From: Myxococcales bacterium
GTDB lineage: Bacteria > Myxococcota > Myxococcia > Myxococcales > JAJYLH01
Length of the DNA stretch: 56,040 bases
NCBI GenBank assembly: GCA_021787845.1
Contig: JAJYLH010000038.1
Span: 1 to 56,040 of the forward strand
Direction: 5' to 3'
Shown one piece after another: positions 1 through 56,040 of the stretch (positions are counted from its first letter, which is position 1; the number at the start of each line of letters is the position of its first letter). A program made the translations under genes and the position numbers. The notes below the pieces were generated by a model. The model did no database searches. It saw nothing but the letters and a program-made list of their open reading frames with translations, and was not told the origin of the DNA.

Positions 1-126
1 CACCCTCGCGCTCGCCCTTCGAGGCCCGCGCATGCTTGCCGTGCTCCATTCATGCTCCGTGGGCGCGGGCACCTCAGGGTGAGCGGATCGGGGACCAAGA
101 CACCTGAGGTGTCTGGATACCCAGTT

Positions 127-420
127 TTTCTAGAAGCCGCCGCCCATTTTCTAGAAGCCGCCGCCCATTTTCTAGAAGCCGCCGCCCATCTTCTAGAAGC
201 CACCGCCCATTTTCTAGAAGCCACCGCCCATTTTCTAGAAGCCACCGCCCATTTTCTAGAAGCCACCGCCCATTTTCTAGAAGCCACCGCCCATTTTCTA
301 GAAGCCACCGCCCATTTTCTAGAAGCCACCGCCGACAAGCCAGAACCCCCCGCCGACAAGCCAGAACCCCCCGCCGACAAGCCAGAACCCCCCGCCGACA
401 AGCCAGAACCCCCACCGACA
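127..420. repeat. 21-bp minisatellite, two blocks
   Basis: Ten units with a 21-bp period carry the core CTAGAAGCCRCCGCCCAT; the CTAG falls at 130, 151, 172, 193, 214, 235, 256, 277, 298 and 319. They pass directly into about four and a half units of a second 21-bp sequence with core GACAAGCCAGAACCCCC. Because 21 is a multiple of three, several frames on both strands stay open across the array; I take this as a by-product and not as a gene. The array lies beyond the 3' end of the permease gene. A short palindrome, AGACACCTGAGGTGTCT, lies just to the left at about 98-114. Confidence 0.9.
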
Positions 421-548
421 AGCCAGGTCGGACCGCCGATTGGTCGAGTTGCCCCGCTGACCGGCCAGATCGCCCCGGGAGACGCCCGTGCCACGGAGGT
501 ATGCCCGGATAGACATGGCACGGAGGGCGCCGGCTCGTTGTTCTCCCG

Positions 549-1883
549 CTACCCGGCTGGCGCGCTGAAGGGCTTTGCCCGGAGCGCCCGGCTCACGAAG
601 TAGAGGCCCGGGCCAACGGCGGCGATCACGGCGGCGAGCCAGAGGCCGTTGGTCGCGCCCAGCCGCTCGGACGCGGTCCGCACCGCGGAGAGGATGAGAA
701 GCCCCAGCGGCGGCAGGCCGACGGCGATCGCCCCGAGAAGGCCGCCCGGAATCCGGAACGGCCGCGGCAGGTCGGGCTGGCGAACGCGCAGCGCCACGAG
801 CGCCCAGAACTCCAAGAGGACGCTCGCGCCCGACAGGAGCACGTCGATCAGCACCACGCCCTCGAACCCGATGCGCTGGCAGATCGCCCAGGTCGCCGCG
901 CAGGCGAGGAGCGAGACCACCGGCACGCCGGTCCGCGGCTGGCGCCAGGCGAAGACGCGCGGCAGGTAACCCTCGTCGGCCATCGCCATCGGCACGCGGA
1001 CGAGCGAGAGCACGAGCGCGTTGAAGGTGCTGAAGGTCGAGACCGCGGCGGCTCCCATCACGACCGCGGCCAGCACCGGCCCGCCCACCTGGCGCCCGAT
1101 GTCCACCCAGCCGCCCGTCGCCCACAGCCGCAGCGGCGTCCCCGCCCATTCCAGCACCACGACCGGCGCCAGGTAGCCGAGCGTCACGAGCGGCACCACC
1201 CAGAACATCACCCAGGGGTAGGTGCGATGCGGCTCTTCCACCTCGCCCGCCACCGTCGACGCGTTGTCCCAGCCCATGTAGTTCCACATCGCAATCATGA
1301 TGCCGCCGAGGATGTCGAGATGATGCGACGACGTCGGCGCCGGGGTCCGGCCGTGGGAGACGAGGTGCGCCACGCTGAGCCCGACGATGGCCGCGATCGG
1401 CGCGAGGTAGAGAATCATCAGCAGCAGGGAGCCTCGTCCGACCGCCCGGGCGCTGAAGAGATTCCAGCCGACGCCGACCAGAACCATCCCGGTGCCGATG
1501 ACGATGGGCCAAGCGCCGCGCCCGAGGCCCGGCTCGAGCTGGCCCAGGTAGGCGGAAAAGAGCGTCGGGTAGATCGCCATGTCGAAGACGCTGCCCGCGA
1601 GCGTCAGCCACGCCTCCTGAAAACCCCAGAAGGGGCCGAGACCGATCTGGACCCAGGCGTAGTAGCCGCCCTCTCGCGGGAGCGCCGCCGAGAGCTCCGC
1701 GACCATCAGCGTCGTCGGCACGCTCCAGATGATCGGCGTGACGACGAGGATGACGATGGCGCCCAGGTACCCGGACTTGCCGACGATGTCTTCGAGGCCG
1801 AAGGGACCACCGGAAACGATGCAGTACGTCGCCGCGAGAAGCGCGAGCGCACCGAGCTTCCGCGGCCCACGCTGGCGCGCCAT
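549..1883 (-). CDS. APC-superfamily amino acid/polyamine permease
   Basis: This 444-residue polytopic inner-membrane protein has about 12 hydrophobic segments. The N-terminal stretch with SGGPFGLEDIV, followed by AALPREGGYYAWVQ, matches the first helices and the signature of APC permeases, closest in feel to the polyamine/L-type branch (PUT/LAT-like). Such proteins take up amino acids or polyamines by H+ or Na+ coupling; the substrate cannot be read from sequence. The ATG at 1883 gives a short charged N-terminus (MARQRGPRK) before helix 1, as expected. It appears to be a single-gene unit. A short diverged copy of its 3' part lies just upstream at 1966-2026. Confidence 0.88.
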   Translation of the reverse strand: MARQRGPRKLGALALLAATYCIVSGGPFGLEDIVGKSGYLGAIVILVVTPIIWSVPTTLMVAELSAALPREGGYYAWVQIGLGPFWGFQEAWLTLAGSVFDMAIYPTLFSAYLGQLEPGLGRGAWPIVIGTGMVLVGVGWNLFSARAVGRGSLLLMILYLAPIAAIVGLSVAHLVSHGRTPAPTSSHHLDILGGIMIAMWNYMGWDNASTVAGEVEEPHRTYPWVMFWVVPLVTLGYLAPVVVLEWAGTPLRLWATGGWVDIGRQVGGPVLAAVVMGAAAVSTFSTFNALVLSLVRVPMAMADEGYLPRVFAWRQPRTGVPVVSLLACAATWAICQRIGFEGVVLIDVLLSGASVLLEFWALVALRVRQPDLPRPFRIPGGLLGAIAVGLPPLGLLILSAVRTASERLGATNGLWLAAVIAAVGPGLYFVSRALRAKPFSAPAG

Positions 1884-1965
1884 GCGGCCTTCGTACCACG
1901 CTCCCAGGCGCTTGTCACGCCCGGCCAGACCGGCGGCGCGTCGTGCGAGCCCTTCGCCCGCCGGT

Positions 1966-2026
1966 CACCGCCCGCCCGGACGCGGTCCGCGCCGCGGAGA
2001 GGATGAGAAGCCCCGGCGGCGGGCCA
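1966..2026 (-). pseudogene. Fragment of an APC permease gene
   Basis: About 60 bp repeat, with few changes, the part of the neighbouring permease gene near 663-720. Read on the minus strand it gives PPPGLLILSAARTASGR, against PPLGLLILSAVRTASER in the intact gene. The fragment has no start and no continuation. It is either the remnant of a second permease copy or a local duplication that left a piece upstream of the intact gene. Confidence 0.65.
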
Positions 2027-2055
2027 AGACGAGACGATACGGGTGCGGTCGTCGC

Positions 2056-2258
2056 CCAGTAGGATGGGCAGTCCCGGAGCCCGTAGGGCTTCGGGCTGCC
2101 CGTCGTTCCAGTGCGACAGATAGTCGTTCCAGAGCGAATGTGTGTAGGGACAAACCGATGCCGCTCGAGTCATCTTGAAGATCCGGAACGATCGCTCTCG
2201 GACGGACAGCCCGCCGAGCGCGAAGAGCCGCACTCGACGGGACTGTCCATCCTACTGG
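2056..2258. mobile_element. MITE family M1, copy 1
   Basis: A 203-bp element is bounded by near-perfect terminal inverted repeats CCAGTAGGWTGGACRGTCC (left 2056-2075, right about 2238-2258). The same termini bound a 180-bp element at 40621-40800, and both interiors hold the sequence TTCCAGAGCGA and its partner. It has no coding capacity. No convincing target duplication is visible. It fills the gap between the permease and the small lipoprotein gene. Confidence 0.75.
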
Positions 2259-2306
2259 TCTGCAGCGCGCCGTGTTTCGTGATACCGTCGCCGGCGGGAG
2301 GCCGAG

Positions 2307-2564
2307 ATGAAACTCCGGTCATGGCTCGGGGTCCGAATCGCCATCGCGGCGGTCGGCGCGGCTCTTTGTAGCTGCGGCCAGCCCTCGGACTGGTCGGCGC
2401 CGTGTCCGACGGACAAGCAGTTCTGCGTGGTGACGCCTGACGGCGGCGGCTGCGTGGTGACACAGCTCGTCTGCTGCGAAGACATCGTGCCGCCTTGCGC
2501 GGGCAGGTACTCTGGCACGCTGCCGGAGGGCTGCACGACCGGGAACGGCATGGTGTGCCCCTGA
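2307..2564 (+). CDS. Small Cys-rich secreted protein or lipoprotein
   Basis: This 85-residue protein starts with ATG preceded by a GGGAGG-type ribosome site. Residues 1-22 form a signal peptide (MKLRSWLGVRIAIAAVGAA) ending in LCSC, which suits a lipobox or a signal peptidase I site. The mature part is short and has about eight further cysteines, suggesting disulphides outside the cytoplasm. I recognise no family. Its length and style resemble the small predicted lipoproteins common in Myxococcota genomes. Confidence 0.65.
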   Translation: MKLRSWLGVRIAIAAVGAALCSCGQPSDWSAPCPTDKQFCVVTPDGGGCVVTQLVCCEDIVPPCAGRYSGTLPEGCTTGNGMVCP

Positions 2565-2653
2565 GCTTCGGATCGTCCCGGGCGGTCATCGAGCGTGCGT
2601 TCGACGCAGCGCCTGGCCTGGACACGCACCTGTCCGACGCCCGAGGCGCGGCG

Positions 2654-2785
2654 TCAGGTCCCTTCGAACGCGGCCTGGAGCGCCGCGAGGTCGAGCTTCT
2701 TCATGTCGAGGATCGCGGCGAAGGTCCGGTCGCGCGCGGTCGGCATCCGTCGCGCCGGATCGGACGAGCCGCGCATGGCATGGAA
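2654..2785 (-). pseudogene. C-terminal fragment of a VOC/PhnB-like protein
   Basis: The minus strand reads about 43 codons ending at a TGA at 2654-2656, with the ending ILDMKKLDLAALQAAFEGT. This resembles the conserved tail of VOC-superfamily PhnB-like proteins (glyoxalase fold), which often end in a 'MKKIDIAAL' helix. No upstream part exists, because the metallo-hydrolase gene begins there on the other strand. It looks like a truncated relic. Confidence 0.55.
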
Positions 2786-3711
2786 TGCGTCGCTTGACCG
2801 CCGGACCGGATGGTGGCAACACGAGCCGCGCTCGACCGCCGCGGGGCGCCTCGGCGCTCGCGTCGGGTTCCAGGCTCGGAGGAGAAGTCGCCACGCTTCG
2901 CGTCACGCCCTACTCGGAGGTCACTCGCTTCGACCTGGCGCGGACCCTCGGCGGCCGCGGCAGGTACTGGACCACCTGCTACCTCGTCGATGGCCTCCTC
3001 ATCGATTCGGGATGCGCCCACACGGCCCCCGAGCTCGAACGCGCGCTCGCGGGCAAGCCCTTCGACCGCATCGTCAACACCCACAGCCACGAGGATCACA
3101 TCGGCGCCAACGGACGGCTCCAGCGCCGCCGCGACGTCGACGTCCTCGCTCATGCCGATGCCTTGCCGGTCCTGGCCGAGCCGCGCCGCCAGCGCCTCCA
3201 CGCCTACCGCCGCGTCTTCTGGGGCTACCCCGAGCCGTCGAAGGGCCGCGCGCTGGCCGACGGGGACGAGATTCGCACGCCGCGCTTTCGCTTCATCGCG
3301 CTGCACACTCCCGGCCATGCGCCCGACCATCTCTGCCTGTTCGAACCGGACCGCGGCTGGCTCTTCTCTGGCGACCTCTACATCGGAGGGCGCGACCGGG
3401 CGCTGCGCGAGGAGTACGACATCTGGGGCATCCTCGAGTCGCTCCGGCGCGTCGCGGCGCTGCCCGTGCGCACGCTGTTCCCGGGAAGCGCGCGCATTCC
3501 CCCGGACCCCCGCGCGGCCCTCGATGCCAAAGTCGCCTACTACCGACAAATGGGCGAACGGGTGCTCCGCCTGCGCGCCGAAGGGCTCGGCGTCAGGGCC
3601 ATCGCCCGCGAGGTCTGCGGGCCGCCGATGGCGATGGAGTGGATGACCGGCTTCAACTTCTCGCGCCGAGGTCTCGTCGAGTCGTACCTGCGCTGCGCGC
3701 CGGGAAGGTAG
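2785..3711 (+). CDS. Metallo-beta-lactamase-fold hydrolase
   Basis: The core motif THSHEDHIG (HxHxDH), then HTPGHAPDH and SGDLYIGG, place this in the metallo-beta-lactamase superfamily, with two metal ions and a cytoplasmic hydrolase fold. The substrate is unknown. The C-terminal 60 residues carry a helical tail (RLRAEGLGVRAIAREVCG). The start is doubtful. The ATG at 2785 adds about 36 Arg/Gly/Ala-rich residues that look like read-through of non-coding DNA. The homologous part begins at LRVTPYSEVTRFDLART, where a strong GGAGGAG (2878-2884) is followed eight bases later by ACG at 2893 instead of ATG. Either ACG initiates or the normal start was lost by a T-to-C change. Confidence 0.82.
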   Translation: MRRLTAGPDGGNTSRARPPRGASALASGSRLGGEVATLRVTPYSEVTRFDLARTLGGRGRYWTTCYLVDGLLIDSGCAHTAPELERALAGKPFDRIVNTHSHEDHIGANGRLQRRRDVDVLAHADALPVLAEPRRQRLHAYRRVFWGYPEPSKGRALADGDEIRTPRFRFIALHTPGHAPDHLCLFEPDRGWLFSGDLYIGGRDRALREEYDIWGILESLRRVAALPVRTLFPGSARIPPDPRAALDAKVAYYRQMGERVLRLRAEGLGVRAIAREVCGPPMAMEWMTGFNFSRRGLVESYLRCAPGR

Positions 3712-3890
3712 ACCATCCGGCAACTGACTCGGCCCGTCAGCACGCGGCTTGGGGCGCGAGGAGCTTTCGGGCGTGCGTCGCGCCCGTGGTGCCCGTGACC
3801 CTCGACGCCGGGACTCGCCGCCAAGGGTGCGAGCAATTGCGCGCAGCCGGCGGTGGCCTCGTGTGGTAGAGTGCGCCTCGCGAGGTGGAC

Positions 3891-4139
3891 ATGGCTGAGA
3901 ACGAGCAGGACATGAAGGCGGAGCTCGAGCGGCTGCGGGCCGAGAACGAGGCGCTGAAGAAGAAGTCGGAGCGGGTCGTGACGCTGAAGGTGAGCGAGAA
4001 GGGCGCGGTCAGCGTCTACGGGCTCGGCCGCTTCCCGGTGACGCTCTACCAGGAGCAGTGGGCGAAGCTGCTCGACCTGGCGGACGAAATCCGGGCGTTC
4101 ATCCGGGAGAACCAGGGGAGCCTGAAGAAGAAGGAGTAG
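3891..4139 (+). CDS. Small coiled-coil protein, unknown function
   Basis: This 82-residue cytoplasmic protein has an N-terminal coiled coil (AELERLRAENEALKKK) and then a compact conserved-looking part, SEKGAVSVYGLGRFPVTLYQ. I chose the ATG at 3891, a few bases after GAGG; a GTG at 3885 would add two residues. It ends in a Lys-rich tail. I recall similar short proteins in Myxococcota but know of no assigned function. Confidence 0.7.
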   Translation: MAENEQDMKAELERLRAENEALKKKSERVVTLKVSEKGAVSVYGLGRFPVTLYQEQWAKLLDLADEIRAFIRENQGSLKKKE

Positions 4140-4157
4140 CCGGGCCGAGCCGGCAGC

Positions 4158-4547
4158 TCATCTCCTGATGTCCTTGTCGGCCATGGCTCGAGCGCCGCGG
4201 CTGAACGACTCCCGCCAGGCGACAACCTTCGGACCGTCCCGACGGGCCTCCACCCGGGCGGTGCCGAAGCGCGGCGACGATGCCTCCGCGGTCACCGTCT
4301 GATCTTTCCCGCGAACGACCCGAACCTCGGTCGGGCCGACTTCGGGGAGAGCGACCGTCAGGGTCTTCGCCGGCGGATGGACGACGGCGCTGCGGGCGAG
4401 CCAGAAGAGCTCCATCCGGGCGTCGCGCGACCGCTGCACGCTCTCGTCGACGCTCAACCGGAGCCAGACGACTCCCGCCGCCACGCTGCAGACCGCGATG
4501 AGAAACAGCACCGCCGCGAGCACCGCTCCGCGCTCCTGGCGCCTCAT
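4158..4547 (-). CDS. PilX/GspK-like minor pilin-type membrane protein
   Basis: An ATG at 4547 lies seven bases after a strong GGAGGG site, so it probably starts its own 129-residue product although it shares a frame with the upstream prepilin. The sequence begins MRRQERGAVLAAVLFLIAVC, a positively charged start followed by one membrane helix as in PilX-type pilus assembly proteins. The remainder is soluble and would be periplasmic. I do not recognise a specific family; the role in pilus or secretion assembly is inferred from the neighbour and from the N-terminus. Confidence 0.55.
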   Translation of the reverse strand: MRRQERGAVLAAVLFLIAVCSVAAGVVWLRLSVDESVQRSRDARMELFWLARSAVVHPPAKTLTVALPEVGPTEVRVVRGKDQTVTAEASSPRFGTARVEARRDGPKVVAWRESFSRGARAMADKDIRR

Positions 4548-4823
4548 CGGGAGCCCTCCGGAACAAAGACGCGCCGAGCGCGCCGAGCAACGGGCGCGCG
4601 GCGTCGGCGCCGGCGCCGGCGCGGTGGGGCCGCAGGCGAGATACCGCCCGTGGTCGCGGAAGTAGCCGCGCTCGGCGTGCGCGAGCGCCTGGAGCATCTC
4701 GGGCGCCTCGGCCGCGCGGCTGCGTAGGAGCATCGTCTCGTACACCGGCGTCACCAGAGCCACCGCCCCCGCGATGATCGCCAGCACGAACGACAGCTCG
4801 AGAAGGGTGAAGGCGCGCTTCAT
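4158..4823 (-). CDS. Type IV prepilin-like protein, reading on into the next pilin gene
   Basis: The ATG at 4823, after GGAGA, begins MKRAFTLLELSFVLAIIAGA. This is a class III prepilin leader (cleavage before the FTLLEL Phe; the usual Gly at -1 is Ala here) followed by the hydrophobic N-terminal helix. The pilin body reaches YLACGPTAPAPAPTP and then has no stop codon; the frame runs through into the protein that starts at 4547. The result is either a true 221-residue fusion or a pilin whose C-terminus was lost through a frameshift. The stretch before the internal Met (ARCSARSARLCSGG) looks like out-of-frame sequence, which favours decay. It would be exported and assembled by a type II/IV pilus system, none of which lies in this window. 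Confidence 0.6.
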   Translation of the reverse strand: MKRAFTLLELSFVLAIIAGAVALVTPVYETMLLRSRAAEAPEMLQALAHAERGYFRDHGRYLACGPTAPAPAPTPRARCSARSARLCSGGLPMRRQERGAVLAAVLFLIAVCSVAAGVVWLRLSVDESVQRSRDARMELFWLARSAVVHPPAKTLTVALPEVGPTEVRVVRGKDQTVTAEASSPRFGTARVEARRDGPKVVAWRESFSRGARAMADKDIRR

Positions 4824-5104
4824 CGGTGTCTCCGGCGGGTCGCCTCTGCCGCACGATGGCCGCCCAGGGATGACAGCCTGACACCCAACCGACGCGGCGG
4901 CGCGCAAGATGCTGGATGCTCGGAAGCATGCCTATCCGGGGACGCACTTCCGATCCGTCCGCGGCACAGGCGTCCTCGCCTTTGAAAGTGGCGCTGGACT
5001 CACGGGCCGGGACGCGCGTGCCACTGGATTTGGTCCTGAGCATCGGCGTGCTCGGGCGGAATCCACGCGCGTCGACCGGCCAGGTGTGGTAGCGTCGAAG
5101 GGCC

Positions 5105-7096
5105 ATGCGCCCAGGCCCCTTGAAGCTCGCCGTGATCGCCAGCCTCTCGCTCGGTCTGCTTTCCTGCGGGCCGGACGAAGAGTCGCACGTGCCGCGCGCG
5201 GGTGCCGACAACACCTATGCCTCGCTCGAGGAGGCGCTCGAGGTCTGCGCCAAGGGCGGGACCTTGGCCGGGGTCGACGTCTCCAGCTACCAGCACACCG
5301 TCGACTGGGCCAGCGTCGCCGCCTCGGGGGTCCGCTTCGCCTACGCGAAGGCGACCGAGGGCACCGCCTACCAGGACCCGACCTTCCCCGCCAACTGGTC
5401 GGCGATGCCCGCGCACGGCATCGCCCGCGGCGCCTACCACTTCTTCCGCCCGGGAATCAGCGGCACCGCGCAGGCCGACTACTATCTCTCCTACGTCGGG
5501 TCGCTCGCCGGCTCCCTGCCCCCGATGCTCGACTGGGAAGTCACTGACGGCGTCTCGGCCTCGACCGCGGCGGCCAACGCCCAGGCGTTCGTCAGCGAAA
5601 TCCACAGCCGGACCGGGATGCCGACGGTCATCTACACGAGCCCCGGCTTCTGGTCATCGCCACCGGGTCCCTACGGATCTTTTGGCGGCAACCCGCTCTG
5701 GGTCGCGGACTGGCTCTACTGCTCGCCGGCCAATGGGTGCTGCCCGGCCCTGCCCGCGGGATGGAGCAATTGGGTCTTCTGGCAATGGTCCGACAAGGGG
5801 TCGGTTCCCGGGATCAGCGGGGCGGTGGACATCGACGTCTTCAACGGAGATCAGGCCGCCCTGGCCGCGTTCGGCGGCGCCGCCCAATGCACGAACCCCA
5901 TCGGACATCCGGTGGGAAGCGCGAGCTCGCTCTCGGGCTGTCCCAGTCCCGGCAATCCTCCCGCGCCGCCGGCTCCGACCGCCTGCGGCGTCATCGACGC
6001 GGGGTATGGACTGACGCCGGGAGAGCAGGTGTCCTCTTGCGATCATCGCTTCTTGCTCGCGATGCAGACCGATGGGAACCTCGTCCTCTACGAGCACGGC
6101 AACCCGCTCTGGTCGACCGCCACCAACGGCAAGGGCGGCCACTCGCTCGTGATGCAGACCGATGGCAACCTGGTCCTCTACTCGGGCCAATCCTGTCCGC
6201 TCTGGGCAAGCAACACCTCCGGCCACCCCGGGTCGATGCTGGCGGTGCAGAGCGACGGGAACCTCGTCGTCTACGCTCCGGGCGGCCACCCGCTCTGGTC
6301 GAGCGGCACAGGTCCGATTCCCCCGGCGCCGACCGGCTGCGGCGAGGTGCCCTCCGGCGACGGCCTCGGCCGCGGGGACAGCGTCGCTTCCTGTCTCGGC
6401 TGCTACTCGCTTGCGATGCAGGGAGATGGCAACCTGGTTCTGTACAAGAAAGGCGGTCGCGCGCTCTGGTCGACAGGGACCGTGCCGGGCGGCTACGCCA
6501 CCGAGATGCAGACTGACGGCAACCTGGTCCTCTATTCGAGCGGCGGCTGCCCGATGTGGTCGACCGCCACCTCTGGTCACGCGGGCGCGTTCTTCGCGGT
6601 GCAGGACGATGGCAACCTCGTCGTCTACTCGGGAGGCCGCGCGCTCTGGTCGAGCAACACCATCGATTGTCCGGGCGGCCAGTGCAGTTGCCTTCCGCCT
6701 CCGCCGCCTCCCCCGGCCGATGGAGGTACGCCGCCAGCGGATGCTGGCTCGCCACCGGCGACCGATGGCGGGAGCTCGACCGGCGGCGGTCCTCCGCCGG
6801 TGGCTGACGCCGGAACCCACGACGCGGGAAGCCAGCCCGCCTCCGATGCCGGCGTGTCGGGGGATCAGGATGGCGGCGCTCCGACGGCGTCCGACGGAGG
6901 CGCGACCGGTTCGGATCACCAGGACGCCGGCGCACCGGGTCGAGCCGATCAGGCATCCCCGCCGGCGGGCGGCTGCGGCTGCGGCTCCGGGAGCGACGCG
7001 TTTGGCTTGCTCGGAGCCGGACTGGTGCTGGCGATGGAGCGGCGTCGCCGCAAGACGTTGCTGTGCGGCGGGGCTGGCAAGGCCGAACGGGCCTGA
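5105..7096 (+). CDS. GH25 lysozyme-B-lectin lipoprotein with MYXO-CTERM-like tail
   Basis: This 663-residue surface protein has a lipoprotein signal (LLSC, Cys21). A glycosyl hydrolase 25 domain spans about residues 54-255, with GVDVSSYQ (Asp58) and the catalytic-type LDWE (Asp143, Glu145). Two bulb-type mannose-binding lectin domains follow (about 297-400 and 405-520), each built from repeats of QTDGNLVLY. A linker rich in Pro, Asp, Gly and Ala leads to a tail with Cys-Gly-Cys, a hydrophobic stretch and RRRRK (about 620-650), the layout of the MYXO-CTERM sorting signal. GH25 enzymes cleave peptidoglycan between MurNAc and GlcNAc, and B-lectin repeats bind mannose-type sugars. A role in attacking other cells or remodelling the wall is inferred. 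Confidence 0.9.
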   Translation: MRPGPLKLAVIASLSLGLLSCGPDEESHVPRAGADNTYASLEEALEVCAKGGTLAGVDVSSYQHTVDWASVAASGVRFAYAKATEGTAYQDPTFPANWSAMPAHGIARGAYHFFRPGISGTAQADYYLSYVGSLAGSLPPMLDWEVTDGVSASTAAANAQAFVSEIHSRTGMPTVIYTSPGFWSSPPGPYGSFGGNPLWVADWLYCSPANGCCPALPAGWSNWVFWQWSDKGSVPGISGAVDIDVFNGDQAALAAFGGAAQCTNPIGHPVGSASSLSGCPSPGNPPAPPAPTACGVIDAGYGLTPGEQVSSCDHRFLLAMQTDGNLVLYEHGNPLWSTATNGKGGHSLVMQTDGNLVLYSGQSCPLWASNTSGHPGSMLAVQSDGNLVVYAPGGHPLWSSGTGPIPPAPTGCGEVPSGDGLGRGDSVASCLGCYSLAMQGDGNLVLYKKGGRALWSTGTVPGGYATEMQTDGNLVLYSSGGCPMWSTATSGHAGAFFAVQDDGNLVVYSGGRALWSSNTIDCPGGQCSCLPPPPPPPADGGTPPADAGSPPATDGGSSTGGGPPPVADAGTHDAGSQPASDAGVSGDQDGGAPTASDGGATGSDHQDAGAPGRADQASPPAGGCGCGSGSDAFGLLGAGLVLAMERRRRKTLLCGGAGKAERA

Positions 7097-7188
7097 GGCG
7101 AACCCGCGGCCTGGACGCGGCTGGGATTCGGCTCGTGGCGAGACCGCGGAGCAAGGCCCTCATCACCACGCGTCACACGGGCCAGTCG

Positions 7189-7455
7189 CGGTTCTGCGCT
7201 GCTTCGTGTGGCGTGTGGGCGAACGCAAGGATCGAAAGCCGGGGCGCTGGAATTGGAGCCGGGCACGGGAGTGCCGGACAAGGCGCTACCGACGGACATC
7301 CGCGGGACGGAGCCCTGACACTGCGTCGCCGACGGTGGGCGCCGTGCTTGCATCCGGGCACTCCGGTGCCCGGCTCGTTTGGCTTCCTCGATTCGACGAC
7401 GAGCCGAGACAGGTTCTGCGCTGCTTCGCGCGCGTGTCCGGCTCCAATTCCGGTA
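7189..7455. repeat. Hairpin repeats of the 'GGAGCCGGGCAC' family
   Basis: This non-coding stretch holds palindromes such as GGAGCCGGGCACGGGAGTGC near 7256 and CCGGGCACTCCGGTGCCCGG near 7351. GGTTCTGCGCTGCTTCG occurs as a direct repeat near 7190 and 7412. The latter resembles the terminal repeat GGCTCTGCGCYGTTTC of the element at 49082-49304. I infer one or two degenerate copies of that element, with no clear target duplication. No gene is visible between 7097 and 7540. Confidence 0.55.
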
Positions 7456-7540
7456 ACCCACCCGAAACGCGCAGAGCCCCAATCGCCGCCGATCGCCCCG
7501 CGCATTACGAGCTCGACCGAAGTGTCGCGCCACGCAGCTC

Positions 7541-8104
7541 CCGATCCGCTCCGCGCAGGCCCCGGTCCACCCCGCGCAGCTCCCGCTCCACTCCGCGCAG
7601 CTTCCGATCCACTCCGCGCAGCTCTCGGTCCACTCCGCGCAGCTCCCGATCTACTCCGCGCAGCTCCCGGTCCACCCCGCGCAGCTCATGATCGCTGTTG
7701 CGCAGTTAGCGGTCCACCCCGCGCAGCTCCCGGTCCACTCCGCGCAGCTCATGATCGCTGTTGCGCAGTTAGCGGTCCACCCCGCGCAGCTCATGATCGC
7801 TGTTGCGCAGTTAGCGGTTCTCTCTGCGCAGCTCCCGGTCCACTCCGCGCAGCTCATGATCGCTGTTGCGCAGTTAGCGGTTCTCTCTGCGCAGCTCCCG
7901 GTCCACTCCGCGCAGCTCATGATCGCTGTTGCGCAGTTAGCGGTTCTCTCTGCGCAGCTCCCGGTCCACTCCGCGCAGTTCATGATCGCTGTTGCGCAGT
8001 TAGCGGTTCTCTCTGCGCAGCTCCCGGTCCACTCCGCGCAGCTCATGATCGCTGTTGCGCAGTTAGCGGTTCTCTCCGCGCAGCTCGGCGTCCGAGTAGC
8101 GCAG
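7541..8104. repeat. 21-bp minisatellite with 63-bp higher-order unit
   Basis: About 27 tandem 21-bp units share a GCGCAG start. The first block repeats CGCGCAGCTCCCGRTCCACT. From about 7680 the array shifts to a three-unit cycle (63 bp) made of units with GCTCATGATCGCTGTTG, GCAGTTAGCGGTTCTCTC and GCTCCCGGTCCACTC. One minus-strand frame gives GVDRELR and NSDHELR heptads but meets TAA in every ENR-type unit, so it is not coding. The other frames are open only because 21 is divisible by three. I treat the array as intergenic. Confidence 0.9.
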
Positions 8105-8333
8105 CTCGTTGCCCGAGTCCCGCACCGAACGGCCCGGCGAACCATCTCGGCGCCGGCGTGCTTCTTCGCGCGTCGCTGGTGGAGTCGCGGCAGCGCCCGA
8201 TGCCTCCGCGCGAGCGCCTGCAGGCCGGGAGACGCCGAAGTCCAGGCGCTCTTCACCGGCGCAGTGCAGGGAATAGGCGATGACTGTCTATCTGGATGAC
8301 CGCACCTCGCCCGGGATCCTGGCCGCTCGTCCT

Positions 8334-8477
8334 GATCTACTAAGCCTCGAAAGGCTCGCGCGGCGCGCAGATTCTCGACGCGGCGCGCCAACTCGTAGGA
8401 TGGGCAGAGCGCAGCGAAGTCCCTCATTGCGGCGCTCGCCGATGGGCTCCGCTCCACCCATCCTACGCGTTGGGTTG
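8334..8477. repeat. Two interspersed repeats (FRGLVDQ-type and GTAGGATGGG-type)
   Basis: Positions 8334-8392 repeat, with few changes, the stretch 24862-24918; the shared core is CGAAAGGCTCGCGC followed by CGCGCAGATT. It is followed at 8393-8477 by an inverted-repeat sequence, GTAGGATGGGCAGAGCGCAG on the left and CTCCACCCATCCTACGC on the right. Neither codes for protein. Confidence 0.7.
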
Positions 8478-8525
8478 CGGGCGTCGGCCTGCTCTAAGCG
8501 CAGTCGAAGGACGGGCGGTCCGTGC

Positions 8526-8817
8526 GGTATCAATCGTTTCGAAAGTGCTTGCGCCGTTACCAGTAGTGCCGGCCCTCCGGACCGGCACCCAGCGATATCG
8601 CTGTCACGCCGGGCCAGAGGGCCGGCACTATTAATCGTTGCGAAAGTAGTCGCAGTCGGAGTCTCGTGGCACAGGCGTCCTCGCCTATGAAAGCCACAAC
8701 GAAGGCTACACGGGCGGGGACGCCCGTGCCACGACTGATGATGCGAGGTGCAGATACTTTCGCAACTAGTACCGAGTCCCATCTGCGTTGCAGCTACTTG
8801 CGCAACGATCAATACCG
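8526..8817. mobile_element. Composite of MITE family M2
   Basis: The outer ends GGTATCAATCGTTTCGAAAG (8526) and CTTGCGCAACGATCAATACC (ending 8817) are diverged terminal repeats of family M2, whose clean copy lies at 40801-40950. A second, better-kept M2 unit lies inside (about 8629-8773). It carries the same interior hairpin as that copy: GTGGCACAGGCGTCC, then CGGGGACGCCCGTGCC. Between the outer left end and the inner unit sits a palindromic AGTGCCGGCCCTC/GAGGGCCGGCACT repeat at about 8562-8630. The arrangement suggests nested insertions. Confidence 0.65.
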
Positions 8818-8851
8818 CGCTCGTCCCTCGACTGCGCTCGGGATGAGCGGC
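8817..8851. repeat. Single copy of the CTCGTCCCTCGACTGCGCTC repeat
   Basis: One copy of the short palindromic repeat CTCGTCCCTCGACTGCGCTC followed by GGGATGAGCGG. The same repeat occurs inside the element at 14925-15077 and, three times, inside the oxidoreductase gene at 37029-37220. From 8852 to 8959 I see nothing recognisable. Confidence 0.8.
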
Positions 8852-8959
8852 AATATCCCCATGGCTTGGTGCGGTCAACCGGACAAGCAGTTAGGCGATG
8901 AGCTGGGCCCGAACGTGAACGAAGACGATCCCCCGATACGTCCGACTCCGAGGAGCAGC

Positions 8960-9511
8960 TCATCGTCCGTCGAGCGGATCGGCATGAACCTCCGCGGGCT
9001 GGCAGCCGAGGCGTTCGGACAGGAGCGCCCGCGCTCTTCGCACCTCACCCCAGAACGAGACGCTCATCAGCGCGTAGCCAGCGAGGACCATCCCCGCGAG
9101 ACCTATTCCAGCGCCGAGACAGCCCTGCGCCCCGCACGAGGTCGAGCCGGGGCCGAAGCCCTTTTCCAGCCCGCCACACAGCAGCATCGCCGCGCCGAAG
9201 AAGAGACCGCCGAACCAGAAGAGCATGAAGATGGCGACGGCCACGGCGAGCCGGAACCGCAAGCGCAGCTCGGTCCCTTCGGGCACGGGCACGATGTCGC
9301 CGACGATCACGGGCGCCCACGCGTTACTGGCTGCCCCGAGCGCCCGCACGACCTTGAAGTGGGTCAAGGTGAGCTTACCTCGCAGGGGCTGCGGCGGGGA
9401 ACGCAGAGTGATTCGCCACCTGGCGGCGATCATCTCGGCGAGAAGCGCTTCGACCTCCTCGGGCTTCCGCGAGGTGACGAGCGTCAGGCGTTCGTAAGGT
9501 AGCGCGCGCAC
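8960..9511 (-). CDS. Membrane protein of unknown function
   Basis: About 183 residues when started at the GTG at 9511 (VRALPYERLTLVTSRKPEEV). A soluble N-terminal half of about 85 residues is followed by two or three membrane helices (AVAIFMLFWFGGLFFGAAML; GIGLAGMVLAGYALMSVSFW) and a short charged tail. Extending the frame upstream runs into an out-of-frame nucleotidyltransferase remnant, so the longer reading is rejected. I do not recognise the family. Confidence 0.6.
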   Translation of the reverse strand: MRALPYERLTLVTSRKPEEVEALLAEMIAARWRITLRSPPQPLRGKLTLTHFKVVRALGAASNAWAPVIVGDIVPVPEGTELRLRFRLAVAVAIFMLFWFGGLFFGAAMLLCGGLEKGFGPGSTSCGAQGCLGAGIGLAGMVLAGYALMSVSFWGEVRRARALLSERLGCQPAEVHADPLDGR

Positions 9512-9534
9512 GTCAGTTTCCTGGTCGGGCACAG

Positions 9535-9597
9535 CGCCCGCGAGCCAAAGACGATGATGCGCAGGGTCGCGAACACACGCACGATGCGCTCGACCAT
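9535..9597 (-). pseudogene. N-terminal remnant of an MNT nucleotidyltransferase
   Basis: The minus strand from the ATG at 9597 reads MVERIVRVFATLRIIVFGSR and then stops matching. It is nearly the same as MVDRIVRAFAPLRIILFGSR in the intact gene at 10015-10338, and the flanking DNA is also similar. This is the beginning of a duplicated or decayed antitoxin gene cut off at the GSR motif. Confidence 0.7.
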
Positions 9598-9609
9598 CGT
9601 CGAGACCGG

Positions 9610-10031
9610 TCACGATCCAGAAATATCGCCGAGCTTTGCCTGGAAATCAGTCCGAACCGACTCGAGCACCGCCCGAGCTCGTTCGACAGCTTCGGTCGCG
9701 TCGTCGCCGGTGGCCTCCGGCGCCTCGCCCGGATAGCGGGCCTCGACCGCCCACTCGGTCAGGTCCGCGAGGTCTCGGAAAGCTTGGCGTGTCGCGCACT
9801 CAGCGGGCAGGAGGTCACGGGGCAAGTCGAGATCGTGCCGCAAGGGGAAATCGAGGCCGTGGAGGATGAGCAACGCCTTCAGCGCCTTCTCCGTGGCTTG
9901 CTGCGCGAGCCAGCAGGCGTGGCGCCGAGCGAGCGTCTCGTTCACAAGACAAGATTCCGCCGCGGCGAAATCCTCTTCAGCAAGCGAAGCCAGCGCTGCG
10001 CCTGAGTGATGCGATCATCGGCGGGCTTCAT
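9610..10031 (-). pseudogene. HEPN-domain toxin gene with frameshift
   Basis: The gene starts with ATG at 10031, overlapping the end of the MNT gene, and reads MKPADDRITQAQRWLRL. One base is then missing near 9980-9986, after which the other frame continues AEEDFAAAESCLVNETLARR, then WLAQQATEKALKALLIL to the end at 9610. Joined, the two parts form a complete HEPN protein of about 138 residues with the typical QQATEKALKAL helix. HEPN proteins paired with MNT nucleotidyltransferases are RNase-type toxins or their relatives. The frameshift should inactivate it unless translation restarts at the GTG at 9945. Confidence 0.75.
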
Positions 10032-10338
10032 GGACCACCTTGCCTTCGGCGAGAGCGTATCGCAGCACGTCACCGATGTGGCTCGCGCGTCGCTCCAGGT
10101 CGGCGGGCGAAGCGACGAGGATGTCCTTTGCCACCGGGATGTCGGCGAGGACGCGCCGGATGGCAATCGCCGCCTGGCGCGTGTCGCTCACGGTCGGCAG
10201 CACGACCAGGAGGTCGACGTCGCTGTCGGGCCTCGCCTCTCCGCGCGCCCGCGACCCAAAGAGGATGATGCGCAAGGGGGCGAATGCCCGTACGATGCGA
10301 TCGACCATCGTCGAGACCGGATCCGCTTGCAGCTCCAT
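10015..10338 (-). CDS. MNT-domain nucleotidyltransferase (antitoxin-type)
   Basis: This 107-residue protein starts at the ATG at 10338 (MELQADPVSTMVDRIVRAF), preceded by GAGGGCGAGCTG. It carries the polymerase-beta superfamily motif GSRARGEARPDSDVDLLVV, with the GS and DxD metal-binding residues intact. Proteins of this family partner HEPN toxins and can AMPylate them (MntA/HepT type). The downstream HEPN gene overlaps its 3' end but is frameshifted, so this may be an orphan antitoxin. Confidence 0.82.
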   Translation of the reverse strand: MELQADPVSTMVDRIVRAFAPLRIILFGSRARGEARPDSDVDLLVVLPTVSDTRQAAIAIRRVLADIPVAKDILVASPADLERRASHIGDVLRYALAEGKVVHEARR

Positions 10339-10514
10339 CAGCTCGCCCTCGCGGCGCAGGCCGCCCGAACAAGATACCGCGCGTGCGGCACACCGGGCAA
10401 GTCGCCGTCGTTGCGGTGGGGCTCCGAGTCCGATGGGTACGGGCATCGCGCGCGTCCATGCGGAGAACCTGGTTGCACGGCGGCGCCAAGGGCGCCAGCC
10501 TCGTCGTGAGGTCT

Positions 10515-10733
10515 ATGGGCGCTGTGACCTCGGAGCTACCTGAATCACTGCTCTCGGCGACCGGCATGGGACGCGGGGAGTTGGCACGCGAGGCGCGATT
10601 TCTGCTGGCCCTGAAGCTCTTCGAGCTGCACCGGCTGCCGGCGGGGCGCGCGCCTGGCGGCTGTCGTACGACCTCACGGACTGCGGCGCCCCGCCGGGTG
10701 GCCGAACGGGAGTCCAGACAATGGTCGAGCTGA
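10515..10733 (+). pseudogene. UPF0175 antitoxin-like protein, truncated
   Basis: The reading from ATG 10515 gives TSELPESLLSATGMGRGELA and REARFLLALKLFELHRLPAG, which closely fits the N-terminal two thirds of UPF0175 proteins, small DNA-binding antitoxins often paired with a DUF3368/PIN toxin. After the GRA position the expected 'AELAGMSRVEFL' helix is replaced by an Arg/Thr-rich tail, so the gene looks cut or frameshifted. No toxin partner follows. Confidence 0.6.
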
Positions 10734-10970
10734 CGTTCCAAGTGCCGGAAGGCGCGCTCTCGTCGCTGCGCAAGGACGGCGAGGGCTTCGCGCGAGATGC
10801 GTATCGCCGCGGCCGCCAAGTGGTATGAGCTGCGCATGGTTTCGCAGGAGCGCGCCGCGGAGATCGCCGGGCTGTCGCGCGCGGAATTCCTCGATGCGCT
10901 CGGGCGGTTCGGGGTCTCGCCCTTCCAGTACTCGGCGGCGCAGGTGAGCGCGGATGCGGACCGTGGGTAG
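10721..10970 (+). pseudogene. Second UPF0175 gene, broken by a 2-base deletion
   Basis: ATG 10721 reads MVELTFQVPEGALSSLRKDG then EGFAR and runs out of frame. The next frame continues MRIAAAAKWYELRMVSQERA then AEIAGLSRAEFLDALGRFGV to a TAG at 10968. The parts join at GCGCGAGATGCG, where a CG pair appears to be missing from an expected GCGCGCGAGATG. The joined protein of about 83 residues is a complete UPF0175 antitoxin. No DUF3368 toxin gene follows. Confidence 0.7.
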
Positions 10971-11053
10971 AAGGCACGCCTGTCGACACGTCCTCTTGCC
11001 CTGGATGCACGTTGCGCGCTACTGTTCGAAGAAGGGTGCGCGACGAGGAAGCG

Positions 11054-11380
11054 ATGGATTCTCTAGAGGACATCGAGGGACTTTCGGAGGTGGTCGGACG
11101 ACGGGTCGGCGCCTACCGGCCGGAACGGATCTACTTGTTCGGCTCGCGCGCGCGGGGCGACGCCGGTCCGGACAGCGACCTCGACTTGTTGCTCGTCGTT
11201 TCCGACGACGCGCCGCCCGAGCAGCGCCGCAGCCGCCTCGCGTACGAGAGCCTTTGGGGCACCGGCACCGCCGTGGACGTGCTCGTTTGGACGCCAGCTC
11301 GCTTCGAGGGACGACGACATCTGGCCGCCTCGCTCGCGGCGACGATCGCCCGCGAAGGGAAGCTACTCTATGCCGCATGA
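11054..11380 (+). CDS. MNT-domain nucleotidyltransferase
   Basis: This 108-residue protein starts at ATG 11054, four bases after GAGGAA. It contains FGSRARGDAGPDSDLDLLLV, the GS and DxD motif of minimal nucleotidyltransferases, and a C-terminal half similar to antitoxin MNTs. Its last bases overlap the start of the next gene (start 11370, stop 11378-11380), so the three genes from here to 12012 probably form one transcript. Unusually, it is followed by another MNT and not directly by a HEPN gene. Confidence 0.82.
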   Translation: MDSLEDIEGLSEVVGRRVGAYRPERIYLFGSRARGDAGPDSDLDLLLVVSDDAPPEQRRSRLAYESLWGTGTAVDVLVWTPARFEGRRHLAASLAATIAREGKLLYAA

Positions 11381-11678
11381 TCCCGCGCGAATTCAGCTTG
11401 ATCGCGATCAGATCGCCGCCTTCTGCCGCCGGCACGGTATCCGCCGCCTGTCGCTGTTCGGCTCCGTCCTGCGCGACGACTTCCGGCCGGACAGCGATGT
11501 GGACGTGCTGGTGGAGTTCGAACCCGGGCGCGTGCCGGGGTTCGCGTTCTTCGCTCTCCAGGACGAGCTGACGCAGATGCTCGGCCGGACGGTGGACCTG
11601 CACACGCCCGCGGATCTCGGTCCGCGCCTCGGCCCGCGCGTGCTCGCCCGCGCGGAGGTGCAGTATGTCCGAACGTGA
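11370..11678 (+). CDS. MntA-like nucleotidyltransferase antitoxin
   Basis: 102 residues with RRLSLFGSVLRDDFRPDSDV then DVLVEF, the GSx10DxD nucleotidyltransferase motif. In MntA/HepT pairs the nucleotidyltransferase AMPylates and so silences the HepT RNase. The start overlaps the upstream MNT gene and the 3' end overlaps the HepT-like gene by 14 bases, supporting coupled expression of antitoxin and toxin. Confidence 0.85.
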   Translation: MPHDPARIQLDRDQIAAFCRRHGIRRLSLFGSVLRDDFRPDSDVDVLVEFEPGRVPGFAFFALQDELTQMLGRTVDLHTPADLGPRLGPRVLARAEVQYVRT

Positions 11679-12012
11679 CCCGCGCCTGCGCGTGGCCGAC
11701 ATGCTCGACGCCGCCCGCGACGCCATCGGGTTCATCCGCGGATGCTCGCGAGAGGACCTGGATACCAACCGGATGGTCCTCTATGCGCTGGCGCGGGCCA
11801 TAGAAATCCTCGGCGAGGCCGCGCGCAACGTCGAGCCCGGGGTCCGCGCGCGGCACCCGGAGGTCCCGTGGCGGGACATCAGCGGCATGAGAAACCGCAT
11901 CGTGCATGCCTACTTCGACCTCGACCCCGACATCGTCTGGTCAATCGTCACCAAGGACCTGCCGGTCCTCGTCCGGCAGCTCGAGGCGATTCTCGGCGAG
12001 CTACCAGCCTAA
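11665..12012 (+). CDS. HepT-like (DUF86) HEPN RNase toxin
   Basis: This 115-residue, all-helical protein of the DUF86/HepT family has the motif MRNRIVHAYFDLD (Rx4-6H), which forms the RNase active site of HEPN toxins, and the preceding AIEILGEAARNV helix. The key Arg and His are present and the gene is intact. Together with the preceding MntA-like gene it forms the only complete toxin-antitoxin pair in this cluster. Confidence 0.88.
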   Translation: MSERDPRLRVADMLDAARDAIGFIRGCSREDLDTNRMVLYALARAIEILGEAARNVEPGVRARHPEVPWRDISGMRNRIVHAYFDLDPDIVWSIVTKDLPVLVRQLEAILGELPA

Positions 12013-12030
12013 ACCGGGCTCACGCGGCTC

Positions 12031-12147
12031 TCACTGCGCTTGGCAGACGTGGTCGACCGTGTCGCAGACCAGTGTGGTGGCGCAGTCCACCTTCGTGTTG
12101 CAGCAGAGACTGGCGGTCGTCGGACCAGTGGTCATGACGAAGCTCAT
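12031..12147 (-). CDS. Short Cys-rich reading, possible relic
   Basis: The minus strand from ATG 12147 gives 38 residues with CCNTKVDCATTLVCDTVDHV and a final CQAQ before a TGA. The spacing of the cysteines recalls the 'xCxxDxxCxxGxxCxxxxxxC' segments found in secreted Myxococcota proteins, including the FGE-like lipoprotein next door. It has no signal peptide of its own and is probably the end of a lost gene. Confidence 0.35.
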   Translation of the reverse strand: MSFVMTTGPTTASLCCNTKVDCATTLVCDTVDHVCQAQ

Positions 12148-12447
12148 CTGACTTGAGAAATCAAGCGTTTCGACGCGTGGGGGGCCTGTCGAATCCCGCG
12201 CAACGTCGATTATTACGGCCGCTCCAATGATGCCTTACCACCGATCGCAGAGCGGCACTTTCGCCGGGGCTCCGCCCCGGACCCCGTTCTCCTTTGGAGA
12301 CATCCCAGAAGCTCCGCCTCCCTCCCCGCTCCGGGCCGCTCGGTGGCCGGCTCCCGCTTCGGCCACCTCCGGCCCTCCGCTACTGCACTGCCGTCTCCTT
12401 TTTCTTGAGAACTTTCGTAAAGGGTTAAAGGGTAAGAGTGCAAAGGG
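12148..12447. other. Non-coding gap
   Basis: No gene seen. The stretch contains a GC-rich palindrome, GGGGCTCCGCCCC, near 12268 and a less GC-rich tail (AAAGGGTTAAAGGGTAAGAG near 12418) next to the end of the FGE-like gene. It has no clear terminator. Confidence 0.5.
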
Positions 12448-13578
12448 TTACCTGGACCTCACCAGACGGAAGCCCAGGAAGTAGTAGCGGAAGCCGGGGT
12501 CGAAGTCTTCGCGGTCCGCGGCCCGCGCGTGCCGCGCGTCGTCGTCCCACGAGCCGCCGCGATCGACCCGGCCCGAGCCCGTCGTTGGACCAGTGGGATC
12601 GGTTACTGAGCCACTCGGGTAATCCCAGTACCAGTCCCAGCACCACTGCCACGCGTTCCCCAGCATGTCGTACAACCCCCAGGCGTTCGGCTGCTTCTGT
12701 CCAACCGGATGCGTCGTGCTCCCCGAGTTTCCACCGAACCACGCGATCGGATCCAAGATCGAATTCGGCTCCGTCGAATCCGTCAACGTTGACGTCCCGG
12801 TGTACGTCCCTCCCGTCGTCCCCGCTCGCGCCGCGTACTCCCACTCCGCCTCCGTCGGTAACCGATACCCCGTGCAGCTCAGTCCTACGAATGTCACCCC
12901 CGTGCAGGTGTAGCTCCCATCTCCCGGCGTTCCACTGCACCCGCTGAAGCTGTAGCACTGCTGCAAACCTTCTTTCGCCGACAGCGCGTTCGCGTACGCC
13001 ACCGCGTCCCACCACGACACTTGCTCCACCGGGCAGTTGCTCCCGCACGACTTGAAGTTCGACGGGTTGTTCCCCATCAACGACTGCCACTCCCCCTGCG
13101 TCACGTCCGTCGCCTCCATGTAGTACCCCTGGCTGATCGTCACCTCGTGCTGCGTCTCGTCGCTATACCGGCCAGGCTCGTCCGCCGGCGACCCTATCGT
13201 GAACGTCCCCGCCGCGATCGACATGAAGCATGCGCCGCCACTGCAGGTGCCGCCGCTCGAGAAGCGCACCCCGCACGCAATGCCATCCTTCGATGAATCC
13301 GCAACGCTCTCCCACCCCGTCGACGGGTCGCACGCACGCTTCTGGCACGCTCCTGCTGCGTCCGGTGCCGGGTCGGCCAAGAGGCACGGAGTACGGGGAG
13401 TAAGGCACTGCCCCTCGTGACAAACGAGTCCGGTCAGGCACGTATTGTCGGCGAAGCACTTCTGGCCCTTGTCTCCGATCGCAGGCACGCCGATCCAGCA
13501 CCCGGAGGCAACAGCCAAGGAAGATAGCACGAGCATCCGAAGCACCACGGAACCGAGGCGACGGCTCAAGTGCGTCAT
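12448..13578 (-). CDS. Formylglycine-generating-enzyme-like (SUMF1) lipoprotein
   Basis: This 376-residue exported protein has a lipobox VASGC (Cys27) after MTHLSRRLGSVVLRMLVL. A Cys-rich segment with CFADNTCLTGLVCHEGQC follows, then the FGE-sulfatase fold from about residue 135. Fold markers are GTFTIGSPADEPGR, EATDVTQGEWQSLMG, VEQVSWWDAVAYANALS, YRLPTEAEWEYAARAG, WGLYDMLGNAWQWCWDWY and RGGSWDD. True FGE uses paired cysteines and copper. The role here is more likely a C-type-lectin-fold or FGE-like domain working with the kinase of the same operon, a common pairing in Myxococcota. Its ATG overlaps the stop of the TPR gene (ATGA), so it is the last gene of a three-gene operon. Confidence 0.88.
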   Translation of the reverse strand: MTHLSRRLGSVVLRMLVLSSLAVASGCWIGVPAIGDKGQKCFADNTCLTGLVCHEGQCLTPRTPCLLADPAPDAAGACQKRACDPSTGWESVADSSKDGIACGVRFSSGGTCSGGACFMSIAAGTFTIGSPADEPGRYSDETQHEVTISQGYYMEATDVTQGEWQSLMGNNPSNFKSCGSNCPVEQVSWWDAVAYANALSAKEGLQQCYSFSGCSGTPGDGSYTCTGVTFVGLSCTGYRLPTEAEWEYAARAGTTGGTYTGTSTLTDSTEPNSILDPIAWFGGNSGSTTHPVGQKQPNAWGLYDMLGNAWQWCWDWYWDYPSGSVTDPTGPTTGSGRVDRGGSWDDDARHARAADREDFDPGFRYYFLGFRLVRSR

Positions 13579-15089
13579 CGTCTGCTTCTCGTCGCACGGC
13601 TGGATCCGCCGAACCACAGCCAAGTGCCAACCGCCGTTAGCGCCGCGCCTCCGGCGAGCCCCACGATGGACAGTGCCGACCAGGTGTAGTTCGAACCGCG
13701 AGCGGAGACGGGATCTCCGCCATTCGCGTGGCCTTGGGCGTAGGCATCGCGTGCCACCTGTGCCTGCCAGGCCGAGACGCCTCCCCCCGCGACGAACAAG
13801 AGCCCGGCGATGAAGCCCGCTCGCCCCCATCCCACCCGCGCCGGGGCCGGCACCGGTCGGACCAGCTCGGGCCGCGCCGAGACGTTGGCGCTGGGTTGGA
13901 CCTCGACGAGCTTCGGGGCGTGCTTGTGGCCAACAAGCGTCGCAGCGACGGCCCGGCGGCTGAGCGCCAGCGAGCCCTGCGCGCGCGAAGTCTCCACTGG
14001 CATGCTGCCCATCGACTTCAGCAAGAATTTGGGCTTGGTTGCCTCCGCGGTCGTGGTGGGCGTCTGTGGCGGCAAGCCCTTGGGCTCGGTCGTCACCACT
14101 GGCGGCGAGGGCGCGGGCGGCGGTTTTGGCGGCGTCGCGGCAGGTGCCTTCGGCGGAGCGGTCGCAGCGACCGCTGGCTTGGCGGCTCCGGTGGCTGGCC
14201 GGGCTGGAGGGCCGGCACTACTGGTCTCGCTCGCCGGCTTGGTAGTCTTCGCTGCGCCCGTCGCCTGTTGAGAATGCCGCGCGCTGGTCACCGCATCGAC
14301 CTGTGCCAGGCGCATCTTCGCTGCGGCGCGGACGCGACGGTCCACGGCGTGCGCGGCGAGGTCCGCGAATTCCTGTTGCGCGTCTTTGTCCCCCAGCTCC
14401 TGGTGGCATCGGGCGATGCCGAACCGCAGGTTGTCTTGGTCAGCTCGGGCGTGGACGTTCGTCAACGCTCGGGCGTAGTCGTCGAGCGCCTTACGGTACT
14501 GATGATGCTCGAAGTCGTACCGCGCGCTGGTCGCGAGCTCCACCGCTTGCGTCGGCGTCTGGTTCGCGCTCGGGTGCCGCGCGCTGTTCGGGGCTTCGAT
14601 CTGCGCCAGCCGCTTCTTGGCCGCCGCGCGGATGCCGGCGCTTGCAGCATGGGCGGCGAGGTCCGCGAACTCTTGCTGCGCGCGAGGATCCCCGAGCTCC
14701 TGATGACATCGAGCGATGGCGAACCGCAGGTTGTCCCGATCCTTTCGGGCCTGGACGAGCTTCAGCGCCTCGGTGTATTCGTCGAGCGCCGCGCCGTAGT
14801 GCTGATGCTCGAAGTCGTGTCGCGCCCTCGTCGCCAGCTCCACCGCCCGCTTGGCCGTCGCGAACGCCTGGCTCGGCATCAAGCTCAAGGCGAGGCAGAG
14901 CACGGCGATGGTCGGGCGGAGTCTCACTCCTGTCCAAGATTTGCAGCATCGGAGAGCTCCGCTCATCCCGAGCGCAGTCGAGGGACGGGCGCCCCCACGA
15001 AGAACCGCTCGTTCCTCGACTGCGCTCGGAATGAGCGGTTCTTTGCTTGGGCACGAATTCTGTCTTGGACAGCAGTGGCGGAGTCTCAT
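13575..15089 (-). CDS. Periplasmic TPR-like repeat protein, 5' end invaded by a MITE
   Basis: The natural product starts MRLRPTIAVLCLALSLMPSQ (signal peptide). Two copies of a TPR-like block follow, each with a DFEHxxYxxALDxYxxAL core and then ARCHQELGD and QQEFADLAAHA. A Pro/Ala/Thr-rich linker and two C-terminal membrane helices complete it. Before the insertion the ATG overlapped the kinase stop (ATGA at 15086-15089). A 153-bp MITE with a 9-bp duplication now separates codons 1-4 from the remainder, adding 54 in-frame codons. Translation from 15089 therefore puts the signal peptide inside the protein; a GTG at 14927, formed by the element's end, could restart at VRLRPTIAV. The linker also contains a half-copy of the AGTGCCGGCCCTC repeat near 14200-14223. 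Confidence 0.8.
   Translation of the reverse strand: MRLRHCCPRQNSCPSKEPLIPSAVEERAVLRGGARPSTALGMSGALRCCKSWTGVRLRPTIAVLCLALSLMPSQAFATAKRAVELATRARHDFEHQHYGAALDEYTEALKLVQARKDRDNLRFAIARCHQELGDPRAQQEFADLAAHAASAGIRAAAKKRLAQIEAPNSARHPSANQTPTQAVELATSARYDFEHHQYRKALDDYARALTNVHARADQDNLRFGIARCHQELGDKDAQQEFADLAAHAVDRRVRAAAKMRLAQVDAVTSARHSQQATGAAKTTKPASETSSAGPPARPATGAAKPAVAATAPPKAPAATPPKPPPAPSPPVVTTEPKGLPPQTPTTTAEATKPKFLLKSMGSMPVETSRAQGSLALSRRAVAATLVGHKHAPKLVEVQPSANVSARPELVRPVPAPARVGWGRAGFIAGLLFVAGGGVSAWQAQVARDAYAQGHANGGDPVSARGSNYTWSALSIVGLAGGAALTAVGTWLWFGGSSRATRSRR
14925..15077. mobile_element. MITE family M3, copy 1, with 9-bp target duplication
   Basis: A 153-bp element with terminal inverted repeats CACTSCTGTCCAAGA (14925-14939 and 15063-15077) is flanked by the exact 9-bp direct repeat GCGGAGTCT (14916-14924 and 15078-15086). 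Its interior holds two CTCGTCCCTCGACTGCGCTC-type repeats in opposite orientation. Removing the element and one duplication restores an ATGA overlap between the kinase and TPR genes, which is strong support for insertion. It encodes no transposase. Confidence 0.92.
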
Positions 15090-16624
15090 GGCAAGGGCGG
15101 CAGAGCCTCAGTGCTCTTCGGTTTTGCAGCGGGCTTCTTTCGCGCGGGGATGTGACGGACGCGATGCCGCGTCGGCTTCGGTTTCCGGCTCGGCGTGAGC
15201 GCGGCGGTCGCCTTCGGAGCCGCGGCCGGCTCGGGCGGACGCGGGTTCATCGCGGGAGCGGCCGGCGACGGCGTCGTGGTGGGCGCCGCGTTCGGGACAG
15301 CGGTTGGAGCCGTGGCGCGTGGCGAGGCATGGATGTTCGTCATGCCCTCAGGCGCCGCCGGCACGGTGGGCTGCGCCGCCATGGGAGGTGGCATCAACTG
15401 GTACCAGGCGATCGTTCCGACCACGCCGGCGGCAAAGAGGACCACGGCGATGGCGGCGGCGAGCCATCCACGGGAGCGAGGCCGAGCCCGCGAGTTGGCC
15501 GCGCGCAACGCGGAAGCCATCTCGGCGGCCGAGGCGAAGCGCTTCTCGGGCTCCTTCTGCATCGCCCGCTCGACCACGGCGACGAGCGCGCGGGAAATGC
15601 CCGGCCGGGCGCGCGTGATCGGCAGCGGCTTGGCGAGGACGTACTTCAGGACGGCTACTGGGGTCGCGGCGGCCGGCAGCTCCGCCGGGAGGCGCCCGGT
15701 CAATAGGTGGTAGAGGACGACGCCGGCGGAGTAGATGTCCGACGCGGGCGTCACGCGCTCGCCGCCGGCCTGCTCGGGCGACATGTACGCCATCGTCCCG
15801 ATGATCTGCCCGACGACCCGCGACTGGAGCTCGCGCACCGCCGTCTCTTCCGCGCTCTCCGCCACCGCCGCGATGCCGAAGTCCAGCACCTTCAGGAGCA
15901 TCCCGCCGTTCTTGTCCGTGCCGAGCATCAGGTTCGCCGGCTTGAGGTCGCGGTGGATGACCCCGATGCCGTGCGCCGCCGCGAGCGCGTCGCAGAGCTG
16001 CGCGCCGATTTCGACGACGTCCTCTTCCCGCATCGGCCCCGCCTCGAGCAGCTCCGCGACGGGCCTCCCCTCCGCGAACTCCATCACGAACCAGGGGCTG
16101 CCGTCGGGGAGCTCGCCGCGGTCGTAGACCTGCACGAGGTTCGGATGCGCCATCCGCGAGAGCGCCAGCGCCTCCAGCTCGAACCGCCGCCTGGTCGCCT
16201 CGTGCGCGATCCAGCGCGCGTGGAGGAGCTTGAGCACCGCCTTGCGCTTGAACTTCTCGTCGAAGCAGAGGAACGTCGAGCCGAACCCGCCCTGCCCGAC
16301 GGCGCTCTTGAGCAGGAACCGCCCGGCGATGCGGTCTCCCGGAGCGGCGGAGGGCGCCGGGGCCGGTCGACCCGACTCGCTGTCGGCTTCGGGCGGGGGC
16401 GGTGCATCGAGCGTGCGCGATTCGGTCGTGCCGCTGATCGCCTCCGCCGCTTCGAGACGCCCGCCATTCCGAACCGGCCGCGCGGCCCCGACGGCCCAAT
16501 CCTCGCTGATCGCCTCCGCCGCTTCCAGGCGCCCGCCGTCGAACGAGCAGAACGCCGCGCTGTGCGGATAGCGCCGCCCGCAGTTCGGGCAAACACGCTG
16601 CCTCCCGCCGACCTCGGCCGACAT
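15086..16624 (-). CDS. Membrane Ser/Thr protein kinase with zinc-ribbon N-terminus
   Basis: This 512-residue protein starts at ATG 16624, six bases after GGAGG. It begins with a short metal-ribbon-like segment (CPNCG at 12-16, FCSFDGG at 25-31). A kinase domain follows from about residue 88: GQGGFGSTF loop, VIHRDLKPANLM catalytic loop, LDFG, and MAYMSPEQAGG activation segment. One membrane helix (GWLAAAIAVVLFAAGVVGTI) leads to a Pro/Ala-rich outer region ending in Lys/Arg clusters. Between ribbon and kinase a GGRLEAAEAIS segment occurs twice, 24 codons apart. This is the usual Hanks-type kinase layout of Myxococcota. It heads an operon with the TPR and FGE-like proteins. Confidence 0.92.
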   Translation of the reverse strand: MSAEVGGRQRVCPNCGRRYPHSAAFCSFDGGRLEAAEAISEDWAVGAARPVRNGGRLEAAEAISGTTESRTLDAPPPPEADSESGRPAPAPSAAPGDRIAGRFLLKSAVGQGGFGSTFLCFDEKFKRKAVLKLLHARWIAHEATRRRFELEALALSRMAHPNLVQVYDRGELPDGSPWFVMEFAEGRPVAELLEAGPMREEDVVEIGAQLCDALAAAHGIGVIHRDLKPANLMLGTDKNGGMLLKVLDFGIAAVAESAEETAVRELQSRVVGQIIGTMAYMSPEQAGGERVTPASDIYSAGVVLYHLLTGRLPAELPAAATPVAVLKYVLAKPLPITRARPGISRALVAVVERAMQKEPEKRFASAAEMASALRAANSRARPRSRGWLAAAIAVVLFAAGVVGTIAWYQLMPPPMAAQPTVPAAPEGMTNIHASPRATAPTAVPNAAPTTTPSPAAPAMNPRPPEPAAAPKATAALTPSRKPKPTRHRVRHIPARKKPAAKPKSTEALPPLP

Positions 16625-16889
16625 GCCACCTCCGCTCAGCTCCTGCCTGCTACCTCTATGGCTTCGGAAGTCAACGTGCGAATTTCCGCCGGGCGGGTCG
16701 TCGCGGCTCCACGAGGGGCGCCGATGTCGGTGTGCGCGCCGATGGCGGCGCGAGCCCGTTCGCCAGCGCGAGTCGCCTGCGGTGTCGGTCAGGGGAATGT
16801 TCGGCTGCGGGAGCCGGAGCGCGGAGGTGACTCGCATCGAATCGAACAGCCGGAAGGTCCGGCCCGGCGACCCGTGGTAGGCTCGGCCG

Positions 16890-17618
16890 ATGCCTGAGGT
16901 CCCTGACGCCAGCATTCCCTCGACTTCACCGGTCGCCCTGGGGGAAGCCCCTTCGTCGCCGGTCCGCAAGCGATTGCTGCTCGAGCTCGCCGTGGTGGCG
17001 GCGGTCGGTATCGCTCCCGCGTTGGCGGGCGCGCTCTTAGCGAGCCAGAGGCAACACCCGGTTCTCGGGACACCCGTTGACTCGCTGGGGCTCATCGTCC
17101 AATCGGTAGAGGTCATCGCGGTCGTTCTTTTCGTCATGGCCCATGCGCCGGATCGCTGGTCGGCCTTTGGGATCGTCCGGCTTCGATCATCCGACTGGGC
17201 CTGGGGCTTCGCGCTGCTTGCCGCCGGCTTCGGTGGAGACCAGATGATCGAACATGTCTTCTGGCATCTGGGCTGGTGGCCCGCGCGCCATGCGGAGCTG
17301 GCACACGGGCTATCGGGCGCCGGTTGGGTGCTACTCGTGCTGGCGGTCGTGGGCACGAGCTTCGCCGAGGAGCTGGTGATGCGAGGATACCTCATTCCGC
17401 GCCTGGAATCGCTGCGCTTCTCGAGCCTCTCCGCGGTCTTGATTTCGAGCGCGCTCTTTGGCGCTTATCACATCTACCAAGGCTACGTGGCGGCCCTGGC
17501 GGTCACGGTCACCGGCCTGCTGGCGGGCGCGCTCTTCGTCCACACCCGCCGCCTCTGGCCGGTAGTCATCGGGCATTTGCTCTTGGACCTGGTGGCCTTC
17601 GCATTACGGATTCACTGA
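16890..17618 (+). CDS. CPBP-family intramembrane metalloprotease
   Basis: This 242-residue protein has about seven hydrophobic segments and the CPBP/Abi (Rce1-like) motifs: EELVMRGYLIPRL (EExxxR), LFGAYHIYQG (FxxxH) and VVIGHLLLD (H-D/N). These glutamate/histidine-dependent proteases act within the membrane; substrates are not predictable. The start at ATG 16890 gives a soluble N-terminus of about 25 residues rich in Pro and Ser. The gene is divergent from the kinase operon across about 265 bp in which I see no distinct element. Confidence 0.87.
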   Translation: MPEVPDASIPSTSPVALGEAPSSPVRKRLLLELAVVAAVGIAPALAGALLASQRQHPVLGTPVDSLGLIVQSVEVIAVVLFVMAHAPDRWSAFGIVRLRSSDWAWGFALLAAGFGGDQMIEHVFWHLGWWPARHAELAHGLSGAGWVLLVLAVVGTSFAEELVMRGYLIPRLESLRFSSLSAVLISSALFGAYHIYQGYVAALAVTVTGLLAGALFVHTRRLWPVVIGHLLLDLVAFALRIH

Positions 17619-17962
17619 GCTTCTGGACATCTGGCGCCCGGTGCACGTCGGCTCGCGCGGTCTGACTTCCAGGAGGCATGGAAACCCGGGCCGTGCTCAA
17701 TGCGGGCACTCTCGTGCCGCAAGTTCCCTCGTCTCGGTTGGTGTGTCGACCGGATAGGCATGGTTGACACCAAGAACTCATCGGCTCTGCAAGGCCCTGC
17801 CCGGCGGCTCCGGCGCTGCCGAACCCAGGGGACGGGCGCAAGTTGGTGTTCGGGGCGGGAAGCCGCCGAGCACAGGGGTGGGGGCTGTCCGGTCGGGCAC
17901 GTCGAGCGCGTCTTCGGCCCCCCGAAGTTCCTTGAACGCGCGCCGGACGCGGGTGAAACACG
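17619..17962. other. Non-coding gap
   Basis: No gene recognised. It holds a short inverted sequence, GCGGGCACTCTCGTGCCGC, near 17702, a degenerate member of the hairpin family seen near 7.2 and 44.6 kb. GGATAGGCATG near 17753 also occurs near 44893. The promoter of the glycosyltransferase should lie here but is not evident. Confidence 0.5.
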
Positions 17963-19171
17963 ATGCGCATCCTCCTCGCCGCCCAGGGCTTCCTCGCGGT
18001 GAGCAATGGCCCGAGCGTCTTCGCGAACCGGCTGGCGCGGGGGCTCGCGCAAGCGGGGCACGAGGTGCTGGTGCTGACGCCCTCCGATCGCGGCCGGCCG
18101 CGCCACGAGATGCGGGACGGCATCGCGATTCGCGCGCTGCGATCGGTTCCGCTCGCGCGCGACGCCGGCGTGTGGGTGACCCCGCTCGTCGATCCGTCGA
18201 TCGGGCGGCTCCTCGACGCGTACAAGCCCGACGTCGTCCACCTCCAGGACCACTACCCCACCTCGAGAGCGGTGCTGCATGCCAGCCTGCGTCGCCAGCT
18301 CCCGCGGGTCGCGACCAACCACTTCGTGCCTGAGAACTTCACCGCCGGAGTGCGCGCGCTCGCCCTCGGCCGAAGGCTCGTCACCCGTCTGCTCTGGCGC
18401 GGCGCGATGAACGTGCTCGCCCGAGTCGACCTGGTCGTCGCGCCGACCGCGACCGCCGCCCGGCTGCTCGTCGACCGCGGTTTGAAGGTTCCCGTCGAGG
18501 CGATTTCCTGTGGCGTCGACCTTCAGCGCTTCTCGCCCGAGGTCGCGGGCACCTCCCGGGAACCGCGCGAGATCGGACCGATCGGTCGGATCGGACCGAT
18601 CGGTCTTGTCGGCTCGGCGCGATTCCTCGTCGCCTACGTCGGCCGGCTCGACCGCGAGAAGGAAGTCGACCTCCTCTTCGAGGCTCTCCGTCGCACGAGG
18701 CGCGACGACGTCGTGCTGGTCCTCGCCGGGACCGGACGCGACGAGGCGCGGCTGCGCGCGCTTTCGGCGCCGCTCGGCGCGCGCGTTCGCTTCCTCGGAC
18801 ACGTCGAGCAGGAGCGCCTTGCGGACCTGCTGCGCGCGATGGACCTCTTCGCGATGCCGTGTCGCATCGAGCTTCAGAGCATCGCGACTTTGGAAGCGAT
18901 GGCTTGCGGCCTGCCGGTGCTCGCGGCGAGAGGCGGAGCGCTGCCGGAGCTGGTCGAGGACGGCGTCAACGGCGCGCTGTTTCGGCCCGGCGACGCGGAC
19001 GACGCGGCGAGGAAGCTGGAAGCGCTGCTGGCCACCTCGACCGATCGCGCGGCCCTCGGCGCGGCAAGCATCGAGAGGGCGGCATCTCACGATGTCGCGC
19101 AGACGGTCCGGCGCTACCTGCGGGTGTACGAACGAGCCATCCGCGGTTCGCGCCCAGGCTACAAGACGTAA
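17963..19171 (+). CDS. Glycosyltransferase family 4 protein
   Basis: This 402-residue GT-B enzyme has an N-terminal acceptor domain (GPSVFANRLARGLAQAGHEV; VVHLQDHYPTSRAV) and a C-terminal nucleotide-sugar domain (YVGRLDREKEVDLLFEAL; PCRIELQSIATLEAMACGLP), the GT4 arrangement with the Ex7E-type region. It probably transfers a sugar to a lipid or polysaccharide. A run of GATCGG-type repeats at 18569-18603 codes for IGPIGRIGPIG at the hinge between the two domains, where family members usually have a short loop. The last 13 bases overlap the 3' end of the PHP gene on the other strand. Confidence 0.9.
   Translation: MRILLAAQGFLAVSNGPSVFANRLARGLAQAGHEVLVLTPSDRGRPRHEMRDGIAIRALRSVPLARDAGVWVTPLVDPSIGRLLDAYKPDVVHLQDHYPTSRAVLHASLRRQLPRVATNHFVPENFTAGVRALALGRRLVTRLLWRGAMNVLARVDLVVAPTATAARLLVDRGLKVPVEAISCGVDLQRFSPEVAGTSREPREIGPIGRIGPIGLVGSARFLVAYVGRLDREKEVDLLFEALRRTRRDDVVLVLAGTGRDEARLRALSAPLGARVRFLGHVEQERLADLLRAMDLFAMPCRIELQSIATLEAMACGLPVLAARGGALPELVEDGVNGALFRPGDADDAARKLEALLATSTDRAALGAASIERAASHDVAQTVRRYLRVYERAIRGSRPGYKT
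18569..18603. repeat. GATCGGACCGATCGGTC repeat inside the GT4 gene
   Basis: Two tandem units of the palindromic GGACCGATCGGTCGGATC sequence lie in frame in the glycosyltransferase gene and code for IGPIGRIGPIG. The same sequence type, in five or so units, lies in the non-coding gap at 23438-23505. This indicates spread of a short repeat into a coding region. Confidence 0.7.
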
Positions 19172-20535
19172 ATCGCGTTCGAGTAGATCCACGGATAGTC
19201 GTGAGACAGCAACGCGTCGGCGTCGGCGCCCAGGTCGGGCCTCAAGTGTTCTGGCACCATCCGCACCTCGGCCCGGTAGGCGCCGGGCTCGGTCGGGGCG
19301 AAGGCCACGTCCCCGTCGGCGTGGGCGACCTCGTCCCAACCGCCTTCCTTCGCCTCGAGCAGGCGCACCGTGATGCGCGGCGGAGTCCGTTTCGGATCAA
19401 GGTTCTTCACGTGGGGCCGCTTCACGACCAACATCGGATGGTCGGCGAGGCGGACCGTCGAACCCATCTCCGCGATGTCCGCTCCCACTTGCGCGTGGTA
19501 GTCGAAACCCACGGGGTAGCCCATCACCTCGAACGCGCCGTAGAGACGCTCCGCCAAGAGAGCGCTCTTCAGCGCGCGGTCGTCCCAGGCTCCGTGAGAA
19601 TCGGTTCGGATCAGGAGATGGTTCGAGAACCACGAGTCCATCCGCCGGTAGCTGTCGATGCGCTCCCCGTCCGCCATGAGCTGCGGAAACGAGTTTCGAT
19701 GGGCGTCCGTCGCCATCGTCGTGACGCGATGAACGCCTCGCGCGAGCACCGAGCCCCAGGTCGACAGGTAGTGCGAATCTTCACTGAAGATTTCGAGGAA
19801 GATCAGATCCGGTTTCGGCAGCCCGGGGTCCTTCTCGATGACCCGACCCAGGATGTTCAGCGCCACGTCGCCGCGCATCATCGTGTTGGCGTGGAGGTTG
19901 TACATCTCGAAACCGTCGAGCGGCAGCGTGACGATCTGGTCTACCGTCCAGCCCTCGGTGTGGGCGACCAGGGCCACCGCTCCGGCCGCTTTGAACTGCC
20001 CGATGGCGTCGGCGCTGACCTCGTCGTAGGTGTCGCCGCGCTCCTGAATCGTTCCCGCGACATGGTGCTCCAGGCCCACCGGCATCGTGCCGCTCTCCGT
20101 CCCCGCCATGATCAGCGCGAAGTGCCCGTCCGGACAGGCCATCCAGGAGGCGACCGGGTCGCCGTCGCGAACGACGAGCTTGTCGCCCTGTTGGGCGTCG
20201 TAGAGCAGGACGTCCGGATACTCGTGCTCCGCGAACGTGCCGCGGTGATCGCTAAGGAAGCAGAAATCGTGTTGCACCGCGCACAAGCCGCGCCGGAAAT
20301 CCGCCAGGCAGACCGCGTCGGGCTTGCCGTCCGGCATCGGGTGACCGTCGCAAGCGTCGTGGGAGTAGACGCTGTGCTCGTGGATGAGCCCGCGCACGTC
20401 GAGAAAGCCGCGGGCGTCGGGCTCCTTCGACGAGGGATAGACCGTGCCCACCGTCCAGACCGGCTGCTGCGACGACGACGAACATCCAAGAGCGAAGAGC
20501 AACGCGAAGACCGACGAGAAACGGCGCTGAGGCAT
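19159..20535 (-). CDS. PHP-domain lipoprotein
   Basis: This 458-residue protein starts at ATG 20535, five bases after GAGGAGG, with signal MPQRRFSSVFALLFALGC and a Ser-rich stretch after lipid Cys18. The fold markers of a polymerase-histidinol-phosphatase domain follow: GLIHEHSVYSHDACDG (HxH), AHTEGW and ATDAHRN, with LSDH and EMYNLHAN between. PHP domains bind up to three metals and hydrolyse phosphoesters. A secreted lipoprotein version suggests a phosphatase or phosphodiesterase outside the inner membrane. It stands alone, tail to tail with the glycosyltransferase. Confidence 0.85.
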   Translation of the reverse strand: MPQRRFSSVFALLFALGCSSSSQQPVWTVGTVYPSSKEPDARGFLDVRGLIHEHSVYSHDACDGHPMPDGKPDAVCLADFRRGLCAVQHDFCFLSDHRGTFAEHEYPDVLLYDAQQGDKLVVRDGDPVASWMACPDGHFALIMAGTESGTMPVGLEHHVAGTIQERGDTYDEVSADAIGQFKAAGAVALVAHTEGWTVDQIVTLPLDGFEMYNLHANTMMRGDVALNILGRVIEKDPGLPKPDLIFLEIFSEDSHYLSTWGSVLARGVHRVTTMATDAHRNSFPQLMADGERIDSYRRMDSWFSNHLLIRTDSHGAWDDRALKSALLAERLYGAFEVMGYPVGFDYHAQVGADIAEMGSTVRLADHPMLVVKRPHVKNLDPKRTPPRITVRLLEAKEGGWDEVAHADGDVAFAPTEPGAYRAEVRMVPEHLRPDLGADADALLSHDYPWIYSNAIYVL

Positions 20536-20670
20536 GTCGACCTCCTCGGAATCGAAGCCGCCCGATGATCGGCAGATGCGGCCGAAGACGCAAGCGGCGC
20601 CGGGGACTTCGCGAGCCTTCGACCGCTCTCGCCTCGCGGGATGGGGGAAGCGGTCGGGCACGCCGGCGCG

Positions 20671-21270
20671 TCAGACCGGGTGGATCGCGAGCCCCGAGCG
20701 GCCGGGAAGGCCGTAGCGGCGCACCAGCGTCGCCATCGACATCCACAGCTCCGCCCGCGGCAGGCGCAAGACCCGCCCGAGCGACGGCGCCCGCGCGGCG
20801 AACGCGCGCAGCAGATACCAGGCATAGACGCCATCCAGGAGCGCCGCGGTACTGCCGCGGGCGGAATCGACAGCGATGGCGGTGAAGCCGATGCGCTCCA
20901 AGAGCTTGCGGGTGCCGGTCCCGCGCGACGGGGAGAATGCGCTGCTGACCCCGCGGAGCGCGCGCGCGGGCGAGAACCTCGTGTCGGAGGGCAGGAGCGC
21001 TGCCAGGGCCTTGAGGCTCGCGGTCGCCCGGCGCTCGAACGCCTTGGCCCAGGCGAGGTCGGGGCCCTTCGGCGCCATCGGCGGCACGTGCTCGTTCCAC
21101 AGGTGCAGCTCGACAACCGGATCGCCTGCGCGAATCGTCGCGTCCGGGAGGGCCACCGCGTGGGCCGCCCGCGAAAGACGCACCCGAAACAGCGCCTCTT
21201 CGTCCTGCCAGGGCTCGACGAGACGAAGGCGCGCGCGCATCGCCGCGTCGACGAGACGCCAGGGCTTCAT
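20671..21270 (-). CDS. YkoP-like domain protein
   Basis: This 199-residue soluble protein contains AGDPVVELHLWNEHVPPM, which resembles the 'GD.VVELHLDNE' core of YkoP-like domains, found alone or attached to polysaccharide deacetylases. The enzymatic role, if any, is unknown. Its ATG (21270) overlaps the TGA of the HpnI-like gene by ATGA, so it is the last of a three-gene operon with an HpnK-like deacetylase and an HpnI-like glycosyltransferase, and probably acts on the same lipid. Confidence 0.6.
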   Translation of the reverse strand: MKPWRLVDAAMRARLRLVEPWQDEEALFRVRLSRAAHAVALPDATIRAGDPVVELHLWNEHVPPMAPKGPDLAWAKAFERRATASLKALAALLPSDTRFSPARALRGVSSAFSPSRGTGTRKLLERIGFTAIAVDSARGSTAALLDGVYAWYLLRAFAARAPSLGRVLRLPRAELWMSMATLVRRYGLPGRSGLAIHPV

Positions 21271-22463
21271 CGCGGCACCCCTCGCGACGCCCGAAGCTGC
21301 GCGATGCGCACGGGCAGTCGGGCGCGGGTGGGCGAGGCGCGCCTCAGGCGGCCATCCGCGGTCAGCGGATAAGTCTCGTCCCGCCAGGTGACGCGGCGTC
21401 CGAACGCCCCGGCGACCCACACCGCCGCGGTCTGGAGGTCGCGCAGCGGAAGGAGCAGCAGCGCTTCCAGAGAGGTCGTGTCGTTCGTGCTCTTCGCGAT
21501 GGCGCTCGCGACCATCCACCGCAGCGCGAGCGACCCGGTGAGGAGCGCCCAGCCGAAGGCGGAGCCGCCCAGCGCCACGAGGCAGAGGAGCGCGAGCGGC
21601 GTGGGAAAGGTCAGCCCGTAACCGAGATAGCCCCCCGCCTGGCTCACGCGCGTGCAACGGGCCCAACGCAGCTCGCGCGAAAGGCCCTGGCGGGCGCTCG
21701 TGGAACCGAGGACGCTCTGGACGACGTAGCGGGACAGCTCGACCTTGCGCCCGAGCGCCGCGAGCCGCGAGCCGAGCTGGTAGTCGTCGGCGAGGTGCTC
21801 GCTCACCGCCCGAAAGCCGCCGATGGCTTCCAGGTCCCGCCTTCGGAGCGCCACCGTCGCGCCCATCGCGAAGCGCATCCGCAAGACGTGCCGGGCTACC
21901 ACCACCGCCGGGAGGAAGACGACGCCCATGTGCAGCGCTTCCAGCCGCGCGAAGAGCGACGCCGCTGCCGCCCCCCGATAGGGGCAGGTAACGAGACCGG
22001 TGTCGGGATCCGAGAGCGGTGCCACCACCCGCCGAAGGTAATCGGGGGTCACCCGCATGTCGCTGTCGCTCGCGACCAGCACCTCGTGCCGCGCCGCCTG
22101 CGCGAGCTCGTGTAAGAGCGCCGCCTTGCGGTTGGTCCCCCGCGTGCGCGCGACCACCAGCCGCATCGAAACGTGCGGGAAGGCCCGTTTCAGCCGGGCG
22201 ATCTCCGCCACCGCCGGGTCGAACGGGTCGTCGACGCCGAAGACCAGCTCCATCTCCGGATAGTCCTGACGGCAGAAGCTCGCGAAGTTCTCGAACATCT
22301 CCGGGTCGAGGCCCTTGACCGGTTTGAGAAGCGAGACCGGCGGCCACTCGGCCCGGGTCTCGAACGGCGTCTGGAAGAAGCGGCGCACCAGAATCGCGGC
22401 GATGATCCAGTACGCCCAGGCCGCGAGCGTGAGCGCAATGAGCGCCGCCGCCACGCCCTTCAA
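21267..22463 (-). CDS. hpnI: HpnI-like (GT21) glycosyltransferase
   Basis: This 398-residue membrane glycosyltransferase of the ceramide-glucosyltransferase type has an N-terminal membrane helix, then VSLLKPVKGLDPEMFENF, the D1 motif GVDDPFD, D2 SDSDMRV, D3 HLADDYQLG and the Q/RxxRW motif SRELRWARC, and C-terminal membrane helices. In hopanoid producers HpnI adds N-acetylglucosamine to bacteriohopanetetrol, and HpnK then deacetylates it. I chose the TTG at 22463 because it overlaps the stop of the HpnK-like gene (TTGA). The family is secure; the exact lipid acceptor is inferred from the neighbour. It could also be a ceramide glucosyltransferase. Confidence 0.82.
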   Translation of the reverse strand: MKGVAAALIALTLAAWAYWIIAAILVRRFFQTPFETRAEWPPVSLLKPVKGLDPEMFENFASFCRQDYPEMELVFGVDDPFDPAVAEIARLKRAFPHVSMRLVVARTRGTNRKAALLHELAQAARHEVLVASDSDMRVTPDYLRRVVAPLSDPDTGLVTCPYRGAAAASLFARLEALHMGVVFLPAVVVARHVLRMRFAMGATVALRRRDLEAIGGFRAVSEHLADDYQLGSRLAALGRKVELSRYVVQSVLGSTSARQGLSRELRWARCTRVSQAGGYLGYGLTFPTPLALLCLVALGGSAFGWALLTGSLALRWMVASAIAKSTNDTTSLEALLLLPLRDLQTAAVWVAGAFGRRVTWRDETYPLTADGRLRRASPTRARLPVRIAQLRASRGVPR

Positions 22464-23296
22464 GCCCCGGCGAGCGCGGGGTAGGTGGCGAGCCGGTGCC
22501 CGCGCTCCCCGAGAACGCGGCGGACCCACGGGCTGACGAGCGCCGACAGATCTCCCGGGTTCGGCCCCAGGTCGTCTTCGAACGCCGTCGAGGGATGCAG
22601 GTAGATCTCCGCGGTCGGCGCCGAGACCCGGTCGAGCACCCGAACCAGGGTCGGCTCGTCCATCCGCCCGCTGCGATAGAGGCCGTAGACCCGGGTCGGC
22701 ACCGCGAGCCGCGTCTGGCGCAATCGGGCTTGCGCTCGCCGGCCGAGGACGCTGAGCGCCAGCGCTGGCGCCCAGCCAAGCCTCGCTCCTCCGCACGCGT
22801 TCGCGAGCTCGCGATCGTCACGCGGCACGCGAAAGCCCCGGGCATCGTGGCGCCGGGCCTGCGCGAGGGCGAGGTCCAGCACCGCCGGGAGCAGGTGCAG
22901 GTGCAGGTGCCCGTCGACGTGCGACAGCTTCAAGCCCGTGTCGGAAAAGCGGGCGAACTGCGCGGCGATTTCTCGCGCGAGCTCCCGGCGGGCGGCGGCG
23001 CTCGAGCAGTAGCGGCGGCCCGCGCCAGCCGCGGTGGGCTCGAAGCGCCCGTCGGCGCCGACGAGATGCGGCACCGCTTCTGGGGGCAACGCGGGACGCC
23101 CGTCGGCCAGCACGAGATGCAGCCCGACCGCGAGGTCCGGCGCGCTGCGCGCGAGCGCCACCGCCTCCTCGAAAGCGCTCCCGGTCACCATGAGGCTCGC
23201 GCTCGTCAGGATCCCTTGGCGATGCGCGAGCAGCACCGCTTCGTTCACCGCGGCCGACCGCCCGAAATCGTCGCCATTGACGATGACGCGCGTCAT
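22460..23296 (-). CDS. hpnK: HpnK-like deacetylase (ChbG/YdjC family)
   Basis: This 278-residue protein has VIVNGDDFGRSAAVNEAVLL at the start, SASLMVTG, LAVGLHLVLADGRP and LKLSHVDGHLHLHLLPAV, the metal-binding Asp/His residues of YdjC-family deacetylases. The length and the pairing with an HpnI-like transferase match HpnK, which removes the acetyl group from a glycosylated hopanoid. No squalene-hopene cyclase or HpnH/G/J gene lies in the window, so the hopanoid assignment is contextual. It is the first gene of the trio. Confidence 0.82.
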   Translation of the reverse strand: MTRVIVNGDDFGRSAAVNEAVLLAHRQGILTSASLMVTGSAFEEAVALARSAPDLAVGLHLVLADGRPALPPEAVPHLVGADGRFEPTAAGAGRRYCSSAAARRELAREIAAQFARFSDTGLKLSHVDGHLHLHLLPAVLDLALAQARRHDARGFRVPRDDRELANACGGARLGWAPALALSVLGRRAQARLRQTRLAVPTRVYGLYRSGRMDEPTLVRVLDRVSAPTAEIYLHPSTAFEDDLGPNPGDLSALVSPWVRRVLGERGHRLATYPALAGA

Positions 23297-23437
23297 CGAG
23301 CCCCCGCTTCACGAGCGGCGCTGGCGCTCATGGGCCGCCTCTCGGGCAAGCTGGCGGCAGCGACGGGGCTTTGGCAAGGGCACGAAGAGGGCGCGCCGGC
23401 GGGCCTTCTCTTGGCCGGGCGGTAGGCGCGCACCGCC

Positions 23438-23505
23438 GTCGCGACGATCGGACGGATCGGTCGGATCGGTCGGATCGGACCGATCGGTCCGATCGTCCAG
23501 GCGCA
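23438..23505. repeat. GATCGG tandem repeat
   Basis: A run of GGATCGGTC-type units (GACGGATCGGTCGGATCGGT and so on) ends in the palindrome GGACCGATCGGTCC. It lies in the 235-bp gap between the HpnK-like gene and the MFS gene. The same unit is found inside the GT4 gene at 18569-18603. Confidence 0.8.
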
Positions 23506-23531
23506 CGTTCGCCGGCAGGTCGCGAAGGCGC

Positions 23532-24791
23532 CTAGCCGTTGGCGCGGTGTGGGTCGGCGACCAGGTCCGCCGTTTCGGCCGCGGGCACTGGCGCGTCGAA
23601 CGAAACGCCGCGGGCTTCGGGGCCGAGCGCGATGACGACCGACCCGACGAGCAGGATCGCGACCGCCAGGGTGCCCATCGCGGTCGAGTAGGAGATGTGC
23701 CTGGCGAGCACCGCCTCGACCGCCGGGATGCCCGCCGCGATCAGGACGCCGAGCTGGTAGGCGAAACCGGGGAAGAACCCCCGCAGCGCTCCTGGAGAGA
23801 GCTCGTTCAAATGCGCTGGAATCACGCCCCAGGCGCCCTGGACCATGAACTGGAGGGCGAAGGCGCCGGCGACGATCACCGCCAGGCGAGGGCTGAAGGC
23901 CCAGGCCGGCACCACCAGGACCCCCAGGAGCGCCGCCGCTACCATCGTCCGCCGCCGGCCCCAGCGGTTCGACAGCCCGCCCACCACCAGCCCGCCGAGG
24001 ATGGCGCCGACCATCGAGATCACGGTGACGAACGAGACCTGGCTCTGGGTCAGGTGCCGCTGGGTCTTGAGGAGCGTCGGGAACATGTCCTGGGTGCCGT
24101 GCGACATCAGGTTCAGCATCGCCATCAGCGCCACGAGGTAGAGGAACCGGCGCCAGTTTCGCACCACGGTGCGGCCGTAGGTCGACCACGGGGCGCGGCT
24201 CTTCTCCCAGACGGCGGACTCCTTGACCCGGGAGCGCACGAAGAGGGCGAGCAGGGCGGGAGCGCCGCCGAGGAAGAAGAGCGCTCTCCACCTCAGATGC
24301 GGCGCGAAGTGGTAGACGACCGGGTAGGCGATGGCGGCGAGGAGGTAACCGAAAGCGTAGCCCTCCTGCAGGAGCCCGGAGAGCAGGCCGCGCCACTTCG
24401 CCGGCACCGACTCGAGCGCGAGCGACGCCCCGACGCCCCATTCGCCGCCCATCCCGATGCCGTACAAGAGGCGCAAGCCGAAGAAGACCTTGTAGCTCGG
24501 CGCGAGGCCGGAGAAGACCTCGACGATGGCGTAGAAGACGACGTCGATCATCAGCGGCAGGCGGCGGCCGAAGCGGTCGGCGATGACGCCGAACAGGAGC
24601 GCTCCCACCGGCCGCATCACCAGGCTCGCGGTCAAGGTCAGCGCGACGGCCGCCTTGTCGGTGTGGAAGTCGCGGGCGACGTCGGTGAGGACCAGCGTCA
24701 GGACGAAGAAGTCGAAGGCATCCATCGTCCAGCCGAGGAAGCTGGCGATCATCGCGTTGGTGGCGTTGGCCCGGTCCGTGCGCGCGCTCAT
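23532..24791 (-). CDS. MFS transporter, sialate:H+/carboxylate type (SHS-like)
   Basis: This 419-residue major facilitator has 12 hydrophobic segments. WTMDAFDFFVLTLVLTDVAR in helix 1, GVIADRFGRRLPLM between helices 2 and 3, and YGIGMGGEWGVGASLALESV in helix 4-5 are typical of the Jen1/NanT-like lactate, pyruvate or sialate transporters. The second half has GLSNRWGRRRTM at the repeated A-type motif. The start at ATG 24791 gives a natural short N-terminus; the upstream in-frame extension reads through a repeat. It probably imports a small organic acid. Confidence 0.88.
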   Translation of the reverse strand: MSARTDRANATNAMIASFLGWTMDAFDFFVLTLVLTDVARDFHTDKAAVALTLTASLVMRPVGALLFGVIADRFGRRLPLMIDVVFYAIVEVFSGLAPSYKVFFGLRLLYGIGMGGEWGVGASLALESVPAKWRGLLSGLLQEGYAFGYLLAAIAYPVVYHFAPHLRWRALFFLGGAPALLALFVRSRVKESAVWEKSRAPWSTYGRTVVRNWRRFLYLVALMAMLNLMSHGTQDMFPTLLKTQRHLTQSQVSFVTVISMVGAILGGLVVGGLSNRWGRRRTMVAAALLGVLVVPAWAFSPRLAVIVAGAFALQFMVQGAWGVIPAHLNELSPGALRGFFPGFAYQLGVLIAAGIPAVEAVLARHISYSTAMGTLAVAILLVGSVVIALGPEARGVSFDAPVPAAETADLVADPHRANG

Positions 24792-24861
24792 TGCGCCCGA
24801 GGATACATCGCGAACAAGCTTCCCTGTTCGCTCAGGTTGCCCCCAGCCTTGCCCGCGAGCC

Positions 24862-24990
24862 CTGATCAACCAAGCCGCGAAAGGCTCGCGCCGCGCGCAG
24901 ATTCGACGCCGCGCAGCAAGTCAGTAGTGCCGGCCCTCTGGCCTGGCATGCCAACGATCGCGATCGTGCCGGGCCAGAGGGCGAGCCGGA
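24862..24990. repeat. Interspersed repeats upstream of the MFS gene
   Basis: Positions 24862-24918 repeat the sequence at 8334-8392 (core CGAAAGGCTCGCGC). They are followed at about 24925-24985 by the palindromic AGTGCCGGCCCTC repeat and its partner GCCGGGCCAGAGGGC, as at 8562-8630. The two repeat types are found near each other at both sites. Nothing coding was seen here or in the remaining bases to 25080. Confidence 0.75.
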
Positions 24991-25080
24991 TCGAATGGGT
25001 TGCGGGTGAAAGCCCCGCGCAATGCGAAGCGGGAAGCCCGTCACCGCGAAGACGGCGGGCGCCCTGGCTGGCCCAGTGGC

Positions 25081-25776
25081 TCACCACCACCACCGGCGCG
25101 ACCGCCAGGCGCTTCGGGGCAGGAACAGCACCGCGTCGACCACGGCCCAGAAGAAGCCGACATTCCAGGCGGGCGACTTCGTCTTGCCGAAGAAGAGGAG
25201 CAGCACCGGTACCGCTATCATCGCCCCCGCGATCGCCCAGGCGACCCTCCCATCGGGCAGCTTGGACAACAGCTTCCACCCGATGCCGGGGCCGCCGCCA
25301 TAAGAGCCGGTGCCGTAGCTGCCAAGGCCGATGTCGCGCCTGGTCTGCGCGCCGACCTCTCGCGCGAGCTCCTGGCCCAGGGCGAGGCGCGCGTTCTGGT
25401 CCATCGCCTGGACGCGGTTCTCGTCGGTGGTGCGCGCCCACAGGCGCTCGTTGTAGGCGCGCTGCTCGGCGGTGTTCAGGAGCGCGCTGCAGTGGAGGCA
25501 GCGCGGCGCCTGGACGTTGTTGTCCTGGCCGCAGATGCAGCAGCGGACGAAGGGCTGGCCGGAGCTTCGCGCCAGCTCGAGGCTGGAATCCGCGGAGGGC
25601 GCGGGCGGGAGCGCATCGGTGAACCGCTCGGCCGCGAGGGGCGGCGGCGCTTCCGGGGCAGGCTGGCGCTCCAGCTCGACCTGCTGGAACCGCTCCGCCC
25701 GCGCGTCGTCGGGCCCGGCCGGCGCCTCGTCAGGGCGGGCTCGCTCCAAATGCCGAAACCGACTCTCGACGCTCAT
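25081..25776 (-). CDS. Zinc-ribbon membrane protein
   Basis: 231 residues. A Pro/Glu-rich N-terminal half leads to a four-cysteine zinc ribbon (CCICGQDNNVQAPRCLHCSA), a helical segment (LALGQELAREVGAQTRRD), a Gly/Ser/Tyr-rich piece and two membrane helices near the C-terminus. The start at ATG 25776 lies just after the end of the AAA ATPase gene (stop at 25784), so the two are probably co-transcribed. I do not recognise a family. A tie to the ATPase in handling membrane proteins is only inference. Confidence 0.7.
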   Translation of the reverse strand: MSVESRFRHLERARPDEAPAGPDDARAERFQQVELERQPAPEAPPPLAAERFTDALPPAPSADSSLELARSSGQPFVRCCICGQDNNVQAPRCLHCSALLNTAEQRAYNERLWARTTDENRVQAMDQNARLALGQELAREVGAQTRRDIGLGSYGTGSYGGGPGIGWKLLSKLPDGRVAWAIAGAMIAVPVLLLFFGKTKSPAWNVGFFWAVVDAVLFLPRSAWRSRRWWW

Positions 25777-25783
25777 CGTTTCT

Positions 25784-27319
25784 TCAGGTCCGCCGGGAGG
25801 CCGGGCGCGTCCGGTTCGCCGCCCACGACCGTAGCTCGGCAATCTCTTCCGCCATCGTCGTCGCGAGCGGCACCGTCTCCTTGAAGGCGCGCTCCAGGTG
25901 TCCCCGCTCGAGATCCCGGCCTTCCCCGAAGGCATGATACAGCGCGGCGATGATCCCCTGCTCGATCTCGGCGCCGCTGAAGTTCGCCGCGAGATCCGCG
26001 AGGTGGGGGACGTCGAACGGCGCCGGGTCGCGGCCGCGCTGGCGGAGGTGAATCGCGAGAATCTCCTCCCGCTCCTTTTCCGTCGGCAGGTCGATGAAGA
26101 ACAGCTCGTCGAACCGGCCCTTGCGCAAGAGCTCCGGCGGGAGGCTCTGGACCCGGTTCGCGGTGGCGACGACGAACACCGGCGCGGATTTCTCCTGCAT
26201 CCAGGTGAGAAAGCCGCCGAAGACCCGGGCGGTGACGCCGGCGTCGGAGGCGCCGCTCGACTCGACGCCGGAGAGGCCCTTCTCGATCTCGTCGACCCAG
26301 AGGACGACCGGCGCGATGCTCTCGGCGACTCGGATCGCCTTGCGCAGGTTCTCCTCGCTGGAGCCGATGAGCCCGCTGAAGATGCGGCCCATGTCCAGGC
26401 GCAGGAGCGGCAGCCGCCACTCGGCGGCGACCGCCTTCGCGGTCAGGGTCTTCCCGCAGCCCTGCACGCCGGCGAGCAGGAGCCCTTTCGGTTCGGGCAA
26501 GCCGAACCGCCGGGCGCGCTCGCCGAACGCCCCGGAGCGGCTGCGCATCCACTCCTTCAGGTTTTCGAGGCCGCCGACCTCGGTCAGCTTGGCGTCGGTC
26601 GGGTAGTACTCCAACAGGCCGCTCTTGCGGATCACCTGCCGCTTCTCCTCGAGGATGAGCTTCAGGTCGTTCTCGTCGAGCCGGTCGTCGGTGGCGATGG
26701 CCTTGGCGAAGGCGTTCTCCGCTTCGCCGAGGGTCAGCCCCAGCGCCGCCTTGATCAGCTCCTCGGCCTGGTCGCGGGTCAGCTCGACCTTAGCTCGCCC
26801 CTGCCGCCGCACGACGCCGACGATTTCGCTCAAGAGCTGCGCCAGGTCATGGAAGGCCGGCAGCGGCACGTCGAGGACCGTCACGTCCTTTTCCAGCTCG
26901 AGCGGAAGCTGGAGCGTCGGGGAGAGGAGGATGACGGTCGTGTAGGTGCTCTTGAGCGCCGCCGAAAGCTCGCGCAGGGCGCGCACCACCGCGGGGTCCT
27001 GCAGGTAGGGGTGGAAGTCCTTGAGCACGACCAGCGCCGGCTCGCCGAGCTTGCCCACCTGGGCGAGCACCTGGGGCGGCTCCTTCGCGCCGGCGATGGG
27101 TTCGGTCGCGCGCGCTCCCTCGATGCGGCGCAGCCCCTGGACGACGCTCCAGGTGTAGAGCCGCTTGGCGTGGGTCTGGGCGAGCTGCTCGAGGATCCCG
27201 TCGAGCCGGGTCTCCTCCCAGGAGACGAGCCAGATGAGCGGGTAGCGCGCCCGCACCAGGGTGTCCAGGTCGCGCACGAAGGGCGGCACCGCTGCCGCCG
27301 GGGTGGTCGGCTCCGGCAT
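25784..27319 (-). CDS. Ycf46-like AAA+ ATPase
   Basis: This 511-residue protein has an N-terminal domain of about 240 residues ([19 protein letters not shown]), as in chloroplast Ycf46 and its bacterial relatives. A classic AAA domain follows: Walker [15 protein letters not shown], Walker [12 protein letters not shown], sensor 1 VVATANR and the arginine-finger region [15 protein letters not shown]. Ycf46-type ATPases are linked to regulation of inorganic carbon uptake in cyanobacteria, but the role elsewhere is unknown. The ATG at 27319 ([18 protein letters not shown]) fits the family better than longer readings. Confidence 0.88.
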
Positions 27320-27412
27320 CGGCGTATCATATCGCCGGTTCGGGATGGCGATGCGCGGGACCGCCATCCCGGGGAGCCCCCCAGGGGCGGGCGGCGCTCT
27401 CGAAGACCGGGG

Positions 27413-27453
27413 ACAGAAAAGCCCGGCGCACCGAAGCGATGCGCCGGGCCTTC
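27413..27453 (-). terminator. Rho-independent terminator of the lipid-kinase gene
   Basis: On the minus strand a stem AGGCCCGGCGCA / TGCGCCGGGCTT with a nine-base loop is followed by TTTTCTGTCC. It lies about 40 bases after the stop of the diacylglycerol-kinase-like gene and upstream of the AAA ATPase gene, so it separates two transcription units. Confidence 0.85.
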
Positions 27454-27490
27454 GCATGGTGGCGGCGAACGCCGGGGAGCGCCGCGATTA

Positions 27491-28585
27491 TTAAGCGGTC
27501 GCCTTGAAGTCGAGAAGCTCGACAGGGCGGGAATCGACCGCGAACGTGACCGCTTCGCGGAAGCCCTCGGCGTCGCCGCCGACTTGGAGCGGCATCGGGC
27601 GGTCGAACTCGAGCCGCACCTTCTGCGTGAGAAAATCGAGGATGCCGGTGCGCGGCGTGCGGCCCTTCCAGATGGCGCCCATGTGGCGCACCATCTGGGG
27701 AACGGTCAGCGCGCTCAAGCGCAGGTGCATCCGTCCTTCCGCCTTGCGCGCGTGCGGGAAGATCTTGAACCCGAAGCCGTAGTTGGGGACGGTGCCGGCG
27801 GCGACCAGGCGCAACGGGCCCTGGAAGAGGATTTCGCCCTTCTCGATCGGCCGCCCGACCGGCCGGCCGTCCGGCGCGAGCTGCTGCGCCGGTTCGCCTT
27901 CGTTGGTGATGAGGACGTTCGCGGGCTTGCGCTCGAGGAGCACCGCCGGGATGCTCCGCCCGGCGATGGCGAGCAAGTAGCCCGGGCCGCCGGACCCGAA
28001 GGCCGAGAACGGGGTGCCGCGGAACTTGCGGCTGACCGTCACGTAATCGTTGATGATCCGCGCGTCGACGCCGACGCCCGTGAACGGCGCGAGCTTGCCG
28101 TCGACGTCGATGAGGTGGATCTGGTGGGTCTGGCGGACGTCGCCGGCGCGGGCGCGCAGGATGTCCTCGACCACCCCGACCGGCCGGGGGCTCGCTCCGG
28201 TCATCCCGGCGATCGAGTTGCCGGTCCCGAGGTGCAGCACGCCGAACTTCGGCGGCGGCACCGGGCGCGGCTCCAGCTTGAGAACGGCGCCGCCCCGTGC
28301 GACCACCGGTCCCGTCGTCATGCACTGCGAGAGGACTTCGTTGACGTAGCCGACGAAGGTGCCGTCGCCGCCGCCGGTCAGGAGCGTGGTGTAGCCGCGG
28401 GCCAGCACCTCGCGGGTGATCGCCCGGGCATCGTCGAGGGTGCGGGAGAAGAAGACGTCCTCTTCCGGCACGAACCGGGTGATTTCCCGACGCATCCGGT
28501 CGTTGACGCTCTTCGCGTTGGCGTTGAGCAGCACCGCCACCTGCTCGCCGCGCCTTCCGCCGTGGATCGCTCTGAGGGTCGCCAT
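27491..28585 (-). CDS. Diacylglycerol/sphingosine kinase-like lipid kinase
   Basis: This 364-residue protein of the DAGK catalytic superfamily has AVLLNANAKSVNDRMRREIT (the N-terminal NP/NA motif), TLLTGGGDGTFVGYVNEVL with the GGGDGT nucleotide-binding signature, GVLHLGTGNSIAG and GFGFKIFPHA. These enzymes phosphorylate lipid hydroxyls using ATP, as YegS/BmrU relatives do. The start at ATG 28585 follows an AGGGACGG sequence. It is a single-gene unit with its own terminator. Confidence 0.85.
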   Translation of the reverse strand: MATLRAIHGGRRGEQVAVLLNANAKSVNDRMRREITRFVPEEDVFFSRTLDDARAITREVLARGYTTLLTGGGDGTFVGYVNEVLSQCMTTGPVVARGGAVLKLEPRPVPPPKFGVLHLGTGNSIAGMTGASPRPVGVVEDILRARAGDVRQTHQIHLIDVDGKLAPFTGVGVDARIINDYVTVSRKFRGTPFSAFGSGGPGYLLAIAGRSIPAVLLERKPANVLITNEGEPAQQLAPDGRPVGRPIEKGEILFQGPLRLVAAGTVPNYGFGFKIFPHARKAEGRMHLRLSALTVPQMVRHMGAIWKGRTPRTGILDFLTQKVRLEFDRPMPLQVGGDAEGFREAVTFAVDSRPVELLDFKATA

Positions 28586-28962
28586 CCGTCCCTGCCTCTC
28601 GCGGGGTGGTGCGTTCGTGCCCCGCGTCACAGCAAGCCTCGGGCCAATGCCTGACGCGGCGCGGCGGGCGTGGCCTCCAAACCGGAAATAGAGCAGAAAA
28701 ATTCGGCGCTTGGGGTCCGACCGGGCGGGCGAGCGCGACGGTCGACCGCTTGCTGTCTCGGCCCCGATTTCGGCTACGACGCTTCGCGGCGTGCGTCGCG
28801 TGCTATGCGGGAGCCCGCCGGGCGAAGCTCGGTCAGCCTCGCCGGCGGTCGGACCGAGCGGTCGGTTCCGCCTGAATCGGTCCGGTCACGCGGGCGACGG
28901 TCGAGGGTCCGAGCGGGCCGAAGAGCCCAGGCGCCAGGTCGCGCCATCCGCGACGCTTCGCG
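28586..28962. other. Divergent intergenic region
   Basis: No gene seen between the lipid kinase and the dnaK promoter. It includes GGTCGGACCGAGCGGTCGG near 28848, a degenerate relative of the GATCGG-type palindrome. Confidence 0.5.
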
Positions 28963-28990
28963 TTGACAGGTCGCCGGCCTGCTTTAGGTT
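28963..28990 (+). promoter_or_regulatory. Sigma-70-type promoter of dnaK
   Basis: TTGACA at 28963-28968, a 16-base spacer and TAGGTT at 28985-28990, about 100 bases before the dnaK start. The -35 is perfect and the -10 is fair. I see no CIRCE inverted repeat. A role for a heat-shock sigma factor cannot be judged. Confidence 0.6.
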
Positions 28991-29086
28991 ACGGCGGCGA
29001 CAGGGCATCGGTCGACGATTCCCCGCGTTCTTTCCGGCATCTTGGAGCGTCCTCGCGTCCGAGGGCGAGCTTTGGAGGTTTTTTTC

Positions 29087-31000
29087 ATGGGCAAGGTCAT
29101 CGGCATCGACCTGGGCACGACGTACTCGGTGGTCGCCATCATGGAGGGCGGCAACCCCACGGTCATCGCCAACGAGGAGGGCTCTCGCACGACGGCATCG
29201 GTGGTGGCCTACACGAAGGACGGCGAGCGTCTCGTCGGGCAGGTCGCGAAGCGCCAGGCCATCACGAACCCGGAGCGGACCGTCTACTCCATCAAGCGGT
29301 TCATGGGGCGGCGGTACAGCGAGGTCGCCGACGAGCGCAAGCTCGTGCCGTACAAGGTGGTCGAGGGTCCGAACGGCGACAGCCGGGTGGAAATGGACGG
29401 CAAGCAGCTCTCGCCGCCGGAAATCAGCGCGCAGGTGCTCCTGAAGCTCAAGCGCGCGGCCGAGAACTACCTGGGCGAGCCGGTGACCGAAGCGGTGATC
29501 ACGGTGCCCGCCTATTTCAACGACTCGCAGCGGCAGGCGACCAAGGACGCGGGGAAAATCGCCGGGCTCGACGTCAAGCGCATCGTCAACGAGCCGACCG
29601 CGGCGGCGATGGCGTACGGCCTGGACAAGAAGAAGGACGAGAAGGTCGCCATCTACGACTTCGGCGGCGGCACTTTCGACATCTCGATTCTCGAGGTGGG
29701 CGAGAACGTGGTCGAGGTCCTGGCGACGAACGGCGACACCCACCTGGGCGGCGACAACATCGACGACCGCATCGTCGAGTGGCTCCTGAAGGAGTTCAAG
29801 GCCGACACCGGGATGGACGTTTCCAAGGACAAGATGGTCCTGCAACGCCTGAAGGAAGCCGGCGAGAAGGCGAAGATCGAGCTGTCGCAGACGATGAAGA
29901 CCGAGATCAACCTGCCGTTCCTGACCGCGGATCAGACGGGGCCCAAGCACCTGGTGCGGGAGCTGACCCGGGCGAAGCTCGAGCAGATGATGGACGACCT
30001 CATCGAGCGGTCGATGGCGCCGACGCGCAAGTGCCTGCAGGACGCGCACCTGCAGCCGGGGCAGATCGACGAGGTGGTGCTGGTCGGCGGCTCGACCCGC
30101 ATCCCGAAGGTGCAGGAAGTGGTGAAGGCCTTTTTCGGGAAGGAGCCGAACAAGACGGTGAACCCGGACGAGGTGGTGGCGGTCGGTGCGGCGGTGCAGG
30201 CGGGCGTGCTGACCGGCGAGGTCAAGGATCTCTTGCTCCTCGACGTGACGCCGCTCTCCTTGGGCGTCGAGACGCTGGGCGGCGTGATGACTCGGATGAT
30301 CGAGCGCAACACGACCATCCCGACGCGCAAGAGCGAAACCTACTCGACCGCCGCCGACGGGCAGACGAGCGTGGAAATCCACGTGCTCCAGGGCGAGCGC
30401 GAGATGGCGCGGGACAACCGGACGCTCGGCCTGTTCAAGCTGGAGGGCATCCCGCCGGCGCCCAGGGGCATTCCGCAAATCGAGGTCACCTTCGACATCG
30501 ACGCGAACGGCATCGTCCACGTCACCGCCAAGGACAAGGCGACGGGCAAGGAAAACAAGATTCAGATCACCCACTCGTCGGGCCTGGCCAAGGACGAAGT
30601 CGAGAAGATGGTGAAGGACGCCAAGAGCCACGAGGCCGAGGACAAGCAGCGGCGCGACGAGGTGGAGACGAAGAACCGCGCGGAGCAGCTCGCCTACCAG
30701 GCGGAGAAGTTCGTCGCCGACAACAAGGACAAGATCGGCGGGTCCGCGGAGGCCATCGAGGGCGCGGTGAAGAAGCTGCGCGAGGACCTGGGCAAGGACG
30801 ACCTGGAAGCGCTGAAGAAGAGCATGGAGCACGTGCAGCAGGCGCTCTACGCGGCGGGCGAGGCGATGTACAAGGCGACCGGCCAGGCGCCGGGGGCGGG
30901 AGCGGCCGAAGCGCCGGCCGGCGAGGCTGGCGCCGCTCAGCCAGGCGCGGAGAAGAAGCCCGCCGAGGACGTGGTCGACGCCGAGTACAAGCCGCTGTAG
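29087..31000 (+). CDS. dnaK: Hsp70 chaperone DnaK
   Basis: 637 residues of standard Hsp70: ATPase domain with [56 protein letters not shown] and [18 protein letters not shown]; interdomain linker [18 protein letters not shown]; substrate domain and helical lid; C-terminal [11 protein letters not shown]. It binds unfolded proteins in ATP-driven cycles with DnaJ and GrpE, neither of which is adjacent. The start at ATG 29087 lies about eight bases after GGAGG. It stands alone with its own promoter and a hairpin after it, so it may be one of several DnaK paralogues. Confidence 0.97.
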
Positions 31001-31023
31001 CTCGCGCGGTCTGAAATCGATGG

Positions 31024-31052
31024 GCGCCCGCGGGAACCATTTCCGCGGGCGC
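31024..31052 (+). terminator. Hairpin after dnaK
   Basis: A perfect stem GCGCCCGCGGAA-type (GCGCCCGCGGGAA / TTCCGCGGGCGC) with a four-base loop lies 23 bases after the dnaK stop. There is no T-run behind it, so it may be a terminator without U-tract or an RNA-end stabiliser. Confidence 0.6.
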
Positions 31053-31239
31053 TCGCGTGATCGGAGCCGGACCCGGGAGTCCGACTCCGACGTTCGTTTC
31101 TAGCCTGCCGACGCTCACGGATTGCTCATCCGAGCGACCGCGGCTTGCCTGTCCTTCCCCACCGACCAGCGGTCGCCCAGATGGCGCTGCGCCAGGCGCG
31201 CTTGCCACTCGACCGCGACGTGCGCAGTCTGCGGCGGCG

Positions 31240-32052
31240 ATGGTTTGGCGCTCGGCTGTGCTCGGCGCGCTCACGTTGATGACGCTCTCGCCCGCGCGCG
31301 CGCTGGCGCCCGATGCGTCCAATGCGGCGGGGATCACCGAGCACCTGGGCGCCGCGTTGCCGCTCGATCTCCTCTTCACGAACCAGGACGGTTGCCGCGT
31401 GCGCCTGGGCGACGTCGTTCGAGGTGCGCCGACGGTGCTGGTCCTCGTGTATCTCCATTGCCCGGTGCTGTGCGGGTTCGTCCTGCGCGGCGTGGAGAGG
31501 GCGGTCCAGCAGCTCGAGAAGACGGCGCCGCCACCGTTTCATGTGGTCACGGTCAGCTTCGATCCCAATGACACGCCGCTCGCCGCCAGGAACATGCGAG
31601 CGAAGTTCGTGCAGGAGTTGGCCGCCGGTCCGCACCCGCCCTGGACGTTACTGGTCGGTCGCCAGCCGCAGATCGGTGCGCTCACCAGCGTCCTGGGTTT
31701 TCGATTCCATCGCGATCCCCGAACGGGCCACTTCACCCATCCGGCGGCGATTTTCGTGCTCACCCCTGGGGGGACCCTCTCGCGTTATCTCTACGGCGTC
31801 CAGTATCCCGCATCGCAACTGCGTCGCGCGCTCGAGGCAGCCGCGCACGGGGAGGTCGGCGCCTCGTTCAACCGTCCCCGAATGTGCTCCGAACATAAGA
31901 TCTACAAGTTCATTCCCGACGTGCTCGCCTTTCTTCGCGGCGCGACTGCGCTGTCGCTTCTCGCGCTCGGGTTCATGTACGTTCGCGTCTGGCGCGCCGA
32001 CTCGCAACGCCCGCGCCGGCGGCCGCCCGCGACGCCCCCGAACGCAGGATAG
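31240..32052 (+). CDS. SCO1/SenC-family protein with C-terminal membrane anchor
   Basis: 270 residues from ATG 31240: signal peptide (MVWRSAVLGALTLMTLSPAR), then a thioredoxin fold with VYLHCPVLCGFVLRG (the CxxxC copper/thiol motif), VVTVSFDPNDTPLAARNM and the conserved His region GHFTHPAAIFVLTPGG. A membrane helix near residue 240 anchors it. SCO proteins deliver copper to the CuA site of cytochrome oxidase or act as thiol reductases. It pairs with a second SCO gene ten bases downstream. Longer readings from 31057 have no signal peptide at their start. Confidence 0.87.
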   Translation: MVWRSAVLGALTLMTLSPARALAPDASNAAGITEHLGAALPLDLLFTNQDGCRVRLGDVVRGAPTVLVLVYLHCPVLCGFVLRGVERAVQQLEKTAPPPFHVVTVSFDPNDTPLAARNMRAKFVQELAAGPHPPWTLLVGRQPQIGALTSVLGFRFHRDPRTGHFTHPAAIFVLTPGGTLSRYLYGVQYPASQLRRALEAAAHGEVGASFNRPRMCSEHKIYKFIPDVLAFLRGATALSLLALGFMYVRVWRADSQRPRRRPPATPPNAG

Positions 32053-32061
32053 AGGATTGCC

Positions 32062-32700
32062 ATGGGTCATCGGAAGCTTCTCGCCGGTGCGCTCTTGCTC
32101 GCATCGGTCGTGGGATGCCAGGCCAGCTCGCGCTGGCACGCGACGGACGTCACGGGCGTGTTTCCGCCGCTCGAGATGACGCTCACCCGGGTCTCGGACG
32201 GCCAGCTCGTCACCGCTGGCGACTACCGCGGAAAAGTCGTGATGCTCTACTTCGGCTTCTCGCACTGCAAGAACGTCTGTCCCATCACGCTCGCGAACGT
32301 CGAACGCGTCTTCCAGGAGCTCGGTCCGGCGGCGCGCAGCGTGCGGATGCTCTTCGTCACCGTCGATCCCGAGCGCGACACGCCGGCGGTGCTCGCGAAA
32401 TACGTTCACGAGTTCGGACCGGGAATCGTCGGCCTGCGCGCCGACCCCGACCAGCTCACGCGGCTCGTTCGGCGATACCGCGCCGCCTACTCCGTCACGC
32501 CCCAAGGGCCGGACCGGCCGTACCTCGTCACCCACTCGTCAGCCATCTACGTCTTCGACCAGACCGGCGCCGCGCGGCTTCTGGTGTCGTCCCTCTCCAG
32601 TGGGCAGCCCGACGTGTCCGGCGTCGTCGACGACCTGAAGCGGCTGGTTCGGTCCGAGAGGCCGCGCGGGTTCTTCGCGTCGATGTGGGAACGGATCTGA
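32062..32700 (+). CDS. SCO1/SenC-family copper-chaperone lipoprotein
   Basis: 212 residues with a lipoprotein signal (MGHRKLLAGALLLASVVGC, Cys19) and a canonical SCO domain: DYRGKVVMLYFGFSHCKNVC (CxxxCP), RMLFVTVDPERDTPAVLAKY and YLVTHSSAIYVFD with the copper-binding His. It follows the first SCO gene with a nine-base gap. The two probably act in sequence on CuA assembly, or one is a reductase for the other. The CtaG-like gene lies convergent, 12 bases after this stop. Confidence 0.92.
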   Translation: MGHRKLLAGALLLASVVGCQASSRWHATDVTGVFPPLEMTLTRVSDGQLVTAGDYRGKVVMLYFGFSHCKNVCPITLANVERVFQELGPAARSVRMLFVTVDPERDTPAVLAKYVHEFGPGIVGLRADPDQLTRLVRRYRAAYSVTPQGPDRPYLVTHSSAIYVFDQTGAARLLVSSLSSGQPDVSGVVDDLKRLVRSERPRGFFASMWERI

Positions 32701-32712
32701 CCCGCGGAGTCG

Positions 32713-33651
32713 TCAGGAGCATGCGGTCGAACGTTGCCGGCTCAGGGCGATGATCAGACGCAGCAGTCCCGCCATGCTGAGGATGCCAGGCGGAATCCAG
32801 ACGATTGCGCCGCCCAGATGCTGGTCGGTCAGCGCGCTCATCGACGGGAGCATTCGGCCGCAGAGATCGTAAGACGGGTAGAGCGACCGCGGCCAGACGG
32901 TCAAGAGCGCTCCGAGCACGACCTGCGGAATCATCACCCCGAGGATGAGCCCGATGCGCGCGCCGAATGAAATCCGCGCCGGCGGCTTGGGCCGAGAGTC
33001 CAGGGCCAACGACCAGAACAGGATGCCGTCGACGACCATCGTCCAGTTCATGAGCTGGTAGAGGCGCGCGTCGAGCATCGCCCGGAAGTGGATCGGCGGA
33101 ATCAGCCAGAAGAAGAAGCTCCCGGCGAAGAGGACTCCGGCGATCCACGGACGTTGCAACACGCTCGAGATCGCCGACACCGGCCGCGACTCGGCGGCGC
33201 GGCGCACCCAGGATGGCATCCCGCGGCGGAGGGTGTCGCCGGCGCCGGCGAGCGCAAGCAAGAACGGGCCGAGATGGTGCATCACCACGTGCTGGACGCG
33301 ATTGAGCAGAAAGAGGTGCTGTGCCCAGTAGTCGAATCGGGTTTGCAAGACCAGATAGATGACCCCCAGGCCAGCGACGAAGCTCACCGCGCGCCAGGTT
33401 TCGGGACGCGGGCGAGCAGATTCCGTCGCCAGGCCGCGCAGGAACCAGAGGAACGCCAGGGAAATCGAAAAGAACTCGACGGGCGAAAAGTCCCAGGGCG
33501 CCCAGACCGGCATTGCTCCCGGATGCGCGCCGGAGAGCCAGGCGAGACACCCGCCGGCCAGGGCGATGCCGGCGTAGGGCGTCCACCGCGCGGACCAGAA
33601 CCGCTTCGTCGTCTTCGCCGCCGACCGGTCGAGCGCGAACGGTGCCGCCAT
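32713..33651 (-). CDS. Cytochrome c oxidase assembly factor, caa3 CtaG type
   Basis: This 312-residue membrane protein has about seven to eight helices. It contains RVQHVVMHHLGPFLLALAG with the paired His residues, WLIPPIHFRAMLDARLYQLM and WWTM/NWTMVVDGILFW-like segments, matching the Caa3_CtaG family required for CuB-site assembly in caa3 oxidases of Bacillus and others. No oxidase structural subunit lies in this window. Its convergent position next to two SCO genes makes a copper-centre assembly locus. Confidence 0.85.
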   Translation of the reverse strand: MAAPFALDRSAAKTTKRFWSARWTPYAGIALAGGCLAWLSGAHPGAMPVWAPWDFSPVEFFSISLAFLWFLRGLATESARPRPETWRAVSFVAGLGVIYLVLQTRFDYWAQHLFLLNRVQHVVMHHLGPFLLALAGAGDTLRRGMPSWVRRAAESRPVSAISSVLQRPWIAGVLFAGSFFFWLIPPIHFRAMLDARLYQLMNWTMVVDGILFWSLALDSRPKPPARISFGARIGLILGVMIPQVVLGALLTVWPRSLYPSYDLCGRMLPSMSALTDQHLGGAIVWIPPGILSMAGLLRLIIALSRQRSTACS

Positions 33652-33797
33652 CCCAGCTCCCGAGGATGAGGACGGCGACGCCGAGTTTCAAGCACGCGAG
33701 GCGCCGGTCGTGCAAGGGCGCTCGGCAGCGTCGATGCGACAGCCTGCGACCCGGCGACGCGCCCCATCCGCCGCGTGAGTGGTAGAACGTTCGAGCG

Positions 33798-35753
33798 ATG
33801 CCGCTGCTCCGGGTCATCCATCGCTCGGGCGCGCTCGACGGGCGCGAGGTCGTCCTCGACCTGCCGGTCATCCGGCTCGGCCGCGATGCGACGTGTCAGG
33901 TGCTCTTCGACGAACAAACCGAGCGCGTGGTCTCGCGGCAGCACGCCGAGCTGCGTTGGGACGGCGACCGCCTCTTCGTCGTGCCGCTGCCTGGCAAGCT
34001 CGTGCTCCTGCGCGGCCTCGCGGTGCTCGGTCCGATGGAGCTTTTGCCGGGCGACGTCCTCGAGCTCGCCGGGCCGGGCGGTCCGAGCGTCGAGGTGCTC
34101 TGGGAGCGGTCGCGGCAGCACGTCGTCGGCGCGGGCCGCCGCCAGCAGGTCGACTACTACTCCCCGACGGTGATGGAGCTCCCGGCTGTGCTGGCCCCAG
34201 AAGCGGTGCCGCCCTCCATCGAGGTCGCGCCGCCGCTCGATCCCGGTCCGACCGATGCGCCTCCGGCTCGCGCCGGCGCCCGCTGCGACCCGTTCTCGCT
34301 GCCCGATACCGACGTCGACCTGCCCCGGCTCGAGCAGGCGCCTGCCGCGACTGGCGCGCCGGAGCCGAAGTCGGCGCCAGCGCTGCCGCTTGGCGACTCC
34401 GCTTTCGGGGGCATTCCAAAGGGCGCCGCCGACCCGGCGTATCGCGCGCACACGATGCTCCTGTCGCCGGTAGCGCCCGAGAAGCTGGAGGCGACCGACC
34501 TCCTGCCCAAGGTAAACGTCGCGCCGCCCCGGCTGAGCCGTCGATGGGCGCGGCCGGCGGCGATCGGCGCTCTGGTGCTGGTGCTCGCCGCGGGCGCGCT
34601 CGCCGGCGTCTGGTGGCACGAACGGGCCGCCAACCGGCGCTCGACGATGGCGCGCATCGCTCGGCTGGAGGCGAAGCTCGGCCGCCACGCGCAGCCGCCG
34701 GGCGTGTCCGACGACGATTGGAAAGCCTACGAGCAGGAATACGCGCAGGCGCAGCCGGCGCCAGTGACGCCCAGGACTCGGCTGCCGAAGCCGAAGCGCG
34801 CGCGCCACGAGGGGAGCGCCGCTGCCGGGGAGCCGAAGCGGCAGAGCCAGGCGCGAGCGAAAGAGCAGGGCGCCGCCGTGACCGCGTTCGCCGCGTGGAA
34901 GGGGCTCGAGCTCGGACGGCTCGAGTCGAAGCGCCGGTCGGCGAGCACCTCGTATCTCGCCCGACGCCGCGCCGCGCTCGAGGCGTACGAGGCGCTGGCG
35001 AACCCGCTCGAGAAGGACGCGGGCCCGACGGAGAAGCTGCTGCTCGATGCGGCGCGCCATCTCGGCGAGTGCGACGCCGCGATGCCGGAGGCCATCCTGC
35101 GCGGAGCCGAAGCGGCGGTCGCCCGGTTCGAGCACGACGCGCAGGCGAAGAACCAACTCGTCTCGACGCTCGAACGCGTCAAGCAGCACCGCTACGCCCC
35201 CACGATTACGGCGGCGCTGGGCGACGAGCGGGTGCCGCTCGAGCTCTTGTTCATCCCGTACGACGAGAGCGGTTTCGACGCGCGCCAGGTGGGGCCGGCG
35301 ACGGCGCTGGGGGTCCCCAAGGGGATGTGGCAGCTCCTGCCGAGCGTGGCGAAGGCGCACGGGCTCGACGTGGGGGCACAAGCGGACCAGCCCACCGCCG
35401 ACCCGGCCGACGAGCGGGAGCACTACGAGCAGGAGTCGCGGGCGGCGGCGCGGATCATGCGCGCCTTGTACGCCGGGCCGGCCGCGGGAAGCGCGCTGCT
35501 CGTCATCGCGAGCTACGACCACGGCAGCGGCGCGCGGCTCGCGGCGATGAAGGCGAAGGCCGGCGTGAAGCCGAGCGACCGCGACCCGGCGCAGGTGAAC
35601 GTGTGGCGTCTCGCACAGGCCGGCGCGCTCGATGCGACAGCGCTCCAGGAGGCCGAGACCGCTCTCGCCTGGGTCGCCATCGTCGAGCACCCGAAGGCGT
35701 TCGGCTTCGCCTTCCCGCCGCCGCTCGAGCACGTCGCCCTCGCCGACCAGTGA
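33798..35753 (+). CDS. FHA domain-membrane helix-lytic-transglycosylase-like protein
   Basis: 651 residues. Residues 1-105 form an FHA domain (IRLGRDATCQVLF, VVSRQHAELRW), a phosphothreonine reader, followed by a Pro-rich linker. One membrane helix lies near residue 255 (RPAAIGALVLVLAAGALAGV). The outer part is a long Arg/Ala-rich helical segment and an SLT/MltD-like domain: VPLELLFIPYDESGFD with the catalytic-type Glu, then GPATALGVPKGMWQLLPSVA. MltD-family enzymes cleave peptidoglycan to anhydro-muropeptides. The topology suggests that cytoplasmic threonine phosphorylation controls a periplasmic wall-cutting domain; this link is inference. The SLT domain could be inactive. Confidence 0.85.
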   Translation: MPLLRVIHRSGALDGREVVLDLPVIRLGRDATCQVLFDEQTERVVSRQHAELRWDGDRLFVVPLPGKLVLLRGLAVLGPMELLPGDVLELAGPGGPSVEVLWERSRQHVVGAGRRQQVDYYSPTVMELPAVLAPEAVPPSIEVAPPLDPGPTDAPPARAGARCDPFSLPDTDVDLPRLEQAPAATGAPEPKSAPALPLGDSAFGGIPKGAADPAYRAHTMLLSPVAPEKLEATDLLPKVNVAPPRLSRRWARPAAIGALVLVLAAGALAGVWWHERAANRRSTMARIARLEAKLGRHAQPPGVSDDDWKAYEQEYAQAQPAPVTPRTRLPKPKRARHEGSAAAGEPKRQSQARAKEQGAAVTAFAAWKGLELGRLESKRRSASTSYLARRRAALEAYEALANPLEKDAGPTEKLLLDAARHLGECDAAMPEAILRGAEAAVARFEHDAQAKNQLVSTLERVKQHRYAPTITAALGDERVPLELLFIPYDESGFDARQVGPATALGVPKGMWQLLPSVAKAHGLDVGAQADQPTADPADEREHYEQESRAAARIMRALYAGPAAGSALLVIASYDHGSGARLAAMKAKAGVKPSDRDPAQVNVWRLAQAGALDATALQEAETALAWVAIVEHPKAFGFAFPPPLEHVALADQ

Positions 35754-36099
35754 AGAACGCGGGCCGGTCTGCTCATCCGGTTGGCCACACCTGGACGAGA
35801 GCGCTCGCACAAGCCGGTGGTGGCAGGGCCGCTGGCCCGTCAGAAATGCACCCTTGTCCTCATCTCGCGGGCAAGCGGCCCGCGACCACCGAATCAGCGA
35901 GCCGCAAGTGCATGAACCGGAAATGCAGCCGAAGGCGATGCCTCCCTCGGCGCGAGAGAGCGAAGTTCACCACGTCCGCTACCGCTCCGATCGCCGCGGT
36001 CGATCCTGCTTGACGGTCAACACGAATCGCGGCAGGGTTCCGCGCCCGCCCTCCGACCGTGGTCTTCGGCGAGGGCGCATGGAACGCGCCGGAGCTTGC
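35754..36099. other. Intergenic region before the oxidoreductase operon
   Basis: No gene recognised. TTGACGGTCAA at 36010-36020 is a short palindrome that could be an operator or a -35-like element, but I cannot assign it. A ribosome site GGAG precedes the ATG at 36100. Confidence 0.4.
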
Positions 36100-38484
36100 A
36101 TGCCCGAGACGGACCTCATCGAAATCCGCGTCCACGGTCGCGGCGGCCAGGGAGGCGTGACCGCGGCGAAGATTCTCGCGGCCATCCACGCGCACCTCGG
36201 TCGCAGCGTGCAGGCGTTCGGCGACTACGGCGGCGAGCGCTCGGGCGCGCCCATCCGCGCGTACCTGCGCGCGAGCCGGGCGCCCATCACCAGCCGCAAC
36301 AAGGTCTACGCGCCCGACCACCTCATCGTGCTCGACCCGTCGCTGCTCGACGCGGGCACGCTCTCCGGCCTCAAGGGGGGCGGAACGCTCCTGCTCAACA
36401 CGAGCGAGCCGATCGACGCTTTCAATGGCCGCTTCGACGCCTTCCGGCTCGCGGTCATCGATGCGACCGCCATCGCGCGGGCGCGCGGCATCGGCTCGCG
36501 GGCGGTGGTCATCGTCAACACCACCATCGCCGGCGCGTTCGCGCGCATCTTCGACCTGCCGTTCGCGGCGCTCGAGCACGCGTACCAGCACCTCGGCTTG
36601 GCGCGCGACCTGCCCGCCGCGCGCGAAGCGTTCGAGCGGGTGCAGGTGCGGGAGACGGCGGAAGCGATGGCGCCGGGCGCACGCCTGGGGCTACCGCCGC
36701 TGCCCGACGTGATGCCGCTCGTCGAGCACACCGAGAGCCCTGCCGTCACCCTGAAGACCGGAAGCTGGCGGACGCAGACGCCGCGTTACGCTGACGGCCT
36801 CGCGCCGTGCAGCGCGTCGTGTCCCGCGGGCAACGACGTCGTCGGTTTCGTGCAGGCGCTGGACAAGCACGGCGTCGAGGCGGCGGCGGAGATCCTCGCG
36901 AAGACCACGCCCTTGCCGAGCGTCTGCGGCCGCGTCTGTCCGGCGCCGTGCATGGACGGCTGCAACCGGCGCGAGCTCGACGGCGCCGTGGACATTCGCG
37001 CGCTCGAACGGTGGATCGGGGACCACACGGAACCCGCTCGTCCCTCGACTGCGCTCGGGATGAGCGAACAGGGCACGAACGCGGTTTCTCCGGAACCCGC
37101 TCGTCCCTCGACTGCGCTCGGGATGAGCGAACAGGGCACGAAGGCGATTTCTCCCGACGACGCTCACGCCGAAGCCGCTCATGCCGAAGCCGCTCATCCC
37201 GAGCGCAGTCGAGGGACGAGCGGCCCCGGTGCGTCGAAGAGTTTCGCGATTGTCGGCGGCGGTCCTGCTGGGCTGTCGGCGGCGCACGCGCTCGCGACGC
37301 TCGGGCACCGCGCGACCATCCTCGAAGCCGACCGCGAGCTCGGCGGCGTCTTGCGTAGCGGCATCCCGGTCTACCGCCTGGCGCGCGAAGCGCTCGACCG
37401 CGACATCGGCAGGCTTCTCGCACGGGGCGTCGAGGCGCGGCTCGGCGAGCGAATCAGCCGCGAGCGCGTCGCCGACCTCGCGCGCGACTTCGACGGCGTC
37501 ATCCTCGCGACCGGTCTCGAGCGCCAGCGCGGCCTCGACGTGCCCGGCGCGAAGCTTTCCGGCATCACGCAAGGCCTGACGTTCCTGCGCCAGCTCGCGA
37601 TGGGCGAGAAGATCGCGCTCGACGGCGACGTGGTGGTCCTCGGCGGCGGCAACACGGCCATCGACTGCGCCCGCAGCGCGCTGCGTGCCGGCGCCGCGCG
37701 GGTGACCATCGCCTACCGCCGTGGCCGCGACGAGATGCCAGCGATCAAGGAAGAGATTACGGAGGCCGACAACGAAGGCGTCGAGCTCGCGCTCCTGCGG
37801 GCGCCGGTCGGTTTCAGCGGGAACGGTCGGGTTCGAGCGGTGCGGCTCGCGGAGGTCGAGCTGGGCGAGCCGGACCAGAGCGGGCGGCGTTCGCCGAAAG
37901 TGACTGAGCGCGTGGACGAGCTCGCCTGCGATGTGGTCCTCCTCGCGCTCGGCCAGTCGGCGGACCTGTCGGTGCTGCCGGAGCGCTGGACGCTGCGCGA
38001 CGGCCGCTGCTTCGACGGCGAGCATGCGACGCGGGTCTTCGCCGCGGGCGACGTCTCGACCGGCGAGGGCACCGTCACCCACGCCATCGGCGACGGCCGG
38101 CGCGCCGCGTTTCGCGCGATGGCGGCGTGCGGGCTGGAGGTGGAAATCCCGCCGCGGCTCGACGTCGCGAACGCGGTGCCGGCGAGCGCCGTTCGCTTCG
38201 GCCACTACCCGGGCTCCTCGCCGGCCGCGCACGAGCATCGGGTGCCCAGCTCCCTCGCCGGAGACTTCGCGGAGGTCGACGGCGGCCTCGCGAGCCCGGC
38301 CGAGGCGTCGCGCTGCTTCTCGTGCGGGACCTGCACCGAGTGCGACACCTGCCTCGTCTACTGCCCCGAAGGAATCATCGACCGGCGTCCGGGCGGCTAC
38401 GACATCGACCTCGAACAGTGCAAGGGCTGCGGCATCTGCGTCGCGGAGTGCCCGCGCAAGGCGATGGAAATGGTGATGACATGA
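36100..38484 (+). CDS. PorC-GltD-PorD fusion subunit of a 2-oxoacid:ferredoxin oxidoreductase
   Basis: This 794-residue protein has three parts. Residues 1-200 are the gamma subunit (IRVHGRGGQGGVTAAKILAA; QAFGDYGGERSGAP). Residues 225-310 and about 380-690 form a GltD-like flavoprotein: Fe-S ligands CSASCPAGNDVV and CGRVCPAPCMDGC, FAD site AIVGGGPAGLSAAHAL, NAD(P) site VVVLGGGNTAIDCARSAL, and AGDVSTGEGTVTHAIGDG. The C-terminus is a delta-type two-cluster ferredoxin (CGTCTECDTCLVYCPEG; CKGCGICVAECPRKAM). The fusion would pass electrons between NAD(P)H, ferredoxin clusters and the TPP subunit. A 190-bp repeat insert (37029-37220) lies in the linker before the FAD site, in frame. Its stop overlaps the alpha gene start (ATGA). 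Confidence 0.9.
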   Translation: MPETDLIEIRVHGRGGQGGVTAAKILAAIHAHLGRSVQAFGDYGGERSGAPIRAYLRASRAPITSRNKVYAPDHLIVLDPSLLDAGTLSGLKGGGTLLLNTSEPIDAFNGRFDAFRLAVIDATAIARARGIGSRAVVIVNTTIAGAFARIFDLPFAALEHAYQHLGLARDLPAAREAFERVQVRETAEAMAPGARLGLPPLPDVMPLVEHTESPAVTLKTGSWRTQTPRYADGLAPCSASCPAGNDVVGFVQALDKHGVEAAAEILAKTTPLPSVCGRVCPAPCMDGCNRRELDGAVDIRALERWIGDHTEPARPSTALGMSEQGTNAVSPEPARPSTALGMSEQGTKAISPDDAHAEAAHAEAAHPERSRGTSGPGASKSFAIVGGGPAGLSAAHALATLGHRATILEADRELGGVLRSGIPVYRLAREALDRDIGRLLARGVEARLGERISRERVADLARDFDGVILATGLERQRGLDVPGAKLSGITQGLTFLRQLAMGEKIALDGDVVVLGGGNTAIDCARSALRAGAARVTIAYRRGRDEMPAIKEEITEADNEGVELALLRAPVGFSGNGRVRAVRLAEVELGEPDQSGRRSPKVTERVDELACDVVLLALGQSADLSVLPERWTLRDGRCFDGEHATRVFAAGDVSTGEGTVTHAIGDGRRAAFRAMAACGLEVEIPPRLDVANAVPASAVRFGHYPGSSPAAHEHRVPSSLAGDFAEVDGGLASPAEASRCFSCGTCTECDTCLVYCPEGIIDRRPGGYDIDLEQCKGCGICVAECPRKAMEMVMT
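37029..37220. repeat. In-frame repeat insert in the oxidoreductase fusion gene
   Basis: Two tandem 63-bp units begin GGAACCCGCTCGTCCCTCGA at 37029 and 37092. An inverted copy of the core follows, ending near 37220 (GCTCATCCCGAGCGCAGTCG). The outer ends thus form inverted repeats of about 30 bp. The core is the interspersed repeat also seen at 8817-8851 and inside the element at 14925-15077. All codons stay open and give PARPSTALGMSEQ twice and then HPERSRGTSG. Related GltD-type proteins go straight from the Fe-S segment to the FAD site. Confidence 0.88.
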
Positions 38485-39644
38485 GCGCGGAACTGATCAG
38501 CGCGAACCACGCGGCGGCCCTGGCGACGATTCTCGCCGCGCGCGCGAACCGCACCGCCCGCGGCTTCGGCAGTGGCGTCTATCCGATCACGCCGCAGACC
38601 GAATCGATCGAGCGCATCTGCGAGGAGACGTTCGAGAAGGGCCACGTCGTGCGCGTCGAGAGCGAGCACAGCGCGATGGCCGTCTGCATGGGCTTCTCGC
38701 TCGGCGGCCTGCGCGCGTTCACCGCCTCCAGCTCGAACGGCCTCGCGTACATGGCGGAGAACGTCTTCGCCGCGGCGTTCTACCGGCTGCCGATCGTGAT
38801 GATGGCGGTCAACCGCACCCTCGGGCCGCCGTGGAACATCTGGGTCGACCACGGCGACACGCTGGCGCTGCGCGACGCGGGCTGGATTCAGCTCTACTGC
38901 GAAGACAACCAGGAAGTCGCGGACTCGGTGCTGGCCGCCTTCCGCATCGCGGAAGACCGGCGGGTGCTCCTCCCGGCGATGGTCTGCCAGGACGCGTTCA
39001 TCCTTTCGCACACGATGATGATGACCGACCTGCCGCCGCAGGCCGAGGTCGACGCCTTCCTGCCGCCGCTCGACCTGCCGCATCGGGTGACCGCGCGGCC
39101 GCTGGTCGTGGGCGGGCTCGATCCGCCGCGCGAGACGGAGGTGCACCGGCGCCAGCACCAGGAGGCGATGAACGCGGTGTTCGAAGTGCACGAAGAGGTG
39201 CGCGGCGAGTTCAAGCGGGTGTTCGGGCGCGAGCTGCCGCCGGCGATCGTGCCTTACCGGCTCGACGACGCGGAAACGATCTTTGTTTCGATGGGCACCA
39301 CGGCGGCGACCGTGCGCCAGGTGGTCGACGCGGCGCGCGCGCGCGGCGAGAAGGTCGGTAGCCTGCGCATCCGGATGTTCCGTCCCTTCCCGGAAGCGTT
39401 GTTGCGAGCAGCGTTCGCGGGACGAAAGCGGATCGCGGTGCTCGACCGCGACCTCTCGCCGGGCCTGGGCGGCATCGTCTTTAGCGAGGTGCGCGGCCTC
39501 GCGGACCCGGGCGCGCTGGTGCAGAACTACATGATCGGGCTCGGCGGCGGCGACGTCCGGGCGGAGCACATCGAACGGATTCTCGCGGACGTGCGCGCGC
39601 GCGAGCGGGCGGGCGCGCCCGAGTTCGTGGAGGTGGGCGGATGA
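38481..39644 (+). CDS. porA: 2-oxoacid:ferredoxin oxidoreductase alpha subunit
   Basis: This 387-residue protein of the pyruvate-ferredoxin oxidoreductase alpha family has SGVYPITPQTESIERICEET (the PITP motif), VRVESEHSAMAVCMGFSLGG, ASSSNGLAYMAENVFAAAFY and the domain II region GTTAATVRQVVDAARARGEK. It binds the 2-oxoacid and, with beta, the TPP cofactor. ATG overlaps the fusion-gene stop and its own stop overlaps the beta start (ATGA), so the three genes are translationally coupled. Pyruvate is the likeliest substrate, but other 2-oxoacids are possible. Confidence 0.92.
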   Translation: MSAELISANHAAALATILAARANRTARGFGSGVYPITPQTESIERICEETFEKGHVVRVESEHSAMAVCMGFSLGGLRAFTASSSNGLAYMAENVFAAAFYRLPIVMMAVNRTLGPPWNIWVDHGDTLALRDAGWIQLYCEDNQEVADSVLAAFRIAEDRRVLLPAMVCQDAFILSHTMMMTDLPPQAEVDAFLPPLDLPHRVTARPLVVGGLDPPRETEVHRRQHQEAMNAVFEVHEEVRGEFKRVFGRELPPAIVPYRLDDAETIFVSMGTTAATVRQVVDAARARGEKVGSLRIRMFRPFPEALLRAAFAGRKRIAVLDRDLSPGLGGIVFSEVRGLADPGALVQNYMIGLGGGDVRAEHIERILADVRARERAGAPEFVEVGG

Positions 39645-40585
39645 AAACGCTTCAGACTTTCGAACCCGAGCCCGCGCTCGGCGGCCTCGCACACACGCCC
39701 GCCGATCGGCCCGAGCCGATCTTGCGCGCCGGCAACACGAACTGCGGCGGCTGCGGCATGTCCATCGGCTGGCAGCTCCTGTCGCGGGCGGTCGCCGATC
39801 GCCCGGTGCAGCTCGTGATTCCCGCGAGCTGCTCCATCGTCACCGCGGGGACCTACCCGTTTTCCGCCTATGGCGCGCCGATCGTCGCCTCGACCTTCGC
39901 GAGCGCGGCCGCGGTCGCGAGCGGCCTCGCGCACGCCGCGCGATTGAACGGCGAGAAGACCCGGGTCCTCTGCTGGGCCGGCGACGGCGGCACCTACGAC
40001 ATCGGCTTCGCCACGATTTCCGCGGCCGCCGAGCGCAACGAAGACATCCTGTTCATCTGCTACGACAACGAGATCTACGGCAACACCGGCGGCCAGCGGT
40101 CGAGCGCGACGCCGCAGAACGCCTGGACGACCACGACCCCGGGCGGCAAGGATGTTCCGAAGAAGGATCTCCTCGGCATCATGGCCGCGCACCGCATTCC
40201 CTACACCGCGTCGGTGTCGATGGCGCACCTGGACGACGCGCATCGCAAGCTCGAGCACGCGCTGGCGACGCCGGGCTTCCGGTTCCTGCACCTCTTGGCG
40301 CCCTGCCCGACCGGATGGAAATCGGAGCCGGCGGAGAGCGTGTCGCTCGTGCGGATGGCGGTCGATTCGGGGCTCTACGCGGTCTACGAGGTCTTCGACG
40401 GCAACCGGGTGCGAATCAACATCGACCCGACGATGAGCGACTCGGCGCTCGAACGGTACATCGCGTCCCAGGGCCGCTTCCGCAAGGGCCACGCCGACCT
40501 CAAAGCGCTGCGGGGAGAAATCGACGCGAGCTGGCGCGAGCTCCGCGCCCGCGCGGGTTGGGCAAGCGAAGAAGCAACCCGCTAG
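39641..40585 (+). CDS. porB: 2-oxoacid:ferredoxin oxidoreductase beta subunit
   Basis: 314 residues with NTNCGGCGMSIGWQLLSRA (the Cys cluster of the TPP subunit), the TPP motif CWAGDGGTYDIG through CYDNEIYGNTGGQ, and PCPTGWKSEPAESV near the end. A further Cys (ASCS) and the GWK segment match PorB of the four-subunit enzyme. It decarboxylates the 2-oxoacid to acyl-CoA and reduces ferredoxin, or works in reverse for CO2 fixation. It is the last gene of the operon, followed 35 bases later by two abutting MITEs. Confidence 0.92.
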   Translation: MKTLQTFEPEPALGGLAHTPADRPEPILRAGNTNCGGCGMSIGWQLLSRAVADRPVQLVIPASCSIVTAGTYPFSAYGAPIVASTFASAAAVASGLAHAARLNGEKTRVLCWAGDGGTYDIGFATISAAAERNEDILFICYDNEIYGNTGGQRSSATPQNAWTTTTPGGKDVPKKDLLGIMAAHRIPYTASVSMAHLDDAHRKLEHALATPGFRFLHLLAPCPTGWKSEPAESVSLVRMAVDSGLYAVYEVFDGNRVRINIDPTMSDSALERYIASQGRFRKGHADLKALRGEIDASWRELRARAGWASEEATR

Positions 40586-40620
40586 TGTAGCGCGCCAGAA
40601 GCCTCGTGGTTCTGTCGAGG

Positions 40621-40800
40621 CCAGTAGGTTGGACGGTCCGGTCGCACGCCGTTAGGCGGGCGAACGGCCGTCCGACATTCCAGAGCGATCGCTGAAACGT
40701 CACTCCACCGCGATCGCTCTGGAACGACGGACGGCCGGTCGCGCGGATCGTTCCAGCGCAATGCGAATCCGCAAGGCGACCGGACCGTCCATCCTACTGG
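40621..40800. mobile_element. MITE family M1, copy 2
   Basis: A 180-bp element whose first and last 25 bases are inverted repeats with one mismatch (CCAGTAGGWTGGACRGTCC...). The interior has a second hairpin with TTCCAGAGCGATCGC and GCGATCGCTCTGGAA. It shares its termini with 2056-2258. It directly abuts the next element at 40801 and encodes nothing. Confidence 0.88.
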
Positions 40801-40950
40801 GGTATTAATCGTTGCGAAAGTATCTGCACCTCGCATCATCAGTCGTGGCACGGGCGTCCCCGCCCGTGTAGCCTTCGTTGTGTTTTTCACAGGCGAGGAC
40901 GCCTGTGCCACGAGACCCCGACTGCAACTACTTTCGCAACGATTAATACC
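40801..40950. mobile_element. MITE family M2, clean copy
   Basis: A 150-bp element with perfect 22-bp terminal inverted repeats (GGTATTAATCGTTGCGAAAG... at 40801-40822 and its complement at 40929-40950). The interior is an inverted pair, GTGGCACGGGCGTCCCCGCC and CAGGCGAGGACGCCTGTGCC. The same element in opposite orientation forms the core of the composite at 8526-8817. It sits back to back with the M1 copy at 40621-40800. Nothing further was seen to 41061. Confidence 0.9.
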
Positions 40951-41061
40951 CACAACCGACGACACTTCCAGCGGGTCACACCAGGTCGGGTCGGAGACGG
41001 AAGTCTCGGTCGGCGCGAGCGGGTCGGGGCTGTTTCCTCATCGGCGATCGGGCGCTTGAGA

Positions 41062-42425
<1,364 letters not shown>

Positions 42426-42429
<4 letters not shown>

Positions 42430-44306
42430 CCCGTCTCTCCTCGCGCCGCCGAGGCTTCCTCGACGGCCGCCAGCAGCACCTCGAAGACGCTTCCCTCGCC
42501 GACCCGACTGTCGACCCGGATCTCGCCGCCGAACGAACGCACGATGTTCTGGGACAGGAAGAGCCCGAGGCCGGTGCCGCCCGGACGCCGGGAGAAGAAC
42601 GGCTCGAACAGGCGCTCGCGCGCGTCGTCGGGGATGCCGCAGCCGTTGTCGGCGACCCGGAGGACCGCCTCGCCGCCGTGCTGAGCGAGACCGGTGCCGA
42701 GTTTCACGACCCCTCCCGGCCCGCACGCGAAGATCGCGTTCAGGAGCAGGTTCAAGAGCACCTGCTGCAGCTCGCCGTCGTTGCCGCGCACGACCCCCGG
42801 CGGCGTCGCGTCTTCCCGGCGGATCGTCACGCCGCGCTCCTTGGCGGTCGGTTCGACCAGTCGCGCCACCTTGTCCAAGAGCGGTCTGGCCTCGACCAGC
42901 TCGGCGTCGCCCGCCTGGCCGCGGGACAGACGCAGGAACTGTTGGGTGATCCCCCGGCAGCGCAACAGCTCCGAGCGGGCGATCTCGGCGTAGTCGAGAG
43001 CGCCTTGCCAGTCTCGATCGCCCGGCGCCATCTGGAGCGAGCGCACGATGCCCTCGACGCAGGTCAGGGTGGACGCGAGCGGCGTGTTCATCTCGTGGGA
43101 GAAGCCCGACGCGAGCAGGCCCAGCGACGCCAGACGATGCGATTCGGACAGGCGCGCTTCGGCGAGGCGCCGCTCGGTGATGTCGCGCCAGACCTCGACC
43201 GCCAAGAGCACCGAGCCGTCCGGGCCGTGGATGGGCGAGGCGCGCACCTCCTCGAACCGCTTCGAGCCGTCGGAGCGCGCGTGGGTGATGAGCGCGGAGC
43301 GGCGGCCCTGGGAAGCGAACGCGGCGTGCGCGGGGCAGGCGGTGTCCCGGCAGAGGCCGTCGAGCGAGACGCCGCACGTGCGGCCGATCAGCGCTTGGCG
43401 CTCGACGCCCGCGCGGTCGAGGAAGGCGTTGTTGGCGGCGACCACCTGCCGGTCCCGGTCGAGGACCACGATGCCATCGTCGACGCTGTTGATGACGCGC
43501 TCGAGTTGCTCCTGCTTGCCCTGGACCTCGCGCAACAGCCCGCTCGTCGCTTCCGCCATCGCGTTGAACTCTTGCGCGAGCCAGGCGACGGTGTCGTCGC
43601 CGCCGACCGGCACCCGTTGGGTCAGGTCGCCGGCGGCGATGGCGCGGGCGGCGGACTCGAACTTGCGCAGGCGCCGCACGACCACCAGGCGCAGGACGAA
43701 CGTCAGGGCGACGAGCAGCGCGAGGCCCAGCGCGCCGCTGCCGATGGCGAACCAGCGGGTGTCCGCGTCGAGCGCCGCGCGCAAAGGCCCCTCGGGGACG
43801 TCGACGATGAGAACGCCGTTGATGCGCTGCGCGGGGTCATGGCAGCGGTGGCAGGCGACCTGGTTGTGGATCGGCAGCACCGTGCGCAGCACTTGGCCGT
43901 GCTCGGTGGAGATGACGACCGACTGGGGGCGCTGGGCCGGCGGCTTGTCGTGGCAGGCGCGGCAGGTGGGGGACGAACGCGAGAACTGCTCTCCGGGCGA
44001 GCCCGGGGCGCTCGAAAAACGAAGCCGGCCGAAGCGGTCGAGGATGAGCACCCGCTCGAACGAGTGGTGCTGGCCGAAGTCCTCCACCATCTCCCGGACG
44101 AGGTCGCGGCGGTTCTCCAGCATCTGGTGTTCGAGCGCCAGACGCACGAGGTCCGCCTCCTGGAGCGCCGTCGCCCGGGCGCTCTCGATCATGTGCGCAT
44201 AGTGGTGCTGGACGAAGAAGTAGCTTCCGCACGCGATCGCCGCCACCACGACCGAGGTGACCGCGAGCGAAAGCGCTGTCCACATGCTGTGAACGCGCGC
44301 CAGCAT
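42426..44306 (-). CDS. Sensor histidine kinase with two c-type haem motifs outside the membrane
   Basis: 626 residues from ATG 44306. TM1 lies at about residues 10-32. The periplasmic part of about 150 residues has two CxxCH motifs, CRACH (115-119) and CHRCH (152-156). TM2 lies at about 183-205, followed by a HAMP linker (RKFESAARAIAAGDLTQRVP), a PAS domain (VINSVDDGIVVLDRDRQVVA) and the histidine kinase core (GFSHEMNTPLASTLTCVEGI H-box; NLLLNAIFACG N-box; DNGCGIPDDARERLFEPFFS; GGTGLGLFLSQ). The two haems suggest sensing of redox state or a gas by cytochrome-like ligands. It pairs with the overlapping NtrC regulator, next to a cytochrome/NrfD operon whose redox state it may read. Confidence 0.92.
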
Positions 44307-44584
44307 GCCCCCGATGTAAGCATTTTTCGTGCGCGATCGACAAGCCTGCCCGAGAGCGTGACGGGTCGTGGGCCTCGGTGGCTCGACCCCGAGAGCTTCC
44401 CGGGCTCTCGCTCGCAACCCGAGCTCGACCTTGGAAATGAGGCTCTTCGACAGAATCTGTGCGTGGAAAGCACCTCTCGGGAAGCCGGGCACGTGAGCGT
44501 CCGAGTTGGGCAGTGCCGTTCGCCGCTCTCCGACCGTCCTGTCGCCCGACGCGAAGATCTCGACGTGCAGTTCTCGCGATCGAC

Positions 44585-44715
44585 GAACGCGGTGCCTGCA
44601 CCCGGACACTCGCGTGTCCGGCTCCAACGTCTCTGTCGGGAGAGGGGCCGGCGGGCCGCACCGGTCGAATCGGAGCGGGACACGTCAGTGTCCGGGTACA
44701 TGCACGGCCGCCGCC
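44585..44715. repeat. Long hairpin of the GGAGCCGGACAC family
   Basis: The left arm (CTGCACCCGGACACTCGCGT then GTCCGGCTCCAA, about 44597-44630) pairs with the right arm (GGAGCGGGACACGTCAGTGT then CCGGGTACATGCA, about 44670-44704). The same pair of arms, in opposite order, makes up the interior of the element at 49082-49304. It lies in an 820-bp gap without genes between the kinase and the cytochrome operon. Confidence 0.7.
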
Positions 44716-44775
44716 ACGCGCGCGGGCTCCACTGCGGCGGTACGTCCGTGCGCTCGTGTCGCCTGTACCCGGGCA

Positions 44776-44890
44776 CTCCCGTGCCCAGCTCCAAGCACTC
44801 CCGTGCCCAGCTCCAAGCACTCCCGTGCCCAGCTCCAAGCACTCCCGTGCCCAGCTCCAAGCACTCCCGTGCCCAGCTCCAAGTGCGCCA
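44776..44890. repeat. 22-bp tandem repeat
   Basis: Five near-identical units with a 22-bp period carry the core GTGCCCAGCTCCAAGCACTC (GTGCCCAG at 44781, 44803, 44825, 44847 and 44869). The unit is half of the palindrome GGGCACTCCCGTGCCC joined to CAGCTCCAAG, so the array appears to have grown from an end of the neighbouring hairpin element. There are no spacers, so it is not CRISPR. Confidence 0.9.
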
Positions 44891-44971
44891 ATCGGATAGG
44901 CATGAGCCAGACAGGACCCACCTGTTCAGGGCCCGGGCTGTCGAGTCTCTGGAGCGCCGCGCCTGACGTCT

Positions 44972-45005
44972 TGTCAGGCGGCCTGACAGGATGTCGTGAC
45001 ACGAC
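44972..45005 (+). promoter_or_regulatory. Two palindromes, candidate activator (UAS) sites
   Basis: TGTCAGG-CGG-CCTGACA (44972-44988) and GTCGTG-A-CACGAC (44993-45005) are perfect inverted repeats lying about 70-105 bases upstream of the sigma-54 promoter. This is the place and symmetry expected for binding of an NtrC-type activator dimer. Which of the two is used, and by which regulator, is inferred. Confidence 0.6.
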
Positions 45006-45075
45006 CCGCTGCCGCTGTGCCCTGGCTGCGCGCGGCTTCGAGCGCCCATCCGGCCATTCCCAGCGCTCCTCTCGC

Positions 45076-45091
45076 TGGCACGCGGCCTGCT
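45076..45091 (+). promoter_or_regulatory. Sigma-54 (-24/-12) promoter
   Basis: CTGGCACGCGGCCTGCT matches the sigma-54 consensus YTGGCACG-N4-TTGCW at all positions but one (C for the first T of TTGC). The invariant GG and GC are correctly spaced. It lies about 40 bases before the first gene of the cytochrome/NrfD operon, with GAGGAGG and ATG 45131 after it. An NtrC-type regulator gene is encoded next door. Confidence 0.85.
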
Positions 45092-45130
45092 ACCAGTCTC
45101 GGGCGAACGCAAGACCGAGGAGGTGTTCCC

Positions 45131-45442
45131 ATGTTCTTCACGATCGGTTTCGTCGGCATGGTGGTTCTGTGCTTGGGACTCGGCATCGCGCTGGGGCTTT
45201 CGCCCGAGATGCCGTCGCCGGCGAAGCAGCCGGAGGTGCGCGCTCCGGCGCCGCGCTCCGCCTTCTTCGGGCCGGAGGTCGCCGCCGCCATCGAGGCGAC
45301 GCGCGACCCGCAGGCAGTGGCGCTCGCGCTGGCGCTGCTCGAGCGCCACGTGCGCCAGGAGCAGGTCGCGGTCGAGTCGTTCATCCTGCGTCCGTCCCTG
45401 GCGCCGCTTCGTTCCCGGACCAGCTCGCCTCTGGTGAACTAG
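45131..45442 (+). CDS. Small single-helix membrane protein
   Basis: This 103-residue protein starts at ATG 45131 after GAGGAGG. It has one membrane helix (TIGFVGMVVLCLGLGIALGL) and a soluble helical part (EVAAAIEATRDPQAVALALA). I know no family. As the first gene after the sigma-54 promoter, directly followed by the cNMP-binding gene, it may be a small subunit or assembly factor of the membrane redox complex. Confidence 0.7.
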   Translation: MFFTIGFVGMVVLCLGLGIALGLSPEMPSPAKQPEVRAPAPRSAFFGPEVAAAIEATRDPQAVALALALLERHVRQEQVAVESFILRPSLAPLRSRTSSPLVN

Positions 45443-45925
45443 ATGCCGGCGTTGGACTCGTTCGAACGGGTCGACCTCTTCCGCGGGCTCCCCGCGTCCG
45501 GCCTGGAGGCGCTCGCCGCTCTCGGCACGCCTCAGCACGTCGACAGCGGCCGCATCCTCTTCGAGCTCGGGACGCAGGCCGAGACGTTCTACGTGGTGCA
45601 AGAGGGACGGATCGATCTGACGATGCCGATCGAGCTGTTCGGGCACCCGGAAGACGCCTTCATGGAAGAGGTGAACCGGGGCGGGATGCTCGGCTGGTCC
45701 GCTCTGGTCCCGCCCAACCACTACACGATGTCGGCGCGGGTGGCGGTCGACGGCGAGGTCCTCGCCTGGAAGGGCGCGGCGGTCCGCGAACTGATGGCGC
45801 GCGACAAGGACCTGGCGGTCGTGCTGCTCGACAACCTCTCGGCCATCGTCGGACAACGGCTCTCCCGGATGCAGGCGCTGTGGATTCGGGAGCTGCAACG
45901 GACCTTGAGCACGAAGTTGAAGTGA
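45443..45925 (+). CDS. Cyclic-nucleotide-binding-domain protein
   Basis: 160 residues forming a single CRP-type cNMP-binding domain (LFRGLPASGLEALAALGTPQ; ETFYVVQEGRIDLT; GGMLGWSALVPPNHYTMSAR; RELMARDKDLAVVLLDNLSA). No DNA-binding domain follows. The phosphate-binding cassette lacks the classic GEL/RTA pattern, so nucleotide binding is doubtful. The start directly follows the upstream stop. Single cNMP-type domains occur in some cytochrome/Fe-S operons, where they may be regulators or structural partners. Confidence 0.82.
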   Translation: MPALDSFERVDLFRGLPASGLEALAALGTPQHVDSGRILFELGTQAETFYVVQEGRIDLTMPIELFGHPEDAFMEEVNRGGMLGWSALVPPNHYTMSARVAVDGEVLAWKGAAVRELMARDKDLAVVLLDNLSAIVGQRLSRMQALWIRELQRTLSTKLK

Positions 45926-46037
45926 GGCTCGGGTCGCCCCTCGGCGGGCGGCCTTCATTCGGATCGGACCCGGACGCGCGGCTGGCTCGCATCGAGGCGT
46001 CCGGGGGCTCCTGTCGACTCACCCTGGGAAGGCATCG

Positions 46038-46859
46038 ATGAGCCGCATCCAACTCGCTGTTCGGGGGACCAAGGGCGGCGTCCCGCGTCGGGGGGCGCGG
46101 GCCGTCGTTGTCCTGGCGCTCGGCATGGCGGTCCTCGCGCCCGTCGCCGGGCATTCCGATTCGCTGCCGCCGAACGTGCCGGCCGCGGCTGCGCCGGCTG
46201 AGAACACCGACGCCGAGGCCCAGGCGGTTCTCGCCAAGCTGCGCCAGTGTCCCGACGCCCGGGCGGGAAAGACCGCACGTGGCCAGACCATCGACCAGGC
46301 GCCCAAGTTCACGGTCCTGCCGCGCAAGTCGCTTCTGACCTACTACCCATGCACCCAGTGTCACGACCCGGCGGGCCAGCCCAACGAGCACATCCGGGTG
46401 CTCAAGGACATGCACACCGATCTGACCTTCGAGCATGGCGGCGGCCGGTTCTGGTGCTACGCTTGCCACGACTCGAAGAACATGGACACGCTGGCGTCGC
46501 TTCGCGGGACGCCGGTCGATTTCGACCAGGCGTACAAGATCTGCGGCCAGTGTCACTTCGAGCGGGAGATGGACTGGGCGTTCGGCGGGCATGGCAAACG
46601 GGCCGGCGCCTTTCCCGACCCGCGGGCGGTGCCGCTCACGCACGACAAGCTCCTGGTCCGCGACCGTTCTCAGATCGGCCACTGGCGAGGCAAGCGCGTC
46701 CTGCTCGACTGCACCGCCTGTCACAATCCGCACCGCCCGGCCATCGGGCCGTTCCCGCCGAGCCCGCCGCCGCTCGTGCGTACCGGGCTTTCCCGTCCCG
46801 ATGGCAAACCCATCGCCGCGACCGCGCCGGGCCTGCCGCTCGGGTCGACGCAGAGATGA
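46038..46859 (+). CDS. Periplasmic tetrahaem c-type cytochrome
   Basis: 273 residues with a signal peptide (about 20-40; VVVLALGMAVLAPVAGHSDS) and four CxxCH haem sites: CTQCH (105), CYACH (140), CGQCH (169) and CTACH (225). Several isolated His residues (MHTD, GGHGKR, LTHD) could be distal ligands. The layout resembles the multihaem electron carriers of Fe-S/NrfD respiratory modules. It would shuttle electrons between the membrane complex and a periplasmic partner. It lies eight bases before the Fe-S protein gene. Confidence 0.9.
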   Translation: MSRIQLAVRGTKGGVPRRGARAVVVLALGMAVLAPVAGHSDSLPPNVPAAAAPAENTDAEAQAVLAKLRQCPDARAGKTARGQTIDQAPKFTVLPRKSLLTYYPCTQCHDPAGQPNEHIRVLKDMHTDLTFEHGGGRFWCYACHDSKNMDTLASLRGTPVDFDQAYKICGQCHFEREMDWAFGGHGKRAGAFPDPRAVPLTHDKLLVRDRSQIGHWRGKRVLLDCTACHNPHRPAIGPFPPSPPPLVRTGLSRPDGKPIAATAPGLPLGSTQR

Positions 46860-46866
46860 TCTCGCC

Positions 46867-47763
46867 ATGGACAAACGACACCTGCCGGTCCTGCCCACCG
46901 TCTCCCGCCGCTCGCTGATCCGCAGCGGGGTCGCCGCGTCCGCCGCGGTCCTCGCCGCTCCCAAGACCGCCTTCGCCTCCTTCTTCCGCGAGCGCTATCG
47001 AGAGATGACTCCGGCGGAGAAGCGCGAGGCCGTCCGGCGCATCGTCGCCCAAGCGAAACGAGACTACGGGGTCACGCTCGACGTCGGAACCGAGGACGTG
47101 CTCCCGCACGTGGTCTTCGGCTACGCGCTCAATCTGTCGAAGTGCATGGGCACCCGGCGTTGCGTCGAGGCCTGCGTCGCTGAGAACAACCAGAGCCGCA
47201 ACCCGCAGATTCAGTACATCCGGGTGTTGGACCTGGTCCACGGCGGGCTCGACCTCGACACGAGCGACCACTACTTCGACCCCCAGGAGGTTCCCGTCGC
47301 CGGCCACCGCTACCTGCCCATCCAGTGCCATCAGTGCGCGAACCCGCCCTGCGTCAAAGCCTGCCCGGTGGAGGCGACCTGGACCGAGCCCGACGGCATC
47401 ACGGTCATCGACTACGACTGGTGCATCGGCTGCCGCTACTGCATGGCGGCGTGTCCCTACTGGGCGAGACACTTCAACTGGGCGAAACCGGAGATCCCCA
47501 AGGACCAGGTCAACCCGGACACCCACTACCTCGGGAACCGGCCGCGGGCCAAGGGCGTCGTGGAGAAGTGCACCTTCTGCATCCAACGCACCCGCCTCGG
47601 GCGGCTCCCGGCCTGCCTCGAGGCGTGCCCCACCGGCGCGCGGGTCTTCGGCAACCTCCTCGATCCGGACAGCGACATCCGTTACGTGCTCGAGAACAAG
47701 ACCGTCTTTCGTCTCAAGGAAGATCTCGGGACCGAGCCTCGGTTCTGGTACTACACGGACTAG
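46867..47763 (+). CDS. Tat-exported four-cluster Fe-S protein (HmcB/DsrO/TtrB-like)
   Basis: 298 residues. The start SRRSLIRSGVAASAAVLAAP is a twin-arginine signal. The mature part has four cysteine groups for [4Fe-4S] clusters: CMGTRRCVEAC, CHQCANPPCVKACPVEA, CIGCRYCMAACPYWA and CTFCIQR...CLEACPTGA. It is the periplasmic electron-transfer subunit that docks onto an NrfD-type membrane protein. The next gene, three bases away, encodes that partner. Confidence 0.94.
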   Translation: MDKRHLPVLPTVSRRSLIRSGVAASAAVLAAPKTAFASFFRERYREMTPAEKREAVRRIVAQAKRDYGVTLDVGTEDVLPHVVFGYALNLSKCMGTRRCVEACVAENNQSRNPQIQYIRVLDLVHGGLDLDTSDHYFDPQEVPVAGHRYLPIQCHQCANPPCVKACPVEATWTEPDGITVIDYDWCIGCRYCMAACPYWARHFNWAKPEIPKDQVNPDTHYLGNRPRAKGVVEKCTFCIQRTRLGRLPACLEACPTGARVFGNLLDPDSDIRYVLENKTVFRLKEDLGTEPRFWYYTD

Positions 47764-47766
47764 CCC

Positions 47767-49023
47767 ATGATGCAGCTCCTCTCCTTCTTCAAAGACGGCA
47801 TCCGGCAGATGGCCCATGGCGGCCGCGGCTACTGGCTATGGCTCATCGGACTGACGGTGGTCATCGTCTTCGGGGTGTCCAACTACCTCGATCAGTTCCA
47901 GAGCGGCCTCGTCGTCACCGGGATGAGCGACCAGGTCTCCTGGGGCGCGTACATCGCCAACTTCACCTACCTGGTCGGCGTCGCGGCGGCGGCGGTGATG
48001 CTGGTGATTCCCGCCTACATCTTCCACCGCAAGGACATCCGCCACGTGGTGCTCATCGGCGAGGGCCTCGCGGTGGCGGCGGTGACGATGTGCATGCTCT
48101 TCGTCACCGTCGACCTCGGCCATCCGGAACGCATCTGGCACATGTTTCCGATCATCGGACACTTCCACTGGCCGGCGTCGATGCTCGCCTGGGACGTGGT
48201 CGTGCTCTCCGGCTACCTCTTTCTCAACCTCACCATTCCGATGTACATCCTCTTCTGCCGCTACCGTGGCCGCGAGCCGAATCCGAAGATCTACCTGCCG
48301 GGGGTGTTCGTCGCCATCGCCTGGGCGATCTCCATCCACACCGTCACCGCTTTTCTGTTTTCCTCGAACGTCGGCCGGCCCTTCTGGCACTACGCCTTGC
48401 TCGCCCCGCGCTTCCTCGCCTCGGCTTTCGCGGCGGGGCCCGCGCTCATCGTTCTCGCGCTTCAGATCATCGAACGCAACAGCCGCCTCAAGTTCGACCG
48501 GTCGGTCATCAACACCCTCGGGCTCATCATCGCGGTCTCTCTCCAGATCGACATCTTCTTCGAGCTGGCGGAGTCGTTCAACGAGTTCTACTTCCCCACC
48601 GCGCACACCGTCGGCGCCACCTACATGTTCTTTGGCCTGGGAGGCGCGCGGGGCATCGCGCCGTTCACCTGGGGCGCGCTCGCGATGATGCTCGTCGCGG
48701 CGGCGATTCTCACGGTCCATCCCTGGCGCCGGCGCATGGGCCTCTTCAACCTCGCCTGCGTCCTGACCGTCATCGGCATCTGGATCGAAAAGGGCATCGA
48801 CCTGATCATCCCCGGCTTCGTGCCCACGCCCATCGGCGAGGTGTTCCAGTACAGGCCGACGGCGCGGGAGGTCGTCATCTGCCTCGGCATCTGGGCGACG
48901 GGCGCGCTCGTCTTCACCCTCCTCGCGAAAGCGGCCATCCCCATCGAGATGGGAGCGGTGCGCGCTACCGATCTGCCACGGCAACTGTCGGGCCCGCAGG
49001 AGCTTTCGAGGCCCGCGGCGTGA
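47767..49023 (+). CDS. NrfD/PsrC-family quinone-interacting membrane subunit
   Basis: This 418-residue protein has about ten membrane helices (LWLIGLTVVIVFGVSNYLDQ; WGAYIANFTYLVGVAAAAVM; DLGHPERIWHMFPIIGHFHW) and matches the HmcC/DsrP/ActC branch of NrfD-like proteins. It exchanges electrons between menaquinone and the Fe-S subunit. No haem or Fe-S ligands are evident in it. Together with the Tat Fe-S protein and two cytochromes it forms a complex-iron-sulfur-type module without a molybdenum catalytic subunit. Confidence 0.93.
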   Translation: MMQLLSFFKDGIRQMAHGGRGYWLWLIGLTVVIVFGVSNYLDQFQSGLVVTGMSDQVSWGAYIANFTYLVGVAAAAVMLVIPAYIFHRKDIRHVVLIGEGLAVAAVTMCMLFVTVDLGHPERIWHMFPIIGHFHWPASMLAWDVVVLSGYLFLNLTIPMYILFCRYRGREPNPKIYLPGVFVAIAWAISIHTVTAFLFSSNVGRPFWHYALLAPRFLASAFAAGPALIVLALQIIERNSRLKFDRSVINTLGLIIAVSLQIDIFFELAESFNEFYFPTAHTVGATYMFFGLGGARGIAPFTWGALAMMLVAAAILTVHPWRRRMGLFNLACVLTVIGIWIEKGIDLIIPGFVPTPIGEVFQYRPTAREVVICLGIWATGALVFTLLAKAAIPIEMGAVRATDLPRQLSGPQELSRPAA

Positions 49024-49066
49024 GCGGAGAGCCGGGGACGACCTTCATCCCGCCGGAGATACCTTC

Positions 49067-50080
49067 ATGGCCATGATTCGCGGCTCTGCGCTGTTTCGAA
49101 TGGGACTTGGAGCCGGTCACGTCAGTGGCCGGGTTCATGCTGGGCGTTCGCTCGCTGGCAGCGGCCTGGCGCTGGCTTCCCGAACGCGCGTTCGCGGTGC
49201 CTGCACCCGGACACTGACGTGTCCGGCTCCAATTCCTGCCGAGAAAGAGCACGATCATGAACGCCATATTGTTCCACGCCACCCACCTGAAACGGCGCAG
49301 AGCCTGATTCGCGGTCTTCGAGTCTTGCTGCTCCTCGGAGCGGTCCCTCTTCTCGCGGCGAAGACGCCAGTGCCTCGCGCCCGCCCGCCCGCGCACGCGC
49401 CGGGTAGGGAAAGCTCCTGCATTCGCTGCCACGGCAACCCACGCTTCCTGGTAACGCACCCTCAGCTCTACGAGTACTTTCGAGACTGGAAAGCTTCGGT
49501 CCACGCGCAGGAGGGCGTGACCTGTACCGACTGTCACGGCGGCAATCCGGAGGCGACGGACCAGCGCCGCGCGCACGCGGGGAACATCGGACCGGACCAG
49601 GCGACGAGCGCGGTCAACTATCGCAACATCCCGGCGACCTGTGCCCGCTGCCATCCGGCGGTGGCCGGCGATTTCCGCAAGAGCGCTCATTTCCGGCATC
49701 TGGTCGCCAAGGGCCAGGCGCGCCAGGGACCGAGCTGCGTCACCTGCCACGGCGCGATGAACGTGACGGTGCTCAACATCAACGACGTCCGACCGGCCTG
49801 CGCCCGCTGCCACAACGCCCGGACCGGAAACCATCCCGACATTCCGGCCAAGGCCGAAGCCATTCTCGGCGAGTTCCTCTCCATCCACCGCTACGAACGC
49901 TACATCGCCATCCGGGCGAAGCCGGAAGACCTCAAGGCGACCTTCCAGGTGGTCGATCGGATGGTGCAGGACCTCGACGCCGAGTGGCACACCTTCGACC
50001 TCGCCGCCGTCGGAGAGAAGTCGCAGAAGCTCTTGCGCTTCCTCAAGGAACAGGGTCGCGAGGCCGGTAAGAAACGATAG
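49067..50080 (+). CDS. Pentahaem c-type cytochrome, signal peptide split by a MITE
   Basis: Five CxxCH motifs: CIRCH (118), CTDCH (153), CARCH, CVTCH and CARCH, with a helical C-terminus (FQVVDRMVQDLDAEWHTFDL). ATG 49067 follows GGAGA and begins MAMIR. A 223-bp element plus an 8-bp duplication then adds 77 in-frame codons before GLRVLLLLGAVPLLAA, which clearly was the original signal peptide (MAMIR-GLRVLLLLGAVPLLAA). As it stands the signal is buried at about residue 82, so export and haem attachment are doubtful. An out-of-frame ATG at 49258 ends after 16 codons. It is the last gene of the operon, with another MITE right after its stop. Confidence 0.82.
   Translation: MAMIRGSALFRMGLGAGHVSGRVHAGRSLAGSGLALASRTRVRGACTRTLTCPAPIPAEKEHDHERHIVPRHPPETAQSLIRGLRVLLLLGAVPLLAAKTPVPRARPPAHAPGRESSCIRCHGNPRFLVTHPQLYEYFRDWKASVHAQEGVTCTDCHGGNPEATDQRRAHAGNIGPDQATSAVNYRNIPATCARCHPAVAGDFRKSAHFRHLVAKGQARQGPSCVTCHGAMNVTVLNINDVRPACARCHNARTGNHPDIPAKAEAILGEFLSIHRYERYIAIRAKPEDLKATFQVVDRMVQDLDAEWHTFDLAAVGEKSQKLLRFLKEQGREAGKKR
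49082..49304. mobile_element. MITE family M5 with 8-bp target duplication
   Basis: A 223-bp element with terminal inverted repeats GGCTCTGCGCYGTTTC (from 49082 and to 49304) is flanked by the exact direct repeat TGATTCGC (49074-49081 and 49305-49312). The interior is a long hairpin with arms GGAGCCGGTCACGTCAGTG and CACTGACGTGTCCGGCTCC. Its removal with one repeat gives an uninterrupted signal peptide, which is strong support for insertion. No transposase is encoded. Confidence 0.92.
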
Positions 50081-50089
50081 GAGACGGGT

Positions 50090-50480
50090 CACTCCTGAAG
50101 GGGTATCTCCTTCGTTCAGGTTCAGCGCGGGCTCTTCTCCCGTGGCACGGGCGTCCTCGCCCGTGCCACGGGAGATCTGCCATGCCGGCGGTTCGGCTGG
50201 GCTTCCACGGGCGAGGACGCCCGTGCCACAAGAAAATGGGCATCAACCTGACACTGAACGAAAGCCGATACCCCCGCACTCCTGTCCAAGACATCTTCAA
50301 GATGCGATCGACGATCCGCTCGTCCTGAGGGAAGCGAGCGTTCTTTGCGAGCGGACTCGAAGGACGGGCGCATGCAGGGGGCCATTTCCGCGTGTCCTTC
50401 GAGTCCGGCCGACAAAGAGCCGTCGGCCTCCCCTCAGGATGAGCGGAAATGAAGATCCATCCGTGTCTTGGACAGCAGTG
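50090..50480. mobile_element. MITE family M3, copy 2, interrupted
   Basis: The left end CACTCCTG (50090-50097), continued after an insertion at 50277-50291, and the right end TCTTGGACAGCAGTG (50466-50480) match the termini of the element at 14925-15077. The exact 9-bp repeat GAGACGGGT flanks it (50081-50089 and 50481-50489), the first copy following directly on the stop codon of the cytochrome gene. Without the nested element it is 204 bp. Its interior again has inverted CTCGTCC...GAGGACGAGC-like sequences. Confidence 0.9.
50098..50276. mobile_element. MITE family M4 nested in the M3 copy
   Basis: A 179-bp element ends in inverted repeats GGGGTATC..CTTCGTTCAG (left) and CTGAACGAAAG..GATACCCC (right). 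The host sequence CACTCCTG is duplicated on both sides (50090-50097 and 50277-50284). The interior is an inverted pair, GTGGCACGGGCGTCCTCGCC and GGCGAGGACGCCCGTGCCAC. This interior hairpin is shared with family M2, although the termini differ. Confidence 0.88.
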
Positions 50481-50627
50481 GAGACGGGTATCTGCTCCTG
50501 CCCCTCGCGGCCTCGACCTCAGCACGGCGGCGCTGCTCGAACGCACCGCGACGCTCGTCGATCGCACCGCGTCCCGCAAATAACGTGATCCCTCGTCCCT
50601 CAAGTTTCGTGCGCACGCCCACAGTCG

Positions 50628-50795
50628 CACTCCAACGCTCGTCGATCGCACTCCAATGCTCGTCGATCGCACTCCAACGCTCCCCGATTGCACTCCAACG
50701 CTCCTCGATCGCACTCCAATGTTCCCCGATCGCAGTCCAACGCTCCCCGATCGCACTCCAACACTCGTCGATCGCACTCCAACGCTCGTGCAGCG
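50628..50795. repeat. 21-bp minisatellite
   Basis: Eight units with a 21-bp period of the form CACTCCAACGCTCGTCGATC, with variants CTCCCCGATC and ATGCTCGTC. Minus-strand frames give heptads such as LECDRRA or ERWSAID. Units partly resemble those of the array at 7541-8104 (GCGATC..GAGC on the minus strand). No start, ribosome site or continuing gene supports coding. Confidence 0.88.
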
Positions 50796-50828
50796 CTCCC
50801 CCATGCGCAGCGAGAAGACGTCGCGGTT

Positions 50829-50942
50829 CCCCTCCCCGACCCTCCCCCGCCAAGAACGCGGGAGAGGGGCTAACGCTGCGTTCGCGAAGGCGATCTTTTC
50901 CTCCCTCTCCCGCGTTCTTGGCGGGGGAGGGTCGGGGAGGGG
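50829..50942. repeat. Perfect 39-bp inverted repeat
   Basis: The left arm 50829-50867 (CCCCTCCCCGACCCTCCCCC then GCCAAGAACGCGGGAGAGG) and the right arm 50904-50942 are exact complements, separated by 36 bases. It would form a very stable hairpin in DNA or RNA. It lies beyond the 3' end of the minus-strand gene at 50995-52048 and could act as its terminator, or be another small repeat element. Confidence 0.88.
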
Positions 50943-50994
50943 GCGCGAACCACCCGGGACAGCGCTTCAAGGGTGATGCGGGGCGGAGGCTCTA

Positions 50995-52048
50995 TTACTT
51001 CCCGCCGCCAGTCGGAGGGGTGCCGCCGGACGGAGGGCTGCCGCCGGTCGGAGGGATGCCGCCGGTCGGAGGCGTGCCGCCGCCGGGTGGGGTCTGACCA
51101 CCACCACCGCCGCCGCCACCCTTGTCGGTCGAGGTGGTGCGCTTGCGCCGCTCGGGTGCGCGGGGGGAGGGTGGATGTGACGAAGGTGAACCCCTGCTCG
51201 TCGAGCCCGGTCTTTTCGTCGAAGAGCGCCATCCGGCTCCGGGCGCGATGCATGTCGACCCAATTCCGCATGCTGTAGACGGTGCTGGCGACGTCGGTGC
51301 TCTTGGTCTGCCGCGCCTTGACGCGCACCGGCTTCTTCCCGCCGACGGCCTCCAGGCTGGTCGCGTACTCGCGCACCTGGTCCATCTTCTTCTGAGTGAC
51401 GCCGGCGCGGGTGAGGACGGACTGCCGAGTCGAAGCCGCGTCCGACAGCTTCTTGAGGGCTGCCTGCAGTCCGGGGGCGTTGCCGATGTTGCCGGGCGAT
51501 CCCACCAACGCGCGGATTTCAGTCGCGATGCCCCGAACACCCTTGGTCTTCACGTCCCGGATGGACTCGGCGATGGCCTCGAAGAGCTGCCCGCCGCTGA
51601 GCACCTGTTTCCGCTCGGCGGGGGTGAGCGTTTCGATGCCCGTGGTCTCGAGCGTCTTGCCGCCGGCGTCGATGTAGGCTTGGACGAGCTGCATCCCCGC
51701 CGTGCAGTACGCGCTGTCGATGCCGTGGTTGGCCAGACGCGGAATCACCCGCTCCCAGGTCGGCCGGTCCTTCGACTCGGGTGGGGTGCTGAGCAACTCG
51801 ACCGTCGCCTTGAGGGTCTGCACGTCCACCGCGCCGCCCTTGGGCACCCTCGTCGTGCCGCCTGCCGCCGCTGTGCCCTCGGCAAGAAACTGCGCGAACC
51901 ACTGCTCCGCCGATTGCTGGAACTCGTTCGCCGGCGGCGGCGCGGTCGCCGTCTCGGACTCCACCGCCGGTGGATCCTTGCTCCCCTCGGGCGTTGCTTC
52001 CCGGTGCGGGCCGCCCCGATCCTTCGGGTCCTTCGGTTCCTTCGACAT
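50995..52048 (-). CDS. Hypothetical protein with C-terminal frameshift at a C6 run
   Basis: About 350 residues from ATG 52048 (MSKEPKDPKDRGGPHREATP), seven bases after GAGGAG. A Pro/Glu-rich start is followed by a helical body (QQSAEQWFAQFLAEG; WERVIPRLANHGIDSAYCTA; EIRALVGSPGNIGNAPGLQA; VYSMRNWVDMHRARSRMALF). No family is recognised; it has no signal peptide. Near 51162-51167 the frame passes a run of six C (minus strand). The original frame then gives an unlikely Arg/Trp/His-rich tail to 50870. The next frame gives RKRTTSTDKGGGG and repeats of PPTGG ending in GGGK at 50995, a much more natural tail. I therefore place the end at 50995, with a one-base shift that may be slippage, mutation or assembly error. 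Confidence 0.62.
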
Positions 52049-52781
52049 CGCCTTCTCCTCGTGGTCGGCTCTCTCCATGAGAGCGAGGAGTCATGCCACG
52101 CCTGGCGTGGCCCGGAGGTCAAGCGGGCGGGCACTCCGCTTCCCCCCGCGCGCGACTTCTTCGGCAGGGAAAGCACGTCTGCGACTTCCGCCGCGGCTGT
52201 CGGAGCGTTCATCCTCACCCGCCGTCGCGACGCGTGGGCGCGCCCGGCGTCTCTTCGGCGGCGCTGCTGCCCACCGTCCGATGGGTCGGCGCGATCCCGT
52301 CGCACTTGTCACGACGTCGAACGTTCAAGGTTCAAGGGCACCGCTCTCGATACGCACGAGGGGAGCATCCCAGCCGTTGCGCTGCCGCACACCATCCGAT
52401 GCGGACGCGTGGCTAGCGCACGATCTCGAAACGTGAATTCCCGCAAGAACGAGCTGCCGCAAGCGTGTCGCGCGAGCAGCATGGCCCCGCGACGCGACCG
52501 CCTGCGCGTCCGCGATCGTAGGTCGCGGCGGCGGTGTCGACCAGCGTGTGCGAATCCGTTAAGCCGATACGCTAAACCTAGACGGATCCGCTTCTGCCTA
52601 CCATCCTCTGTTGAGCCGATACGCTAGTCCCAGACGTGACCGCTCCTGCCCACCATCCCACCGACGCGCGAGGCGAGCCCTGGTTGCGGCGTCGAAATCG
52701 CCTCCAGCCCTGAAAATGCAAGCTTTCGGCCGCCCTCTTGCACATCCGGCGCGAGGTCTGGTAGCCTCTCGACACACCCTG
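52049..52781. other. Long intergenic region with a direct repeat
   Basis: No gene seen. An imperfect tandem duplication with a 52-bp period covers about 52560-52663: GCCGATACGCTA occurs at 52563 and 52615, and CACCATCC/TACCATCC ends each copy. The remainder is GC-rich sequence without recognised motifs. Confidence 0.5.
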
Positions 52782-52782
52782 A

Positions 52783-52858
52783 AGGAGGTCGCCGATGGCT
52801 CGCCTTTCCCGTTCCGCTCTCGCCGGGCAGAAGGACTGCCCCCGAGCTGCCCCCCCCC
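52783..52858 (+). promoter_or_regulatory. Ribosome site, start codon and C9 tract of the surface-protein gene
   Basis: A perfect AGGAGG (52783-52788) stands six bases before ATG 52795. The frame from this ATG reads MARLSRSALAGQKDCPRAAP, then a run of nine C (52850-52858), and stops at TAG after 27 codons. One extra C, or two fewer, would join it to the large open frame that follows. This is the classic layout of a slipped-strand on/off switch; a base-count error in the run would look the same. Confidence 0.6.
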
Positions 52859-55800
52859 GCCACACCGCAGCGGTGTAGCCTTCCGCTCGATGGCCGTCGT
52901 CGCCGCCATCCTCGGTCTCGCGGCGAAGACCGACTCCTGTACTTGGAATATTTCAACGACAGGAGACCTCGGTCGCACCCAGGAGACCGACTGCGTCCTC
53001 CCCGACGGCGGGATGTACGACTGCACCGGCGGCCCGGCGCCCAGCTCGACCGCCACGGCGTCCTCGACGCCCGACGCCGGGACGACCACCGAGGCCGGGA
53101 CCCCCGCGGCAGTCACCGTCTCGGTCTCGCCGCTCAACGTCACGCTCGGCTGGAACATGAGCCGGCAGTTCACCGCGACCGTCGCGAACACCGACCAGAC
53201 CGCAGTGGCGTGGACGATCGATGGCGGCGCGCCGACGGGCGTGACGTTCGACCAGTCCGGGCTGGTGACGATCGGCACAACGGCCCAGGCGGGCTCGTCA
53301 TTCACGCTTCGGGCGACCAGCCTCGCCGACACGACGGTCTTCGCCGAGACCACGGTGACCATTTCCAGCGTCACGCTGACGATCTCTCCCGTGTCAGCGA
53401 AGCTCAACCCGAGCGGCACCCAGACGTTCACTGGCACCACCACGGGCAGCTCGGCGAACCTCCTCTGGAGCGTCGCCGAGGGGGATGGTGGCACCATCGA
53501 CCCGGATTCTGGTCTGTACACGGCGCCGACAACCGAAGGCACCTACCATGTCCGGCTGACCGACGCGACCACGCCGAACCTCTACGCGCTGGCGACCGTG
53601 ACGGTGATGAGCGGTCCTCTGCCTTCGGTGACGATTTCGCCGTCGACCGCCACGCTCACCGCGGCCATCCCGAGCGGGCCTCCGTCCGACACGGTTCCTT
53701 TCGCCGCGACCGTCGCGAACGACACGAACACCGCGGTCACCTGGACGGTCAGCGGCACCTGCGGGACGCTCCCGACCGTCAGCACCGCAGGCGTCGTCAC
53801 CACGCTGGGCACCGCTTCTTGCTCGGGCGCCGTCATCACCGCGACCAGCGTCGACGATCCGAGCAAGTCCGCAACGGCCACCGTTGACGTGGTACCGGTG
53901 GACAGCCAACTCTTCACCCTCTATGGCACCGTCGCGCTCGGCGCGGGAGTCAACGCCACGGGGCCCGTGTACATCACTGTCAGCGGCAAGTATGCGGGCA
54001 GCACGATGCTTCCGGCTGGTCTCGGAACGACTGGGGAGAACTTCATGATCCGCGCGGCGCCTTCCGACAGCCAGATGACGACGATCGACGTGCTGGCCTA
54101 CATGGATACACAAGGCGTGCAGACATTCTTGCCGTCGGTGGACCCCTACGTCTACGTCCAGGAGACCCCTGGAGCCGCGACGTCCATATTGGAGACGCGT
54201 TCGCTGACCCTCCCGACCCCACCCACGCTGGGGACGCTGCCGCGGCCCTATGTGCAGCCGATGGACGCAAGCCTGTTGGTTAGTTGGTCTGGGCAGATGG
54301 CATCCATCTGGACCAATGGCCCGTCGTTCGAGGTCGCCGATCGCTACGCCGTGTTTCTGAAGCAGATGCCGTTTGCGACCTCGACCTGTGACGGCACGAC
54401 GGTCGGTCCGAGCGTGAACGACGTGACGCTGACGGTCCCCGCCGGCCGCGGCGACCTCGCTGTGGTCAACAACCTGACGAACGGCGACTACTACTGTGTC
54501 GCGGTGGCTGCCAGCGCCGACGGCGGGCCCGATTTCACCACTGTCGCGGCCACCAACCCCTACCAGGTTGGAGCGCTGAACGGAAGTGGTCAACTCGACG
54601 CCACTATCAACGTGGATTACAGCTCGCTGGCGAGCTCCTTGTCCACCTCGCCTGAGCCCCTCCTCTACACGTTCGCGGCCTCGAACAACGACAACGTTAT
54701 CGCCGCGCGCAGCCCGGTCTCTGGCGTGTCGACCAGCGTGTACTTGAACCAACTTCAGGACAATCAGGACTACCAGTTGCTGGGATTCGTGGACACCAAT
54801 GCCGATGGTTGGTTGGGCATCGACGAGCCTTCGTTCGTTACCGGGTTCCCGCCAACGTTTGCTGTCCGCGGAGCGAGCCCGAATCCCTTGAATGTGACGA
54901 TGAGCGACAGCGCCCGAAAGGTATCGGTGACCACGAGCGCTAGTGGCTCGACGTATGGGCTCGATTTCGTCGCGGGCCCGAATCTCGCGGCACTGGCTGG
55001 TGCCCGCGTGGACTCGATGGAAATGGGCGCAACGCCGGTCGTGTCGTCGCCGGTCGACTTGAGCTTCAACCCTGCCGGGATGTTCCCCGGAAACCCCGGG
55101 TTTTCTTCCCAGTTCGGGATGAGCTCCCCTTTGGGCTCTGGCTCGACTTTCCACTTCCTGTTGTTTGGGCTCGACGGCACGGTCGAGGAGGTCACCGCGA
55201 CCCAGAGCACCACGCTCCCGATCCCCACTGGGCTCGCCCTGGCTACAGGCGCCTACTCGTCGAAGTATCTGTCGCCAGTGGATTCGACCGGGAACGGAGT
55301 GACGACGTGCAGAAGCGGAGGAACGTGCTCGACGAGCGTCGCGGTCGCTACCAGCTACTCGAGCGGGACCGCTACGGCCGACAGCTACTGCGTAGAGATC
55401 ACTGCCGGCGGCGCAGTGGGGACTGCAAAGTTCCAAGTCGCGGATGCGAGCTCGGGTAGTTGCACTGGCGTCACCTATAACGGCACCGACGTGATCACAT
55501 CCAGCAGCGTTGCCTTGACGGCAACGAACATTCCCGGGATCACCACCGCCAACGACAATGTCTCCCTGGCGTTCACGGGCACCGGCAATTTCACGGCCAA
55601 TGACGTCTACCAGTTCCGAGTGACCCCGGGAGTCACCGTTGCCGGGACCGGTTCTCTCTCATGGAACACCAACACCGCGTACAGCGGATACCAGGTGCAA
55701 CTCAATTCGATCCTCCTGAACGCCGCCCAGAGTAACGTTGGCCTCAACGAGACCGGGTCGACGCTCGCGGCGGGCGACTACAGTGCGACGGTCACCGCGT

Positions 55801-55865
55801 TTGACAACCAGGGCAACAGCGCGACCAGCGCGCCGTTCAGCATCACCGTCCCCGTGGTGCAGTAG
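52795..55865 (+). CDS. Large secreted Ig-like repeat protein, start out of frame
   Basis: The long uninterrupted frame codes for about 1,000 residues. A hydrophobic segment (MAVVAAILGLAAKTDSC, ATG 52890) is followed by a Thr/Ser/Asp-rich linker and three Ig-like domains of the bacterial Big type (SVSPLNVTLGWNMSRQFTAT; LTISPVSAKLNPSGTQTFTG; VTISPSTATLTAAIPSGPPS). A long beta-rich region with several Asp/Asn-rich loops (DTNADGWLGIDEPSF could bind calcium) ends in another Ig-like domain. It is likely a cell-surface or matrix protein. The only start with a good ribosome site (52795) is one base out of frame because of the C9 tract; ATG 52890 has no ribosome site. It may be phase-variable, broken or mis-assembled. 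Confidence 0.75.
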
Positions 55866-55868
55866 CCG

Positions 55869-56040
55869 ATGCCGACCGGGCGGACGATGCGCGTGCCTTG
55901 GCGGGGGCGACCGGTTGGTCGCCTCCGGCCGGGGACGTTCTGGCGAGCGGCGACTGTTGTTCTCGCGATGGGCAGTGGCTTGACCTGCGGGCCGGAGCAT
56001 CCGGCGCCGAACGCGAGCGCAGGGAAGCCGATCACTCGGC
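55869..56040 (+). CDS. Lipoprotein, N-terminal part only (runs off the window)
   Basis: From ATG 55869, three bases after the previous stop, the frame is open to the end of the window. It has an Arg-rich start and then TFWRAATVVLAMGSGLTCG, where GLTC fits a lipobox, followed by EHPAPNASAGKP. The close spacing suggests co-expression with the large Ig-like protein. Function unknown. Confidence 0.5.
   Translation, partial: MPTGRTMRVPWRGRPVGRLRPGTFWRAATVVLAMGSGLTCGPEHPAPNASAGKPITR

Follow-up and report, generated by a model that had tools for sequence, protein, structure and literature searches.

Which lipid is modified by an HpnI/HpnK pair in a genome that shows no sign of synthesizing hopanoids (sterol-like lipids of bacteria), and what does the YkoP-domain protein encoded next to the pair contribute? 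The question is raised by three genes in a contig of a Myxococcales bacterium, analysed here over a stretch of 56,040 nucleotides (the window). These genes and their neighbors are:

19159..20661, minus strand: ORF downstream of YkoP (likely ATG near 20535), N-terminus lipoprotein-like by eye
20671..21270, minus strand: YkoP-domain protein (P0003), gene 3, 199 aa, ATG start
21267..22463, minus strand: HpnI-type GT21/GT2 glycosyltransferase (P0002), gene 2, 398 aa, TTG start
22460..23296, minus strand: HpnK/YdjC-type N-deacetylase (P0001), gene 1, 278 aa, ATG start
23532..24869, minus strand: MFS transporter (more likely start ATG near 24791), PF00083/PF07690

The trio spans positions 20671-23296 exactly, with overlaps of four bases each, as a sequence-only reading had described. 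The HpnK stop overlaps the TTG start of HpnI in TTGA (22460-22463), and the HpnI stop overlaps the ATG start of YkoP in ATGA (21267-21270). The MFS transporter gene ends 235 bases upstream of HpnK on the same strand, and its product is a possible transport partner of the trio. It has a weak resemblance (E 1.7e-8) to the MFS group that adjoins YkoP elsewhere. The downstream ORF has no match in a Pfam search, and scans of positions 19000-25200 for promoters and terminators found none.

The family assignments made in that reading are borne out for all three products, with matches far beyond chance. HpnK scores 266.8 bits against NCBIfam TIGR03473 (HpnK; curated cut-off 232.6) and 216.7 bits against Pfam YdjC (PF04794). 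It carries the motifs DDFG, GLH and HVDGHLH, which we take to be metal ligands, and its hydropathy profile has no hydrophobic segment. HpnI scores 381.8 bits against the HpnI equivalog TIGR03472 (curated cut-off 310) and 160.2 bits against Pfam GT21 (PF13506). Its DSD, ADDY and RELRW motifs are intact, and its profile shows an N-terminal hydrophobic segment and further hydrophobic stretches. The predicted fold of HpnI alone is unusably poor (pLDDT 44.6). The third protein matches Pfam YkoP (PF22790) with an E value of 5.7e-11 and 42.4 bits (gathering cut-off 27), carries the motif LHLWNEHVPPM and has no hydrophobic segment. Its residue H56 is invariant and N59 nearly so. These families and motifs fit the earlier proposal of a separate operon that would add and deacetylate GlcNAc, with YkoP as an extra partner.

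We consider it marginally probable that the pair has been diverted to a membrane lipid other than a hopanoid, with YkoP as an accessory factor. What follows on the sugar donor, the acceptor, the sequence of reactions and the role of YkoP is inferred. HpnI is a membrane-bound GT21 enzyme, with its active site presumably on the cytoplasmic side, as in its family. It would use UDP-GlcNAc to place GlcNAc on a hydroxyl group of a membrane lipid. By analogy with the GpgSDF and HexSDF systems (see below), this target is perhaps a glycerolipid, and the acceptor would most likely be one such as phosphatidylglycerol or diacylglycerol. HpnK, a soluble YdjC-type metal-dependent deacetylase, would then remove the acetyl group, so that the head group becomes a positively charged glucosamine. 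YkoP may assist a synthesis-and-translocation step at the cytoplasmic face.

The decorated lipid is probably not a hopanoid because the genome shows no sign of hopanoid synthesis. The assembly (153 contigs, 98.17% complete, not closed) contains no match to squalene-hopene cyclase (SHC, PF13249) and none to squalene/phytoene synthase (PF00494). HpnH is also absent above the cut-off (best match 46.1 bits, compared to 225.05), although this absence has no positive control, as the model is over its cut-off in 0 of 14 control genomes. None of the 18 matches to the HpnH model is on the contig of the trio. The sequence-only reading had named a lack of hopanoids and of SHC as evidence against it; the genomic part of this, the missing cyclase, is what was found. 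Of its proposed substrates, "a hopanoid or other lipid", the second survives and the first loses ground. Its remark that no other hopanoid gene is near agrees with the 56-kb contig, where searches for SHC, squalene/phytoene synthase and HpnH found none of these besides the pair.

Bin contamination was considered as the cause of this odd gene set and rejected, based on the reported contamination of 0.33% and on tetranucleotide composition. Four pieces of the window have correlations of 0.63-0.88 with four other stretches of the same genome (0.66-0.74 for the piece with the trio), and 0.40-0.73 with four stretches of other genomes (0.40-0.53 for the trio piece). Each of the four pieces correlates better with its own genome.

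The main alternative is that hopanoids are made after all, and that the pair is an ordinary BHT-glucosamine branch in a genome whose remaining pathway genes are missing from the assembly, YkoP being an addition to it. The HpnI-HpnK(-HpnJ) branch of hopanoid synthesis leads from BHT through BHT-GlcNAc and BHT-glucosamine to the cyclitol ether. The trio shares with this branch two enzyme families over their curated cut-offs and the expected chemistry (PMC12583986, in the part available). By default, membership in the HpnI family predicts the hopanoid BHT as the acceptor, which counts against a non-hopanoid reading.

The distribution of HpnI in other genomes counts for the hopanoid branch and, by setting this genome apart, also for the non-hopanoid reading. 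In a sample of the phylum of G197, a genome with a YkoP relative, SHC and an HpnI over the cut-off, HpnI is over the cut-off in 18 of 398 genomes and SHC is found in 49; either may be missed in places, as scoring was limited to the best 4 or 5 first-look candidates in each genome. All 18 genomes with HpnI have SHC (Fisher p 1.7e-18). Among 99 genomes of the same order as the window's genome, 49 have SHC, including both of the other genomes with HpnI over the cut-off. SHC thus accompanies HpnI in 20/20 other sampled genomes, leaving the window's genome as the one exception among 21. In G062, one of the two nearest relatives, the HpnI/HpnK pair is located beside HpnA, IPP isomerase and SHC, whereas its neighbor here is YkoP. 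In a tree, HpnI of the trio groups with those of the two SHC-bearing genomes of the same order (support 100/99), outside the 20-row HpnI group of the G197 phylum sample (99/93); parts of this tree are unsure because of three long branches.

The count of 20/20 makes a hopanoid gene set lost in an assembly gap a serious alternative. As the assembly is 98.17% complete, there is room for such a gap, and because hopanoid genes cluster, SHC, squalene synthase and HpnH could all fall within one gap; the three absences are not independent if the genes lie together here. However, three separate searches of the genome failed to find these genes over the cut-offs, the long contig around the pair lacks those searched for, and YkoP is found in none of the hpn-type loci compared. 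We judge the hopanoid branch somewhat unlikely.

A saccharide, either lipid-linked or free (undecaprenyl-phosphate sugar, chito-oligosaccharide), is quite unlikely to be the substrate of the pair in place of a membrane lipid as such. HpnK does have matches to the model for chitin disaccharide deacetylase (115.7 bits, short of its cut-off, 227) and to a chito-oligosaccharide deacetylase of solved structure (E 1.6e-21). The models for HpnK and HpnI are a far better fit, however, and HpnI belongs to the GT21 type, which glycosylates lipids. Ceramide, suggested by the GT21 family and by the ceramide glucosyltransferases that are closest to HpnI among solved structures (phmmer, E 2.5e-29), is a very unlikely target, since none of the 8 strongest PF00155 matches, out of 12, reaches the cut-off for serine palmitoyltransferase (at most 295.3 bits, compared to 640; the other four matches have 41.7 bits or less). 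The two acyltransferase-type proteins among these eight are Kbl and BioF.

Operons in which a glycosyltransferase and a deacetylase make an aminosugar lipid are already known. In the available parts of PMC12713373 and PMC10128005, such operons with a flippase-like third gene make aminosugar glycerolipids. GpgSDF of Pseudomonas aeruginosa produces glucosaminyl phosphatidylglycerol, with GlcNAc added to a membrane lipid and then deacetylated, and, like the trio, has a glycosyltransferase, a deacetylase and a third gene in one predicted operon (PMC12713373, in the part available). Compared by family names, however, GpgS is GT4, GpgD COG3233 and GpgF a UPF0104 flippase, while the trio has GT21, YdjC and YkoP. 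HexSDF of Clostridioides difficile makes an aminohexosyl glycolipid by a synthase, deacetylase and flippase logic like that proposed here (PMC10128005, in the part available). Its families, again by name, are different (monogalactosyldiacylglycerol-synthase-like, polysaccharide deacetylase, MprF-like flippase), and its host is Gram-positive. The two systems support the logic of a non-hopanoid reading and not its substrate, which counts against that reading.

YkoP is absent from the other 194 genomes of the window's phylum, and relatives were not found in plasmids, viral contigs or PHROGs families. Relatives of P0003 are located in five genomes (L008-L012), whose records provide the labels Chloroflexota and Pseudomonadota for two samples. 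Three of the five, including G197, have SHC over the cut-off; YkoP is thus not confined to genomes without hopanoids, an observation that counts against the non-hopanoid reading. The neighborhoods of 45 other YkoP genes were surveyed, 40 of them hand-picked from 71 matching genomes of the Chloroflexota sample (20 with lower and 20 with higher scores). L064, L071 and L091 are in this count and outside alignment A1. A further alignment row, L018, was excluded because of a wrong reading frame.

In 30 of the 45 loci, an MFS (17), GT2 (8) or small EamA-like (5) protein is directly upstream of YkoP or fused to it. Pfam, run on 30 proteins, confirms MFS in 11/17 and GT2 in 2/8. "EamA-like" denotes similarity among these ORFs, because their Pfam EamA scores are below the cut-off of 28.2 (24.7, 25.7 and 24.3 bits for L008, L072 and L073) or absent (L056). 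In L008, a GT4, a PIG-L deacetylase, the EamA-like ORF and YkoP are consecutive. The remaining 15 loci have none of the three families upstream; the available sequence before YkoP in L057 is just 198 bases long, unrelated genes are found in L068 (transposase), L079 (AlkZ-like), L055 (PLD-type) and L064 (PTA/MaoC), and the upstream gene in L084 has no match. More than 3 kb from YkoP, 299,066 bases contain 2 MFS, 1 GT2, 2 GT4, 1 PIG-L and no EamA, a count that underestimates unrelated family members because the profiles come from the very loci that were surveyed. Across these loci, the partners of YkoP are glycosyltransferases and transporters, joined at one locus by an N-deacetylase. The co-occurrence of YkoP with hpnIK, raised earlier as a check, was not observed: no HpnI or HpnK relative turned up in any of the 45 neighborhoods when P0001 and P0002 were used as blastp queries (E 1e-6). 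The exact trio is thus seen only here, and the lack of this adjacency in any other genome seen also counts against the non-hopanoid reading.

The YkoP sequence, alone or as profiles, gives no matches or chance-level matches to solved structures (best GNAT-type match E 0.97). A fold model from six sequences (pLDDT 71.7) was compared with known structures. VIA-align listed 50 rows (Z 6.2-8.4), of which 48 are, going by title, presumably GNAT proteins and two have uninformative titles. With Foldseek, 9 of the first 10 rows are GNAT-type (best E 0.04), and later rows include P450s and methyltransferases. A viral fold library gave no match with E < 0.001. The acyl-CoA loop of GNAT enzymes has the motif [QR]xxGx[GA]. 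This motif is absent from P0003 and present in 1 of 43 YkoP members within the aligned region, and no GNAT family is among the 10 Pfam families matched by any of the 43. The model weakly resembles GNAT acyltransferases, without their CoA motif.

We consider it unlikely that YkoP is a GNAT-like catalytic or lipid-head-group-handling third protein, leading to an undescribed N-modified glucosaminyl lipid. HpnI would then add GlcNAc, HpnK would free the amine, and YkoP would modify this amine or present the lipid to a flippase. MprF is a flippase-transferase unit, and if this were true, the MFS-YkoP pairs and fusions would be units of that kind.

Bacillus subtilis YkoP, a search control here, is a YkoP-domain protein like P0003. 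Its gene is presumably close to ykoN, and YkoN was reportedly tied to a new phospholipid in the title of a 2007 paper, which is cited in PMC11500525. The literature search did not connect B. subtilis YkoP with lipids. Among the matches listed (20 of 26), the only paper found that names YkoP (PMC6212828, on B. subtilis) calls its function unknown, in an S477-ykoP operon, in the part available; the available parts of two papers on YkoS/YkoT (PMC5836110, PMC11081497) mention neither YkoP nor YkoN.

Hopanoid derivatives serve as biomarkers, and genes such as hpnI and hpnK are used to predict that they are made (PMC12583986, in the part available). Since both are found here over their cut-offs without detectable hopanoid synthesis, the presence of these genes may by itself be no proof of the lipid. 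The trio offers a test of how HpnI/HpnK-type enzymes switch acceptor and, together with the survey, provides an initial functional context for YkoP.

The three genes of the trio are located on the minus strand of the window, at positions 20671-23296, and overlap at TTGA (HpnK/HpnI) and ATGA (HpnI/YkoP), as the sequence-only reading had described. If the first overlap is taken at face value, the start codon of HpnI is TTG. The identities proposed there also hold, with all three proteins above their cut-offs (curated model thresholds for HpnK and HpnI, that of Pfam for YkoP). The trio and two nearby genes are as follows.

22460-23296, minus strand, HpnK (266.8 bits, cut-off 232.6)
21267-22463, minus strand, HpnI (381.8 bits, cut-off 310)
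20671-21270, minus strand, YkoP-domain protein (42.4 bits, cut-off 27)
17963-19171, plus strand, GT4 glycosyltransferase, convergent with the trio region
27491-28630, minus strand (that of the trio), diacylglycerol-kinase-like gene, a few genes upstream of the trio

HpnK contains the motifs DDFG, GLH and HVDGHLH, and HpnI the motifs DSD, ADDY and RELRW, which we take to be catalytic. By hydropathy, HpnI has a hydrophobic segment at its N-terminus and further hydrophobic stretches. No hydrophobic segment is found in HpnK or YkoP, and therefore these two proteins are probably cytoplasmic. The enzymatic logic of the trio is well supported.

Upstream of HpnK on the same strand is an MFS gene, separated from it by 235 bases. 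From its position, this gene might encode the transporter for the product of the trio; its likeness to the MFS group linked to YkoP elsewhere (see below) is weak. A 9-base tandem repeat of the GATCGGTCG type lies between this gene and HpnK (23446-23495) and recurs inside the GT4 gene (18571-18605), and its 14-base core has 16 near-matches in the window, compared to 1.33 expected. Other tandem repeat arrays, with units of 21, 22 and 63 bases, are located at 126-426, 7533-8086, 44773-44883 and 50625-50789.

The closest relatives found of the HpnK-HpnI pair are those of two genomes of the same order, G043 and G062 (53% identity for HpnK, 56-57% for HpnI). In G062, the region 5' of the pair encodes HpnA (455 bits, cut-off 367.65), a type 2 IPP isomerase (351.5 bits, cut-off 281.3), a CrtI/HpnE-like ORF (under cut-offs) and squalene-hopene cyclase (SHC; 623.9 bits, cut-off 431.1). 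The pair in G043 is close to the end of its contig, with SHC located on a different one, so that a hopanoid neighbourhood is shown for only one of the two nearest relatives. In an unrooted tree of 31 HpnI rows (30 different, three long branches flagged), the HpnI of the window joins those of G043 and G062 (support 100/99), outside a group of 20 HpnI from the Pseudomonadota sample described below (support 99/93). The HpnI model has seven matches in the genome of the window; besides that of the window there are six, all under the cut-off, and five of the six are among the matches listed. On contig C99, an HpnI-like glycosyltransferase gene (237 bits, under cut-off) precedes one for an HpnN-like RND protein (226.6 bits, cut-off 751.85); on C37, another HpnI-like gene (under cut-off) adjoins that of an MmpL3-like RND protein (344.2 bits, cut-off 1400). 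These pairs occur in a genome with no detectable hopanoid genes.

This genome is a clear exception among those with HpnI. In the order sample, HpnI is over its cut-off in three of 99 genomes (this one, G043 and G062), and SHC is matched in 49 (48 over cut-off), including G043 and G062. G197 belongs to a phylum (Pseudomonadota by record title) of which 398 genomes were sampled; 49 of these have SHC and 18 have HpnI over cut-off, all 18 with SHC (Fisher p 1.7e-18). In the two samples together, SHC is present in 20/20 other HpnI genomes.

The sequence-only reading had named a hopanoid as one possible acceptor. Neither the SHC N-terminal family nor squalene/phytoene synthase is matched in the assembly (6.24 Mb, 153 contigs, of which C146 is the entire window; 98.17% complete, 0.33% contaminated), and none of its 18 HpnH matches reaches the cut-off (best 46.1 bits vs 225.05). 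Among 14 control genomes, the SHC model matches one (B. subtilis) and the synthase model seven; the HpnH model matches all 14, in none over cut-off, and thus has no positive control. This assembly gives no support to a hopanoid acceptor. We judge, rather than calculate, that the hopanoid genes are probably truly absent. The less favoured but still substantial possibility is that a hopanoid cluster is present and was lost in an assembly gap. A gap could hide the whole set because such genes cluster, and SHC in all the other sampled HpnI genomes raises the chance of this. A ceramide acceptor is unlikely, because no serine palmitoyltransferase model exceeds its cut-off among the eight strongest of 12 PF00155 matches in this genome; the two members of acyltransferase type among these eight match Kbl (617.8 bits, cut-off 460) and BioF (427 bits, cut-off 426.45).

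Within the order sample and within the phylum, no genome besides that of the window has YkoP (98 and 194 others, respectively). One scan of named genomes finds five relatives with 33-40% identity, in MAGs titled Anaerolineae (L008), Chloroflexi (L009) and Proteobacteria (L010-L012). In the phylum of the L008 genome, YkoP is matched in 71 of 400 genomes, 70 of them above the cut-off. We examined 45 neighbourhoods, 40 chosen from these 71 genomes and the five named loci. An MFS gene is immediately upstream of YkoP or fused to it in frame in 17, a GT2 in eight, a small EamA-like gene in five, and none of these in 15. Pfam confirms MFS fusions in L076, L077 and L080 and a separate upstream MFS ORF in L054, L058, L059, L061, L063, L065, L069 and L083. 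In the three fusions and their relatives, the YkoP domain is the C-terminal part of the MFS transporter. The order in L008 is a GNAT-type ORF, GT4, PIG-L (GlcNAc-PI de-N-acetylase), an EamA-like ORF and YkoP. Upstream genes outside the pattern encode a transposase (L068), AlkZ-like (L079), PLD-type (L055) and PTA/MaoC (L064) proteins. The sequence-only reading had called YkoP an extra partner of HpnI and HpnK; no relative of either is found in the 45 neighbourhoods (blastp, E 1e-6).

In L010-L012, cyclopropane-synthase-like and geranylgeranyl-reductase-like genes are upstream of YkoP, and L012 also has an HpnB-like GT2 (190.6 bits, cut-off 379.25) and an AI-2E transporter. This gene row in SHC-bearing MAGs covers L012:5306-10606 and is present in part in L010 and L011. 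SHC over cut-off is found in neither the L008 nor the L009 genome. The presence of YkoP does not depend on hopanoids being absent, as the L010-L012 genomes have SHC and one of them, G197 (L010), also has HpnI over cut-off. As judged with a 100-base probe, the 4-kb HpnI locus and the 20-kb YkoP locus of G197 do not overlap each other.

His56 of YkoP is invariant in 43 aligned sequences and Asn59 is present in 41; the subgroup of the window (n=11) has an LHLWNEHVPPM-like stretch in common. The AlphaFold model, built from just six sequences, has a mean pLDDT of 71.7. With Foldseek, nine of its ten top matches are GNAT-type, at E 0.04 or worse and TM-scores of at most 0.37 in those rows, with P450s and methyltransferases lower down. 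A second comparison gives Z scores of 6.2-8.4 among the 50 matches listed, where values below 8 may reflect a common arrangement; we take 48 of the 50 titles to be GNAT-fold proteins, and two are silent. These include the acyltransferase 4mfz with decanoyl-CoA (Z 7.7), and Foldseek ranks 3 and 5 are acyltransferase entries with octanoyl-CoA, one additionally with teicoplanin. This enzyme presumably acylates glucosamine once GlcNAc is deacetylated, which would parallel the trio. Counting against catalysis by YkoP, the acyl-CoA motif is missing in all but one of the 43 members in the aligned region, and no GNAT Pfam family is among those matched by any of them. Our main reading is that YkoP is an accessory factor; a catalytic role is the bold one. 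Among the literature matches listed, one B. subtilis report names YkoP, in the portion available as of 'unknown function' (PMC6212828).

The hopanoid version of the route consists of HpnI, HpnK and HpnJ, according to the available portions of the reports (PMC12583986, PMC5462960), and Methylocella, with hpnI and without hpnJ and hpnK, has no BHT-GlcNAc (PMC12583986, in part). An hpnI/hpnK pair in a genome without SHC is not described in the available portions of the literature found. As the accessible text describes them, GpgSDF of P. aeruginosa resembles the proposed route of the trio in transferring GlcNAc onto a membrane lipid and then deacetylating it, producing GlcN-PG (PMC12713373), and HexSDF is an analogous hexosamine route (PMC10128005); the third gene of both is a predicted flippase (PMC12713373, PMC10128005). 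By analogy, the product of the trio may be a glucosaminyl glycerolipid, which would make the membrane charge less negative.

Follow-up and report, generated by a model that had tools for sequence, protein, structure and literature searches.

The origin of MITE families, and of MITE interiors that are unrelated to the parent element, is poorly understood. MITEs nested in one another, and MITEs derived from IS families, are ordinary, and a nested pair by itself yields just a relative date. In the window analysed here, a 56,040-nt stretch of a Myxococcales genome, one such pair (M3 and M4) lies directly behind a cytochrome gene, and M4 shares its inner hairpin with M2, an element with different ends. 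The locus thus raises the question of which transposases moved the two elements, in which order they arrived, and how one hairpin came to be enclosed by different ends.

Structure of the nested pair and order of insertion

A multihaem c-type cytochrome ORF (49067–50080, plus strand), whose sole relative found in our search belongs to a distant Nitrospira MAG, terminates with TAG at 50078–50080. M3 is flanked by a 9-bp target duplication, GAGACGGGT, whose left copy (50081–50089) abuts this stop codon and whose right copy occupies 50481–50489. The first 8 bases of M3, CACTCCTG (50090–50097), double as the left member of the 8-bp duplication that M4 created; the right member lies at 50277–50284. 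Between these copies lies M4, a 179-bp MITE (50098–50276) with the ends GGGGTATC...TTCGTTCAGGTT, which end comparison assigns to the IS1595 type (AA-GGGGTATCTCCTTCGTTCAGGTT ... GATACCCC-CG). Its hairpin, core-1 (GTGGCACGGGCG ... CGCCCGTGCCAC, 50142–50229), is a high-copy repeat that M2 also carries. The remainder of M3 (50285–50480), recognised by its ends, duplication and fold, contains core-2 (50316–50447), which core comparison also places within IS1595-type ends elsewhere, and finishes with ...CAGCAGTG at 50480. Without M4, M3 comprises 8 + 196 = 204 bp with IS4Sa-like CACTSCTGTCCAAGACA ends, its left repeat CACTCCTGTCCAAGACA being split after base 8. Both elements fold end to end, M4 at −113 kcal/mol (z −10.3) and M3 (50277–50480) at −124 kcal/mol (z −11.2). 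The original prediction had placed both duplications and both elements exactly to the base, and had correctly put M3 directly behind the cytochrome stop.

Removing M4 together with one CACTCCTG restores CACTCCTGTCCAAGACATCTTC..., which is identical at 45/47 positions to the uninterrupted end of the paralogue L002, itself flanked by its own 9-bp duplication, ATCCCGAGC. Because M4 and its duplication split the M3 terminal repeat, and because this uninterrupted paralogue exists, M3 was inserted first and M4 second, as had been proposed. The suggested dating by divergence could be carried as far as identities (87–90% between M4 and its nearest full copies, 95% between the core-2 of M3 and that of L002), which yield relative dates only.

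It is highly probable that the locus records a nested insertion of two foldback elements by two different transposases. Were M3 and M4 instead one composite element with flanking repeats that arose by chance, a reading for which nothing speaks beyond their adjacency, an exact 9-bp and 8-bp repeat pair would have to be coincidental (about 4^-17 for a given pair). Elsewhere, M3-type and M4-type elements are each found singly, flanked by duplications of family-specific length; these independent copies refute the composite element, to which we assign practically no probability.

Just 3' of M3, an array of 21-bp units (GCACTCCAACGCTCGTCGATC) spans 50522–50805, and a solitary CCCTCTCCCGCG-type hairpin follows at 50829–50942. 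The same repeat is carried inside IS1595-type ends by L050 and L111 and thus constitutes a further core.

Duplication length is a property of each family

Genome-wide pattern searches for the termini, allowing up to 3 mismatches, recovered 68 M4-type and 53 M3-type termini, while the reversed patterns used as controls recovered none. The flanks of M4-type pairs match at exactly 8 positions, starting 2 bases outside GGGG, and those of M3-type pairs match at exactly 9 positions that abut CACT. Among pairs with readable flanks, an 8-bp duplication with at most one mismatch was found in 9/20 copies with M4-type ends, compared to 0.43 in shuffled flanks (maximum 4 in 2000), and a 9-bp duplication at the same tolerance in 8/18 copies with M3-type ends, compared to 0.44 in shuffles (maximum 3). 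Since M4 was left out of these counts owing to a small insertion at its right end, and the interrupted M3 was scored as a failure, the test is independent of the pair in the window. The nested reading would have failed if such repeats surrounded unrelated copies at random frequency; they occur far above the shuffled expectation of about 0.4. The window also holds a second M3-type MITE, recognised by its ends and duplication (153 bp, 14925–15077), whose core differs from that of M3 and whose 9-bp duplication, GCGGAGTCT, is located at 14916–14924 and 15078–15086.

M4 shares its ends with an IS1595-family element

The same genome contains a full 1.06-kb IS (C83:80461–81524; L089, L054) that has M4-type ends and is flanked by an 8-bp duplication, CAAACCAG. 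It encodes a 307-aa transposase that matches NF033547 (IS1595 transposase, E 1.8e-54) as well as PF12762 and PF12760, the latter a zinc ribbon. IS1595 elements usually generate 8-bp duplications and typically encode the PF12762 and PF12760 domains, while a 5'-GG start of the termini is the rule given for Merlin (PMC8101967). In this genome, two variable bases separate the duplication from GGGG in MITEs and full IS alike. Given that M4 has the terminal repeats of IS that encode an IS1595 transposase and an 8-bp duplication (CACTCCTG) of the same length as that of the full element, M4 is, judged by its sequence, an IS1595-type MITE, and an IS1595 transposase would have moved it in trans. Two different transposases at the locus, as originally proposed, are thereby supported: M4-type ends are those of an IS1595-family element, and M3-type ends differ in both sequence and duplication length.

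The C83 copy may be a sister and not the direct parent of M4, because their end subtypes differ (GCC in the IS, TCC and GGC in M4). The other IS1595 copies that were checked, in C37 and C153, displayed no M4-type end pair. M4 thus resembles IS1595/Merlin-superfamily MITEs in sharing the ends and 8-bp duplication of an IS1595-family element of the same genome, but its interior is a high-copy hairpin and not a deleted transposase gene, and M4-type ends carry the two variable bases outside GGGG.

M3 resembles the IS4Sa subgroup

The IS4Sa subgroup of IS4 is tabulated with ends of the form CA------T and direct repeats of 8–10 bp (PMC2266710, Table 1). The M3 ends, CACTSCTGT, start with CA and carry T as their ninth base; at 9 bp, the duplication falls within the IS4Sa range. 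Unlike IS4Sa elements, the M3-type elements seen are all 147 to 413 bp long and no transposase was found for them: an autonomous partner with a DDE/YREK transposase and the same ends was not recovered from this genome, and searches of this genome and of 194 further genomes from the phylum yielded no transposase with M3-type ends, those 194 containing isolated single matches and no pair of such ends. The two PF01609 transposases of the genome were rejected as parents since they lack M3-type ends. A pair of M3-type ends spanning 2.67 kb in C148 was rejected as well, as it encloses only efflux/ABC-type genes. Hence the search for full IS with the same termini and duplication length, which had been put forward as a check, succeeded for M4 (IS1595) and produced none for M3. 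By end pattern and duplication length, M3 fits an IS4Sa-like element, a lead rather than a membership, and an IS4-family (IS4Sa-like) transposase that is now absent or unassembled may have moved it.

The core-1 hairpin is enclosed by several types of ends

M4 and M2 had been described as sharing one inner hairpin. This held for the arms (24–25 nt, 96% identical) and not for the spacer between them, which measures 40 nt in M4 and 19 nt in M2. The window contains two M2 copies with core-1 hairpins, one at 8629–8766 with the ends GTTGCGAAAGTA/TACTTTCGCAAC and TATTAATC only at its left end, and one in the opposite orientation at 40811–40948, which is 96% identical to the first and has the repeat TATTAATCGTTGCGAAAGTA at both ends, one extending to about 40803. 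A single degraded IS1595-type terminus is located close to M2 (8912–8934).

The shared hairpin was rightly noted but understated, as core-1 is a genome-wide repeat within several end types. At up to 3 mismatches, 287 arm matches correspond to the order of 140 two-armed copies; at up to 2 mismatches, this genome contains 252 arm matches, compared to 1 in the 194 other genomes of the phylum. Plasmid sequences contained nothing resembling the M4 core, and viral contigs contained one exact arm. In the approximately 55 two-armed copies whose surroundings were read, core-1 was enclosed by IS1595-type ends, M2-type ends (GTTGCGAAAGTA), D ends, or no recognised ends. Element D (CCTGA-TCTACTAAGCC...GCGCTAA), which carries core-1 and showed no target duplication, is a target-specific element; it recurs after CCTGA in IS1595-type termini and core-2/3 hairpins (L002, L065, L132, L136, L141, L166).

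The left hairpin arm of M4 is perfect: where other copies have GCCGCTTGG, it reads CCACGGG, which is complementary to the start of the same arm, CCCGTGG. The TCC end subtype lies on the CTTCTCC arm in M4, L003 and L008, and on the other arm in L005 and L025; TCC and GGC have thus changed places between M4 and L003, on the one side, and L005 and L025, on the opposite side, so that the core lies reversed with respect to the ends.

Core-2 in two kinds of ends, and chimeric elements

Core-2 was identified in M3-type ends (M3, L002, L006, L010, L011, L014, L030) as well as in IS1595-type ends (L012, L015, L016, L020, L028, L045, L092). Flanking duplications of 8 bp surround L012, L016 and L020, and of 9 bp surround M3, L002 and L011. 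Given these duplications, each of the two combinations of core-2 and ends likely transposed as a unit. The signal in a core-2 tree was too low to count swaps. A 43- to 45-bp core-2 unit occurs in tandem in elements with differing ends (L011, L015, L157), and a GGTCTCC..GGAGACC hairpin takes the place of part of core-2 in IS1595-type and M3-type elements (L028, L030, L045, L092).

Three elements combine parts of different families. L025 has IS1595-type arms on both sides, a whole M2-type core between them, and a perfect 8-bp duplication, AAACGTTA. L040 starts with AAGG, continues with a left arm and core of the M2 type, which match M2 at 110/111 positions, and an IS1595-type right arm, and is flanked by the duplication CTGGCCTG; its left switch lies at the shared GGTAT. 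As so little of its left IS1595-type end remains, this duplication may be older than the exchange, which would then represent a conversion in place. In L022, half of an IS1595-type element and half of a D element meet in the core.

These structures could also arise if the cores were independent, REP-like mobile hairpins that inserted into MITE skeletons and were not exchanged by recombination. Core-1, with about 140 copies, and the CCGCTCATCCTGAG-type repeats, with 374 pattern matches, do far outnumber the MITEs, and some core copies lie outside any recognised ends. However, an unsystematic look recognised no target duplication around a bare core, and the exchanges in L025 and L040 take in the M2-specific spacer and have switch points within the shared arms or at their border, like a recombination tract. 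IS1595-type MITEs with core-1 and those with core-2 also have little in common beyond the terminal 23 bp. We therefore regard mobile hairpins as a possible but rather unlikely source of the cores, and prefer exchange by recombination.

The evidence for core swapping comes from one fragmented, repeat-rich genome assembly of 153 contigs, in which several core-1 copies (L007, L009, L013, L017, L019) end contigs, so some of the chimeras could be assembly errors. A mis-join within a repeat would, however, leave no matching 8- or 9-bp duplications, and these are present around the pair in the window, L016, L020, L025 and L040. That the chimeric and nested structures as a whole are artefacts is, in our estimate, very improbable.

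Discussion

At this locus, the sequence shows that M3 landed behind the cytochrome stop codon, making a 9-bp duplication, and that M4 later entered the left terminal repeat of M3, making an 8-bp one. The hairpin cores are high-copy palindromes, which would move from one MITE to another through recombination or template switching at hairpins, and the resulting chimeras would retain working ends and could be mobilised again. We lean slightly towards the view that the hairpin cores of these MITEs belong to no single set of ends and were passed on in this manner, recombination or template switching at hairpins being the likely route of the swapping. The broader proposal is evenly poised: MITEs of unrelated transposases may form a shared recombining pool, in which template switching at hairpins trades palindromic cores, and even individual arms, between elements, and chimeras become mobile via the transposase that recognises the acquired ends.

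Arm homogenisation and spacer inversion have been reported as signs that template switching has acted on inverted repeats (PMC8604942). Comparable marks were observed here as arm homogenisation in M4 and inversion between the arms in L005 and L025, but unlike quasipalindrome template-switch mutations, they lie inside mobile elements, where they could yield new combinations of ends and cores.

A precedent is the streptococcal BOX element. In S. suis, boxA/C and boxE/F surround the same boxB (PMC3049150), so that, as here, different end modules enclose one internal module. The elements of the present genome differ from BOX in that their ends have distinct duplication lengths, one set belongs to a known DDE transposase, and chimeras with one arm of each type exist. 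What is added to this precedent is accordingly the distinct duplication lengths, the identified transposase family for one end set, and visible intermediates. The literature searched yielded no study of bacterial MITEs that are nested and share cores, which does not prove that none exists.

The nesting itself is ordinary; less ordinary is the proposed core swapping across the wider genome, a variant of known modular repeats. With the same cores found in the ends of at least two transposition systems, together with intact duplications and frozen intermediates, the recombination route by which MITEs would acquire interiors unrelated to their parent elements becomes directly testable.
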